This document shows, one piece after another, positions 1-44,955 of a stretch of DNA of 44,955 nt. The position numbers were made by a program, and so were the translations under genes. Source of the DNA: Cyanobacteria bacterium QS_4_48_99 (GTDB lineage: Bacteria > Cyanobacteriota > Cyanobacteriia > Cyanobacteriales > Rubidibacteraceae); assembly GCA_003021505.1 (NCBI GenBank), contig PXPT01000053.1:1-44955 (forward strand), given 5' to 3'. The first letter of the stretch is position 1, and each line of letters begins with the position of its first letter. The notes beneath the pieces were generated by a model. It searched no databases and was not told the origin of the DNA. It worked only from the letters and a program-made list of their open reading frames with translations.

Positions 1-46
1 GTTCGATTTCCGCCCAAAGCTCGTCAGGCACGAGCGGCTTAGCCAT
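1..46 (-). CDS. IS5-family transposase, N-terminal fragment cut by the window edge
   Basis: Reading the minus strand from the ATG at 46 gives MAKPLVPDELWAEIE, which I recognise as the usual opening of IS5-group DDE transposases (the MxxPLxPDELWxxIEPLLP-type start). Only 15 codons lie in the window, so it cannot be said whether the gene is intact. The element end lies just upstream, near 97. Family assignment is by recognition of the N-terminus only. Confidence 0.75.
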   Translation of the reverse strand, partial: MAKPLVPDELWAEIE

Positions 47-101
47 GGCACAGACCAGAGCTCTCTACCCCTATATATACCAGTTTTGTTAGGCGCTCTA
101 A
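1..101 (-). mobile_element. End of an IS5-like insertion sequence with possible CTAA target duplication
   Basis: Upstream of the transposase start, the minus strand reads AGCGCCTAACAAAACTGG going inward from about position 97, like an IS5-group terminal inverted repeat. The adjoining bases 98-101 are CTAA, matching the YTAR target duplication known for the IS5 subgroup. The partner end lies outside the window, so the boundary is inferred. Confidence 0.5.
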
Positions 102-249
102 GGAACCAGGCACTTCCAAACTGTCTACACTGAGAATGAAGGCAAAGGGCAAAAGAAAGAGAGGCGGTAGACAATACTTTAGCCTTTCGCCATTCGCCTT
201 TAGCCTTCCCCAGAGGCTAGAAGGAATGAACTGCTACAGCGAGGTTGCC

Positions 250-666
250 GTGACACCATTTTTATTTGTCACTAATTTAGACAATACCCTGTAGGCGATG
301 ATGCTGCACTCGCACAGTTGAACCGACAGTTGAGCCAGCATCGTCAACTCTACGGGACAAAGATAGTCTACGAACCGGGCGATCGCTTTCTCTCTATCGC
401 CAACTGAGTGCCGATAAGTCCCTCTTCCAGATGCTCTCATTGCCTCGGTGGGAACCGCAATTTACTATGATTTGGAAGAATATTTTGATCCAGAATGGGC
501 AGCAGTGCTCTCTCACCGCTGGAGTCGGGAACAAATTGTTGCGACTGCTGCCCGTTGCTCTCCACTGGTTCCCCAACCCGATTCTGGACAAGGTGAATTC
601 AAAGTTAGCTATTACCTAAGCGAACAAGCGGCTACAGAGGTTTTACCCAACTTGAATCAGCTTTAA
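250..666 (+). pseudogene. Decayed sucrose-phosphate phosphatase-like gene (HAD superfamily)
   Basis: A GTG at 250 opens a frame reading VTPFLFVTNLDNTL, which matches the HAD motif I region of cyanobacterial sucrose-6-phosphate phosphatase (normally VTDLDNTLVGDD). One base is then missing: the next codons give a stop, but the following frame continues as GDDAALAQLNRQLSQ. A further shift occurs near 380-450, and the frame then reads GTAIYYDLEEYFDPEWAAVL up to the stop at 664-666. About 135 codons survive, roughly half of a normal SPP of about 250 residues. The first catalytic Asp of motif I is now Asn. The gene therefore has at least two frameshifts, a changed catalytic residue and a lost C-terminus. 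Confidence 0.75.
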
Positions 667-731
667 AAAGGTTTGAAACATTTTGATTTTCTCCTGCATC
701 AGTAAGGGTTTATACTCTTAATAAACTACCT

Positions 732-1364
732 ATGATTAGTTATCTTAAAGGCAGGGTAGCTGAAGTCATTAAAAGCAGTAGTAGTCGGGTGACTCTCATT
801 CTAGAGGTGAATCAAATGGGCTACGAGGTGCAAATTCCCTCTCGTTTGGCCCGGCAACTTACAGCAGACTCAGCAGAGTTAGTTCAAGTTTTTACTCACC
901 TGCAAATTCGTGAAGACCAATTCATTCTGTATGGCTTTGCCTCGGCAGCAGAGCGGGATTTGTTTCGTCAGTTGGTGGGGGTGAGTGGCATCGGAACTCA
1001 ACTCGCGATCGCCATGATCGATACCCTGGGACTGCCAGATTTAGTCGAAGCGATTGTAACAGGCAACATCCATGCTTTATTACAGACGCCTGGAGTGGGC
1101 AAAAAAACTGCCGAACGTATCGCTCTAGAACTGAAAACCAGACTGGCACAATGGCGGCAAACGGTAGGAGTCACCACAACTGCTTCGTCTGCTACCCCCA
1201 CAGCCGCGATTCAAGAAGATTTGGAAATGACCCTACTTGCTTTAGGCTATAGTAACGAAGAAATTGAGCAAGCGCTCTCAGCCATCAGCCAGGACAGCCA
1301 AGTTACTCAAAGCACCAATGCCGAAGATTGGATTCGGAGTGCGATCGCCTGGTTGAGTGATTAA
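732..1364 (+). CDS. ruvA: Holliday junction branch migration protein RuvA
   Basis: RuvA binds four-way DNA junctions as a tetramer and loads the RuvB motor during recombinational repair. The 210-residue product has the usual length and order: N-terminal OB-like domain (1-65), tandem helix-hairpin-helix motifs (GVSGIGTQLA at 83-92 and TPGVGKKTAERI at 119-130), and a C-terminal RuvB-contacting domain (about 155-210). It begins MISYLKGRVAEV, a standard RuvA start. No ruvB or ruvC is adjacent, which is common in cyanobacteria. No Shine-Dalgarno is obvious upstream. Confidence 0.97.
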   Translation: MISYLKGRVAEVIKSSSSRVTLILEVNQMGYEVQIPSRLARQLTADSAELVQVFTHLQIREDQFILYGFASAAERDLFRQLVGVSGIGTQLAIAMIDTLGLPDLVEAIVTGNIHALLQTPGVGKKTAERIALELKTRLAQWRQTVGVTTTASSATPTAAIQEDLEMTLLALGYSNEEIEQALSAISQDSQVTQSTNAEDWIRSAIAWLSD

Positions 1365-1366
1365 CA

Positions 1367-1759
1367 CTACCCAGTCTGAGACTGGGAGGCAACAAATTGA
1401 CGCAGTCGTAGCAGACTAAGCGTTTGCAGCAAATTCAGCGGCAACAGGGAGATGCCTTCGAGGCGACACTGCACCCAACCTTCTCCCCAGCGCCATTCCT
1501 GATAACCATCAATTCCTTGACTCAACAGCAGGCGTAGACAGTGGGAGTTTGCCACCTCTACCTGGTGCTTGATTACTACTGGTTCCACCCCAGCGGTAAA
1601 GGTAAATCCAGAATAGAACTGTTCTGGTGGCACAGGGGAAAATTGTTGAACCCAAAGCCACTGACGTAGCTTGCCAGGATGCAGCAAACTGTCTTCGAGT
1701 GTCCTAGCTGGCGCTTCCACTTCGATTCGGAGATGGCTTTGTTGAAAATTTCCCAGCAT
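1367..1759 (-). CDS. Conserved hypothetical protein, possibly SRPBCC-like
   Basis: This 130-residue protein has no motif I can name with certainty. It begins MLGNFQQSHLRIEVEAPART and is rich in aromatic residues (WLWVQQF, QEWRWGEGWVQC). The mix of short beta-like stretches with a hydrophobic C-terminal helix (LNLLQTLSLLRLRQF) is reminiscent of START/SRPBCC ligand-binding proteins, but that is a guess. It is convergent with ruvA, with only 2 nt between stop codons. Codon use looks like that of its neighbours, and the frame is open and long relative to overlapping frames, so I judge it a real gene. Confidence 0.7.
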   Translation of the reverse strand: MLGNFQQSHLRIEVEAPARTLEDSLLHPGKLRQWLWVQQFSPVPPEQFYSGFTFTAGVEPVVIKHQVEVANSHCLRLLLSQGIDGYQEWRWGEGWVQCRLEGISLLPLNLLQTLSLLRLRQFVASQSQTG

Positions 1760-1766
1760 ATAAGAG

Positions 1767-1850
1767 TGAGTTTTAGGTAGAGGTGAGAGTGTGAGTGTGT
1801 AAAGGGAAAGTGAGAGTGTGAGGTGTGAGAGAGTGAGAATACAGCAATAA
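1767..1850. repeat. GTGAGAG-type low-complexity tract
   Basis: The tract consists of degenerate GTGAGAGTGTGAG heptamer-like units. It lies upstream of the minus-strand hypothetical gene and belongs to the same composition class as the repeats at 2031-2147 and 11117-11274. No gene is visible in it. Confidence 0.6.
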
Positions 1851-1929
1851 ACAATTGGCTATTTACCCCTCACTCAATACTCCTGTTGCCTCACTTCTAC
1901 TACTACAGTAATTTTGATCGTTACTTTTA

Positions 1930-2282
1930 TTTTTGCATTGTTTAGGAACGGAGCTAGAGCAAGGGGCAGGGGGAGCAGAGGAAAGCAGAGGAGAAAGAGG
2001 ACGCGGGGATACGGGGACGCGTTGACGCGGGAAAGAAGTGAGAGCGTGAAAGCGTGAGTGCGTGAGAGTGTTGGAAATAGAAATAAATTTTTCTATCAAA
2101 CCAGCCCATCTACCTCCTCACTATCTCACTCCTCACCCCTCACTTTCCGCTCTCCGCTACGGAATCTCAGCAAGCGACCGCACCTGGAGCACCTCGGCAC
2201 AGAAACCTCCGCACCTGGACACCTCTGAGTGCCGCTTGCCAGATTTAGAATAAGGAAAGAGTGTGTTAAGAAATGTAATTTC
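1930..2282. repeat. Purine-arm / pyrimidine-arm dispersed repeat before hslO
   Basis: The gap holds a G/A-rich arm (AGGACGCGGGGATACGGGGA near 1999, then GAAGTGAGAGCG at 2035), a short AT-rich centre, and a C/T-rich arm (TACCTCCTCACT near 2111, then repeats of CTCACTCCTCACC). The core 2031-2147 is closely similar to 11117-11274: both contain GAAGTGAGAGCG, GTTGGAAA, TATCAAA or GATCAAA, AGCCCAT and TACCTCCTCACT in the same order. Downstream at 2186-2225 is CTCCGCACCTGGACACCTC, also found in the elements at 7021 and 41453. No coding gene is visible. Confidence 0.7.
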
Positions 2283-3182
2283 ATGGCTGATCAATTAATC
2301 CACGCTACTGCAGCAGAGGATGGAATCAGAGCAGTTGGTGTTATCACTACCCGCCTTACTGAACAAGCGCGACAGCTACACAAGCTTTCCTACGTAGCAA
2401 CAGCGGCATTGGGGCGTTCCATGTCTTCCGGTTTATTACTGGCTTCCAACATGAAGCAAGAAGACTCAAGGGTCAACATTCGCATCAAAGGCTATGGTCC
2501 TTTAGGAGGAGTGATGGTTGATGCCGGAGTTGACGGGACAGTGCGCGGCTATGTCGATAACCCAGCGGTGGAATTGCCACCCAACGATCACGGTAAATTA
2601 GATGTGGGTGGTGCTGTCGGTCGAGATGGCTATCTCTATGTAGTGCGGGATGTGGGCTATGGCTATCCCTCTTCGAGTACAGTAGAGCTGACTTCTGGAG
2701 AGGTTGGAGATGATATCGCCAATTACCTCAATACCTCCGAACAAACCCCCTCAGCCCTACTAGTGGGGGTTTTTGTTGGGGCGGAAGGGGTGACAGCCTC
2801 TGGGGGAATCCTCCTACAAGCACTGCCCAAAGCTGCCAGAGATGAAGAATTAGTGCAAACCCTAGAATCTCGCGTCGGGGAGCTGTCGGGACTTACTCCA
2901 ATACTGCGGTCTGGCAAGACGCTCTCGGAAATCTTGCAACAACTGCTGGGAGACATGGGGCTAGTTATTTTCCCAGAAGTCCAGATGGTACGCTTTCACT
3001 GTGGCTGCTCCTTTGAGCGCGTCTTGCGCGCTTTAAAAATGCTAGGCGTTGATGAACTTCAGGATATGCTCGAAAAAGATGAGGGAGCAGAAGCCACCTG
3101 CCACTTCTGTGGTCAAGTTTATCAAGCCAGTAGCGAGGAACTAACGCAGCTTATTGAAGATTTGCAAACTGAGTCGGTATAG
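2283..3182 (+). CDS. hslO: Redox-regulated chaperone Hsp33
   Basis: Hsp33 is a cytosolic holdase activated when oxidation releases a zinc held by four cysteines. The 299-residue product starts MADQLIHATAAEDGIRAVG, typical of the family. The C-terminal redox switch is visible as C-G-C at 240-242 and C-H-F-C at 273-276. I place the start at ATG 2283; a longer in-frame ATG-less extension to 2229 would run into repeat-derived sequence and adds residues not typical of Hsp33. The gene stands alone downstream of a repeat tract. Confidence 0.95.
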   Translation: MADQLIHATAAEDGIRAVGVITTRLTEQARQLHKLSYVATAALGRSMSSGLLLASNMKQEDSRVNIRIKGYGPLGGVMVDAGVDGTVRGYVDNPAVELPPNDHGKLDVGGAVGRDGYLYVVRDVGYGYPSSSTVELTSGEVGDDIANYLNTSEQTPSALLVGVFVGAEGVTASGGILLQALPKAARDEELVQTLESRVGELSGLTPILRSGKTLSEILQQLLGDMGLVIFPEVQMVRFHCGCSFERVLRALKMLGVDELQDMLEKDEGAEATCHFCGQVYQASSEELTQLIEDLQTESV

Positions 3183-3218
3183 GCAAAAACTGCTCTAGAT
3201 AGGCAACTATGAAATAAT

Positions 3219-3240
3219 AATTTTGTGGGTAAACAAAATT
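3219..3240. repeat. Perfect inverted repeat downstream of hslO
   Basis: AATTTTGT at 3219-3226 and ACAAAATT at 3233-3240 form an 8-bp hairpin with a 6-nt loop, 37 nt after the hslO stop. It is AT-rich and lacks a downstream T-run, so it is a weak terminator candidate. The rest of the 250-bp gap up to 3432 shows no supported gene. Confidence 0.4.
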
Positions 3241-3432
3241 GATGCGGTTTTGCTCCCAGTTTGCTATAGATTTTTCCGCTAATCGCGCGGGTTGCTGAGA
3301 AGATGACGCAGCAGATGAGGTGGATAGCCGCAACATCAATCGTTCCAAAATGCCACGAAACACTGAACGACTTCTGGTAAAACTCTCGTGTTTATATCTT
3401 TAGCAATGTAGTCGCGGCATAGGTTCTAGAAA

Positions 3433-4531
3433 GTGAAGTGGAAGCAGCAGCCTGCTATCAATAATCTGTGGTTCTACCGATGGTTTGAGTCAGTGGGTTG
3501 GTCACGCTCTTATATCGGAAAGCAGTTTCTCATTGCCTTGATTGCCATCCACCTGCCATTGCTATGTTTGATGGGCTACATGTTTTTAATCCGGCAGATT
3601 TGTCCAAAGGCGAGCTTTTGGGATTGGTTCTGCTGGCGACTTTGATCGGCACTGCCCTTGTGCTATGTTAACTTTACGAACTTTTGAAGCCGGTGCTGCT
3701 AGCAAAAAAGGCGCTCCAAGTATATTTTGACCCAAAAATCATGGGTCTCAAGCCCCTTCCTTTAGGAAGCCCTGTGATCTAGTTACTTCTAAGTAGGGAT
3801 GGGCTATCCCGAAAAAAGCTCGCTGAGCGGTTTTGAGATCGGGGAAAGTATCTGGATTTAGTTCCGTGCTTTCTAGACTCTCCCATAGAAGCGAGAATCC
3901 CCACGCCTTTAGGCTGGGGAGTGTCAACAGGGTGAAGTTTTAAAGCTACCGACTGACTTGCGAGATGAAGTGGGTAGTTTACTGTGTAATGTCGCTTACT
4001 CGATCAAAACGTTTGAGAGGCGGCGCGTGATGCTTGAGGAAATTGCCGTCCGAGATTGTCTTTCTGGCTTGCTAACCGACGTGCTGCTGAGGAGAGATTG
4101 CAGCAAAGTTTGAAGCTGGCAAAACGCAATCAATTTCCTCTTAGTATCGCGAGCGATCACGGATGTAGACTACTTCAAGCAGATTAATGACCAATATGGT
4201 CATGATGTCGGGGACCAGGAGTGGCACTGAGTGCATATCTCAAGACAGATTTGACCAGGAAGTGACTAGGCAGCTCGTTGGCGCGGAGAGGAGTTTTTAC
4301 TGGTACTCTATACTAATGATGAGTGAGCCAAACAGGCTTTAGAGAGAATTCGTACCGAGTTAAGTCAACTGAAAGTGGTTTGTGACAAGACTCAGGTGAG
4401 TTTTACGGTTAGTATGGGTATGACCATGGTTAGACCCCCTAGAGTCTTCACAAGTAGCGATTAAGCGGGCAGATGAAGCGCTCTATCAGGCAAAACAGGC
4501 GGGTCGTAACTGCATTTTATTTCAAGCCTAA
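3433..4531 (+). pseudogene. Broken membrane diguanylate cyclase (GGDEF), split by a miniature element
   Basis: GGDEF proteins make cyclic di-GMP. From a GTG at 3433 the frame gives a hydrophobic N-terminus (FLIALIAIHLPLLCLMGYMF), then shifts near 3610 into LLATLIGTALVLC followed by an in-frame TAA. It resumes as YELLKPVLLAKKALQVYFD until an inserted element (3732-3927). After it the frame reads QGEVLKLPTDLRDEVGSL, then ERRRVMLEEIAVRD, shifts again near 4070, and shows ITDVDYFKQINDQYGHDVGD (substrate-binding region) near 4150-4220. The catalytic GGEEF reads RWRGEEF near 4277-4300, so its first Gly is lost. The C-terminus is recognisable as KRADEALYQAKQAGRNCILF. Several frameshifts, a nonsense codon, an insertion and a changed active site make it clearly dead. 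Confidence 0.9.
3732..3927 (+). mobile_element. IS200/IS605-derived miniature element inserted at TTGAC
   Basis: The 196-bp segment begins after TTGAC (3727-3731), has a left hairpin CTTCCTTTAGGAAG near 3758-3771, and a right hairpin CCCCACGCC-TTTA-GGCTGGGG ending in GTGTCAA at 3927, the layout of IS200/IS605 ends. It encodes no transposase or TnpB. Removing exactly 3732-3927 joins TATTTTGAC to CAGGGTGAA, restoring the host frame as VYFDQGEVLKLPTD, which supports these boundaries and the absence of target duplication expected for single-strand transposition. Confidence 0.8.
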
Positions 4532-4672
4532 GCAGTCTTTTAAAGTGAATTTAGGTAGCCCAATACTTTTGTCAGTTCCTTGACTCAATTGGAAGTAGCT
4601 TTTTCTACATCATAATAGGGGTAGGATAACAATCGTGTGTACTACCTATACATTTATAGTGTGGTGTGAGTT

Positions 4673-7015
4673 ATGACGGGTAATTGGAAAATGCCAGACC
4701 GCAAGTTTGCTGCTGGGGCATCCAAATCACCTCAGCACCAGGGCAAAAATAAAAACGGGCAAAGCTCGCCACAAAAACCATCGCATAACCAGCACTCTCG
4801 ATCCGGTTCTGGCACAGCCACCTCGTCGTTTTCTGGGACATCTAAGACTCCCCCCAAACGATGGCTACGTTGGCCGAGTTGGCACGTCTGGGCAGTTTTA
4901 GTGGTACTGGTTTTTGGGGGAGTGGGATATACGGCAACCACAATGTTGTTAAAGCTGCCCGAGCAAAGTAACTGCCGCGCTGTATTTTGGCCACTGGCTT
5001 CGGCATCAAAGCGCCTCTATTGCGCTCAGGTGAGAGCCGAGGGGCAGACGGCCGAGGATCTGTTAGCAGCAATCGAGCTTATCAACGGGTTGCCAAACGA
5101 TAACCCCATGCGTCAGCAAAGTGATCGCTACTTGCAACAGTGGTCCCAGCAAATTTTGGAGTTGGCAGAGCAAAAGTTCCAGGCAGGCAAACTCGAAGAA
5201 GCGATCACCACGGCTCGTCAAATTCCCGATCACACCGAAGCTAACCAGTTGGTTCAACAAAAAGTTAACCGTTGGCAGTCGATTTGGTCACAAGCAGAGG
5301 AACTAGAGGCAGAAATTGATCAAAAGTTGCGTCAGTCTAAGTTCAATCAAGCTTTTCAGGTCGCAATCAAACTAACTAATGTGGGCAATGACTACTGGGC
5401 AACCACGCAGTACGAAAAAGCTGTTGATCGCATTAAGGTAGCGCAGGAAGACAAAAAAAAGCTGGTTCAGGCACAAGAAAATTTCGAGCAGGGCGGACTG
5501 AAGAATTGGCAAAATACCCTGAAGCTGGCAGGGCAAATTCAATCCAATAGCTATTTTTACCAGGAAGCGCAAACACTCCTCAATCAAACTAGCGATCGCC
5601 TCCTGAAAAACGCGCGGCAGGAGATAGAAAACGAAAACTGGCAAAAAGTGATGAAGATTGCTCAGGCAATTCCTCCCAGTCTGGGTTTACAAGAACAAGT
5701 AACTGACTTGGAGAATTTGGCTTTTGCAGGCATGAATTCTGCCTCCGAGACAGTTTCGGGATTGGAAATGGCGATCAACCAGGCGAAACGGATTGAATCA
5801 GAACGCCCCCTCCACCAGAAAGCGCAGCAGTTGATCGAGCGCTGGGAACTCGAAGCTAAAGGTCTCAAGCATCTTTCCAAGGCAAGACAACTGGCACTCT
5901 CAGGCGAAGTTGAGGATCTCAAGGGAGCAATCGACCAAGCAAGTGAGGTTGCTGAGTCCAATCCTTACTATCAGGAAGCTCAACAGGAAATTAGCAACTG
6001 GACCCGTCGCATCCAGGTCATCCAGGATCAACCCCTTCTCAACCGTGCTAACCAATTGGCTAACTACGGGGATGTGGAGGCTTTGCGAGAGGCGATCGCC
6101 GAAGCCAGTAAAATTGAGTCCGGTCGCGCCCTTTCCCAAGAAGCACAAAACAAAATCCAGGAGTGGCGACGTCGCATCCAGGTCATCGAGGATCAGCCCA
6201 TTCTCGAGCGTGCCAACCAGTTAGCTAGTTATAGCAGCGTTTCCGCCTTGCGAGATGCGATTAACGAAGCTAGTAAGATTGAGTCCGGTCGTGCCCTCTA
6301 CGAGGAAGCGCAAAATAACATCCAGGACTGGCGGAGTCGCATTCAGGTCATCGAGGATCAACCCCTTCTCAACCGTGCCCGCCAGTTAGCCAGCTATGGC
6401 GATGTGGAAGATTTGCGAAAGGCGATCGCCCAAGCCAGTAAAATTGACTCGAACCGTGCCCTCTACGAGGAAGCGCAAAACAAAATTCAGGACTGGAGAG
6501 CTCGAATCCAGCGCATTCAAGACCAACCACTCCTCAGCAATGCAGTAACCCTAGCAAATGCGGAAAGATTTGAAGCAGCAATTGAGGCTGCCCAAGAAAT
6601 TGAACAGGGTAGAGCTCTCTATGAGGAAGCACAGTCCAAAATTAGGAGCTGGCGACAGGAAATTCAGGCAAGGGAAAACCTTCAGCAAGCTCGCCAGACG
6701 GCTAGGGAGCGAACCCCAGAAGCGCTAGCAAAAGCAATTCGTACCGCTAGGAAAGTGCCTTCTGAAACAACAGTGAGAGAGGAAAGCACCAGTGCAATTG
6801 AGAAGTGGAGTGATCGACTCTTAGCAATTGCCCGTGATCGCGCTGATACCAATTTAAGAAAAGCAATTGAACTCGCGCAAATGATTCCTTCTGGAACCCC
6901 TGCCTATGCCGCCGCAAGAGTGGAAATTGAGGATTGGAAACAACAACTTCAGCCTTCTGAGGAAAACACAGAATCTTCGCCAGTCTCAGAAAATGATTTC
7001 TTGGTTGAACCCTAG
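4673..7015 (+). CDS. Membrane-anchored helical-repeat (coiled-coil-like) protein of unknown function
   Basis: The 780-residue protein has a basic, Ser/Gln/Lys-rich disordered N-terminus (1-62), one membrane segment (about 70-94, HVWAVLVVLVFGGVGYTATT) and a long alpha-helical extracytoplasmic or lumenal part rich in Glu, Gln, Ala and Arg. Residues about 405-680 hold tandem units of 55 residues of the type QPLLNRANQLANYGDVEALR, ending WRRRIQVIED. At DNA level the core repeats are spaced exactly 165 bp (for example near 6004, 6169 and 6334). More degenerate units extend to both sides. Such proteins are often labelled chromosome segregation ATPase in cyanobacteria, but I see no Walker motifs and do not support that name. 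The ATG at 4673 is preceded by a long spacer without a clear Shine-Dalgarno. Confidence 0.85.
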   Translation: MTGNWKMPDRKFAAGASKSPQHQGKNKNGQSSPQKPSHNQHSRSGSGTATSSFSGTSKTPPKRWLRWPSWHVWAVLVVLVFGGVGYTATTMLLKLPEQSNCRAVFWPLASASKRLYCAQVRAEGQTAEDLLAAIELINGLPNDNPMRQQSDRYLQQWSQQILELAEQKFQAGKLEEAITTARQIPDHTEANQLVQQKVNRWQSIWSQAEELEAEIDQKLRQSKFNQAFQVAIKLTNVGNDYWATTQYEKAVDRIKVAQEDKKKLVQAQENFEQGGLKNWQNTLKLAGQIQSNSYFYQEAQTLLNQTSDRLLKNARQEIENENWQKVMKIAQAIPPSLGLQEQVTDLENLAFAGMNSASETVSGLEMAINQAKRIESERPLHQKAQQLIERWELEAKGLKHLSKARQLALSGEVEDLKGAIDQASEVAESNPYYQEAQQEISNWTRRIQVIQDQPLLNRANQLANYGDVEALREAIAEASKIESGRALSQEAQNKIQEWRRRIQVIEDQPILERANQLASYSSVSALRDAINEASKIESGRALYEEAQNNIQDWRSRIQVIEDQPLLNRARQLASYGDVEDLRKAIAQASKIDSNRALYEEAQNKIQDWRARIQRIQDQPLLSNAVTLANAERFEAAIEAAQEIEQGRALYEEAQSKIRSWRQEIQARENLQQARQTARERTPEALAKAIRTARKVPSETTVREESTSAIEKWSDRLLAIARDRADTNLRKAIELAQMIPSGTPAYAAARVEIEDWKQQLQPSEENTESSPVSENDFLVEP

Positions 7016-7020
7016 TAGTT

Positions 7021-7109
7021 TCGGGAAGCATGGGAAGAGAGGGGAAAAAAGCAGATCAATGTTTCTCCTCCGCACCTAGGCACCTCTGCTCCTCCGCACC
7101 TCCTCACTT
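7021..7109. repeat. Purine-arm / pyrimidine-arm repeat between converging genes
   Basis: A G/A-rich arm (GGGAAGCATGGGAAGAGAGG) is followed by a C/T-rich arm containing TTTCTCCTCCGCACCT and CTGCTCCTCCGCACCTCC. The string TTTCTCCTCCGCACCT-A-GGCACCT is repeated with one change inside the cobN insertion (near 41524). It sits in the spacer between the helical-repeat gene and purN, which converge. Confidence 0.65.
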
Positions 7110-7125
7110 GAATAACCTGTAACCT

Positions 7126-7770
7126 TCAACTATTAACTTGGGCTGCAAGCGCGATCGCCTGAGGTAAGACGAGGTGTTCCTGAGTTTGAATGCGGCTGTG
7201 TAGGGTTTGGTGGGTATCATCCGGGAATACAGGAACGGCTGCTTGCAGTAAAATCGGACCTGTATCTACTTCTGGAAGTACCAAGTGTACCGTACAGCCT
7301 GCGATCTTTACTCCGGCTTCCAGTGCTTGTTCGACTGCCCGCACTCCCTTAAAACTCGGTAGTAAACTGGGATGAATATTAATGATTTTGTCCGGGAAAG
7401 CATCAATTAGTGTAGGTGTCACTACCCGCATCCAACCTGCCATGACTACCCACTCCACCTGATGTCGCTGCAACGCCTCGACAATCGAGCGATCCAAATC
7501 CTCACGAGATCCATATTCTCGGTGATTGCACAGCACTGCTGGTACTCCCCATTGCTGTGCCCTCCATGCCGCTTTAGCATCAGGATTGTTGTAAATCAAG
7601 ACTTGAATTTGGGCATTCAACTGTCCATCTGCGATCGCTTGGGCAACTGCTTCAAAATTGCTGCCACTGCCAGAAGCCATAATTCCCAACTTCAGAGGCT
7701 TGTCTAGGTTAAGTTCGCCAAACGGAACTCGCGGTGAAATTAGCCTTGGGGTGGTCTCATCTCGTACCAT
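7126..7770 (-). CDS. purN: Phosphoribosylglycinamide formyltransferase (10-formyl-THF dependent)
   Basis: PurN transfers a formyl group from 10-formyltetrahydrofolate to GAR, the third step of de novo purine synthesis. From ATG 7770 the product is 214 residues. It shows the phosphate-binding loop GSGSNF (34-39), the catalytic NIHPSLLPSFKG (131-142, with Asn131 and His133) and the catalytic Asp in PEVDTGPI (about 169). A longer frame to 7890 exists but would overlap the divergent permease gene; MVRDETTPRLISPRVPFGEL fits the short leader of cyanobacterial PurN, so I chose 7770. Confidence 0.95.
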   Translation of the reverse strand: MVRDETTPRLISPRVPFGELNLDKPLKLGIMASGSGSNFEAVAQAIADGQLNAQIQVLIYNNPDAKAAWRAQQWGVPAVLCNHREYGSREDLDRSIVEALQRHQVEWVVMAGWMRVVTPTLIDAFPDKIINIHPSLLPSFKGVRAVEQALEAGVKIAGCTVHLVLPEVDTGPILLQAAVPVFPDDTHQTLHSRIQTQEHLVLPQAIALAAQVNS

Positions 7771-7851
7771 TTCTATTGTTGCCCGTACAGATTTGCAGGT
7801 GGGCTTTCTAAGCTTAATAACGTGGTTGTAGGAAAAGAGGAGACATTGTCC

Positions 7852-8745
7852 ATGCCAAAAAAACTCTCTAGTCAGTCCTGGCTGGATCAAGATGGAGTTG
7901 CTGCCTGGATTTTCCTCGCCCCTGCCCTCATTTTGCTAGGCATTTTTCTTCTCTGGCCCATTGCTTATTTGTTTTACCTCAGCTTTACCAGCGGTAGCTT
8001 CACTGCAACGGGCATCCAGTGGGTGGGCGGGCGTAACTACCTCCGCTTACTTAATAACCCCGACTTCTGGCAAGTTCTCTGGAACACCATCTATTTTACC
8101 CTTGCGACAGTTTTTCCGAGCTTGGTGATTCCCTTAATTTTAGCCGTGTTGTTGAATCAGTCAGTGGCATTGCAGGGGCTATTACGAACTGCCTACTTTA
8201 TCCCCTCGATCACCTCCCTCGTAGCAGTAGGATTGGGATTTCGCTGGCTGTTTCAAAATCAAGGACCAGTGAACAGCTTTTTGACTTTTACGGATCTAGC
8301 TCCCATTCCTTGGCTCAACAGCACAATTTGGGCAATGCCAGTGTTAATTTTATTGAGTATTTGGAAACAGCTTGGCTTTAACATGGTGATATTTTTGGCA
8401 GGGCTACAAGCCATTCCGCAAGTGCGCTACGAAGCAGCAGAACTTGATGGGGCGAATGGGGTAGCTAAATTTTGGCACGTCACCCTACCAGGTTTAAGAC
8501 CGACTTTGGTGTTCGCCACAGTGACAACAGCGATTTTTACACTTCGCAGTTTCGAGCAAGTTTACATTATCACTGGAGGCGGACCGCTGAACTCAACTAA
8601 TCTCCTGGTTCACTACATTTACCAGGAAGCCTTTGCACGGTTCGATTTTGGCTATGCTGCTGCTGCTGCCACAGTGCTGTTAGCAATTACCCTCTTGCTG
8701 GTTTATGTTCAGCTGAAAGTTTGGGGAGAGCAAGGCGAGGGATAA
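7852..8745 (+). CDS. Sugar ABC transporter permease (MalF/UgpA type), orphan
   Basis: The 297-residue membrane protein has about six transmembrane helices and the EAA loop of binding-protein-dependent permeases (YEAAELDGANG...TLPGLRP, about 193-217), which docks on the ATPase. It resembles MalF/UgpA/LacF-type permeases for sugars or glycerol-3-phosphate. The ATG at 7852 is preceded by GAGGAGA, a plausible ribosome site; an upstream GTG at 7822 is less likely. No second permease, ATPase or binding protein is adjacent, so substrate is unknown. It is divergent from purN, with 81 nt between starts. Confidence 0.9.
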   Translation: MPKKLSSQSWLDQDGVAAWIFLAPALILLGIFLLWPIAYLFYLSFTSGSFTATGIQWVGGRNYLRLLNNPDFWQVLWNTIYFTLATVFPSLVIPLILAVLLNQSVALQGLLRTAYFIPSITSLVAVGLGFRWLFQNQGPVNSFLTFTDLAPIPWLNSTIWAMPVLILLSIWKQLGFNMVIFLAGLQAIPQVRYEAAELDGANGVAKFWHVTLPGLRPTLVFATVTTAIFTLRSFEQVYIITGGGPLNSTNLLVHYIYQEAFARFDFGYAAAAATVLLAITLLLVYVQLKVWGEQGEG

Positions 8746-8758
8746 AACCACCTGTCTA

Positions 8759-8917
8759 TTAGGTTTTGGCAGTTAAGTAACCACTGAGTGCTTTTGCCCT
8801 GCTCTTTCCCGTTTCTGCTATATCCTTTACCCTGTGAACCAGCAATGCTGCCACCACGAGAAAGACACCACCTAGCACTACTGCTAGCAAGCGATTATGG
8901 TCGAGGAGGTTCTCCAT
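8759..8917 (-). CDS. Small single-span membrane protein (52 residues)
   Basis: On the minus strand ATG 8917 opens a 52-codon frame beginning MENLLDHNRLLAVVLGGVFL. Residues about 9-28 form one hydrophobic helix, and the remainder is basic and soluble (for example ETGKSRAKALSGYL). AGGTGGGTG directly before the ATG is a plausible ribosome site. It follows gpsA on the same strand (gap 138 nt) and converges with the permease. It is shorter than common gene-calling limits. I do not recognise the family; the coding call rests on the start context, the helix-plus-basic-tail design and the otherwise empty gap. Confidence 0.6.
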   Translation of the reverse strand: MENLLDHNRLLAVVLGGVFLVVAALLVHRVKDIAETGKSRAKALSGYLTAKT

Positions 8918-9055
8918 CACCCACCTAAAACCAAGCGCGGCAGACGAAGTTTCCTTAATTACTTTGGTTTTCTAGACGTATCTCAGTGGGTTAGGTTTCT
9001 ACTCCTTTTTGGCGCTCGATTCGGTTGCCAAATTGGGAGTAAGCGATCGCCTAGC

Positions 9056-10036
9056 TCACAAATCGCAAAACTCTGGCTTGGGATCGCGCTCCATAAGGTC
9101 TTGCACGGCTTGCTGGGGAGTGGTTTTACCGTTGACTAGCCGATAAACTTGACGAGCGATGGGGATAGCAATTTCCTGCTGATTGGCGAAGTCAACAAGA
9201 ACGTTGGTGGTGTTGATGCCTTCGGCTGTACCTTCGAGTTCAGAAAGAATTTGCTCGATTGATTTGCCTTGAGCTAGTCCGTAGCCTACTTGATAGTTGC
9301 GCGAGAGGGGGCTGTCACAAGTTGCCAGCAAATCCCCCAAGCCAGATAGCCCAAAGAAGGTTTCGGTGGAAGCTCCTAGACAAGTTCCCACTCGAATCAT
9401 CTCGGGTAAGGCTCGCGTCAGGAGAGCAGATTTAGCATTGGTGCCGAGTTTTAGACCCTCACAAACCCCAGCGGCGATCGCAATTACGTTTTTCAGGGTA
9501 CCACCTATTTCTGTCCCCAGGGGATCGTCGTTGAGATAAACTCGGAAAGTTTCAGAGGCGAAAATGTCTTGTACCGCCTCGGCTGCCGCCGTAACCTTAC
9601 TCGCTACCACCGTCGCTGCGGGTAAATCCTGTTTCACTTCTTTGGAAAGATTGGGACCCGAGAGTACGACCACGGAATGATTCGGGAACCCCTCCTGCCA
9701 AATTTGCGAGGGAGTGTGAGTCGTGGTTGGGTCTAATCCCTTAGTAGCACTAATCAGGATGAGTTCGGCAGGCAAGTTCATCCCTTGTAGTCGTTCTACA
9801 GTAGGTCTAACGCCTTTCATGGAAACGGCAGACAAGATCGCGTCTGCGCCTTCTATAGCTGAATCTAGACTTTCAGAGCTACGGCGCGACCAAGAGCGGA
9901 CTTGATGACCATTGCGAGTCGCCAATGTTCCTAAAGTCGAACCCCAAGCCCCTGAGCCAATGACAGTAATGTTTTTCTGTTGACTTGCCAATTGTTGAGA
10001 CTGGGCAACACTCTGGGCAGTTAAATGATTTGTCAT
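9056..10036 (-). CDS. gpsA: Glycerol-3-phosphate dehydrogenase [NAD(P)+]
   Basis: GpsA reduces dihydroxyacetone phosphate to sn-glycerol-3-phosphate, the backbone for membrane lipids. The 326-residue protein has the Rossmann motif GSGAWGSTLG (27-36) after a polar N-terminal extension, then ILISATKGLD, VLSGPNLSKEV and the conserved Lys region GGTLKNVIAIAAGVCEGL, with GLSGLGDLLATC further on, all characteristic. ATG 10036 is the only strong start; the first 20 residues are not conserved in the family, so an internal start is possible. No pyridine-nucleotide preference can be read from sequence. Confidence 0.96.
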   Translation of the reverse strand: MTNHLTAQSVAQSQQLASQQKNITVIGSGAWGSTLGTLATRNGHQVRSWSRRSSESLDSAIEGADAILSAVSMKGVRPTVERLQGMNLPAELILISATKGLDPTTTHTPSQIWQEGFPNHSVVVLSGPNLSKEVKQDLPAATVVASKVTAAAEAVQDIFASETFRVYLNDDPLGTEIGGTLKNVIAIAAGVCEGLKLGTNAKSALLTRALPEMIRVGTCLGASTETFFGLSGLGDLLATCDSPLSRNYQVGYGLAQGKSIEQILSELEGTAEGINTTNVLVDFANQQEIAIPIARQVYRLVNGKTTPQQAVQDLMERDPKPEFCDL

Positions 10037-10649
10037 CGAACTTAATTTCTAAACTAATCAGGTATTAAGTGCCAAGCCGTCTGGACTAGAAATGTTGAGT
10101 GTCAATAAAAGTAGGTAAAAAGGCACCAAGTAGATATTTTGGTAGAATCTAATTATATCATATTAAAGTTTACGGCAAAGTGATCTTTCCAGGTCGTCTA
10201 ATCTCTGATAGTGACCCTGCTTACAAAATGATTATCCCAGACCATCGCTGGCTCGCAGCCTGGTTAGGCCAAACTAAAAAATTATGCTTGACAAGCTAGG
10301 AATATGGTGGTTTAGGTCCTTCGGTATACGATTTTGATCTATTTTTTATTGTTTTACAAGCTATTTACTATTTAACAATTTCTTGAAAGACTTTCTACGG
10401 CAAGTAGCAATTTTATACTTAATTAATTTGAGCCTTGTAATCGCACTAGATATTTAACTACCCGTAAACATGTGAAAACATTTTCTCAGAGGGAAGGAGG
10501 TGAGCTTGTCGTCAGTCAGTGTTTAGTTTTTTTCACAGTCCCAGTTCAGGCAGGAGGTGTCACCTCGGCTGGCTTTGAGTCTTAGCTTCGAGCTACCCTA
10601 ATTGGAATGGCAAGCTATTGTTACTCGCCTCGTAGAGGGCTGTTAAATC
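10037..10649. other. 613-bp gap, AT-rich, with a few suggestive short signals
   Basis: This is the longest gene-free spacer between intact genes. It contains an uninterrupted 39-codon plus-strand frame at 10180-10299 (GTG start, containing MIIPDHRWLAAWLGQTKK) of uncertain status. It also has a strong Shine-Dalgarno-like GGAAGGAGG just before a GTG at about 10501 that opens only 8 codons, and an inverted repeat GAGGTG-T-CACCTC near 10554-10566. No RNA gene could be recognised. Confidence 0.4.
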
Positions 10650-11087
10650 TTGGTTGAGCGCAATCCTAGTCCAACAGTAGATCTCATCATCGAGCTGTGG
10701 GATCGACCCCATAGACCGATTTTGTTAGTAGAGCGCCACAATCCTCCTCATGGTTGGGCACTTCCAGGAGGCTTTGTTGATTATGGCGAATCAGTCGAAT
10801 CGGCAGCACGCCGAGAAGCCCTGGAAGAGATGAGCTTGCAAGTCGAGCTAATCGAACAGTTCCTAGTATATTCTGACCCCAAGCGCGATCCCCGCAAGCA
10901 CACTTTGAGTATCGTCTTCTTAGCCACAGCAATGGGCGATCCCCAAGCGGCTGACGATGCCAAAGATGGAGGAGTTTTTCACCCTTGGGAGGTTCCCTCA
11001 AATCTCTGCTTTGACCACGCTCAGATCCTCCGGGATTACTGGCGTTACCGACACCACGGTATCCGTCCCCGTTTGACTCCTCATTAG
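10650..11087 (+). CDS. Nudix hydrolase
   Basis: Nudix enzymes hydrolyse nucleoside diphosphates linked to another group. The 145-residue product has a nearly complete Nudix box, [13 protein letters not shown] with [10 protein letters not shown] (about 42-64); the last Gly of REUXEEXGU is Ser. It begins at TTG 10650 because an in-frame TAA lies just upstream. The C-terminus carries [14 protein letters not shown]. Substrate cannot be predicted; ADP-ribose or oxidised nucleotides are possible. It is followed by a repeat, then ridA. Confidence 0.88.
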
Positions 11088-11116
11088 TAGGGAAATGGGG
11101 AGACGCGGAGATTAGG

Positions 11117-11274
11117 GGAAGAAGTGAGAGCGCGAGGGCGTGAGAGAGTGGGAAAGCAGGGGAAGCTGGGAGCGCGTGAGAGCGTGAGAGTTGAGAAAGT
11201 TGGAAAAGGAATAAGATTTTCGATCAAAGAAGCCCATTTACCTCCTCACTCCCTCGCTCCTCACTCCTCACTCG
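11117..11274. repeat. Purine-arm / pyrimidine-arm dispersed repeat, second intergenic copy
   Basis: This copy begins GAAGTGAGAGCGCGAGGGCG and ends in CTCCTCACTCCTCACTC. Together with 2031-2147 it shares the order purine arm, AT-rich centre (GGAATAAGATTTTCGATCAAA here), AGCCCAT, TACCTCCTCACT, pyrimidine arm. The two arms could pair imperfectly through GTGAG/CTCAC units. It occupies the gap between the Nudix gene and ridA. Confidence 0.7.
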
Positions 11275-11308
11275 ATTTACCTTAAACCTGTAACCTACAA
11301 CACTCAAC

Positions 11309-11704
11309 ATGATGACTAACAAGCAACCGATTCATACTAACCAAGCTCCTGCACCAGTTGGACCTTACAATCAAGCGATCGCTACCACGGGAGGAATGAT
11401 TTTTGTCTCTGGTCAGATTGCCCTCAATCCCAGCACGGGTGAAATAGTGGGAGGAGATGTTGCTCAACAGAGCCAACAGATGATGGCGAATCTAGAAGCG
11501 GTACTCAAAGCTGCTGGTGCTGGCTTTCCAGATGTGGTGAAAACAACTGTTTTCCTTTCGGATATGAGCAACTTTGCCGCGATGAATCAGGTCTATGGCA
11601 AATATTTTCAGGAAGCAACCGCTCCAGCTCGTTCTTGTATCGAGGTTTCGCGTTTGCCGAAAGATGCTTTGGTAGAAATTGAATGTATTGCCTTTGTGCC
11701 GTAG
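11309..11704 (+). CDS. ridA: RidA family reactive imine/enamine deaminase
   Basis: RidA hydrolyses reactive enamine/imine intermediates released by PLP enzymes such as threonine dehydratase. The 131-residue product has the family landmarks APAPVGPYNQAI near the N-terminus, FVSGQIALNPSTGEIV, and the C-terminal signature APARSCIEVSRLPKDALVEI, including the substrate-carboxylate Arg (in ARSCIEV) and the acidic residue of EIECIAF. Two adjacent ATGs (11309, 11312) are both possible starts. It lies just before the ribbon-helix-helix gene. Confidence 0.95.
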   Translation: MMTNKQPIHTNQAPAPVGPYNQAIATTGGMIFVSGQIALNPSTGEIVGGDVAQQSQQMMANLEAVLKAAGAGFPDVVKTTVFLSDMSNFAAMNQVYGKYFQEATAPARSCIEVSRLPKDALVEIECIAFVP

Positions 11705-11815
11705 AGTTGCCGAGCTATATTAAGTAATATTACAAAAATGCCATCATACTGTCTTGACAGCTTGATGGTTTGGGAGCAAGCCGATATATTAAATGTATAC
11801 CCGGGTAAAGCAATT

Positions 11816-12160
11816 ATGAGTGAAATGCCAGACAAGCAAAAAGTTACCTTATATATTCCTCCAGGACTTCATCGCCAGCTCAAAATTCGTGCTGCTGTTG
11901 ATACAGATTCTATGTCAGCAATAGTAGAGCGAGCACTCGCCTTTTACCTTAACCATTCCGAAGTAGTGGAAGAGGCAGAAGGTTCCCAAGGGAAAACCCA
12001 TCAGGTTCATCAATGCCCAGAGTGCCATAGCTCCTTAGTAATGGAAGAAGGGCAAATGGTTTCTTTGAAAGATCAGCCCACTGTATTGGCAGAAGAAATG
12101 CCAGCAGAAAATGTCCGAGAAAGGGACTCTCAAGGAGAGGAAGAACTGGTTCCCTGCTAG
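11816..12160 (+). CDS. Ribbon-helix-helix (CopG/Arc-like) protein with C-terminal CxxC
   Basis: The 114-residue product begins MSEMPDKQKVTLYIPPGLHR; KVTLYIPPGLHRQLKIRAAV followed by DSMSAIVERALAFYL reads as one beta strand and two helices, the CopG/Arc DNA-binding fold. A C-P-E-C motif follows near residue 66, then an acidic tail ending EEELVPC. I chose ATG 11816 because the upstream extension to 11738 is not family-like. It precedes ycf46 by 61 nt and may be cotranscribed, so a regulatory role for that operon is an inference. Confidence 0.8.
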   Translation: MSEMPDKQKVTLYIPPGLHRQLKIRAAVDTDSMSAIVERALAFYLNHSEVVEEAEGSQGKTHQVHQCPECHSSLVMEEGQMVSLKDQPTVLAEEMPAENVRERDSQGEEELVPC

Positions 12161-12221
12161 GCAGCACTGGGAATTATTGCGGGGTTAATATCTGCACCAT
12201 ATTAATAGGTCGATAATCGTC

Positions 12222-13733
12222 ATGCAAGAAGAGCTCAGTACGCTAATTCAAGCTCAATATCCCCTCATCTACCTCGTGACACCAGAAGAGGATCGAGCCG
12301 AACAGTCAATCGAAAGGATTGCTGAGATGAAAGCTCATCAGCGGCGCATTTATGTCTGGACAGTCACCCACGGCATTGTTGAATATGGTCAGCCCCGTAA
12401 CGTTACCCAGCACAACACAGTTTCTCCAGAAGCAGCGATTGAGTGGGTAGTTCGGCAGCGAGAGCCTGGTATCTATATATTTAAAGATTTACATCCTTTT
12501 ATAGATTCACCGGCAACCACACGCTGGCTTCGAGATGCGATCGCCAGTTTTAAGGGGATGGATAAGTGCATTATCCTAATGTCGCCGATGCAGCAAGTTC
12601 CCACTGAATTGGAAAAGGAAGTCGCTGTTTTAGACTATCCTTTACCCAATTTAAGTGAACTCAATCAGGTTTTATCGAAGCAATTAGAAAAAACTAACAA
12701 TAGCCGCCTGAGTACAGAGGTTCGCGAAAAGCTTCTAAAGGCAGCCCTTGGACTGACGCGAGACGAGGCAGAAAAGGTTTATCGTAAGACCTACGTCCAA
12801 GCGGGGCGCTTTACCGAAGCAGAAGTTGACGTTATTCATTCCGAGAAAAAGCAGCTCATTCGGCGCAGCGGCATCCTCGACTATATTGAAGAAGACGACA
12901 CGATTGATGCCCTTGGGGGTTTAGAAGAACTCAAGCGATGGCTCCGGCAGCGCTCTGGTGCTTTCAGCGAGAGGGCGAGGGAATATGGACTTCCCCAACC
13001 CCAAGGCGTACTGGTTCTGGGTGTACCCGGATGTGGTAAGTCTTTCCTTGCTAAAACTACCTCTCGTCTGTGGGGACTCCCGTTGCTCCGTTTGGACATG
13101 GGGCGAGTCTACGATGGCTCGATGGTGGGTCGCTCAGAAGCGAATCTACGCAACGCCCTCAAGACGGCTGAGTCTATTTCTCCAGTAATTCTCTTCATCG
13201 ACGAGCTAGACAAAGCTTTCTCTGGGGGAACAGGTTCAGCGGATTCCGATGGCGGCACTTCCGGGCGCATTTTCGGTTCCTTCCTCACCTGGATGCAGGA
13301 GAAAACATCACCTGTATTCGTGATGGCAACCGCCAACCGCGTGGAACGTCTTCCAGGAGAATTCCTCCGCAAAGGGCGTTTCGATGAAATCTTCTTTGTG
13401 GATTTGCCCAACACCGAGGAACGCCGAGATATATTCAACATTCACCTTGGCAGGCGACGCTCCGATATTTCTCGCTTCGACCTCGACCAATTAGCCAAGG
13501 TTTCTGAAGGTTTTTCCGGGGCAGAGATCGAGCAGGCGATTATTGCTGCTATGTACGAAGCTTTCGCGCAAGACCGCGAGTTTACGCAGCTTGATATCAT
13601 CGCCGCGATCAAGGCTACGCTGCCGCTGTCTAGCACCATGACCGAGCAGGTAACTGCCCTGCGAGAGTGGGCTCGTCAGCGGGCAAGACCTGCCTCATCC
13701 TCCGTCGCTGAATACCAGCGACTGGAGTTTTAA
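12222..13733 (+). CDS. ycf46: AAA-family ATPase Ycf46
   Basis: Ycf46 is a conserved AAA ATPase of cyanobacteria and red-lineage plastids; in Synechocystis it has been linked to CO2 utilisation and photosynthesis regulation. The 503-residue product starts MQEELSTLIQAQYPLIYLVT. It has a degenerate N-terminal AAA-like half, then a full ATPase with Walker A GVPGCGKS (267-274), Walker B VILFIDELDKAF (322-333), sensor region VFVMATANRVERLPGEFLRK and arginine-finger-type GRFDEIFFVDLP. Neighbours are the ribbon-helix-helix gene upstream and ycf35 downstream, all on the plus strand. Confidence 0.95.
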   Translation: MQEELSTLIQAQYPLIYLVTPEEDRAEQSIERIAEMKAHQRRIYVWTVTHGIVEYGQPRNVTQHNTVSPEAAIEWVVRQREPGIYIFKDLHPFIDSPATTRWLRDAIASFKGMDKCIILMSPMQQVPTELEKEVAVLDYPLPNLSELNQVLSKQLEKTNNSRLSTEVREKLLKAALGLTRDEAEKVYRKTYVQAGRFTEAEVDVIHSEKKQLIRRSGILDYIEEDDTIDALGGLEELKRWLRQRSGAFSERAREYGLPQPQGVLVLGVPGCGKSFLAKTTSRLWGLPLLRLDMGRVYDGSMVGRSEANLRNALKTAESISPVILFIDELDKAFSGGTGSADSDGGTSGRIFGSFLTWMQEKTSPVFVMATANRVERLPGEFLRKGRFDEIFFVDLPNTEERRDIFNIHLGRRRSDISRFDLDQLAKVSEGFSGAEIEQAIIAAMYEAFAQDREFTQLDIIAAIKATLPLSSTMTEQVTALREWARQRARPASSSVAEYQRLEF

Positions 13734-13766
13734 CAGGCTTTCCCTCTACTCCCAACCAGGGGAAAG

Positions 13767-13783
13767 GCTAGCAGCTTGCTAGC
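13767..13783. promoter_or_regulatory. Small hairpin between ycf46 and ycf35
   Basis: Two copies of the palindrome GCTAGC (13767-13772 and 13778-13783) are separated by AGCTT and can form a 6-bp hairpin. There is no T-run after it. It may be a processing or attenuation site between the two genes; role inferred only. Confidence 0.3.
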
Positions 13784-13831
13784 AGTATACCAAATACCAA
13801 AAACACGTTGTCGTTACCGGAGGAAATACCA

Positions 13832-14182
13832 GTGTCTCATTTCAGCACTCTACGCACCAAGATCGCCGATGCCGAAATCCTCAAGACTTCCTTGAAGGAT
13901 CTAGGTCTAACCGTCAAGAACAACGCTGACGTTCGTGGCTACAATGGTCAGCGGGTTCGTGCCGACCTCGTTGCCGTTCTCGAAGGCGAGTACGACCTCG
14001 GCTGGTCTCGCAATAGCGACGGAACCTACGACCTAATCGCCGATCTCTGGGGCGTTGCCAAGAAGCACAACCAAACTGAGCTCATTAACTCTATTAACCA
14101 GAAGTACGCTGTCAACAAGACCTTGTCAGAGGTCAAGCAGCGCGGTCTGGAAAATGCCAATGTTAAGTTAGTTGCGCAGTAG
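13832..14182 (+). CDS. ycf35: Ycf35 (DUF1257) protein
   Basis: Ycf35/DUF1257 is a small plastid- and cyanobacterium-conserved protein of unknown function. The 116-residue product begins (GTG)SHFSTLRTKIADAEILKTSL and carries the conserved GYNGQRVRADLVAVL and YDLGWSRNSDGTYDLIADLWG. The start at GTG 13832 is fixed by GGAGGA at 13819-13824, eight bases upstream. A terminator follows at 14212. The 98-nt spacer to ycf46 suggests a common transcript. Confidence 0.93.
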   Translation: MSHFSTLRTKIADAEILKTSLKDLGLTVKNNADVRGYNGQRVRADLVAVLEGEYDLGWSRNSDGTYDLIADLWGVAKKHNQTELINSINQKYAVNKTLSEVKQRGLENANVKLVAQ

Positions 14183-14211
14183 GTAATCCCTAAAAGGGCG
14201 TTTCCGAGCTT

Positions 14212-14244
14212 AGGGGTTGACCACCATCCGGTTAACCCTTTTTT
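14212..14244 (+). terminator. Rho-independent-like terminator after ycf35
   Basis: AGGGGTTGACC (14212-14222) pairs with GGTTAACCCTT (14230-14240) using two G-U wobbles, followed by a run of T to 14244. It follows ycf35 by 30 nt and closes the plus-strand operon before converging aroF. Confidence 0.75.
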
Positions 14245-14259
14245 CTACCGAAATAAGAC

Positions 14260-14280
14260 CCAGCTATTTGCTGGGTTTAC
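14260..14280. terminator. Second hairpin between ycf35 and aroF
   Basis: CCCAGC-TATTT-GCTGGG followed by TTT forms a short perfect hairpin. It lies between two converging genes, so it may serve either strand, mostly as a backup to the terminator at 14212. Confidence 0.5.
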
Positions 14281-14341
14281 TATTGTTCATGGGTTTCTCG
14301 CTTCACCGAAAACAGACAGAAAAAGGCACTCAGCAATCAGC

Positions 14342-15400
14342 TTAAGCTATTGCCATTGTCTGTTGTTGTCTACGCCCGGTGGATTCAGCAATCGGAGCCA
14401 TTTCTTTAACGAGGTGTTCAAACAACTCTGGTGTTAGCGCTTGAGGACCATCGGAGAGAGCTTTGGCGGGATGGGGATGAACCTCCATCATGAGCGAATC
14501 TGTCCCTGCAGCGAGGGCTGCCTTAGCCATAGCGGGAACGTACTCTGCCCAACCCGTGCCGTGACTCGGGTCAATCATAATGGGCAAGTGAGTGAGCGAT
14601 CGCAACACAGGCAACACGGATAAATCTAACGTATTGCGAGTATAGCGGCGATCAAATGTGCGAATGCCCCGCTCGCACAAAATGACACGGGAGTTACCAG
14701 CCGCCAAGATGTACTCTGCTGCCATCAGCCACTCGTCGATAGTTGCTGACATTCCCCGCTTTAGGAGAATTGGTTTCTCCTGGGCACCAACTTTTTTCAG
14801 CAAGGAGAAATTTTGCATATTCCTTGCTCCCACTTGCAGAACATCGGCAACCTCAGCCACTTTCTCCACGTCAGCGGTGTCCATAACCTCAGTAATAATT
14901 CCTAAGCCGCTCGCTTCCCGCGCTGCTGCTAATAACCCTAAGGCACTTTCCCCATGACCCTGAAAGGCGTAGGGAGATGTCCGAGGCTTGTAAGCACCAC
15001 CGCGTAGGAACTGAGCGCCCGCCGCTTTGACTCGTTGTGCCGTCTCAACAATCATTTCCTCGTTCTCCACAGAACAAGGACCAGCCACTAGCACAAGAGG
15101 ATGCTGTTCTCCGAACGTCACTGCTCCATTGGGTGTAGGAACAGTTACCTCGCTCGGTTCCCCGTGACGGAACTCACGGCTGGCGCGTTTGAACGGCTGC
15201 TCGACCCGCAGCACTTGCTCAATCCAAGGGCTAATTTCCTGGAGTTGTAGGGGATCGAAAGAGGCAGTGTCCCCCACTAATCCCAGCACAACCCGGTGCT
15301 GACCAACAATCTTTTCTGGCGTTAGACCTCGATGTTTAAAATCTTCGCTGATACGAGTAATTTCGGCTTCTGGTGAGCCGAGTTTCATCACCACAATCAT
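14342..15400 (-). CDS. aroF: 3-deoxy-7-phosphoheptulonate synthase (DAHP synthase)
   Basis: This enzyme condenses phosphoenolpyruvate and erythrose-4-phosphate, the entry step of the shikimate pathway. The 352-residue product is the type I-beta form with an N-terminal ferredoxin-like regulatory domain (about 1-70, MIVVMKLGSPEAEITRISED) before the barrel. Barrel motifs include LVAGPCSVENEEMI, RGGAYKPRTSPYAFQG, GARNMQNFSLLK, LKRGMSAT, and the metal-binding IDPSHGTGW and MEVHPHPAKALSDG. It converges with ycf35. The N-terminal domain suggests feedback control by an aromatic amino acid, as known for this class. Confidence 0.96.
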   Translation of the reverse strand: MIVVMKLGSPEAEITRISEDFKHRGLTPEKIVGQHRVVLGLVGDTASFDPLQLQEISPWIEQVLRVEQPFKRASREFRHGEPSEVTVPTPNGAVTFGEQHPLVLVAGPCSVENEEMIVETAQRVKAAGAQFLRGGAYKPRTSPYAFQGHGESALGLLAAAREASGLGIITEVMDTADVEKVAEVADVLQVGARNMQNFSLLKKVGAQEKPILLKRGMSATIDEWLMAAEYILAAGNSRVILCERGIRTFDRRYTRNTLDLSVLPVLRSLTHLPIMIDPSHGTGWAEYVPAMAKAALAAGTDSLMMEVHPHPAKALSDGPQALTPELFEHLVKEMAPIAESTGRRQQQTMAIA

Positions 15401-15469
15401 TTTTAAATTCCTTTTTTTGAAATTAACAGTGGAATGCCAGCATAGAGATTACCATAATTGAGTGTGGTA

Positions 15470-15949
15470 TCAATCCTCGCCATTACCTCGTGGCTCTTGC
15501 CTTGCCGAGCGCCAAGCAGCCCTCAGCCGTCCCAAGTTTTGGGTGAACTCTTCCCAGCCCAAAAGACTGCCCACTCTCTGCTCATCCCAAGAGGTAGAGA
15601 TGATACCATAGCTCAACCCCAGAACCCCCAAACCAAAAAGACCCATACTCACAAGCAACACTGCCGTGGTGGGCAACTTAAACCAGTCGTTGACGACAAT
15701 CCAGTAGAAAACGAAAAAACTTGCCACACCTGAAGCAGTGGGAATTCCACAAAATAGTGCCATGCGTCGTACCATCCGCTTATTAACCGCTTCTGGAATT
15801 GCCGAGAGGCTGACATCGGATTTGCTAGGAGACCTCACAGACTGGCTAGAAGAGTTTTCAGAGTCTTGAGAAGAAGCTGGGGATTTCTTGGGGGGGGGTT
15901 GGCGCTTCTTTTCCGGTTCAAACGGTAAGCGATCGCGTTCCGAAGACAT
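15470..15949 (-). CDS. PAM68 family photosystem II assembly protein
   Basis: PAM68 is a thylakoid membrane factor for early photosystem II assembly in plants and cyanobacteria. The 159-residue product has a charged, Pro/Lys/Ser-rich N-terminus (1-60), two transmembrane segments (about 64-88 and 95-117) and the conserved C-terminal stretch STSWDEQRVGSLLGWEEF. It follows rpsO with an 18-nt gap on the same strand, a pairing I know from other cyanobacteria, so the two are probably cotranscribed. A run of nine G (15890-15898) encodes Pro residues 18-20 and is a potential slippage point. Confidence 0.92.
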   Translation of the reverse strand: MSSERDRLPFEPEKKRQPPPKKSPASSQDSENSSSQSVRSPSKSDVSLSAIPEAVNKRMVRRMALFCGIPTASGVASFFVFYWIVVNDWFKLPTTAVLLVSMGLFGLGVLGLSYGIISTSWDEQRVGSLLGWEEFTQNLGRLRAAWRSARQEPRGNGED

Positions 15950-15967
15950 ATAGCAAAGTGTGTTTCT

Positions 15968-16237
15968 CTAACGGCGAATACCAAGACTTCTAATTAAGGA
16001 AAGATAGCGCTCGGGGTCTTCCCTTTGCACATAAGACAACAGACTGCGACGATGACCAATCATCTTCAGCAATCCCCGCCGTGAAGCGTGATCTTTTTGA
16101 TTAGATTGCAGGTGGGCAGTCAGTTCAGTAATGCGCTCTGTAATCATAGCAATCTGAACATCGGCTGAACCCGTGTCCGTTTCGTGAACTTGGTATTGAT
16201 TGATAATTTCTTGCTTGCGTTCTTGCGTCAAACTCAT
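15968..16237 (-). CDS. rpsO: 30S ribosomal protein S15
   Basis: S15 binds the central domain of 16S rRNA and starts platform assembly of the small subunit. From ATG 16237 the product is the standard 89 residues, [20 protein letters not shown], with [35 protein letters not shown] and RRSLLSYV. An in-frame ATG at 16246 would add three residues. The downstream neighbour pam68 follows by 18 nt. Confidence 0.97.
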
Positions 16238-16323
16238 GGTTGCCACTCAAAAAAACTACATTGCGACCCCTTATATTATCACCTACTATCTGCCAACGGA
16301 AAGGACACCCCACCTATAAACAA

Positions 16324-16761
16324 TCATCCCACTGAAAAGCGACGACGACCATCTAGCCACTGTTGCAAAATGATAGCAGCAGCTTGGCAGTCAATTCTTG
16401 CTTTATTTTGGCGAGATAGAGAGCGTTTTTTGGCCTTTAGTTGCTCCTGTGCCTCATGGGAAGTTAATCGCTCATCCATATATTCCACAGGCAACTGGAG
16501 AGCGTTGGACATTCCTTGGGCAAATTTTTGCACCTGTTGCGCTTGCGTTCCTAGTGCGCCATTCATCGAATAGGGCAGACCAACCACTAGCACCTGAACT
16601 TGCCTCTCCTCAACCAGCTTGCGTAGCTGCTCTAGATCTTGATTAAAAGAAGTCCGCTCAATCGTAGTCAGACCCGTCGCAATTAGCCCTGTCCCATCGC
16701 ACCCGGCTACTCCCAGACGCTTTTTCCCGACATCTAACCCTAATGCTGAGATTTTTGTCAC
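16324..16761 (-). CDS. ruvX: RuvX/YqgF RNase H-fold nuclease
   Basis: YqgF/RuvX is an RNase H-fold nuclease implicated in 16S rRNA 5' maturation and named as a putative Holliday junction resolvase. The 145-residue product has the N-terminal catalytic GLDVGKKRLGVAGCDG, the central VGLPYSMNGALGTQAQQV and the C-terminal DERLTSHEAQEQL and CQAAAIILQQWLDG, covering the acidic active-site residues. It lies between the GNAT gene and rpsO on the same strand. Length is normal for the family. Confidence 0.95.
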   Translation of the reverse strand: MTKISALGLDVGKKRLGVAGCDGTGLIATGLTTIERTSFNQDLEQLRKLVEERQVQVLVVGLPYSMNGALGTQAQQVQKFAQGMSNALQLPVEYMDERLTSHEAQEQLKAKKRSLSRQNKARIDCQAAAIILQQWLDGRRRFSVG

Positions 16762-16877
16762 GTCGCTACACTCCAGTCACGTCGGCAACGATCCGCGAAT
16801 TCAAAATGCAAAATATAAAATTAAAAATTGGTATCCCTGATTTTGAATTTTGAATTTAAATTTTTAATCGTTTGTCA
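16762..16877. repeat. AT-rich short repeats
   Basis: The gap contains close repeats of AATTCAAAATGCAAAAT, TTTTGAATTTTGAATTT and TTAAAAATT type, a common cyanobacterial intergenic filler. No gene or terminator is distinguishable. Confidence 0.5.
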
Positions 16878-18107
16878 TTAACCCTGATGACCATTCTCTG
16901 GTCGCTCTGAAGGCTCTGTTGAGATAGTCCCCTCCTCACCCACGCCAGAGGCATCGCTGCGAGAACCAGGTGATGGGGGAAATGAGGAATGAGCCCACCA
17001 GGACATCCGACCAGGGGCAGGAGTACCGCGAGGCTGTAATCCTTGCAAGACTTCGGATAGCTGTAACCGTTCTAGGGAGGTTTGTTTAGCTTCCCGCAGC
17101 TTATGCCAAACTGAGCGAGACATCAGCAAGGTATGTTCCATGCGTTGCGCTCCCAGTTGTTCAAAATATTCTTCTCGCTCTGGCTGATAGTCTGCCGAAA
17201 CCAGTTGCAAGGCTTGAGGTGGTCTCTGCCGAACAATCTGAGCCATTTGCGAAAGCAATTCTGGATACAACCAGGTGTAGGCTGGGTGAACCGTCAGCTC
17301 TGCCTGATGAGCTCGCGTACCATCGCAGCAATTTTCCAATCGGAAATAGCCAATTGCTGCTTTGCGCTGGGGTTCAAACACGTAGCTTCTGACCACCTCG
17401 GTTTGATTCATCCACTGCCCCAGCTTCGCTAGGAATGCGCTCAAGAACCCCGTTTTGAAATCCCGAATATGGCGGTCAAACACTTGGCGTAGTAGCGGAG
17501 GCATGGAAACAGTATCGAGCTGATAGATAAGCTGGGCATCAACGTTACTCACTGGTAAGAGGTTTGGCAAATCGGGTTCATTTTGGGCAAGTTGCTCTAG
17601 CAACTCTGGAACGAGTGCCCAGTAGGTAAGCTGCGCCAGCGGCTGAAACCCGTTGTGCCGATAAAGCGCCAAGGTACTCTTATTGTTAATGTTGACTTCC
17701 AGAATCCAGGTTCGCGCCTCCCAAATCTTCTCAAAGCAGTAGCGTAAGAGCTGGGAGCCCACTTCTGTTTTTGATAGTGGTGCTCGGGGATCAACTAGCA
17801 CCTGCTCCACTCGCCAAGTGCTGCGCGTACTGTTGAACGGAGAGACTTTAATGCAACCGATGATTTGCTGGTTTTGCTCCGCCACATAAACGCACCAGTT
17901 GTGTTGAGCCGGATTGGGAAATAGGCTCAAAAATTTCAGGAAACCGTACCAGCGTCGAGCTTTTTGTAAGTTTCTCCCTAGCGCAACCGCACAACTGTCT
18001 TGCTCTGCCTCCGATGACATAGCGGCTAGGGAGTCAATCGCCCCAATGTCACGGTATTGCATCGAGCGAATTACAACTTCGGTCTTTTCAGGGAGAGATA
18101 CACTCAT
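16878..18107 (-). CDS. GNAT-family N-acetyltransferase
   Basis: The 409-residue protein starts MSVSLPEKTEVVIRSMQYRD. Residues about 10-170 form a GNAT domain: RSMQYRDIGAIDSLAAM, then VAEQNQQIIGCIKVSPF, RVEQVLVDPRAP and the acetyl-CoA-loop-like LSKTEVGSQLLRYCFEKI, with NNKSTLALYRHNGFQP. Residues about 170-360 look like a second, degenerate acetyltransferase-like half. The last 60 residues are Pro/Ser/Gly-rich. The substrate is unknown. I chose ATG 18107 over the longer frame to 18146 because MSVSLPEK is the more likely beginning. Confidence 0.85.
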   Translation of the reverse strand: MSVSLPEKTEVVIRSMQYRDIGAIDSLAAMSSEAEQDSCAVALGRNLQKARRWYGFLKFLSLFPNPAQHNWCVYVAEQNQQIIGCIKVSPFNSTRSTWRVEQVLVDPRAPLSKTEVGSQLLRYCFEKIWEARTWILEVNINNKSTLALYRHNGFQPLAQLTYWALVPELLEQLAQNEPDLPNLLPVSNVDAQLIYQLDTVSMPPLLRQVFDRHIRDFKTGFLSAFLAKLGQWMNQTEVVRSYVFEPQRKAAIGYFRLENCCDGTRAHQAELTVHPAYTWLYPELLSQMAQIVRQRPPQALQLVSADYQPEREEYFEQLGAQRMEHTLLMSRSVWHKLREAKQTSLERLQLSEVLQGLQPRGTPAPGRMSWWAHSSFPPSPGSRSDASGVGEEGTISTEPSERPENGHQG

Positions 18108-18397
18108 GTTGAACCCAACTACCTCTAATCCGACCAGCGTGGACACTCAGTCGGTTCCTGTTACGATCTTAACAATCTTAACGATTTTTCCGTAATTTCA
18201 CAGCGTCGCGGCTAGGAGTTTCCCATGTCTTTGCCTGCTGTGACGGTAGTTCAACAATCCGAATCTTTGTAAATTTTTGTAAACTATTGAATAACCAATC
18301 TAGAGTACTTCAAGCCTATTACTCGGCAGCTTGGGAGGCAACTCCTGGCTTGACGACATGGGCTACTACTGCGATGACTTAGGAGAATCTAATTTCC

Positions 18398-19333
18398 ATG
18401 AAACGACTTCTTGCTGTAGAGCGTTCCTTGCTCATCGGTCATATTTTCTCGATGGCTTTCGGTTTGGCGGGGTTACTACTTGTTTTACCCAATACCGAGT
18501 TCATCAGTAACTTGCCCGAGTTCGGACTTAGCGCATTTAACTGGTCAATGGCGGGGGGCGGAATCGTTTATATGCTTTTGGGAGCGGCTGCTGTAGCCGT
18601 CTATGCCTACCGCACCTTGGGGTTATGGCATTGGCTGAGTTTTATGTTACCTGCGGTCTTCCTGTCTCTGGGAAGCGAACTTTTAGGCACTAGTACCGGG
18701 TTCCCTTTTGGTGATTATCGCTACCTTAGCGGTCTGGGTTACAAAATTGCAGAGTTGGTTCCCTTCACTATTCCCCTGTCCTGGTTTTATGTGGGGTTTG
18801 CTGCCTATATTCTTGCTCGTGCAGGTCTAGAAAGCCGCAGGATGCCCAACTGGTTACGTTCTGTCTTTGCGATCGCCTTCGGTGCTATGCTTTTGACTTG
18901 CTGGGATCTTGTCCTCGACCCAGCTATGACTCAAACAGCAGTGCCTTTCTGGATTTGGGAACAACCAGGCGCTTTCTATGGAATGCCCTATGAAAACTTT
19001 GCGGGTTGGTTTGCCACGGGAGCCTCCTTTATGAGCGTGGCAGCCTTGCTGTGGAGAAAAGCGCCCGTCACCATGCCCCGCACCCAGCTCGGATTACCGC
19101 TAGCGATTTATCTGAGCAACATTCTCTTTAGTGCAGTGCTGAGTTTAGCAGCAGGAATTTGGCTTCCCGTATTCCTGGGTTTAGGCTTCGCGGTTATTCC
19201 CTCCCTAGCTTTTTTCTGGATGGCTGCTTCTTCTCAGACCACCCTTCCAGAACAGTCTGAAGATGCCGCCAGCTCCGAAGGAGATTCCGGGGGAACTAGC
19301 TCATTTCCTGTTACCTCGGTCACCTCGAAGTGA
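18398..19333 (+). CDS. cruF: Carotenoid 1,2-hydratase CruF
   Basis: CruF hydrates the psi end group of gamma-carotene-type precursors at C-1', on the way to myxol glycosides. The 311-residue product is a polytopic membrane protein starting MKRLLAVERSLLIGHIFSMA, with the characteristic LGTSTGFPFGDYRYLSGLGY and MLLTCWDLVLDPAMTQTAVP, and then PYENFAGWFATGASFM. It overlaps cruG by 4 nt, so the two are translationally coupled. A Ser/Thr/Glu-rich tail follows the last membrane helix. Confidence 0.93.
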   Translation: MKRLLAVERSLLIGHIFSMAFGLAGLLLVLPNTEFISNLPEFGLSAFNWSMAGGGIVYMLLGAAAVAVYAYRTLGLWHWLSFMLPAVFLSLGSELLGTSTGFPFGDYRYLSGLGYKIAELVPFTIPLSWFYVGFAAYILARAGLESRRMPNWLRSVFAIAFGAMLLTCWDLVLDPAMTQTAVPFWIWEQPGAFYGMPYENFAGWFATGASFMSVAALLWRKAPVTMPRTQLGLPLAIYLSNILFSAVLSLAAGIWLPVFLGLGFAVIPSLAFFWMAASSQTTLPEQSEDAASSEGDSGGTSSFPVTSVTSK

Positions 19334-20532
19334 GCTGGGTGGAAAGGTTGTTAAGTGAGCAAACTTTGGGTGCCATTGCAATGGGGTTAGTGCTGCTGCA
19401 AACGCCAGCAGCGTTTATTTTCCTTTCCCGTCTGCTCAAAGGTCCAGGGCGTCGCCCTCCTTTAGAACCAAAAGCGCCTGTCCTGGAACAATTGGGGAAA
19501 GTTAGTGTGGTGGTTCCTACCCTCAACGAAGCAGAGCGAATTCGTGCTTGTTTAGCAGGACTCACTCAGCAGAGCTACCAGGTGCGCGAAATTATCGTTG
19601 TCGATAGCAATTCTGAGGATGGAACCCCCGAACTAGTCAAAGCTGCCCAACAACAAGACCCCCGCTTTCGCTTAATTAAGGATGACCCTCTTCCCCCTGG
19701 CTGGGTGGGACGCCCCTGGGCACTGCACAACGGTTTTTTATCGAGTTGTCCCAAAAGCGAATGGATTTTAGGGATTGATGCTGATACACAGCCCAAACCA
19801 GGGTTGGTTGCTGCTTTACTAGAAGCTTCACAGGGGTATGACCTGCTTTCCCTATCGCCGCAGTTTATTCTCAAATCTCGTGGGGAGTGGTGGTTGCAAC
19901 CAGCGCTGTTAATGACATTGCTCTATCGATTTGACCCCGCAGGTGTGGATGCTCAGACCCCAGAAACAGTAATGGCGAATGGACAGTGTTTCTTGTGCCG
20001 TCGCTCAGTTTTGGAGCAGTTGGGCGGATATCAATGTGCAGCAAACTCGTTTTGTGATGATGTTACCCTCGCGCGTCACGCCGCTGCTCAAGGGTTCCGG
20101 GTGGGGTTCGGAGATGGTGCCCAAGTAATCAAAGTGAGGATGTATGAAGGGGCACTCCAAACTTGGCAGGAGTGGGGGCGATCGCTCGACCTCAAAGATG
20201 CGTCCTCGCCGAGTCAGCTTTGGGGGGATTTGTGGCTGCTGTTTAGCACTCAAGGATTGCCCCTACCTGTTTCTGCGGTTTTACTGACTTGCTTGGCACT
20301 GGGAGATGCTTCGGTCTCACTAATGGTAGCAGTGGGATTAAACTTATTCTTACTAACGATTCGGGTTGCATTATTGTGGGCGATCGCGCCTTCTTACGAC
20401 CGCTCGAATCCGCCCCTACCCTTCTGGCTCTCTCCCCTAGCCGATCCCCTAGCTGTCTTACGTATTTTCCTATCTGCGTTGAGGCGACCTACTCAGTGGC
20501 GAGGGCGGACTTACAGAAATTCTGAATTCTGA
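19330..20532 (+). CDS. cruG: Carotenoid glycosyltransferase CruG (GT2 family)
   Basis: CruG is the 2'-O-glycosyltransferase acting after CruF in myxoxanthophyll-type carotenoid synthesis. The 400-residue product starts at GTG 19330 (MSWVERLLSEQTLGAIAMGL), overlapping the cruF stop by 4 nt. It has an N-terminal membrane helix, the GT2 nucleotide-sugar motifs VVVPTLNEAERIRACL and VVDSNSEDGTPELV, the metal-binding ILGIDADTQPKP, the acceptor region MANGQCFLCRR and DDVTLARHAAAQG, and C-terminal membrane helices. It converges with rnhA with 2 nt between stops. Confidence 0.92.
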   Translation: MSWVERLLSEQTLGAIAMGLVLLQTPAAFIFLSRLLKGPGRRPPLEPKAPVLEQLGKVSVVVPTLNEAERIRACLAGLTQQSYQVREIIVVDSNSEDGTPELVKAAQQQDPRFRLIKDDPLPPGWVGRPWALHNGFLSSCPKSEWILGIDADTQPKPGLVAALLEASQGYDLLSLSPQFILKSRGEWWLQPALLMTLLYRFDPAGVDAQTPETVMANGQCFLCRRSVLEQLGGYQCAANSFCDDVTLARHAAAQGFRVGFGDGAQVIKVRMYEGALQTWQEWGRSLDLKDASSPSQLWGDLWLLFSTQGLPLPVSAVLLTCLALGDASVSLMVAVGLNLFLLTIRVALLWAIAPSYDRSNPPLPFWLSPLADPLAVLRIFLSALRRPTQWRGRTYRNSEF

Positions 20533-20534
20533 AT

Positions 20535-21008
20535 TCAACCCTGTTGCAAAGTAGGGGATTGACCTGCGGCAAAAGCAGTGGCGATCGCATCGCACCGCTC
20601 ATTTCCCTCGTTGCCACTGTGACCCCGAACGTGCTGCCATTTCACTCCTGGAGAATTCAGTTGGTCGAGTTGCTTCCAGAGGTCTTGATTAAGCACTGGT
20701 TTTTTCTGTGAGGTTTTCCAGCCTTTCTTCTTCCAACCTTGAATCCATTGGGTAATGCCCTTTTGAAGATATTGGCTATCGGTGTAAAGGGTAACTGGCT
20801 CGGTTTGCCCAGAGGCAGAGAGGAATTCGAGAGCTGCGATCGCAGCTTGCATCTCCATGCGATTGTTTGTCGTTTCTGCCTGGGAACCACCCATTTCGTG
20901 AACTGAGCCATCCACAAAATAGACAACCACACCCCAGCCGCCAGCGCCAGGGTTGCCCATGCAGGCTCCATCCGTGTAAAAGCTACCGATTGTAGAAGTA
21001 GAAGGCAT
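20535..21008 (-). CDS. rnhA: Ribonuclease HI
   Basis: RNase HI cleaves the RNA strand of RNA-DNA hybrids during replication and R-loop removal. From ATG 21008 the product is 157 residues (MPSTSTIGSFYTDGACMGNP); ATG 21014 would add two. The DEDD catalytic set is visible in YTDGACMGNPGAGGWG (Asp), TTNNRMEMQAA (Glu), LYTDSQYLQKGI (Asp) and HSGNEGNERCDAIA (His and Asp). The basic handle WKKKGWKTSQKKPV is also present. It converges with cruG and is divergent from dnaX. Confidence 0.96.
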   Translation of the reverse strand: MPSTSTIGSFYTDGACMGNPGAGGWGVVVYFVDGSVHEMGGSQAETTNNRMEMQAAIAALEFLSASGQTEPVTLYTDSQYLQKGITQWIQGWKKKGWKTSQKKPVLNQDLWKQLDQLNSPGVKWQHVRGHSGNEGNERCDAIATAFAAGQSPTLQQG

Positions 21009-21019
21009 AGTCATGACAA

Positions 21020-21120
21020 TTAAAAAATTGGTGAGTCACTAGTCATTAGTAACAAACAGTCAAACCCTGTAAGTGTTAGCAACTAATGACAAAGGACTAA
21101 GGACTGAAGATCACAATTGC
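21020..21120. repeat. Short TTAGTCATTAG-type repeats
   Basis: The rnhA-dnaX spacer contains heptamer-like units such as AGTCATTAGTAAC, CTAATGACAAAGGACTAAGG. Similar units occur at 32405-32530. They belong to the STRR class known in cyanobacteria; no gene is seen. Confidence 0.5.
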
Positions 21121-21222
21121 CTCCTGGCTTGGTTTAGCAGGAAGGCTAAGCTTGCCAATTGGTAAAATTGAAGTGCTTCTGGGCAAGCTGAGAAACTAGC
21201 GCTATCCACCCAAGCCGCCGCC

Positions 21223-23307
21223 ATGTCCTACGAACCCCTTCACCACAAATACCGCCCTCAGACATTTGCGGAAGTGGTAGGGCAAGACGCGATTGCCACC
21301 ACCCTTACCCGTGCTGTGGATACCCGACGGATTGCCCATGCGTATCTATTTACGGGTTCTAGGGGGACAGGCAAGACTTCCACCGCGCGAATTCTCGCCA
21401 AGTCGCTTAACTGCCTAGCAAGCGACCAACCCACCTCCAAGCCTTGTGGCGTTTGTGAAGCCTGCCGGGCGATCGCGCAGGGTTCCTCTCTCGATGTGAT
21501 TGAAATTGACGCTGCAAGTAACACGGGGGTGGATAACATTCGAGAAATCATTGAGCGCGCTCAATTTGCCCCCGTTCAGTGCCGCTACAAGCTGTACCTG
21601 ATTGATGAAGTTCACATGCTCAGTGTGGCGGCGTTCAATGCCTTGCTTAAGACTTTAGAAGAGCCTCCCGCACGAGTGGTCTTTGTCCTCGCAACAACAG
21701 ATCCGCAACGGGTGCTGCCCACAATTATCTCTCGCTGCCAGCGGTTTGATTTTCGTCGCATTCCCCTAGAGGCAATGGTGTCTCACCTTCAGGGGATTTC
21801 CGCGAAAGAAAATATTGACATTACCGAAGAAGCGATCACCTTAGTTGCTCAGATTGCCAATGGGGGGTTAAGAGATGCCGAAAGCCTTCTCGATCAGTTA
21901 AGCCTGTTATCCGGTACTGTCAACATCGAGCGGGTTTGGGATTTGGTGGGGGCAATTCCAGAGAACGATTTGCTCGCACTGTTGAGAGCGATCGACGCCA
22001 GTGACCCAGAAGCAGTGCTTCAGCAATGCCGAAACTTGATGGATCGAGGTCGCGAACCCCTCGTTGTCCTGCAAAACCTTGCTGGTTTCTATCGAGACTT
22101 ACTCATCGCCAAAACTGCCCCCAATCGCCCGGATATGGTGGCTGTCACTTCCCCAACCTGGAAGCAATTATGCGAAGAAGCTTCCCACTGGGACAACGAG
22201 AGAATTTTGCAGAATCAAAAACATCTCAAAGACAGTGAAGTCCAACTTAAAAACACCACTCAGCCCCGCCTGTGGCTAGAAGTCACTTTATTCGGCTTGT
22301 TGCCCGCAGCTCATTCTGTTCAACTGGAACCAACAAAGGCAGAGGGGGAAGAAGAGGCGGGGACGCGGGGACGCGGGGACGTGGTGAAGATTACGGAACA
22401 CCACAACTCTCCGCCTCAGGAGGAAAGCGACTCTCCTCACTCCTCACCCCTCACTCCTCACTCCGCACTTCCGCAACAGCCAGCGGCAGAAACTCCGAAC
22501 AGCTCAACTACAACAGACTCAGAGCAAGGTGAAGCTGAGGCTTCCAAGGTTCCTGCTGTTGAATCTTGTTCTAACTCGGAACAAACACCACCGCATCTCT
22601 GGCAACAGGTGCTAGAGCAAATCCAACCTCCTGCAACTCAGGCACTGGTAAGTCAGCATTGTCATTTAAAGAGTTATGAAGGGTCTCATGCCTACATCGA
22701 CGTGCGGAACAAAAACTTACTTAAGATGGCTCAGGACAAAAAACCAAATATTAAATCCGCTTTTGAGGCAGTTTGCCAACAAAAAATTAGTGTCAGCCTG
22801 CAAGTAGCGACGCAAGGTGGAGTAGAAAGCACCCCCCCGCCTGGGGATAAGTCACAGAACAACACACCGCCGAAATCACAAGAAACGCCGCAACCAGCCC
22901 AGTTCAACCAGCAGTCATCAACGTTGAGCGAGGCTAGTTCAGAAGCGACACCTCAGCAGGAAATCGCATCTCCTTCTAACCAAGCGACGATTCAGACAAA
23001 TCCATCTGTAGAGGATGTTACTCCCTCAGCATCCCCATATTTAGCAAATGCATCACCCACTCCGGTAAAAGAGTCTCACCAGGCGAATTCTCAAAACAGG
23101 GATGATGAAGTCCAAAATGACTTAACCAGTGCGGCTCAAAGCCTCGCTAAGTTCTTCCAAGGAGAACTTGTCACCCTCAATGATGAACGGCTAGAAGTTA
23201 ATGAGCAAACAGCACCCCAGCAATCAGAGAATTCCGCAGACACTACTGCCGAAATGCAACAAGCGCAGGAAGTGAACCCAGATGACGACGAGGACATCCC
23301 ATTCTGA
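21223..23307 (+). CDS. dnaX: DNA polymerase III subunits gamma and tau
   Basis: DnaX is the clamp-loader ATPase of the replicase. The 694-residue product has Walker A GSRGTGKT (45-52), a zinc site with Cys 64, 75, 78 and 81, the DEVH box (128-131) and SRC motif TIISRCQRFDF. A compact ATPase and collar region extend to about residue 365. A low-complexity stretch (about 373-417) encoded by a purine/pyrimidine-rich repeat follows, then a domain near 450-530 and a Pro/Ser/Gln-rich acidic tail ending NPDDDEDIPF. No intein is present, unlike DnaE or DnaX of some cyanobacteria. It converges with mgdA, 18 nt apart. Confidence 0.95.
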   Translation: MSYEPLHHKYRPQTFAEVVGQDAIATTLTRAVDTRRIAHAYLFTGSRGTGKTSTARILAKSLNCLASDQPTSKPCGVCEACRAIAQGSSLDVIEIDAASNTGVDNIREIIERAQFAPVQCRYKLYLIDEVHMLSVAAFNALLKTLEEPPARVVFVLATTDPQRVLPTIISRCQRFDFRRIPLEAMVSHLQGISAKENIDITEEAITLVAQIANGGLRDAESLLDQLSLLSGTVNIERVWDLVGAIPENDLLALLRAIDASDPEAVLQQCRNLMDRGREPLVVLQNLAGFYRDLLIAKTAPNRPDMVAVTSPTWKQLCEEASHWDNERILQNQKHLKDSEVQLKNTTQPRLWLEVTLFGLLPAAHSVQLEPTKAEGEEEAGTRGRGDVVKITEHHNSPPQEESDSPHSSPLTPHSALPQQPAAETPNSSTTTDSEQGEAEASKVPAVESCSNSEQTPPHLWQQVLEQIQPPATQALVSQHCHLKSYEGSHAYIDVRNKNLLKMAQDKKPNIKSAFEAVCQQKISVSLQVATQGGVESTPPPGDKSQNNTPPKSQETPQPAQFNQQSSTLSEASSEATPQQEIASPSNQATIQTNPSVEDVTPSASPYLANASPTPVKESHQANSQNRDDEVQNDLTSAAQSLAKFFQGELVTLNDERLEVNEQTAPQQSENSADTTAEMQQAQEVNPDDDEDIPF
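22341..22473 (+). repeat. Purine-arm / pyrimidine-arm repeat inside dnaX
   Basis: Within the dnaX frame lies a G/A-rich arm with three tandem copies of GCGGGGAC (22357-22380), followed by a C/T-rich arm CTCCTCACTCCTCACCCCTC. The composition and unit words match the intergenic repeats near 1999-2147 and 11117-11274. It encodes residues about 373-417 without breaking the frame, in a linker between the collar region and the C-terminal part. Confidence 0.65.
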
Positions 23308-23325
23308 TTAATATTCAAACTTTTC

Positions 23326-24741
23326 TTAGCTGCTACCTTGATGGGAGGTTTTCACCCATTTCAGCTGCTTTGCTCGCACAGCCATGCGAGCTGTTGTAAT
23401 CGGCACGATAACCAGCCAGTGGAACATATAAGTCATGCCCTGTAGGGTGTGGATGCAGACGAGGATAATGCTCGGAAGGCTCGATTCTTCCCTCTTTCTA
23501 TGAGTGCGACGCAAGCCTGTAGACATTGCCCAGATGCTAAGTGCAAAAAGCAAACTCGTTAGTGGCATCAACATGGGAAGACGATGACGAACTGTAGCGA
23601 TTAGGAAGTCTGGCACGGCTACAGTTGGGAGAATGTACTGAATCAAGACAAATGAGAATAGATCCAGCGTTTTTGAGAAGCCCATGCGGTTGCGGGCAAT
23701 TAGACGCCAGTAATCGAGATAGCGCTGATATCCTCCTTCTACCCAGCGGTTACGTTGATGCCAGAGGGAACTAGCACAGGTAACTCCCTCCTCTTCGACA
23801 GCAGGAAATGGGAGGAACTCTATATCCCAGCGATCCAGGTGCAAACGAAGGGTGAGATCTAAATCGTCCGTAATCGTTTGCTCATTCCAGCCGCCACAAC
23901 TTTCGAGGGCAGCACGACGAACGAACTGACCATTGCCCCGTAGTTCCCCGATACCACCCGTAGCAATGCGCTGCTGCTGAATAAAGCTGTCGAGTGCCAT
24001 TTCTGCCATTTGTCCGCGAGTCCAGAAATTGAAGGGAGCATTGGCGATCGCTTTGCGTGCTTGTACTGCCCCTGTAGGTTTCGCATCGAACCTAGGTAGT
24101 ACCCGCCGCAGGATGTTGTTGGGTACTTGGGCATCGGCATCAAACACGGCAATAATCTCGCCTCGGGTTAGGGATAATGCCTGATTTAGTGCCCCAGATT
24201 TGCCTCCACTAGCGTTTTTAGGGCGGTGCAGCACTTTGAGTTGCTCGTAATCTTTTGCCAGCTTGTCTAACAGGGCAGAAGTTTGGTCTGTGCTGTGGTC
24301 ATCAATTACCCAGAGTTCATACTTCTCGTTTGGGTAATCTAAATTACATAGGGTATCCACTAATTTCCCGATCACCGCTTCTTCATTTTGGGCAGCCACC
24401 AGGATAGAGACAGAAGGGGCATGGGCTAAGGCATCGTCCGACAAAGGTTCGCTTTCGGTTTGCGGACGAGTAAGGACAATGCGTGCTACTTGCACTGCCA
24501 GCAGCCCAGTCAAGCCCGCAACAATCCAGGAACCCCAAGAGATTAGGTGGAGCGCAATTGTGCTGCCCCAAACCATCATCAACAGCACTGCCGCTTTGCG
24601 TCTGCGTCCTCCTAAGCCCCCAAAGAAATCGCTTCTAAATTCTTCTTCTTCTTCTTTGGGGTCATACCAATCAGATAACCAAGAGCCAATGGGGTCAAGC
24701 TCATCGTAAGACTCGTTCTCTGACCAGGAATTTTCTGGCAT
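23326..24741 (-). CDS. mgdA: Beta-monoglucosyldiacylglycerol synthase-like GT2 glycosyltransferase
   Basis: MgdA transfers glucose from UDP-glucose to diacylglycerol, the first step of cyanobacterial galactolipid synthesis. The 471-residue membrane protein begins MPENSWSENESYDELDPIGS, two N-terminal membrane helices follow (about 50-90), then a GT2 domain: VSILVAAQNEEAVIGKLVDT, VIDDHSTDQTSALLDKLA, GEIIAVFDADAQVPNN, TDDLDLTLRLHLDRWD and the processive-type HQRNRWVEGGYQRYLDYW. C-terminal membrane helices anchor it. The opening MPENSWSE and helix arrangement match cyanobacterial MgdA as I remember it; another GT2 of the same class is the alternative. Confidence 0.8.
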   Translation of the reverse strand: MPENSWSENESYDELDPIGSWLSDWYDPKEEEEEFRSDFFGGLGGRRRKAAVLLMMVWGSTIALHLISWGSWIVAGLTGLLAVQVARIVLTRPQTESEPLSDDALAHAPSVSILVAAQNEEAVIGKLVDTLCNLDYPNEKYELWVIDDHSTDQTSALLDKLAKDYEQLKVLHRPKNASGGKSGALNQALSLTRGEIIAVFDADAQVPNNILRRVLPRFDAKPTGAVQARKAIANAPFNFWTRGQMAEMALDSFIQQQRIATGGIGELRGNGQFVRRAALESCGGWNEQTITDDLDLTLRLHLDRWDIEFLPFPAVEEEGVTCASSLWHQRNRWVEGGYQRYLDYWRLIARNRMGFSKTLDLFSFVLIQYILPTVAVPDFLIATVRHRLPMLMPLTSLLFALSIWAMSTGLRRTHRKREESSLPSIILVCIHTLQGMTYMFHWLVIVPITTARMAVRAKQLKWVKTSHQGSS

Positions 24742-24836
24742 AGGCTACGGATTTAACCACTAATTGCGAGCAACAAGGAATGCGAAGCAGTTGCTTAAGC
24801 GACACTGAATCGTGAATGCTGTGGGCTGATTTTTCT

Positions 24837-24861
24837 GAAGTAGGAAACAGCTTACTACTTC
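24837..24861. promoter_or_regulatory. Inverted repeat upstream of mgdA and the desaturase/SDR gene
   Basis: GAAGTAG (24837-24843) and CTACTTC (24855-24861) form a 7-bp perfect inverted repeat with 11 nt between. It lies in the 258-bp divergent spacer 24742-24999, about 96 bp from the mgdA start, so it is placed to be an operator. No other features are seen in that spacer. Confidence 0.3.
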
Positions 24862-24999
24862 AAGATCAGATTTTTCGGAATTGCGCTTTAATGCGATCTT
24901 AGCTTCGATTAGCTTCAACTTCAGCAACATTTCTCAGTCATACTCAATCTGACTTAAGCTACGAGTAGGAAATGCGATCGCCTCTTCGCAAAGCTCAGG

Positions 25000-26316
25000 A
25001 TGTTATTTTTTAACCATGTCGGAGATGAGCTTATGATGACCAGTTGGATAGCGATTGTAGCACTCGGATTAGGTTCTCTGCTCTGGGTAGAGATAATACG
25101 AGACTTTTATCACCTTCTCTGCCATTATTGGTCGCCACTGCATCGCTTGCATGTTTCCCATCATCGCGTCTTTCGTCGGGATTTGACTGTTGTTAGTGAC
25201 AGCACTTATCGACGGGCGCAGTGGGTGAATGATGTGCCAGAATCTTTGGTGATGCTACTGTTTAGTTTTTTGCCTTGGGGCGTGATGTCAGTTTATGCTC
25301 CCTCGCAGCAATGGGCAGCGTTGGCAGGTTCTCTCTATACTCTCATTTTCCTTCTAGGTGCGATCGCGCGAGGCAGTGGCATTGCTTTTGCAGACGAACT
25401 CACCGACATTACTCATCGCCCAGGAGGGTTTGTTACTCCACCCGCCCGCTGGTTTGTCAATCGTCCCTATCATTGGCGACATCACTTCGATAATCAAAAG
25501 GCTTATTATTGCAGCACACTAACTTTGGTAGATAAGTTGATGGGAACGGCGCTCTCACTCAAGGGGAAAAGGATTGCTGTAACGGGAGCATCGGGAACGT
25601 TGGGGCGATCACTCCTTCAAAATCTCCACTCGCGCGGGGCAAAAGTCACTGCGCTGACTTCTTCTGAGCAGACGGTGACTTTAAAGGTGAAGGGCGAACA
25701 ATTGCCTGTCAAGACGATTAATTGGCAAGTGGGCAAAGAGTCAGACTTGGCAGAAGCGCTAAAGAAGATTGATATTCTGATTCTCAATCACGGCATTAAC
25801 GTACATGGGGAGAGTACAGCCGAAGCAATTGCCCAATCTTATGAGGTTAATACCTTCTCCAATTTGCGGTTACTCGAACTCTTTCTTAACACTGTTGGTA
25901 GCAACGAAGATATGGTGCGTAAAGAAGTTTGGGTGAATACCTCAGAATCGGAAGTTAACCCCGCTTTTAGCCCTCTCTACGAACTAACTAAACGCGCCTT
26001 GGGGCAGTTAGTAACGCTGCACCGTCTCGATGCACCTTGCGTGGTGCGAAAAGTCGTTCTCGGACCATTTAAAAGCAATCTCAATCCCATTGGTGTCATG
26101 TCTGCCGAGTGGGTGGCAAAACAGATTGTTAACTTGGCAGTGCGAGATTTCCGTAACATCATTATCACAATTAATCCGCTAACTTATCTTATTTTTCCGA
26201 TTAAAGAATTCTTGGTTTCGACTTACTTCAAGTTGTTTAGTCATAAAAGAGCGGAGAAGATCGATGTCACACCGACTTCTGAAGCATCGGAGGCAGAATT
26301 AGAAGCGGAGAGTTAA
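25000..26316 (+). CDS. Bifunctional sterol-desaturase-like / short-chain dehydrogenase fusion
   Basis: The product (up to 438 residues) joins two domains. Residues about 1-185 are a membrane di-iron hydroxylase/desaturase with His clusters HLLCHYWSPLHRLHVSHH, ELTDITHRPGG and RPYHWRHHFDN. Residues about 190-400 are an SDR Rossmann domain with GKRIAVTGASGTLGRSL, LILNHGINVHGEST and the catalytic pair Y-E-L-T-K in SPLYELTKRALGQL. A short acidic tail follows. The fused family is annotated bifunctional sterol desaturase/short chain dehydrogenase in cyanobacteria; substrate is unknown. The start may be 25000, 25033 or 25036; the last two (MMTSWIAIVALGLG) lead directly into the first membrane helix. 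Confidence 0.9.
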   Translation: MLFFNHVGDELMMTSWIAIVALGLGSLLWVEIIRDFYHLLCHYWSPLHRLHVSHHRVFRRDLTVVSDSTYRRAQWVNDVPESLVMLLFSFLPWGVMSVYAPSQQWAALAGSLYTLIFLLGAIARGSGIAFADELTDITHRPGGFVTPPARWFVNRPYHWRHHFDNQKAYYCSTLTLVDKLMGTALSLKGKRIAVTGASGTLGRSLLQNLHSRGAKVTALTSSEQTVTLKVKGEQLPVKTINWQVGKESDLAEALKKIDILILNHGINVHGESTAEAIAQSYEVNTFSNLRLLELFLNTVGSNEDMVRKEVWVNTSESEVNPAFSPLYELTKRALGQLVTLHRLDAPCVVRKVVLGPFKSNLNPIGVMSAEWVAKQIVNLAVRDFRNIIITINPLTYLIFPIKEFLVSTYFKLFSHKRAEKIDVTPTSEASEAELEAES

Positions 26317-26687
26317 ACTATTAGTTAAAAAGTGAAGAAAGGTTCTAGTAGTCGGTATCGCTGGCATAAATTTAGGAGCGCTTGCCAAAGATATATCTTA
26401 CCTACAGTTTGGTTAGTAACAGCAATACTCTATTACTCCAAAGATATCTTCTACTTTAATAACGGTTCCGGTGGAATAGACTGGCAAGTGGGTTCCCCAA
26501 AATATTTTAAAAACGGACTACACTAGGTTTGGTTATGGCATTGCCGTTGATTCATTATCAGGTAAGATCTAAGCGGTTCAAAACTTTGCTCGCTGATGGA
26601 GAAAACTATCAGAAAAGTTTTTATATTATTGCTCCTCCTTTATAGACAAAGCTAGGAATAACAAGCAATTATTCCAGTACATGAAAG
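26317..26687. other. 371-bp gap with a doubtful 64-codon frame
   Basis: A GTG at 26332 opens a 64-codon plus-strand frame starting MKKGSSSRYRWHKFRSACQR with a short hydrophobic stretch (ILPTVWLVTAILYY), but no ribosome site is visible and the C-terminus is unconvincing. An inverted repeat GGAATAA (26655-26661) / TTATTCC (26669-26675) lies just downstream of the rhomboid gene and may end its transcript. Nothing else is supported. Confidence 0.3.
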
Positions 26688-27275
26688 TTAACGAACAGAA
26701 CGCTTTTGCTTTGCAATCAAGCGTGCAGCGAGGACACCACCGATGAAGCCAAACAAATGTCCTTCCCAAGAAATTCCCGGTTGCGACGGTAGAACCCCCA
26801 GTAACAATCCACCGTAAAACAATCCAACAATAACTGACAACAAAATGGAAGCGAAGTTGCGTTGAAAGTAGCCCCGCAAAAGGAGAAATCCTAAATACCC
26901 AAAAATCAAGCTACTTGCTCCAATGTGGAAACCGGGTGTACCAAATAGCCAAATCCCCAGCCCACTCACAAGCATGGTAATGGCAGTAACAATAAAAAAG
27001 TCGCTGGTTCTTTGTAGCATGACAAACCAGCCCAAAGTGATAAAGGGGATGGTATTGGCGATTAGATGTGCCAAACCGCCATGAAGAAAAGGTGCGAATA
27101 AAATGCCGCGAAGTCCTGTGAGACTATGCGGTTTAATTCCCAACCTGGCTAGGGCACCTCCAAAAAAAAGTAGATCTACTATTTCCACAATCCAAAAAAT
27201 AGCTACAAATCCGCCTAAAATATATGCTTGCGTCTTTAATTCCTGGGCGAGTAATTTTGCTTCCTGGTTCCTCAT
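26688..27275 (-). CDS. Rhomboid-family intramembrane serine protease
   Basis: Rhomboids cleave transmembrane substrates inside the bilayer. The 195-residue product has six predicted membrane segments. The family landmarks are HGGLAHLIANTIPFITLG (helix 2 His/Asn cluster), GFHIGASSLIFGYLG with the catalytic Ser of G-A-S-S, and WEGHLFGFIGGVLAA with the catalytic His. The canonical GxSG is GASS here, a variant seen in cyanobacterial members. It is close to the minus-strand gene at 27343 (gap 67 nt), which lies upstream. Confidence 0.92.
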   Translation of the reverse strand: MRNQEAKLLAQELKTQAYILGGFVAIFWIVEIVDLLFFGGALARLGIKPHSLTGLRGILFAPFLHGGLAHLIANTIPFITLGWFVMLQRTSDFFIVTAITMLVSGLGIWLFGTPGFHIGASSLIFGYLGFLLLRGYFQRNFASILLSVIVGLFYGGLLLGVLPSQPGISWEGHLFGFIGGVLAARLIAKQKRSVR

Positions 27276-27342
27276 TGTTGGTGCCTTTGATAAGTTTGCA
27301 TATTATATTTTCCCAAGGTAACAACTTCCAGAGTTAGCGCGA

Positions 27343-27723
27343 TTACGATTGAGAGACTACATCCTCGCTGGCGGAGCGTTTGGCTTGCAGCTTCCAGCCC
27401 CATCTTTGTAGACTAAGTGCAACCCCACCCCCGGCAAGAGTGGCAATCAAGTCCAACGGTTGAAAGAAAGAAATTCCTAACAATAGTCCTAATCCAGCAA
27501 TGCCCCAAAAAGGGAGCGCCACTGTCTGACGCTGGGTTTCTACCAGTTGCTTAATCCCACCAGTGGACATTTCTTCTAATAAAGTTTCTTTGATCTGGCG
27601 TTGTTTTGCCGCAGAAACAGATAAGCCCATTTTACTGCGGAGTTTTTCAACCTTGCGGGCGTTGGTACTATATTCGGTTAATTCATCCTCTGCCATGAGG
27701 ATTAAGCCTTCATATTGTTCCAT
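27343..27723 (-). CDS. Conserved hypothetical membrane protein
   Basis: The 126-residue product begins MEQYEGLILMAEDELTEYST. Residues 1-65 are charged and helical; residues about 70-105 form two hydrophobic segments (FWGIAGLGLLLGISFF and DLIATLAGGGVALSL), and the tail is basic then acidic. I do not recognise a named family. It is divergent from the DUF3616 gene, and the rhomboid gene follows 67 nt downstream on the same strand. Confidence 0.75.
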   Translation of the reverse strand: MEQYEGLILMAEDELTEYSTNARKVEKLRSKMGLSVSAAKQRQIKETLLEEMSTGGIKQLVETQRQTVALPFWGIAGLGLLLGISFFQPLDLIATLAGGGVALSLQRWGWKLQAKRSASEDVVSQS

Positions 27724-27736
27724 CTTTTATTCCTGT

Positions 27737-27764
27737 GAGTGATAATTAGCACTCGTTAGTACTC
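27737..27764. promoter_or_regulatory. Palindrome with CIRCE-like half-sites in a divergent promoter
   Basis: GAGTGATAA (27737-27745) abuts TTAGCACTC (27746-27754), a 9+9 inverted repeat with one mismatch and no spacer; TTAGTACTC (27756-27764) repeats the right half directly. TTAGCACTC is the left half of the HrcA CIRCE element, but order and spacing differ from CIRCE. It lies between the start codons of two divergent genes, so an operator role is plausible. Confidence 0.4.
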
Positions 27765-27809
27765 TAGGCTAGACTAGCATCGTAATTCATCGTCTATAGT
27801 TTTATAGCA

Positions 27810-28883
27810 ATGCCAGAATCTTTTTTACTCAGTCGCGTTTTACTACGCTTTCCTCAATCGGAAGACTTGCTCGAAGATTTATCGGCTGCTGCGGTAACGC
27901 CAGATGGCAGCTTGTGGGTAGGTTCGGATGAACTGACATCCGTGGAGCGCCTCTCTCCAATTGAACCTTATATTTTTGGCGATCGCCAAACGTTTTCGGT
28001 TGGAGATTTCGTCGATTTATTTAACAGCGAGGACGAAATCGACATTGAAGGAATGGATTATTCCCATGATTATCTTTGGCTAACCGGTTCCCACAGTACA
28101 AAACGTAGTAAAGCGAAAAATAAAAAACCGGAAAAAAATATTCAAAGACTTTCCGAAATTAACACCGATTTAAACCGCTATTTACTAGCTCGCATTCCGG
28201 TAATTAATGGCGAATTAGTCAAGTCTTGCTCTCTTTCGGACCAACCTGAACAAGAACTAACAGCAGCCTGTCTTCAGAAAACAGCAGGGCGCAATCTCCT
28301 TATTGAGGTTCTCAAACAAGACCCCCACCTCGCACCTTTTTTATCTATTTCCCTTCCCAGTAAAGACAACGGATTCGATATTGAAGGATTAGCAGTTCAC
28401 CGAGATAAAATTTTTCTGGGTTTACGCGGTCCGGTTTTGCGAGGCTGGGCAATTATCTTAGAAATAGAAGTAGAAGAAACAGAACCAGGACAATTAACGC
28501 TTAAAGCAATTGGAGAGGAAGGACAACTTTACAAAAAACATTTTGTTGACCTGAATGGCTTAGGAGTGCGCGAACTATGCTTAGATGGCAAGGACATGAT
28601 TATTTTGGCAGGGTCAACAATGGATTTAGAAGGCTCAATGCGAGTTTTCCGGTTAAAAGATATATTAGACCGTTGTGGAAACACGCTTTGCGGGCAGGAA
28701 TCAGAGGATTTGGAAGTGTTGTTTGACCTGCCTTTTAATTTCGGTAGCGACCATGCTGAAGGACTAACACTGTTTCGGTGTCTGGGACAACCCAATTCTT
28801 TATTGGTGGTTTATGATTCTCCTGATCCCAAAAGAAAACCAACATCTACCGAAGTTTTCGCAGATGTTTTCCAATTGAAGTGA
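27810..28883 (+). CDS. DUF3616 domain protein
   Basis: The 357-residue product begins MPESFLLSRVLLRFPQSEDL and has repeated beta-propeller-like strands: AAVTPDGSLWVGSDELTSVE, DIEGMDYSHDYLWLTGSHS, NGFDIEGLAVHRDKIFLGLR, ILAGSTMDLEGSMRVFRL and SDHAEGLTLF. These D-I-E-G and H-A-E-G repeats are typical of the DUF3616 family, whose function is unknown. No signal peptide is seen. It is monocistronic and divergent from the gene at 27343. Confidence 0.85.
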   Translation: MPESFLLSRVLLRFPQSEDLLEDLSAAAVTPDGSLWVGSDELTSVERLSPIEPYIFGDRQTFSVGDFVDLFNSEDEIDIEGMDYSHDYLWLTGSHSTKRSKAKNKKPEKNIQRLSEINTDLNRYLLARIPVINGELVKSCSLSDQPEQELTAACLQKTAGRNLLIEVLKQDPHLAPFLSISLPSKDNGFDIEGLAVHRDKIFLGLRGPVLRGWAIILEIEVEETEPGQLTLKAIGEEGQLYKKHFVDLNGLGVRELCLDGKDMIILAGSTMDLEGSMRVFRLKDILDRCGNTLCGQESEDLEVLFDLPFNFGSDHAEGLTLFRCLGQPNSLLVVYDSPDPKRKPTSTEVFADVFQLK

Positions 28884-29211
28884 TGCGATATACCGGAGGC
28901 ATGACGCGAACGACATCTCTCGCGGGGCGATGCTAGGAATTTGCAAGGGGCTGTGTGACGGACAGCTCACGGTGGCAAATTACTTCGCCACCCGTGTCCT
29001 TCCGAATTCAACCCGCGCACCTTAAAAGCCCTGCCCCCCGTGTCCTTCTCCGCGTGCATCGCCTGCGGCCTATACCTGCAAGGTCTCGAAAGAGACTTCT
29101 GCTGGTGATTAAGGTACTACTATTGATGCGAATATGTTTCGGCAATCTGGGTTTAAATCGGGCGGGAGACTGCAAAGAACAGCAAAGGATCTGAATTTCG
29201 TAGTTCGTAAT
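28884..29211. other. 328-bp gap holding a structured repeat
   Basis: No coding gene is visible. The gap contains the structured repeat copy at 28960-29045. The rest is GC-rich at 28884-28950 and gives no recognisable element. Confidence 0.4.
28960..29045. repeat. Dispersed stem-forming repeat, copy A
   Basis: GGACA (28960-28964), a GCTCA bulge (28965-28969) and CGGTGGC (28970-28976) face GCCACCCG (28987-28994) and TGTCC (28995-28999), forming a stem of two helices around a 10-nt loop. A second right arm, CCCCCCGTGTCC, ends at about 29045 after CTTAAAAGCCC. Copies B (40752) and C (30788) keep GGACA, the bulge and CCCGTGTCC, while the inner arm sequence changes on both sides together. Confidence 0.65.
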
Positions 29212-29591
29212 TCAAACTGGGCGAACAAATTCCCAAACTGCATTGGTAATTAAGCCGATAGCAATCATCGATACTATTGTTAGTGTTCCGATTCCTATTC
29301 GTTTGAGCCATTTCAAAACAGACTTGATTTCGGAAACATCCTGCTGGAGTTGGGAAATATCTTTTTGAATCCCGAAACCTCATGTTGGAGTTGGGAAAAA
29401 TCCTGTTTGAGTCCCGAAACATATTGTTTTAGCCCCGAAACGTCTTGCTGGAGTTGGGAAACATCTTGTTTGAGTCCCGAAACATTTTCGGTCAGCTAAT
29501 CTAGCTGATTCTCAACAACTGCAATTCCTTCGCCATTGTTGGTCAGTTTGTCAAGGACTACTCCTTCCCATCTGGTTTTTGCGTTAGTCAT
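29212..29591 (-). pseudogene. Broken coiled-coil protein with C-terminal membrane anchor
   Basis: On the minus strand ATG 29591 opens MTNAKTRWEGVVLDKLTNNG, reaches VVENQLD and meets an in-frame TAG. Beyond it the same frame reads tandem heptad-type units (ENVSGLKQDVSQLQQDVSG and similar, seven-residue periodicity V-S-x-L-x-Q-D). A one-base deletion near 29360 shifts the frame; the next frame continues DISQLQQDVSEIKSVLKWLK and ends in one membrane helix, IGTLTIVSMIAIGLITNAVW, with EFVRPV at the C-terminus. So two lesions interrupt a protein of about 126 codons. Similar tail-anchored coiled-coil proteins occur in cyanobacteria; function unknown. Confidence 0.75.
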
Positions 29592-29749
29592 TTTTTTGAG
29601 ATTGTGGTGTTCTCTACGCGCTCATACAGGTTATCTAGAGTTTTTAGGTTGAAGTAGTCTAGTCGTTTTTTTTAGGGAATTAGAGTTGCATAGTCGCAGC
29701 TTATTTCCCTCTGCGCTACCTTTACCATTGATTATGCAATGCCAGGAAA

Positions 29750-30514
29750 TTATTCCAGGCGCGATAACACTAATCGATAGCGGTAGAGTGCTACAGGATG
29801 CTTCCTAGCCGCAAAATAGTCGGGGTCTTGAGGGGACAAATAAATGGCAGTAACTTGGTCAGCTTCTATCTCGGTTGACTCCAACTGCTGATAAGCCGTT
29901 GTGGTTTCTACTTCGTTGAGGTAAATTGGAGAGTCTACTCGAAAGACCTGCTGAGTAATTTCTGTGGCGATAAATTGATGCGGTGCTGGCGTTTCACTCG
30001 CTCGTCCAGTTACAGTCGCAATGAGTTGCCCGTCGCCTTGCAATTGGGTGATTTGGCGATTAGTGTTATTGGGATCAACTTTGACAGATAAAACGGCGCG
30101 ATCGCCCAAATATGCCCGAGCAATCTGCAAGCCGTTAAACTCTCTTTCAGCAACCACCGCTAAAGAAGCGGTTTGCAACAACGAGCCTGGCAACCCCACT
30201 CGGACGTTTTTTTCGACAAATCGCACCTGAAACTTCACAGGCTGATGTAAGTATGGGCGATTCCCTTCAAACCCAGGAGTAACGAGTTCGGGTGCGAGAG
30301 GGGCAACCATCTCCTCTAGGGTACTCGTCACTTCCCACGTGCCTGCCATCCAGTCGGGATAGACTAAATCGCCTCCATCAGCAGCCTCTACCGATGGCTT
30401 ACTATCCCAGGCGGGAAATTGTTCTAAACGGTTAGCTAGTTGCCCTGCTGAGGCGCTTTTCGCTCCCCAAAGCATCAAGATTAGAGCCAGACAGATACAA
30501 CCCCAAAATTTCAT
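29750..30514 (-). CDS. Exported conserved protein, DUF6816-like
   Basis: From ATG 30514 the 254-residue product begins MKFWGCICLALILMLWGAKS, a signal peptide with likely cleavage after SASAG. The mature part begins with short helices and then strands such as YPDWMAGTWEVTSTLEEMV, APLAPELVTPGFEGNRPYLH and VRFVEKNVRVGLPGS. I associate the WMAGTWEVTST motif with a cyanobacterial and plastid-conserved family (DUF6816), probably periplasmic or in the thylakoid lumen, but I am not certain of the number. An alternative start at 30538 would only lengthen the leader. Confidence 0.8.
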   Translation of the reverse strand: MKFWGCICLALILMLWGAKSASAGQLANRLEQFPAWDSKPSVEAADGGDLVYPDWMAGTWEVTSTLEEMVAPLAPELVTPGFEGNRPYLHQPVKFQVRFVEKNVRVGLPGSLLQTASLAVVAEREFNGLQIARAYLGDRAVLSVKVDPNNTNRQITQLQGDGQLIATVTGRASETPAPHQFIATEITQQVFRVDSPIYLNEVETTTAYQQLESTEIEADQVTAIYLSPQDPDYFAARKHPVALYRYRLVLSRLE

Positions 30515-30538
30515 TAGACCTCTTACAAGTATCAACAA

Positions 30539-30922
30539 CTGCCGCGAGTAGCGAATTTGGGTTTTGGGTTAATGGGGAATGTTTTTCCCCTTTCCCTTTA
30601 CCCCAAGAAAGTTTTCACCCCGACTACCCTTCTCTACGCACTCCTTAAGGATTGCTTTATAAATCAGCTCTTAGAGATATTATTGTTTTTCCCAAGTTCT
30701 TCACATTTTGGGTTTAGTCTACTCCTCGTAGTCACAGTGAATATTTGAAAAAGGAAGAAATTTTTTTTATTTTCCTTCTGCCTTTACGGACATCTCACGG
30801 GCGCGAAGTAATTGAGCAGTCGTGGTTCGAGGAATAAGCGAATTCTTGAGAGCCCCGTCGCGCCCGTGTCCTCGCGAGGAAAGCATTACCCGAAAGCTAG
30901 AGCCAACACTTAACGATTGACT
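30539..30922. other. 384-bp gap with a structured repeat
   Basis: The gap between the exported protein and the beta-helix gene carries the structured repeat copy C (30788-30871). The stretch 30560-30760 is pyrimidine-rich with no supported gene. Confidence 0.4.
30788..30871. repeat. Dispersed stem-forming repeat, copy C
   Basis: GGACA (30788-30792), bulge TCTCA (30793-30797) and CGGGCGCGA (30798-30806) pair with TCGCGCCCG (30858-30866) and TGTCC (30867-30871). The 51-nt loop contains its own short stems and CTTGAGAGCCCCG before the right arm, comparable to CTTTAAGAACCCCG in copy B. The inner arms differ in sequence from copies A and B but remain complementary. Confidence 0.7.
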
Positions 30923-32404
30923 ATGAGCACCATTACCGTTACAACGAAAGCCGACAGTGGGGAAGGAACTCTGCGAAATGCGATCGCTTCTGCCACCGAT
31001 GGGGATACAATTAAGTTTGACTCCAGTTTGGCGGGTAATACAATTACCCTCACCAGTGGTCAACTCGAAATTGAACCGGGCAAAAACCTAACGATTAATG
31101 GCGCAGATGCCAATGGTTTAACCATCAGCGGTAACGACTCCTCCCGCGTCTTTTTCGTCAACTCCAATCAAGATTTCCCTGCTAGCGCGACACTCAAAAA
31201 CCTCACGGTTGCCAATGGTTACACTAGCGATCGCGGTGGTGGAGTATACGCAACTCATAAAGGCGCGGTAACTGTAGACAATGTCCAATTTGAAGACAAC
31301 GTTGCTGACAAAGGCGGCGGTGCCATCTACAGTAAATGGGACACCGACTTAGAAGTCACCGATAGTGAATTCGATAGCAATAAGGCAGTTGCCGGGAACG
31401 ACGAACGCGGTGCTGGAGCGATTGGTTTTGTTAGCCGTGGTGAATTTACAGTTAAAGACAGTGAATTCACCGATAACGAAGGAATCAACGGTGGAGCAAT
31501 TAATAGCCTGCAAGGGAAGCTAACCGTTGATGACTCCCTGTTTCGCAACAACGACACCACCGCTGGCTCGTATGACAACGGAGAAAATGAGCCTGAGCCT
31601 GCAGTAAGAGGTTACGGCGGTGCCATCTTTACCGACAGAGCCAGCTCTCCCAGTGGGGACAAATCTGGCGAAATTCGCATTACAGACAGTGAATTTAAGG
31701 GTAACTCGGGTCGAGGAGAAGGAGGAGCTGCCTATCTCTACACCAGCCCTCAAGATGAAGTCACCATTGCAGATAGCCTTTTCAAAAATAATGAAGTGCT
31801 TAACCTACCGAACGGGGGAAACTCCGGTAATGGTGGTGCTGTAGTGCAGTTTACCGATGGGCAAAACGAGGGACTTACTATTCGCAATAGCACCTTCGCG
31901 GACAATACCGCCGCTAGCCAAGGCGGTGGCTTGTGGATGGAAAATGCACCCACAACTATCACCAACAGCACTTTTTCCGGCAACGAAACCACAGGCTCCA
32001 TAGCCGGCACTGGTGGCGGTGGAATGACTCTTTACAGTGACACCGACATCAAAGACAGCACAATTGCGGGTAATAATGCGAGTTGGGTTGGTGGTGGCAT
32101 ATTCGCACCCAAGGATACAAAGGTCACCGTCAAAGACACTATCTTTTCCAACAACACCGCAGATAATGAGCCCAACGGTGGAGAGGGCAAGCAACAAACT
32201 AATCGCCAATTAACCGGGTTGGGAGGGAATTATCAGTATCCTGCTGACGAGGATTCGGTCAATGTGACTGAAAATATCGAGACAGACGTTATCCCCGAAC
32301 TTGGTTCCCTGCAAGATAACGGTGGGGCTGTTCCTACTCATCTCATCGGTAATTCTGAGATAGAGAACGCAGGTGCAGAGGCAATGGGTAGTGCGATAAT
32401 GTAA
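30923..32404 (+). CDS. Right-handed parallel beta-helix repeat protein (POMP-like)
   Basis: The 493-residue product begins MSTITVTTKADSGEGTLRNA, the ADSGEGTLRxAI opening of cyanobacterial CSLREA/POMP-type beta-helix proteins. Tandem units follow, such as FEDNVADKGGGAIYS, FTDNEGINGGAINS, FKGNSGRGEGGAAYL and FADNTAASQGGGLWM, with GG(A/G)I turns about every 25-45 residues, and the closing LGSLQDNGGAVPTHLIGNSE. No signal peptide, RTX or anchor region is present, so if exported it uses a leaderless route, or it is truncated relative to longer relatives. The protein is acidic, as in surface proteins. Confidence 0.85.
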   Translation: MSTITVTTKADSGEGTLRNAIASATDGDTIKFDSSLAGNTITLTSGQLEIEPGKNLTINGADANGLTISGNDSSRVFFVNSNQDFPASATLKNLTVANGYTSDRGGGVYATHKGAVTVDNVQFEDNVADKGGGAIYSKWDTDLEVTDSEFDSNKAVAGNDERGAGAIGFVSRGEFTVKDSEFTDNEGINGGAINSLQGKLTVDDSLFRNNDTTAGSYDNGENEPEPAVRGYGGAIFTDRASSPSGDKSGEIRITDSEFKGNSGRGEGGAAYLYTSPQDEVTIADSLFKNNEVLNLPNGGNSGNGGAVVQFTDGQNEGLTIRNSTFADNTAASQGGGLWMENAPTTITNSTFSGNETTGSIAGTGGGGMTLYSDTDIKDSTIAGNNASWVGGGIFAPKDTKVTVKDTIFSNNTADNEPNGGEGKQQTNRQLTGLGGNYQYPADEDSVNVTENIETDVIPELGSLQDNGGAVPTHLIGNSEIENAGAEAMGSAIM

Positions 32405-32530
32405 TTAGTCCTTAGACGCTCCTTCGGAGCAGTCCGTAGTCAACAGTTGTTAGTCCTTAGTGCTAACACGGAAAAATCGACTATTGACTAATGACTGTTG
32501 ACTAATGACAATTGTGAATTTTGAATGGGA
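32405..32530. repeat. Short TTAGTC / GACTAATGAC repeats
   Basis: The spacer contains TTAGTCCTTAG twice, the hairpin GCTCCTTCGGAGC near 32418-32430, and GACTAATGACTGTTGACTAATGA. These resemble the repeats at 21020-21120. The GCTCCTTCGGAGC hairpin may help end transcription of the beta-helix gene. Confidence 0.5.
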
Positions 32531-32543
32531 GCGTGATCGTCGG

Positions 32544-34049
32544 CTAGCCGTGCCATGCTTGCGCTAGAGAGCGAATTGCTTGCAGTTGTTCCTCAGACAT
32601 CCGCTTGAGATTCCCAAGCACTAAATTCATCCGTCCTTGCAATTTGAGTTGTTCGCGGTGACGGGCAAGAAAATCCCAATAGAAGAAGTTAAATGGACAA
32701 GCTTTTTCACCCGTGCGATTTTTAGGGTTATAGGTGCAATCGCCGCAATAATCGCTCATTTTATTAATATAGTTCGCCGATGAGGCATAGGGCTTAGATG
32801 CTAATACGCCTCCATCAGCAAACTGCCCCATTCCAATTACATTAGTTTGCATCACCCAGTCATAGCCATCCACAAATGCCGAATGGAACCAATCCTCAAT
32901 TTGTTGAGGAGAAACTCCTGCAATCAAAGCAAAGTTACTCAGTACCATTAGCCGTTGAATGTGATGGGCATAGCCCATCTTCTCCACTTGAGAAACAATC
33001 TGGTGCAGACAATTCATATCTGTTTTGGAACTATCCCAATAAAATTTTGGTAGCGGTTGAGTATGATTGAACCAGTTTTTCTCAGGATAGTCCGCATCCA
33101 TGTAATTATAGATGCCGTGCATATATTCCCGCCAGCCTAGCACCTGACGAATGAACCCCTCCACGCTGTTTAATTCCAAGTCATTCTCGTAATAGGCGCT
33201 TTCGACTGCCTCGATGACTTCCATCGGTTGCAGTAACCCCAGATTGAGGTATGGGGAAAGCATGGCATGCCACATCGTTTCTTGCCCCGTTACCATCGCA
33301 TCTTGGTAAGGACCAAAAGTGGGCAGGCGCTTTTGCACAAAATGGTCTAAAGCTGCAAGTGCCTGCTGGCGCGTCACTCCCCAACGGAAGGATTCAGCTT
33401 CTCCATAAGTGGAAAAGTCGCTAGATTTCACTTCATCGATGACTTCTTGCGTAATTTCATCGGGTTCAAACCATAAAGCCTCTGGGGGATTGAACTTGCC
33501 CTTGGGAGGTTTGCGATTTTGTTTATCTAGATTCCATTTCCCTCCGACTGGCTCGTCTCCTGCCATCAAAACATCGAATCGCTTGCGCCCTTCTCGATAA
33601 AAATCTTCCATTAAAAGGCGCTTGCGGGAATTAGCCCACGTTTGGAATTCCTCGACACTCCACAGAAAGTGGTTATTTGGGACTAGGGTAAGTTGGCAGC
33701 GAAGTTCTAGATTCTCAATTAACTGGGCAAATGGACGGTCATTGGGCGACATTACCCGCAATTCGCTAATCTGGTTCTTTTCAATCCAGCGCTTTAGGGG
33801 GGATTCAAAGTCCTCGGCAATCTCATACGTTACCCGCCATCCTTGGGAACGTAACGTTTCTGCAAAGTGCCGCATCGCCGACCAAACTAACACTAGCTTT
33901 TGCCGATGGTAGGGGCGTTGCCGGGCATAACTGCGCGACTCAATCAAAATGATTGGCGTTTGCTGGCGCTTTGCCTCACAGCTTTCTAACGCTGCTTGTC
34001 CGGTTGATAGTTGGTTGCCTAATATCCAAATGCCAGTGGTCATACTCAC
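32544..34049 (-). CDS. Photolyase-related protein (FeS-BCP / prokaryotic 6-4 photolyase type)
   Basis: The 501-residue product begins MSMTTGIWILGNQLSTGQAA and belongs to the deoxyribodipyrimidine photolyase-related family. N-terminal Rossmann features are present, then the helical FAD region with GRKRFDVLMAGDEPVGGKWN, EGFIRQVLGWREYMHGIYNY, GYAHHIQRLMVLSNFALI and GYDWVMQTNVIGMGQF. The C-terminal CGDCTYNPKNRTGEKACPF, plus an earlier Cys, fits the 4Fe-4S ligand set of the FeS-BCP class, which repairs UV (6-4) photoproducts. It stands alone. An alternative name in use is cryptochrome/photolyase family protein. Confidence 0.92.
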   Translation of the reverse strand: MSMTTGIWILGNQLSTGQAALESCEAKRQQTPIILIESRSYARQRPYHRQKLVLVWSAMRHFAETLRSQGWRVTYEIAEDFESPLKRWIEKNQISELRVMSPNDRPFAQLIENLELRCQLTLVPNNHFLWSVEEFQTWANSRKRLLMEDFYREGRKRFDVLMAGDEPVGGKWNLDKQNRKPPKGKFNPPEALWFEPDEITQEVIDEVKSSDFSTYGEAESFRWGVTRQQALAALDHFVQKRLPTFGPYQDAMVTGQETMWHAMLSPYLNLGLLQPMEVIEAVESAYYENDLELNSVEGFIRQVLGWREYMHGIYNYMDADYPEKNWFNHTQPLPKFYWDSSKTDMNCLHQIVSQVEKMGYAHHIQRLMVLSNFALIAGVSPQQIEDWFHSAFVDGYDWVMQTNVIGMGQFADGGVLASKPYASSANYINKMSDYCGDCTYNPKNRTGEKACPFNFFYWDFLARHREQLKLQGRMNLVLGNLKRMSEEQLQAIRSLAQAWHG

Positions 34050-34508
34050 AATTGGTCAGCATTCCGACAGGGAGTGGGTTGCGTGGATTCCAGAACCCGG
34101 GGAGGCTGTTCTCAGTGATAGTCAGTTTTTCCTGGCTCGTTCATGAAGCGATAGTGGGATTAATCTTGAACAATGGAAGCGGTGACAACATAAAGCGGGA
34201 AAGCAATTTCCCTAGAAATTAACGTACCTAGCGGACAGTTCCAAGGACTCACGGGTTTGGTGCCTGTATCAGTCTTTCGCTGATCGGATTGGGAATGCGC
34301 TAGTAATAATCGCCACAATTTCCTTAGTTTCACACCTTTTTTCAATCTGGCTGATGGAATTCCTGTCTTTTAGGGTAGCGATCGCCTTCGCTGTTTTGAC
34401 TAGATAGGAACAAAAATCGCCAGCCGAACTTTTTTCAGGTGGAAGTGATTGAAAAGTGGGCAAAATTGGGTACTAATCAAATAAGTGAATGATTGTGGCT
34501 GAACTGCA
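34050..34508. other. 459-bp gap, no supported gene
   Basis: The divergent spacer between the photolyase-related gene and the ABC ATPase gene shows no recognisable coding or RNA gene. A HIP1-like GCGATCGCC is at 34378-34386. Promoters for both flanking genes must lie here, but I cannot point to a convincing -10/-35 pair. Confidence 0.4.
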
Positions 34509-35489
34509 ATGACTTCTGTTGTCCAACAACCAACTGTAACTACCGCAGCGGAACCGACGCGCCTTGTGCAGACTTGGGCGCTAAGAAAAGTTTACCGGAG
34601 TGGCTTCTGGCTCAACCAAAAAGTAGAATCGCTTCATAGCTGTTCCCTCTCGGTGTATCAGGGAGAAACTTTTGGCTTGCTCGGTCCCAATGGAGCAGGA
34701 AAAACCACGCTGCTGAAAATCCTGCTAGGCACTGTCCGTCCTACTTCTGGGCGTGGCGTTTTGCTGGGTCGTCCTGTGGGTGATCGCGCTGTTAAACAAC
34801 GAATTGGCTATCTCCCAGAAAATCCCTACCTTTACGATTATCTCACTGCTTGGGAGTTTTTGCAGTTTATTGCTGGGCTATTTGAAATTCCCCAATCGGT
34901 GCAGCGGCGACGCATCCCTCAAATGCTGGAGTTAGTGGGGTTAGCCCGCTCCACTGCTCGTAAAAAGCAACTTCGTAAGTATTCTAAAGGGATGTTGCAA
35001 CGGGTGGGTATGGCGCAGGCACTAATTAATGACCCAGAATTGGTCTTTTTGGATGAGCCTATGTCGGGACTTGACCCCATCGGACGTTACCAAATGCGAG
35101 AGATTATCCTTTCCCTGAAAGAACAGGGCAAGACAATTTTCTTTAACTCCCACGTTTTGGGGGATGTGGAACAAATCTGCGATCGCATTGCTATCCTGGC
35201 TCAAGGTGAGTTGATTTGCACAGGCTCTCTCGAACAACTCCTCGGTACAGCAGACACTTACCAAGTGGTTGGAAAAGGGGGCACCCATGAGGTTCTCCAA
35301 AGCTGGGTTAGTAACCTTTCTTTCCAACGTGAGTGCTGGTACGGTCAATTGCGAGGGGAACCGCAGGCGTTTATCAACAGCCTTCGCTCGATGGACGCAC
35401 ATCTAATTAGAATGAATATTTCCCGTCCTTCCCTAGAAGATTTTTTTCTACAGCAACTTCAAAAGCGCGGAATAGAGCCAAGTTACTGA
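34509..35489 (+). CDS. ABC transporter ATP-binding protein (ABC-2 exporter type)
   Basis: The 326-residue ATPase has Walker A GPNGAGKTTLL (about 59-69), the Q-loop region IGYLPENPYLYDYLTAWEFL, a degenerate signature YSKGMLQRVGMAQAL in place of LSGGQ, Walker B ELVFLDEPMSGLDP and the switch His in FFNSHVLGDVEQICDRIAIL. Order and C-terminal extension fit ABC-2 exporters. The expected permease gene does not follow; the DUF262/HNH region lies there instead. A decayed second copy of its 3' end is found at 37181-37258. Confidence 0.92.
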   Translation: MTSVVQQPTVTTAAEPTRLVQTWALRKVYRSGFWLNQKVESLHSCSLSVYQGETFGLLGPNGAGKTTLLKILLGTVRPTSGRGVLLGRPVGDRAVKQRIGYLPENPYLYDYLTAWEFLQFIAGLFEIPQSVQRRRIPQMLELVGLARSTARKKQLRKYSKGMLQRVGMAQALINDPELVFLDEPMSGLDPIGRYQMREIILSLKEQGKTIFFNSHVLGDVEQICDRIAILAQGELICTGSLEQLLGTADTYQVVGKGGTHEVLQSWVSNLSFQRECWYGQLRGEPQAFINSLRSMDAHLIRMNISRPSLEDFFLQQLQKRGIEPSY

Positions 35490-35640
35490 GTAGGATAACA
35501 CTTGTGTGAGGAGCAGGAAAGGCAGGAGAAACATAGGGAATTCTTCCCATAAACTGACCCTAACTCCTAATCTTACAAGGAGCCGTAGTTTAACTATTGA
35601 AATAGAGTTACTCCGTTTGTAAAAAAAAATCAAAATAAAA

Positions 35641-36885
35641 ATGACACAAAAAAATAAAATTCCACTTGTTAAAGATGCAACCAGATCCCAGTCAGAAAGT
35701 ATTCAAACAGTTGTTAGTAGGCTCCAGAATGGAGAAATATATGTTCCCGATTACCAGAGAGGCTCCGATCAGTGGAACTTGCGAAAAAAAGTCACTTTTA
35801 ATTGAGTCTACTTTGAATAATTTAACTATTCCTGCTTTCTTTTTGTGTGAAGACGAAAATGGTAATTCTATGGTAATTCTGAGGTCATTGATGGGCAGCA
35901 AAGATTAACAACTATTCGGGAATATGCCGAAGACAATTTTAAAATAAGCGATAGTGACGATATTGAATATTTGCTCCCGGAAGCGGTTCAGTATAGGGGC
36001 AAAAAAATTAGTGAATTACCTAATAATTTGCAAAAAGTATTCAACAAATATCCTTTATCTATTATTTTTCTCCCAGCAAGCATGTCATTAAGCATTAAGC
36101 TTGAAGTATTTAGAAGAATTAATGAAGGTGGAACCCCTCTTACGGGTCAGGATATTCGTTTGGCTTATTATAGTCAATCTAAAAGTGTCTATTTCATCCG
36201 TCTTGCTGGAATTCACAGTGATAGCGAGTCTGCACAACGGATGATCGAGGAAGGCAAAAACCGAAAAGGAATTGCCCATCCTTGGGATGAATATTCTCAA
36301 GCAAGGGAAGAGTGGGACGAATGGTGGAGGGGCAAAAGTATAGCCAAAGGGCAAACCCCTTCGCTAATGTTTCTTTGGTACTTAATATGCCTAGAACGAA
36401 ATCGACTTGGTGATATGTTGAATGCCCAGAGTGGCACCAATCATCTAAAAATTAATTTTAGGGGTACAATAGAAGAATCGTTAGATATTTATTGCGCTCA
36501 ACTCCAATACCAAGAGATTGAGGCTGATTCTATAGATATACTGTCAAATATTGATACTATATCCAATAATTATTTTCCATCATTTGCGAAGTGGATATAT
36601 AAAATATTGTCAAGCGGCATTCCAGGTATCAGCGTAGATAAGTATAAGCAGTTAGCTTTGTTTATTGCAGCTGCTGTGGAAATGGATTTGCCAATGGATG
36701 ATTTATCCGATGAGCAGTGGAATTGGATAGGTGAATTTATTCGTAGACCTCGGAAAACTGGCCGAGAGATACTTAGTGATAGTGATGATTATCCAGAACC
36801 TAAAGGACGATGGACTACGGCAAGAGGTCAAAAGCAACAATGCGAGAAAACAATAGAAATTGTTCGAAATATAATGGATTTATGA
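35641..36885 (+). pseudogene. DUF262 (GmrSD-type) nuclease gene with two frame lesions
   Basis: ATG 35641 opens MTQKNKIPLVKDATRSQSES and reads VPDYQRGSDQWNLRKK, then meets TGA because a run of A near 35784 has one A too many; the next frame continues KKSLLIESTLNNLTIPAFFL. Near 35859-35880 an 11-bp tandem duplication of ATGGTAATTCT shifts it again, back into the original frame, which reads the DUF262 signature VIDGQQRLTTIREYA and continues to NIRNIMDL-type end at 36885. The lesions (+1 and +11) sum to +12, so the frame before and after agree, but stop codons lie between. DUF262 proteins are nuclease/NTPase components of GmrSD-like anti-phage restriction. Repaired length is about 410 residues. 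Base use is clearly AT-richer than in flanking genes. Confidence 0.85.
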
Positions 36886-37166
36886 CGAATAAAATCCCTC
36901 AAAAATTAGAAAAATGTAATCCTAGGCAAAGATTTTTTCCTTTAACTTGGAAAGAAGCTTACTTTAGGATGAACATGAGTAATCAGTTAGAAGGATATGT
37001 ATGTCCAAGGTGTAAGGAAATTTTTTGTGGAAATAAAGGCTTTAAGCAACTCAAATGCGACCATATTTATCCTTTCTCTAAGGGAGGATTGACAGTGTGG
37101 GAAAACCTTCAGCTTCTTTGCAAAAAGTGTAACCGTGAAAAATCGAGTAATATAAATTGTTTCTAA
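36882..37166 (+). CDS. Small HNH endonuclease
   Basis: The ATG at 36882 overlaps the DUF262 stop as ATGA, so the two are translationally coupled. The 94-residue product starts MTNKIPQKLEKCNPRQRFFP and ends with a compact HNH domain: zinc ligands CPRC and CKKC, KCDHIYPFSKGG with the catalytic His, and WENLQLLCKKCNREKS with the conserved Asn. The frame is intact. The pairing implies that the HNH protein supplies a nuclease activity to the DUF262 component, as DUF1524 does in GmrSD fusions; this is inferred. Confidence 0.9.
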   Translation: MTNKIPQKLEKCNPRQRFFPLTWKEAYFRMNMSNQLEGYVCPRCKEIFCGNKGFKQLKCDHIYPFSKGGLTVWENLQLLCKKCNREKSSNINCF

Positions 37167-37180
37167 TAAAAGCAAAATGG

Positions 37181-37258
37181 TGAGTGCTGGTACGGTCAAT
37201 TGCAAGGAGAACCGCAAGCATTTATCGCCAGCCTCCGCGGCATAGAACCTAGTTGCCC
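37181..37258 (+). pseudogene. Remnant copy of the ABC ATPase 3' end
   Basis: The stretch reads GECWYGQLQGEPQAFIASLR followed by GIEPSC. It corresponds to two parts of the ATPase at 34509-35489: ECWYGQLRGEPQAFINSLR (near 35332-35390) and the terminal RGIEPSY (near 35466-35486). The intervening residues (about SMDAH to LQQLQK) are deleted. The first block is about 85 percent identical over some 65 bases by eye. It lies between the HNH gene and mtnA. Confidence 0.75.
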
Positions 37259-37302
37259 AGAAGAGAATATACTATCAGGTGTGGTTTACAATCTCAATCG
37301 CT

Positions 37303-38361
37303 ATGGTCTCCCCTACAACGATTTATCCGGTCATTTGGCAAGAAGATAGGGTTTTACTCCTCGACCAAACCCAACTGCCAGCCGAAGCAACACTTGTGGA
37401 AATCACTCGCTGTGAGGATATGGCACGAGCGATTCAAAACATGATGGTTCGAGGCGCACCTGCCATTGGCGTTGCAGCAGCTTACGGGATTTACCTAGGG
37501 GCGCGAGAAATCCAGACGCAAGAGCGCGAAGCGTTTTTAAGTCAACTCGAAGAGATTGCCCAGATGCTGCGGCAGACTCGCCCTACGGCAGTAAATTTGT
37601 TTTGGGCGATTGGGCGGATGCTCAAAACAGCCTATGAAACGCTCGGCTCGATTGAGGAAATTAAATCCAATTTAGTTCAAACGGCTCACAATATCCAGAC
37701 AGAAGATTTACAAACCTGTCAGAAAATCGGCGACAACGGCTTATCTATTTTACCCGCTGAACCTGCCCAGCTTTCGCTTCTCACTCACTGTAATACCGGG
37801 GCACTTGCTACCGCAGGTTATGGCACTGCCTTGGGTGTGATTCGCTCTGCGCTGCGAGAAGGGCATCTGGCAAGAGTATACATCGATGAGACTCGCCCTC
37901 GCTTACAGGGGGCAAAATTGACTGCCTGGGAGTGTGTCCAAGACGGCATACTAGCCACGGTGATTACTGACAGCATGGCAGCCCACTGCATGCAACAGGG
38001 CATGATTGATGCAGTGGTAGTTGGGGCTGACCGTATTGCTGCCAACGGAGATACAGCCAACAAAATTGGAACTTATACCCTAGCAGTCGTTGCCCAAGCA
38101 CACGAAGTTCCTTTCTTTGTTGCAGCTCCCCTCTCCACTGTTGACTTCGATTTGCCCAACAGCAGCACTATCCCCATCGAAGAGCGAGACCCCTCAGAAA
38201 TTTATCAAGTGGGAGAAACTATGCTGTGTCCCGAGGGAGTGGCGTTCTACAACCCCGCGTTCGATGTCACGCCAGCGGCGTTAATTAGTGCGATTATCAC
38301 CGAGCGGGGTGCGGTTAAACCTAGCGAGTTGGAACAGTTTCACTCGCAGCAGATGGTTTAG
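37303..38361 (+). CDS. mtnA: S-methyl-5-thioribose-1-phosphate isomerase
   Basis: MtnA isomerises methylthioribose-1-phosphate to the ribulose form in methionine salvage. From ATG 37303 the product is 352 residues, [20 protein letters not shown], with [38 protein letters not shown], the catalytic Cys in that block, and [20 protein letters not shown] with the catalytic Asp. The longer frame from 37279 would enter remnant sequence. Its 3' end overlaps the converging reductase gene by 41 nt. No other methionine salvage gene is adjacent. Confidence 0.95.
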
Positions 38362-39253
38362 CCTCGTCTACAGGATTGATGCCAGCCAAATCGAGGATTT
38401 CAGGAATCAAATCTTCTTTCTTCACTGCCATCATGTGAACACCTTGGCAGAGTTGTTGGGCAATCTGAACTTGCTCGGCAGCAATCTGCATTCCTTCTCG
38501 CAGTGGCTCTTTCGCTTTTGCGAGTCGGTCAATTACTTCTTCGGGAATCTCGACACCCGGAACATAGCGGTTGATAAATTGAGCATTCTTTGCCGATTTG
38601 AACAGAAAAATCCCTGCAAGAACGGGTTTGTCTGTGCCTACGGCAACTTCATTCATGAATTGTCCTAGCCGATCAAAATCAGTGACCATTTGGCTTTGAA
38701 AAAACTGCGCTCCGGCTTCGTGTTTGCGCTCAAAGCGCTTTTTTAAGCCCGACCAGCTTTTGAGCTGGGGATCAACCGCAGCACCGGGGAACAGGTCAAG
38801 GGGTTCGTCTGGCAGAGACTCGTCATTGAAATCGAAGCCGCGATTGAGTTTGCCAATCAGCTTCAGCAGTCGTACCGATTCTAGATCAAAGACAGCCTTA
38901 GTGTCGGTATGGTCGCCTGCTTTGACGGGATCGCCAGTGAGTGCGAGGATATTGCGAATTCCTAGCGCGTGGGCTCCCATTAAGTCCGCCTGTAAACCAA
39001 TGCGGTTGCGATCGCGGCAAGCCATCTGACAAATCGGTTCAATGCCGTGCTGCAATAGAACTGTCGATGCTGCCAGTGACGACATCCGAAGCACCGCTCG
39101 CGAGCCATCGGTAATATTGACCGCATGCACTCTTCCCTTGAGTGCTTGTGCCATTTTTAGCATATGCTCCGGGTTGCCTCCCTTGGGAGGAGTAACCTCG
39201 GCGGTAACTAGAAATTCTTTTGCTTGAGCAGCACGACGAAAACGATTTATCAT
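38321..39253 (-). CDS. Methylenetetrahydrofolate reductase-like protein
   Basis: The 310-residue product begins [20 protein letters not shown] and has the MTHFR TIM-barrel features: [78 protein letters not shown], and [19 protein letters not shown]. It would reduce 5,10-methylene-THF to 5-methyl-THF for methionine synthesis, with FAD; the exact activity of this cyanobacterial subgroup is not certain, so I give no symbol. It converges on mtnA with a 41-nt overlap of the two coding ends. Confidence 0.88.
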
Positions 39254-39432
39254 GTTTCAAATATTCTCTTTTAACTAACAACTCTGTAACCCGCCAGTTG
39301 ATTTAACATAAATTAACAACCGGCATGGAGTCACTTATTATAGGTTACAGGTTCATGGGAAAATCCCATAGCCACGTAAGCGCGCTCCTTGCCAAAACAG
39401 CCCCATTATGCAATCCGTAATGCCCGTATCAT

Positions 39433-40464
39433 CTACGAAGGCGGCAAATAACCCAGGGCATTTTTGACCCGAGAAAGGGTAGAATCCGCAATTACTTCTG
39501 CTTTCTGGCGACCTTCTCGCAACACCGAATCCAAGTAGCCCTTGTCCTCCATAATTGCCTTGTGCTTGTCTTGGATGGGCTTGAGTGCCTCAATCGTTGC
39601 TTCTGCCAGCAGGGGCTTAAATTGCCCCCAGCCCATATCCTGACATTCTGCTGCCACCGCTTCCTTGGTCTTGCCAGAGAGCAACATATAGAGAGTTAAC
39701 AAATTATCGCACTCGGGGCGGGAGGGGTCATCAAAGGTTAGCCCTTTGAGTGGGTCAGTCTTACAGCGCTTGATCTTTTTGTTGATTAAGTCTGGAGGGT
39801 CAAGAAGGTTAATGCGGCTCATATCCGAGGGATCGGACTTGGACATCTTGCTCGTACCATCCGTGAGACTCATTACTCGCGCTCCTGCGGTGCGAATCAG
39901 TGGCTCGGGCAGTTTCAGCACAGGCTCTTTTTTGTTGCCAAATTGCTCATTCAAGCGGCTGGCAATGTTACGAGTCAGTTCCAGGTGTTGCTTTTGGTCT
40001 TCCCCAACAGGCACAATGTCAGCATCGTAGAGCAAGATATCGGATGCCATTAGCACTGGGTAGTCCAGTAAGCCCGTATTGACATTTTCTCCTTGCTTGC
40101 GAGCCTTTTCTCGAAACTGGATCATGCGTTCGAGCCAGTTTAGGGGAGTGATGCAGTTCAGCAGCCAAGTGAGTTCGCTGTGGGCGGTGACATGGGATTG
40201 CACAAAGATGGTGGAATAGTTTAAATCAATCCCACAAGCTAAATAGAGTGCTGCGATCGTATAAGTTTCCGATGCCAATGTTGCCCGATTGTGCGGTACG
40301 GTGATGGCGTGCAAATCGACTACGAAGAAGAAATTCTCATACTCGCTCTGAACGTCTACCCAGTTACGGATTGCCCCCAGATAGTTGCCTAAGTGTAAAT
40401 TGCCAGTCGGTTGAATTCCGGAGAGAACTCGCTGCTTACCCATTGTTTTGGTTGAGATACTCAT
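39433..40464 (-). CDS. trpS: Tryptophan-tRNA ligase
   Basis: TrpRS charges tRNA-Trp. From ATG 40464 the 343-residue product has the class I HIGH equivalent (PTGNLHLGNYLGAIRNW), the Trp-binding IFVQSHVTAHSELTWLLNC, DADIVPVGEDQKQHLELTRN and the KMSKS loop (GTSKMSKSDPSDMSR). Starts at 40479 (TTG), 40464 (ATG) and 40443 (ATG, MGKQRVLSGIQPTGNL) are all open; none has a clear ribosome site, and 40443 is also credible. A group II intron tail lies 44 nt upstream. Confidence 0.95.
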   Translation of the reverse strand: MSISTKTMGKQRVLSGIQPTGNLHLGNYLGAIRNWVDVQSEYENFFFVVDLHAITVPHNRATLASETYTIAALYLACGIDLNYSTIFVQSHVTAHSELTWLLNCITPLNWLERMIQFREKARKQGENVNTGLLDYPVLMASDILLYDADIVPVGEDQKQHLELTRNIASRLNEQFGNKKEPVLKLPEPLIRTAGARVMSLTDGTSKMSKSDPSDMSRINLLDPPDLINKKIKRCKTDPLKGLTFDDPSRPECDNLLTLYMLLSGKTKEAVAAECQDMGWGQFKPLLAEATIEALKPIQDKHKAIMEDKGYLDSVLREGRQKAEVIADSTLSRVKNALGYLPPS

Positions 40465-40507
40465 ACTACTACCGCTCAAAAGATTATATTTGTCTTGGGT
40501 AGTACGT

Positions 40508-40582
40508 GTCGGGTAAGGAGAAGATGTCGCTATTTTCCCCTCCCCTCAGAACCGGAGGTGCGACTTTCAGCACATCCGGCTC
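40508..40582 (-). ncRNA. Group II intron 3' tail (domains V and VI), isolated
   Basis: On the minus strand, 40582-40549 is a 34-nt sequence with the layout of group II domain V: GAGCCGGA pairs with TCCGGTTC (one G-U pair at the AGC triad) around a GAAA tetraloop; the upper stem is imperfect. It is followed by a GGGGAGGGG...TCTCCTTACCC hairpin like domain VI, ending ...CCGAC at 40508, which fits the AY 3' boundary. No reverse transcriptase and no complete domain I lie upstream within 320 nt, so only the tail remains. The match is to my memory of the domain V consensus. Confidence 0.75.
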
Positions 40583-40751
40583 AAGCAAAGCATATCCTAC
40601 CTCTACCTGGAGAGAACCTTGGGATAACCCCTCAACTGCTTACGTTTACGCGAGATCGCGTAAATCCACGACTGAGTGGTTTAGTAACGACAGCTACACC
40701 TTTTTGATTTTAACCGAGTGGCGATCGCACTTTCTTTGCGTCCTTTGTTAC

Positions 40752-40824
40752 GGACAGCTTAAGGTGCCGAATTCAGTTCGGCACTCGACCCCTCCCTTTA
40801 AGAACCCCGTCGGCACCCGTGTCC
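40752..40824. repeat. Dispersed stem-forming repeat, copy B
   Basis: GGACA (40752-40756), bulge GCTTAA (40757-40762) and GGTGCCGA (40763-40770) pair with TCGGCACC (40810-40817) and TGTCC (40820-40824). The left arm can also pair locally with TCGGCAC at 40777-40783, an alternative hairpin similar to that of copy A. CTTTAAGAACCCCG precedes the right arm, as in copy C. The remaining spacer to cobN (40825-40898) shows nothing else. Confidence 0.7.
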
Positions 40825-40898
40825 TGGCCTTGGCGGTTCATTCCTTCCCCTAAAGTTGCTATCTTGACAAGGGCACCAACATTACAACTATATTCCCC

Positions 40899-43800
40899 AT
40901 GCATCGTATTGCCGCCACCCCAGGAGGCTGGAATCCTGACTCTGAGGGAGTAATTTTTGTCGAACAAACTCCTGCCCCGATTGTCTTCCTTACCGCAGCA
41001 GACACAGATATTCAAACTCTAGCAGCCTCAGTTTCTCATTTGCCTGCTCAGTTTCCTGCCCTGCGAGTGGTGAATTTTCTCCAGCTCCAACAACAGTTGA
41101 GTATTGATACTTATGCCGAAACGGTTCTCTCCCAGGCAAAGGTGATTATCCTGCGGTTGCTGGGGGGACGCGCTTATTGGACTTATGGATTAGAAGTTGT
41201 CAAAGAGACAGTGGAAGCAACTGGGGCATCTCTATTTATTTTGCCTGGTGATGATAGCCCTGATCCCGATTTAGTCAGTCATTCCACTGTTTCTCTCGTA
41301 GCCGTTAACCAGTTGTGGCGCTACTTCACCGAAGGCGGTATCGAGAATTGCGTTCGTGCCCTCCAATTTGCTGCCGATGTGTGCCTGGGATGCGACTACA
41401 ATCCTCCCAAGCCTCAGCCAGTGCCTCGTGTCGGGGTTTATTCTTGGTGGCATGGGGGAGCAGGGGAAGCAGGGGGGCAAGGGAGCAGAGGGGCAGAGGA
41501 GAGGCTAAAGCACTCCGAAACTATTTCTCCTCCGCACCTGGGCACCTGGGCACCTCCGCACTCCCCCACTCCCAAAGTAGGAATCCTCTTCTACCGCGCC
41601 CATTACCAGGCAGGGAATACTGCACCAATAGATGCGCTATGCGAAGCGTTAGCACAGCGACAATTAGAAACTGTGCCCATATTTGTCTCTTCTTTGAGCA
41701 ACTCGGAAGTACAAGCGGAATTATTGCCCTACTTTCAGCCCGAAGAGGGGGCAGCGATTCAAGTGTTGCTCAATACGACTAGTTTTTCCCTAGCGAAAAT
41801 TGGTAGTGAGGAACAACCGGATTTTTGGCGGCAACTGGATGTGCCTGTGTTACAAGTAATTCTTAGTGGTAGCACGGTGGAACAGTGGGAATCAGGGTGG
41901 CAGGGATTAACGCCGCGTGATGTGGCGATGAATGTTGCTCTACCAGAAGTGGATGGACGGATTATTACTCGTGCGATTTCGTTCAAATCGGCGCAAACTT
42001 GGAACTCGCAACTGGAAGCGGACGTGGTAGCATATCAGCCAGTTCCTGATCGCGTTAATTTTGTTGCGGAACTCGCTGCTAATTGGGTATCCCTGCGCCA
42101 AACCCCAGCAGCGGAACGCAAGATTGCTTTGATTTTGGCAAATTATCCCAATCGGGATGGACGATTAGCGAATGGGGTGGGATTAGATACCCCTGCCAGT
42201 TGCATAGAAATTCTGAAGGCATTGCAGCAGGCTGGTTATCAGGTTGGGGAGATACCAGAAACGGGAGAGGAGTTAATTGCCTCTTTAACGGCTGGGGTGA
42301 CAAATGATCCCGAAGGACAGCATTTGCGTTATCCGCAGCAGCAATTGTCTGTGGAGGAGTATCGGCAGTATTTTGCTACTTTGCCTGAAGATGTGCAGAA
42401 GGCGATAGGTGAGCGTTGGGGAGAAGCTTCTCTTGCCCAGGAGTGGAGGTACCCAGGAGCGGAGGAGAAATTCTCCTCTACCCCTCTGCATTCTTTTTCC
42501 ATTCCCGGTGTTCAATTCGGTAATGTCTTTGTAGGAATTCAACCGTCGCGGGGATATGATAGTGATCCCAGTTTGAGTTATCATTCCCCGGATTTAGAAC
42601 CCACTCATACCTATTTGGCGTTTTATTATTGGCTGCGGCAACACTTGGGGGCATCCGCAGTTGTGCATGTGGGCAAGCATGGAAATTTGGAATGGTTGCC
42701 AGGGAAAGGTGTAGCACTGTCGGATAATTGTTATCCCGAAGTTTCCCTTGGAGCAATGCCGCATTTCTATCCGTTTATTGTCAATGATCCAGGGGAAGGT
42801 TCCCAGGCGAAGCGTCGTTCTCAGGCGGTAATTGTTGACCATTTAACACCGCCCATGACGCGGGCAGAACTTTATGGTTCCCTGCAACAGTTGGAGGGAT
42901 TAATTGATGAGTATTATGAGGCACAGAGTTTAGATCCTTCGCGGCTAAAACTAATTAGTGATCGCATTACTCAACTCGTCACTCAAGAAAACCTCCATCA
43001 AGATTTAGGTATTGAGCATTTCGACACTATCAATATGGCAGAGTTTCTGACTCGTGCTGACGGTTATCTTTGTGAACTAAAAGAAGCACAAATCCGGGAC
43101 GGTTTGCATATTTTTGGGCAGTGTCCGCCCCAGTCTCAGTTGCGAGATTTAATGGTAGCAATTGCGCGTATTCCTGATCAAAATCGCCTCGGTTTAACTC
43201 GCGCCATTGCTCAAGATTTAGGCTTAGATTTTGACCCCTTAACTGCTGACTTGAGCAAGCCATTTTCCTTTCCACCTAACGCGAACTTTACGCCTTCGCA
43301 CCTTTGCGGTTGCCGCACGATTGGCGATGCTGTCGAAGTCTTAGAAGAACAGGCTGCCGAATTAGTCGAATCCCTCATCTCTTACTCCCAAGAGGAGGTA
43401 GGAGAAGCCACTCAAAAAGAATTGCAATGGATGCGCGATCACCTCCTTCCTGCCTTGCAACAAACTCCCCAAGAAATTACCCATCTCCTGCGGGGACTAG
43501 AGGGCAAATACATCCCCAGTGGTTCTGCTGGCGCACCCACCAGAGGACGCGCAGATGTTCTTCCCACAGGTCGCAATTTTTACTCAGTGGATATCCGGGG
43601 AATTCCTACCGAAACAGCTTGGAATGTCGGAAGCAAAGCGGCTGAAGCGGTAATCGAGCGTTACACCCAAGAAAACGGCGAGTATCCTAGGACACTAGCT
43701 ATATCAGTATGGGGCACTTCCACTATGCGTACCGGAGGAGATGATGTCGCCGAGGCGCTAGCGTTGTTAGGTGTGCAACCAGTTTGGGAGGGAGTATCCC

Positions 43801-44783
43801 GTCGAGTTGTAGACTTTGAAATCCTGCCGCTGTCTGTGTTGGAGCGTCCGCGTGTCGATGTAACGCTCCGCATTTCAGGCTTTTTTAGAGATGGGTTTGC
43901 CAACCTGACAGACTTATTTAATCAAATTGTGGAAGCTGTGGCAAGTCTGGATGAACCACCAGAGCAAAATCCTTTGGCAGCGCAAGTGAAGCAGGAAACC
44001 GAACTTTGGCAGCAACAAGGGTTAAATCCAGAACAAGCAGAGGAGCGATCGCGCTATCGCGTTTTTGGCTCCAAACCCGGTGCTTACGGTGCAGGATTAC
44101 AGGGATTAATCGAAGCGCAAAACTGGACGAGTGAGGAAGATTTAGCCCGCGCCTATATCAACTGGAGTTCCTATGCCTACACAGGTAAGGGGGAAGTAAG
44201 CGGGGTTGCTGCCCCAGAAGCCTTTGAGCAACGCTTACAGCAGATGCAAGTTGTGCTACACAATCAGGACAATCGAGAGCATGACATCGTTGATTCCGAT
44301 GATTATTACCAATTCCAGGGGGGGTTAACCGCAGCAGTACGCAGCGTAAAAGGCGAGAATCCGCAAACCTACTTGGGCGACAATTCCATCACCGCCAATC
44401 CGAGAGTGCGGCAACTGCGAGAAGAAATGGCACGAGTGTATCGTTCCCGCGTTGTCAACCCGAAGTGGATAGAAGGAGCAATGCGCCACGGCTATAAAGG
44501 AGCGTTTGAAATGTCGGCAACGGTGGATTATTTATTTGCCTACGATGCCACTACTCAGTGTGTTGAAGATCACATGTATCAAGGCGTTGCCCAAGCGTAT
44601 TTATTTGATTCCCATGTGCAGGAGTTTGTGCAACAGAAGAATCCTTGGGCATTGCGAGACATGGCAGAAAGATTGTTAGAAGCCTATCAGCGGGGATTAT
44701 GGCAATCGGCTAAACAGGAAACTCTCGAAGGGTTGCGAGGAATAGTTAATCAAGCGGAAGGGGCGATTGAGGAAAAGGGTTGA
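40899..44783 (+). CDS. cobN: Cobaltochelatase subunit CobN
   Basis: CobN is the large subunit that inserts cobalt into hydrogenobyrinate diamide in cobalamin synthesis; it is related to ChlH. The 1294-residue product begins MHRIAATPGGWNPDSEGVIF and has family landmarks VGILFYRAHYQAGNTAPIDA, YPNRDGRLANGVGLDTPASC, IPGVQFGNVFVGIQPSRGYD, HVGKHGNLEWLPGKGVALSD, PTGRNFYSVDIRGIPTETAW and the C-terminal WIEGAMRHGYKGAFEMSATV. Two low-complexity stretches encoded by repeats (about residues 185-225 and 512-534) interrupt it without breaking the frame. Cyanobacteria usually lack CobS/CobT and are thought to use ChlI/ChlD with CobN; neither is in the window. Confidence 0.94.
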   Translation: MHRIAATPGGWNPDSEGVIFVEQTPAPIVFLTAADTDIQTLAASVSHLPAQFPALRVVNFLQLQQQLSIDTYAETVLSQAKVIILRLLGGRAYWTYGLEVVKETVEATGASLFILPGDDSPDPDLVSHSTVSLVAVNQLWRYFTEGGIENCVRALQFAADVCLGCDYNPPKPQPVPRVGVYSWWHGGAGEAGGQGSRGAEERLKHSETISPPHLGTWAPPHSPTPKVGILFYRAHYQAGNTAPIDALCEALAQRQLETVPIFVSSLSNSEVQAELLPYFQPEEGAAIQVLLNTTSFSLAKIGSEEQPDFWRQLDVPVLQVILSGSTVEQWESGWQGLTPRDVAMNVALPEVDGRIITRAISFKSAQTWNSQLEADVVAYQPVPDRVNFVAELAANWVSLRQTPAAERKIALILANYPNRDGRLANGVGLDTPASCIEILKALQQAGYQVGEIPETGEELIASLTAGVTNDPEGQHLRYPQQQLSVEEYRQYFATLPEDVQKAIGERWGEASLAQEWRYPGAEEKFSSTPLHSFSIPGVQFGNVFVGIQPSRGYDSDPSLSYHSPDLEPTHTYLAFYYWLRQHLGASAVVHVGKHGNLEWLPGKGVALSDNCYPEVSLGAMPHFYPFIVNDPGEGSQAKRRSQAVIVDHLTPPMTRAELYGSLQQLEGLIDEYYEAQSLDPSRLKLISDRITQLVTQENLHQDLGIEHFDTINMAEFLTRADGYLCELKEAQIRDGLHIFGQCPPQSQLRDLMVAIARIPDQNRLGLTRAIAQDLGLDFDPLTADLSKPFSFPPNANFTPSHLCGCRTIGDAVEVLEEQAAELVESLISYSQEEVGEATQKELQWMRDHLLPALQQTPQEITHLLRGLEGKYIPSGSAGAPTRGRADVLPTGRNFYSVDIRGIPTETAWNVGSKAAEAVIERYTQENGEYPRTLAISVWGTSTMRTGGDDVAEALALLGVQPVWEGVSRRVVDFEILPLSVLERPRVDVTLRISGFFRDGFANLTDLFNQIVEAVASLDEPPEQNPLAAQVKQETELWQQQGLNPEQAEERSRYRVFGSKPGAYGAGLQGLIEAQNWTSEEDLARAYINWSSYAYTGKGEVSGVAAPEAFEQRLQQMQVVLHNQDNREHDIVDSDDYYQFQGGLTAAVRSVKGENPQTYLGDNSITANPRVRQLREEMARVYRSRVVNPKWIEGAMRHGYKGAFEMSATVDYLFAYDATTQCVEDHMYQGVAQAYLFDSHVQEFVQQKNPWALRDMAERLLEAYQRGLWQSAKQETLEGLRGIVNQAEGAIEEKG
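41453..41573 (+). repeat. Purine-arm / pyrimidine-arm repeat inside cobN, first copy
   Basis: GGGGGAGCAGGGGAAGCAGG and further G/A-rich sequence run to about 41510, followed by TTTCTCCTCCGCACCTGGGC and CACTCCCCCACTCC. The string TTTCTCCTCCGCACCT plus GGCACCT also occurs in the intergenic element at 7021-7109. It encodes a Gly/Ser/Pro-rich stretch between VGVYSWW and VGILFYRAHY in CobN. Confidence 0.7.
42437..42500 (+). repeat. Purine-arm / pyrimidine-arm repeat inside cobN, second copy
   Basis: CAGGAGTGGAGGTACCCAGG and GAGCGGAGGAGAAATT are followed by CTCCTCTACCCCTCTGCATTC. It encodes about 21 residues between IGERWG and IPGVQFGNVF, blocks that I expect to be near neighbours in other CobN proteins. 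Shorter and less certain than the first copy. Confidence 0.5.
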
Positions 44784-44879
44784 GTGCAGTATGATAGCCG
44801 CTTTCAAGTGAGTGAAATACACCTCGCAGGAGGAGAAGGGGAAATTAAACGGGTATTCCTGAATAGTGATGATAAGTAG
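44784..44879 (+). other. 31-codon frame after cobN, possible gene remnant
   Basis: Directly after the cobN stop, GTG 44784 begins a frame ending in TAG at 44879 that reads like a protein C-terminus (FQVSEIHLAGGEGEIKRVFL). I cannot name it. It may be the tail of a gene cut by the insertion sequence that begins shortly after. Confidence 0.25.
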
Positions 44880-44917
44880 ATAGACTGAAGCTATTCGATC
44901 ACATTCAATCAGACCTC

Positions 44918-44955
44918 ATGAACTGTCCCCAGTGTGATCACGTGGTCAAAAATGG
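44918..44955 (+). CDS. IS1-family InsA-like zinc-finger protein, N-terminal fragment
   Basis: ATG 44918 opens MNCPQCDHVVKNG and runs to the window edge. The C-P-x-C followed by VVKNG is the usual N-terminal zinc finger of IS1-type InsA proteins. Only 12 complete codons are visible, so the state of the element is unknown. Confidence 0.65.
   Translation, partial: MNCPQCDHVVKN

What the first reader, a model, noticed from the sequence alone, without database searches (positions are those of the whole stretch)
37181..37258. Decayed duplicate of the ABC ATPase 3' end bracketing the defence-like module
The DUF262/HNH region is flanked on the left by the intact ATPase and on the right by an internally deleted copy of that gene's last part (GECWYGQLQGEPQAFIASLR joined to GIEPSC). 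This is the footprint expected if the module entered by recombination that duplicated or replaced the gene end, or if it replaced most of a tandem ATPase paralogue. The permease normally expected next to such an ATPase is also missing.
Basis: partly seen in the sequence, partly recalled or inferred. Interest (0 to 1): 0.55.

Follow-up and report, generated by a model that had tools for sequence, protein, structure and literature searches.

The report
Recombination scar beside decayed defence genes
A short leftover piece of a transporter-ATPase gene sits to the right of a decaying two-gene restriction-like cassette in a cyanobacterium, which is most simply an ordinary scar from recombination with a related strain's DNA rather than a new system.

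Summary
Window 37180-37256 is a degenerate second copy of the 3' end of the ABC ATPase gene (34509-35489): 59 nt at 88% identity, then 18 nt of the gene end, joined across an 81-bp in-frame deletion. It starts 13 nt after the HNH stop and ends 46 nt before the likely mtnA start. The copies differ at 11 of 75 sites but in only 3 residues (neutral-drift P about 0.001-0.01), so most divergence arose while both were coding; duplication at insertion followed by decay is unlikely. The ATPase is single-copy in 346 of the 348 order genomes that have it, and no old tandem pair was found, which disfavours a paralogue. Best reading: recombination with a diverged allele from a close relative brought in the AT-rich DUF262+HNH cassette and left the tail of the replaced allele beside mtnA. 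DUF262 is itself broken twice. The missing-permease claim fails: relatives rarely have one there. No relative examined has ATPase next to mtnA, so the empty site cannot be reconstructed. The scar is ordinary; the cassette, a split GmrSD-like pair, also occurs in 12 of 387 other genomes of the order.

The parts
34509..35489 (+). Intact ABC ATPase (326 aa), holding the left copy of the repeat
   Evidence: PF00005 E 6.7e-29; orthologue at E<=1e-100 in 348 of 388 order genomes, single in 346
35329..35387 (+). Left copy of the 59-nt repeat, inside the ATPase 3' region
35388..35468 (+). 81 nt (27 codons) of the ATPase that the right copy lacks, in frame; CGC occurs at both edges
35641..36885 (+). 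DUF262 (GmrSD_N) gene, broken by two frame breaks (in a 7-A run at 35784-35790, and at an 11-bp tandem repeat 35859-35880)
   Evidence: frames; the pieces each match intact relatives; PF03235 on the C part E 1.7e-5, on an intact relative E 1.3e-26
36882..37166 (+). HNH endonuclease, 94 aa, intact, overlapping the DUF262 stop
   Evidence: PF01844 E 1.4e-12; 49-70% identical to HNH sequence beside DUF262 elsewhere
37180..37256 (+). Right copy: remnant of a diverged ATPase 3' end with the 81-bp deletion
37303..38361 (+). mtnA (S-methyl-5-thioribose-1-phosphate isomerase); start at ATG 37303 inferred from where homologues begin to match
   Evidence: TIGR00512 E 5.4e-140; homologue match ranges

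Best explanation
The 37180-37256 sequence is the leftover 3' end of a second, diverged allele of the ATPase. Most likely the chromosome once ran ATPase - mtnA. DNA from a close relative carrying its own ATPase followed by the AT-rich DUF262+HNH cassette then recombined in: homologous pairing at or upstream of the ATPase anchored one end, and the other end joined illegitimately inside the resident ATPase 3' region, just after the HNH gene. That left one complete ATPase, the cassette, and the tail of the displaced allele beside mtnA. The tail lost 81 bp and the DUF262 gene broke, in unknown order. Shown: the repeat, the deletion, the composition change, the coding-type divergence, the broken DUF262, and that no relative examined has an old linked ATPase pair. 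Inferred: a close-relative donor, one-sided homology, the order of events, and which copy is resident.
For: Repeat and deletion. The cassette has 36.5% GC against 48.5% for the rest of the window, below the lowest other 1526-nt stretch (41.9%) (profile). The copies differ at 11 of 75 aligned sites, 7 of them third positions, with 3 residue changes; random substitution gives so few with P 0.00075 or 0.00095-0.0098 across transition biases, either copy as parent, stop-bearing draws kept or left out. At the two residues that differ inside the 59-nt block, the right copy's Q and A look commoner among relatives than the left copy's R and N (by eye). Both tails share residues that no listed relative combines (by eye), so they look like each other's nearest kin. 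ATPase single-copy in 346 of 348 genomes. No second tail match in 98 of 99 other genomes, three of which had no match at all. The left ATPase stands beside the same-family genomes (SH-aLRT 87), as trpS does (80), so no distant donor is needed. A published parallel exists: displaced 3' gene ends left downstream of inserted modules, ascribed to homology-facilitated illegitimate recombination (PMC5361080, passages read).
Against: No congener was found, so neither the empty site nor a donor is seen. ATPase and mtnA are not adjacent in any of 109 relative loci, though only 54 hold 3 kb or more downstream of the ATPase, so an ancestral ATPase-mtnA neighbourhood is inferred from the remnant alone. 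The divergence test rests on 75 nt. Tree supports (87, 80) are weak. The polarity rests on two residues. No homology was detected beyond the two gene ends (P 0.75), so a shared 3' context of the two alleles is not shown. Illegitimate recombination of this kind is described as rare (PMC5361080).
Confidence: 0.55

Rival explanations
1. Two tandem ATPase paralogues existed in this lineage; the cassette inserted into the second and most of that copy was deleted.
For: Fits the coding-type divergence and the gene order. Two of 348 genomes do have two copies.
Against: In those two, one pair lies on different contigs and the other is a 100% identical recent partial duplication next to ORFs that read like group II intron proteins. 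No old linked pair in 348 genomes.
Confidence: 0.2
2. The insertion event itself duplicated the ATPase 3' end (repair or transposition-like), and the right copy has decayed since.
For: Fewest events; insertions with flanking duplications are common (general knowledge).
Against: 11 differences with only 3 residue changes is not what a decaying copy shows (P about 0.001-0.01). The right copy looks the more conserved at both changed residues of the 59-nt block. In 11 other loci of the cassette with both flanks held, no gene-tail-like repeat lies at the edges.
Confidence: 0.12
3. The right copy is an attachment-type remnant: an integrative element entered the gene end and restored it, leaving the old end on the far side; its integrase has since gone.
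For: Geometry matches; the first 24 nt of the two copies are identical while the rest differs (P 0.012 for 24 of 78 sites free of differences), as a short core would give.
Against: No integrase-sized ORF between the copies; the cassette elsewhere lacks such flanks.
Confidence: 0.05
4. Assembly artefact in a 196-contig draft.
For: Draft genome; no reads available.
Against: The junction at 37180 joins cassette to ATPase sequence without shared bases on its left side, so a misjoin through the 24-nt identity would not create it; contamination is given as 0 and completeness 99.9.
Confidence: 0.05

Closest known systems
Orphan 3' ends and immunity genes left by homology-facilitated illegitimate recombination in Vibrio T6SS and Rhs loci (PMC5361080, passages read)
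   Same: One side anchored by homology, new module inserted, 3' end of the displaced gene left downstream of it
   Different: Here the anchor would be a single-copy transporter ATPase and the cargo a restriction-like pair; seen once, not as an array; the anchor side is not shown
GmrSD family of modification-dependent restriction enzymes (DUF262 + DUF1524; PMC12707154, passages read)
   Same: DUF262/GmrSD_N protein paired with a His-metal type nuclease
   Different: The nuclease is a separate 94-aa PF01844 HNH protein rather than DUF1524; DUF262 is broken here
PADLOC models NsnA (PDLC03877) and REase_II (PDLC03418)
   Same: NsnA matches an intact DUF262 relative (E 1.9e-45); PDLC03418 matches DUF262 near its start and the HNH protein at its end
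   Different: PDLC03418 looks like one fused protein; here there are two genes. What NsnA is was not found in papers

Membership tests
Scar of homology-facilitated illegitimate recombination | One end joined in homologous sequence, the other without homology, remnant of the resident allele kept | tested here: inconclusive
   Remnant and sharp right junction are present; the homologous left crossover cannot be located without a congener
Scar of homology-facilitated illegitimate recombination | The two copies diverged as separate coding alleles | tested here: met
   11 differences, 3 residue changes, P about 0.001-0.01; does not tell alleles from paralogues
Integrative element at a gene 3' end | Integrase gene between the two gene ends | tested here: not met
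   The ORF list of the interval shows DUF262 pieces, HNH and ORFs of 118 aa or less; the small ORFs were not searched for families
GmrSD | DUF262 N-terminal domain | tested here: met
   PF03235 over its cut-off on an intact relative (94.4 bits against 33.2); below the cut-off on the window's C part alone (25.5)
GmrSD | DUF1524 (GmrSD_C) nuclease domain | tested here: not met
   The partner is PF01844 HNH; no GmrSD_C match
GmrSD | Restriction of modified DNA | not testable with these tools
   Needs a plaque or cleavage assay

The most novel reading that the evidence does not exclude
The DUF262+HNH pair travels as an integrase-free cassette that enters by homology to single-copy host genes, and the gene-tail repeat it leaves makes its loss costly, because recombination between the repeats would leave the ATPase with the remnant's shortened tail.
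Probability: 0.05. Interest if true: 0.4.

Novelty: new member of a known kind. Interest (0 to 1): 0.17.

Why it matters
It records how a defence-type cassette without any recombinase gene can enter a chromosome, and points to exchange with a close relative. For annotation, the 59-codon open frame at the remnant is not a gene and the DUF262 gene is a pseudogene in this genome. The two-gene DUF262+HNH cassette, present in 12 of 387 other genomes of the order and on a Desulfohalobium plasmid, is the more useful lead.

Tried and rejected
Missing permease: rejected as an anomaly. Of 104 relative loci with a downstream neighbour recorded, 2 have a co-directional ORF within 200 nt with at least four predicted membrane spans; of 101 with an upstream neighbour, none (a simple hydropathy count, not a family search). 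Homology beyond the gene ends: none found. Third copy in the genome: none. A general link of the cassette with flanking repeats: of 12 fetched loci, one had too little flank; of the other 11, L140 has 44- and 38-nt 84% repeats at -815/+125, L139 a 25-nt one at -1037/+2027, L133 several 1.9 kb or further out on the left, L143 an 18-nt inverted one, and 7 none. Distant donor of the left ATPase: not supported by the trees. RNA family at the scar: none at the gathering score. Promoter in the remnant: no plus-strand match. Paper searches: DUF262 + HNH + cyanobacteria gave 3 papers (of which I read passages of one); NsnA + anti-phage gave none; homology-facilitated illegitimate recombination gave 49, 10 listed (passages of one read).

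Weak points of my own counts: the 109 ATPase loci mix two collections and hold some genomes more than once (for instance L011 and L039, L012 and L041 look like the same contigs); they were not made non-redundant. The listings were cut, so adjacency in the 388 genomes was compared by eye on the listed rows only; the nearest pairs seen were G012 (about 4.6 kb apart, divergent) and G179 (about 20 kb). Pieces of DUF262 N and HNH were cut one base out of frame, and the DUF262 C piece was in the wrong frame; I used the C-part rows and the N, middle and HNH rows.

Full report
What is there. Window 34509-35489 encodes an intact ABC ATPase of 326 aa. At 37180-37238 lies a 59-nt copy of 35329-35387 at 88% identity (E 3.6e-16), followed by 18 nt that match the last six codons of the gene (35469-35486). 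The 81 nt between are missing from the right copy and present in the relatives listed. The right copy reads [25 protein letters not shown]; it has TAA TAA in frame just upstream and lacks the ATPase stop. It begins 13 nt after the stop of the HNH gene and ends 46 nt before the likely ATG of mtnA (37303).

What lies between. From about 35490 to 37179 the sequence is AT-rich: 36.5% GC over 35641-37166 against 48.5% for the rest of the window; the lowest other stretch of the same length has 41.9%. It holds a DUF262 gene whose frame is broken at two places, in a 7-A run at 35784-35790 and at an 11-bp tandem repeat at 35859-35880, and an intact 94-aa HNH gene (PF01844). The DUF262 pieces each match intact relatives.

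Origin of the two copies. The copies differ at 11 of 75 aligned coding sites, 8 of them transitions; 7 are third positions, and 3 of 25 residues differ. Random substitution on either copy gives 3 or fewer residue changes with P 0.00095-0.0098 over a range of transition biases, stop-bearing draws kept or left out (0.00075). Most of the divergence therefore arose in coding sequence. The right copy's two residues inside the 59-nt block look commoner among relatives than the left copy's, yet the two tails look nearer to each other than to any relative listed (both by eye). That points to two alleles or paralogues split at roughly genus level (inference).

Alleles or paralogues. At E<=1e-100 the ATPase is found in 348 of 388 genomes of the order, once in 346. 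The exceptions are G126, where the two genes are on different contigs, and G364, where 1076 nt are repeated at 100% identity beside ORFs that read like group II intron proteins (the intron reading is by eye). In a search of 100 genomes with the 59-aa tail, 97 had a match; two matches occurred only in the window's genome and, weakly (E 0.006), in G096. An old linked pair was thus not seen, and replacement of one allele by another is the simpler reading. In trees of 30 rows each, the left ATPase and trpS both stand beside the same-family genomes (SH-aLRT 87 and 80), so nothing suggests that the ATPase comes from a distant group.

The interval in relatives. None of 109 relative ATPase loci has an mtnA match on the stretch held; 94 hold 1 kb or more downstream, 54 hold 3 kb, 38 hold 8 kb. 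mtnA itself has no match at E<=1e-100 in 7 of the 8 other same-family genomes. A permease is not a regular neighbour of this ATPase: 2 of 104 loci downstream, 0 of 101 upstream.

The cassette. DUF262 relatives (E<=1e-20) occur in 12 of 387 other genomes of the order, and all 12 have an HNH match beside it, partial in two. In five (G153, G159, G249, G263, G313) the DUF262 match has an internal stop, is split or is truncated; G151 runs off its contig. An intact relative matches GmrSD_N above its cut-off and the PADLOC model NsnA (E 1.9e-45). PADLOC's PDLC03418, a type II restriction enzyme model of 372 positions, matches DUF262 at its start and the HNH protein at its end. The same two genes stand side by side on plasmid pDRET01 of Desulfohalobium retbaense. 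The nuclease is not DUF1524, so the pair is not filed as GmrSD; it probably works in a similar way, with DUF262 as the sensing and NTP-binding part and HNH as the cutter (inference from the family as described in PMC12707154, passages read). In the window the broken DUF262 makes activity unlikely.

Mechanism. Homology-facilitated illegitimate recombination explains a complete anchor gene on one side, new genes, and a displaced 3' end on the other. The same explanation has been proposed for displaced genes and orphan 3' regions in Vibrio T6SS and Rhs loci (PMC5361080, passages read). The left crossover and the donor are not visible here. I put this at 0.55, a tandem paralogue at 0.20, duplication at insertion at 0.12, an attachment-type remnant at 0.05 and an assembly error at 0.05.

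Verdict. A genuine, well-bounded scar of a known kind with little wider interest.

Noticed in passing
window 35641-36885: DUF262 gene is a pseudogene here: two frame breaks, one at an 11-bp tandem repeat (35859-35880), while the neighbouring HNH gene is intact.
   Followed up: yes
window 40508-40584 (-): Group II intron 3' end (RF00029, 52.6 bits) about 29 nt upstream of the trpS start, with under 400 nt before cobN on the other side, so no room for a full intron; one other match in the genome, on C172.
   Followed up: partly
window 40721-40850: Stretch between trpS and cobN with 14 partial matches elsewhere in the genome (72-97% identity), so probably a dispersed short repeat.
   Followed up: no
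L150 3964-5039 and 6466-7541: In genome G364 the same ATPase is duplicated in part at 100% identity next to ORFs that read like group II intron proteins.
   Followed up: partly
window 37303-38361: mtnA is present here but has no match at E<=1e-100 in 7 of 8 other same-family genomes: either lost there or gained here.
   Followed up: no
L183 2504-3996: Plasmid pDRET01 of Desulfohalobium retbaense carries the same DUF262+HNH gene pair.
   Followed up: partly
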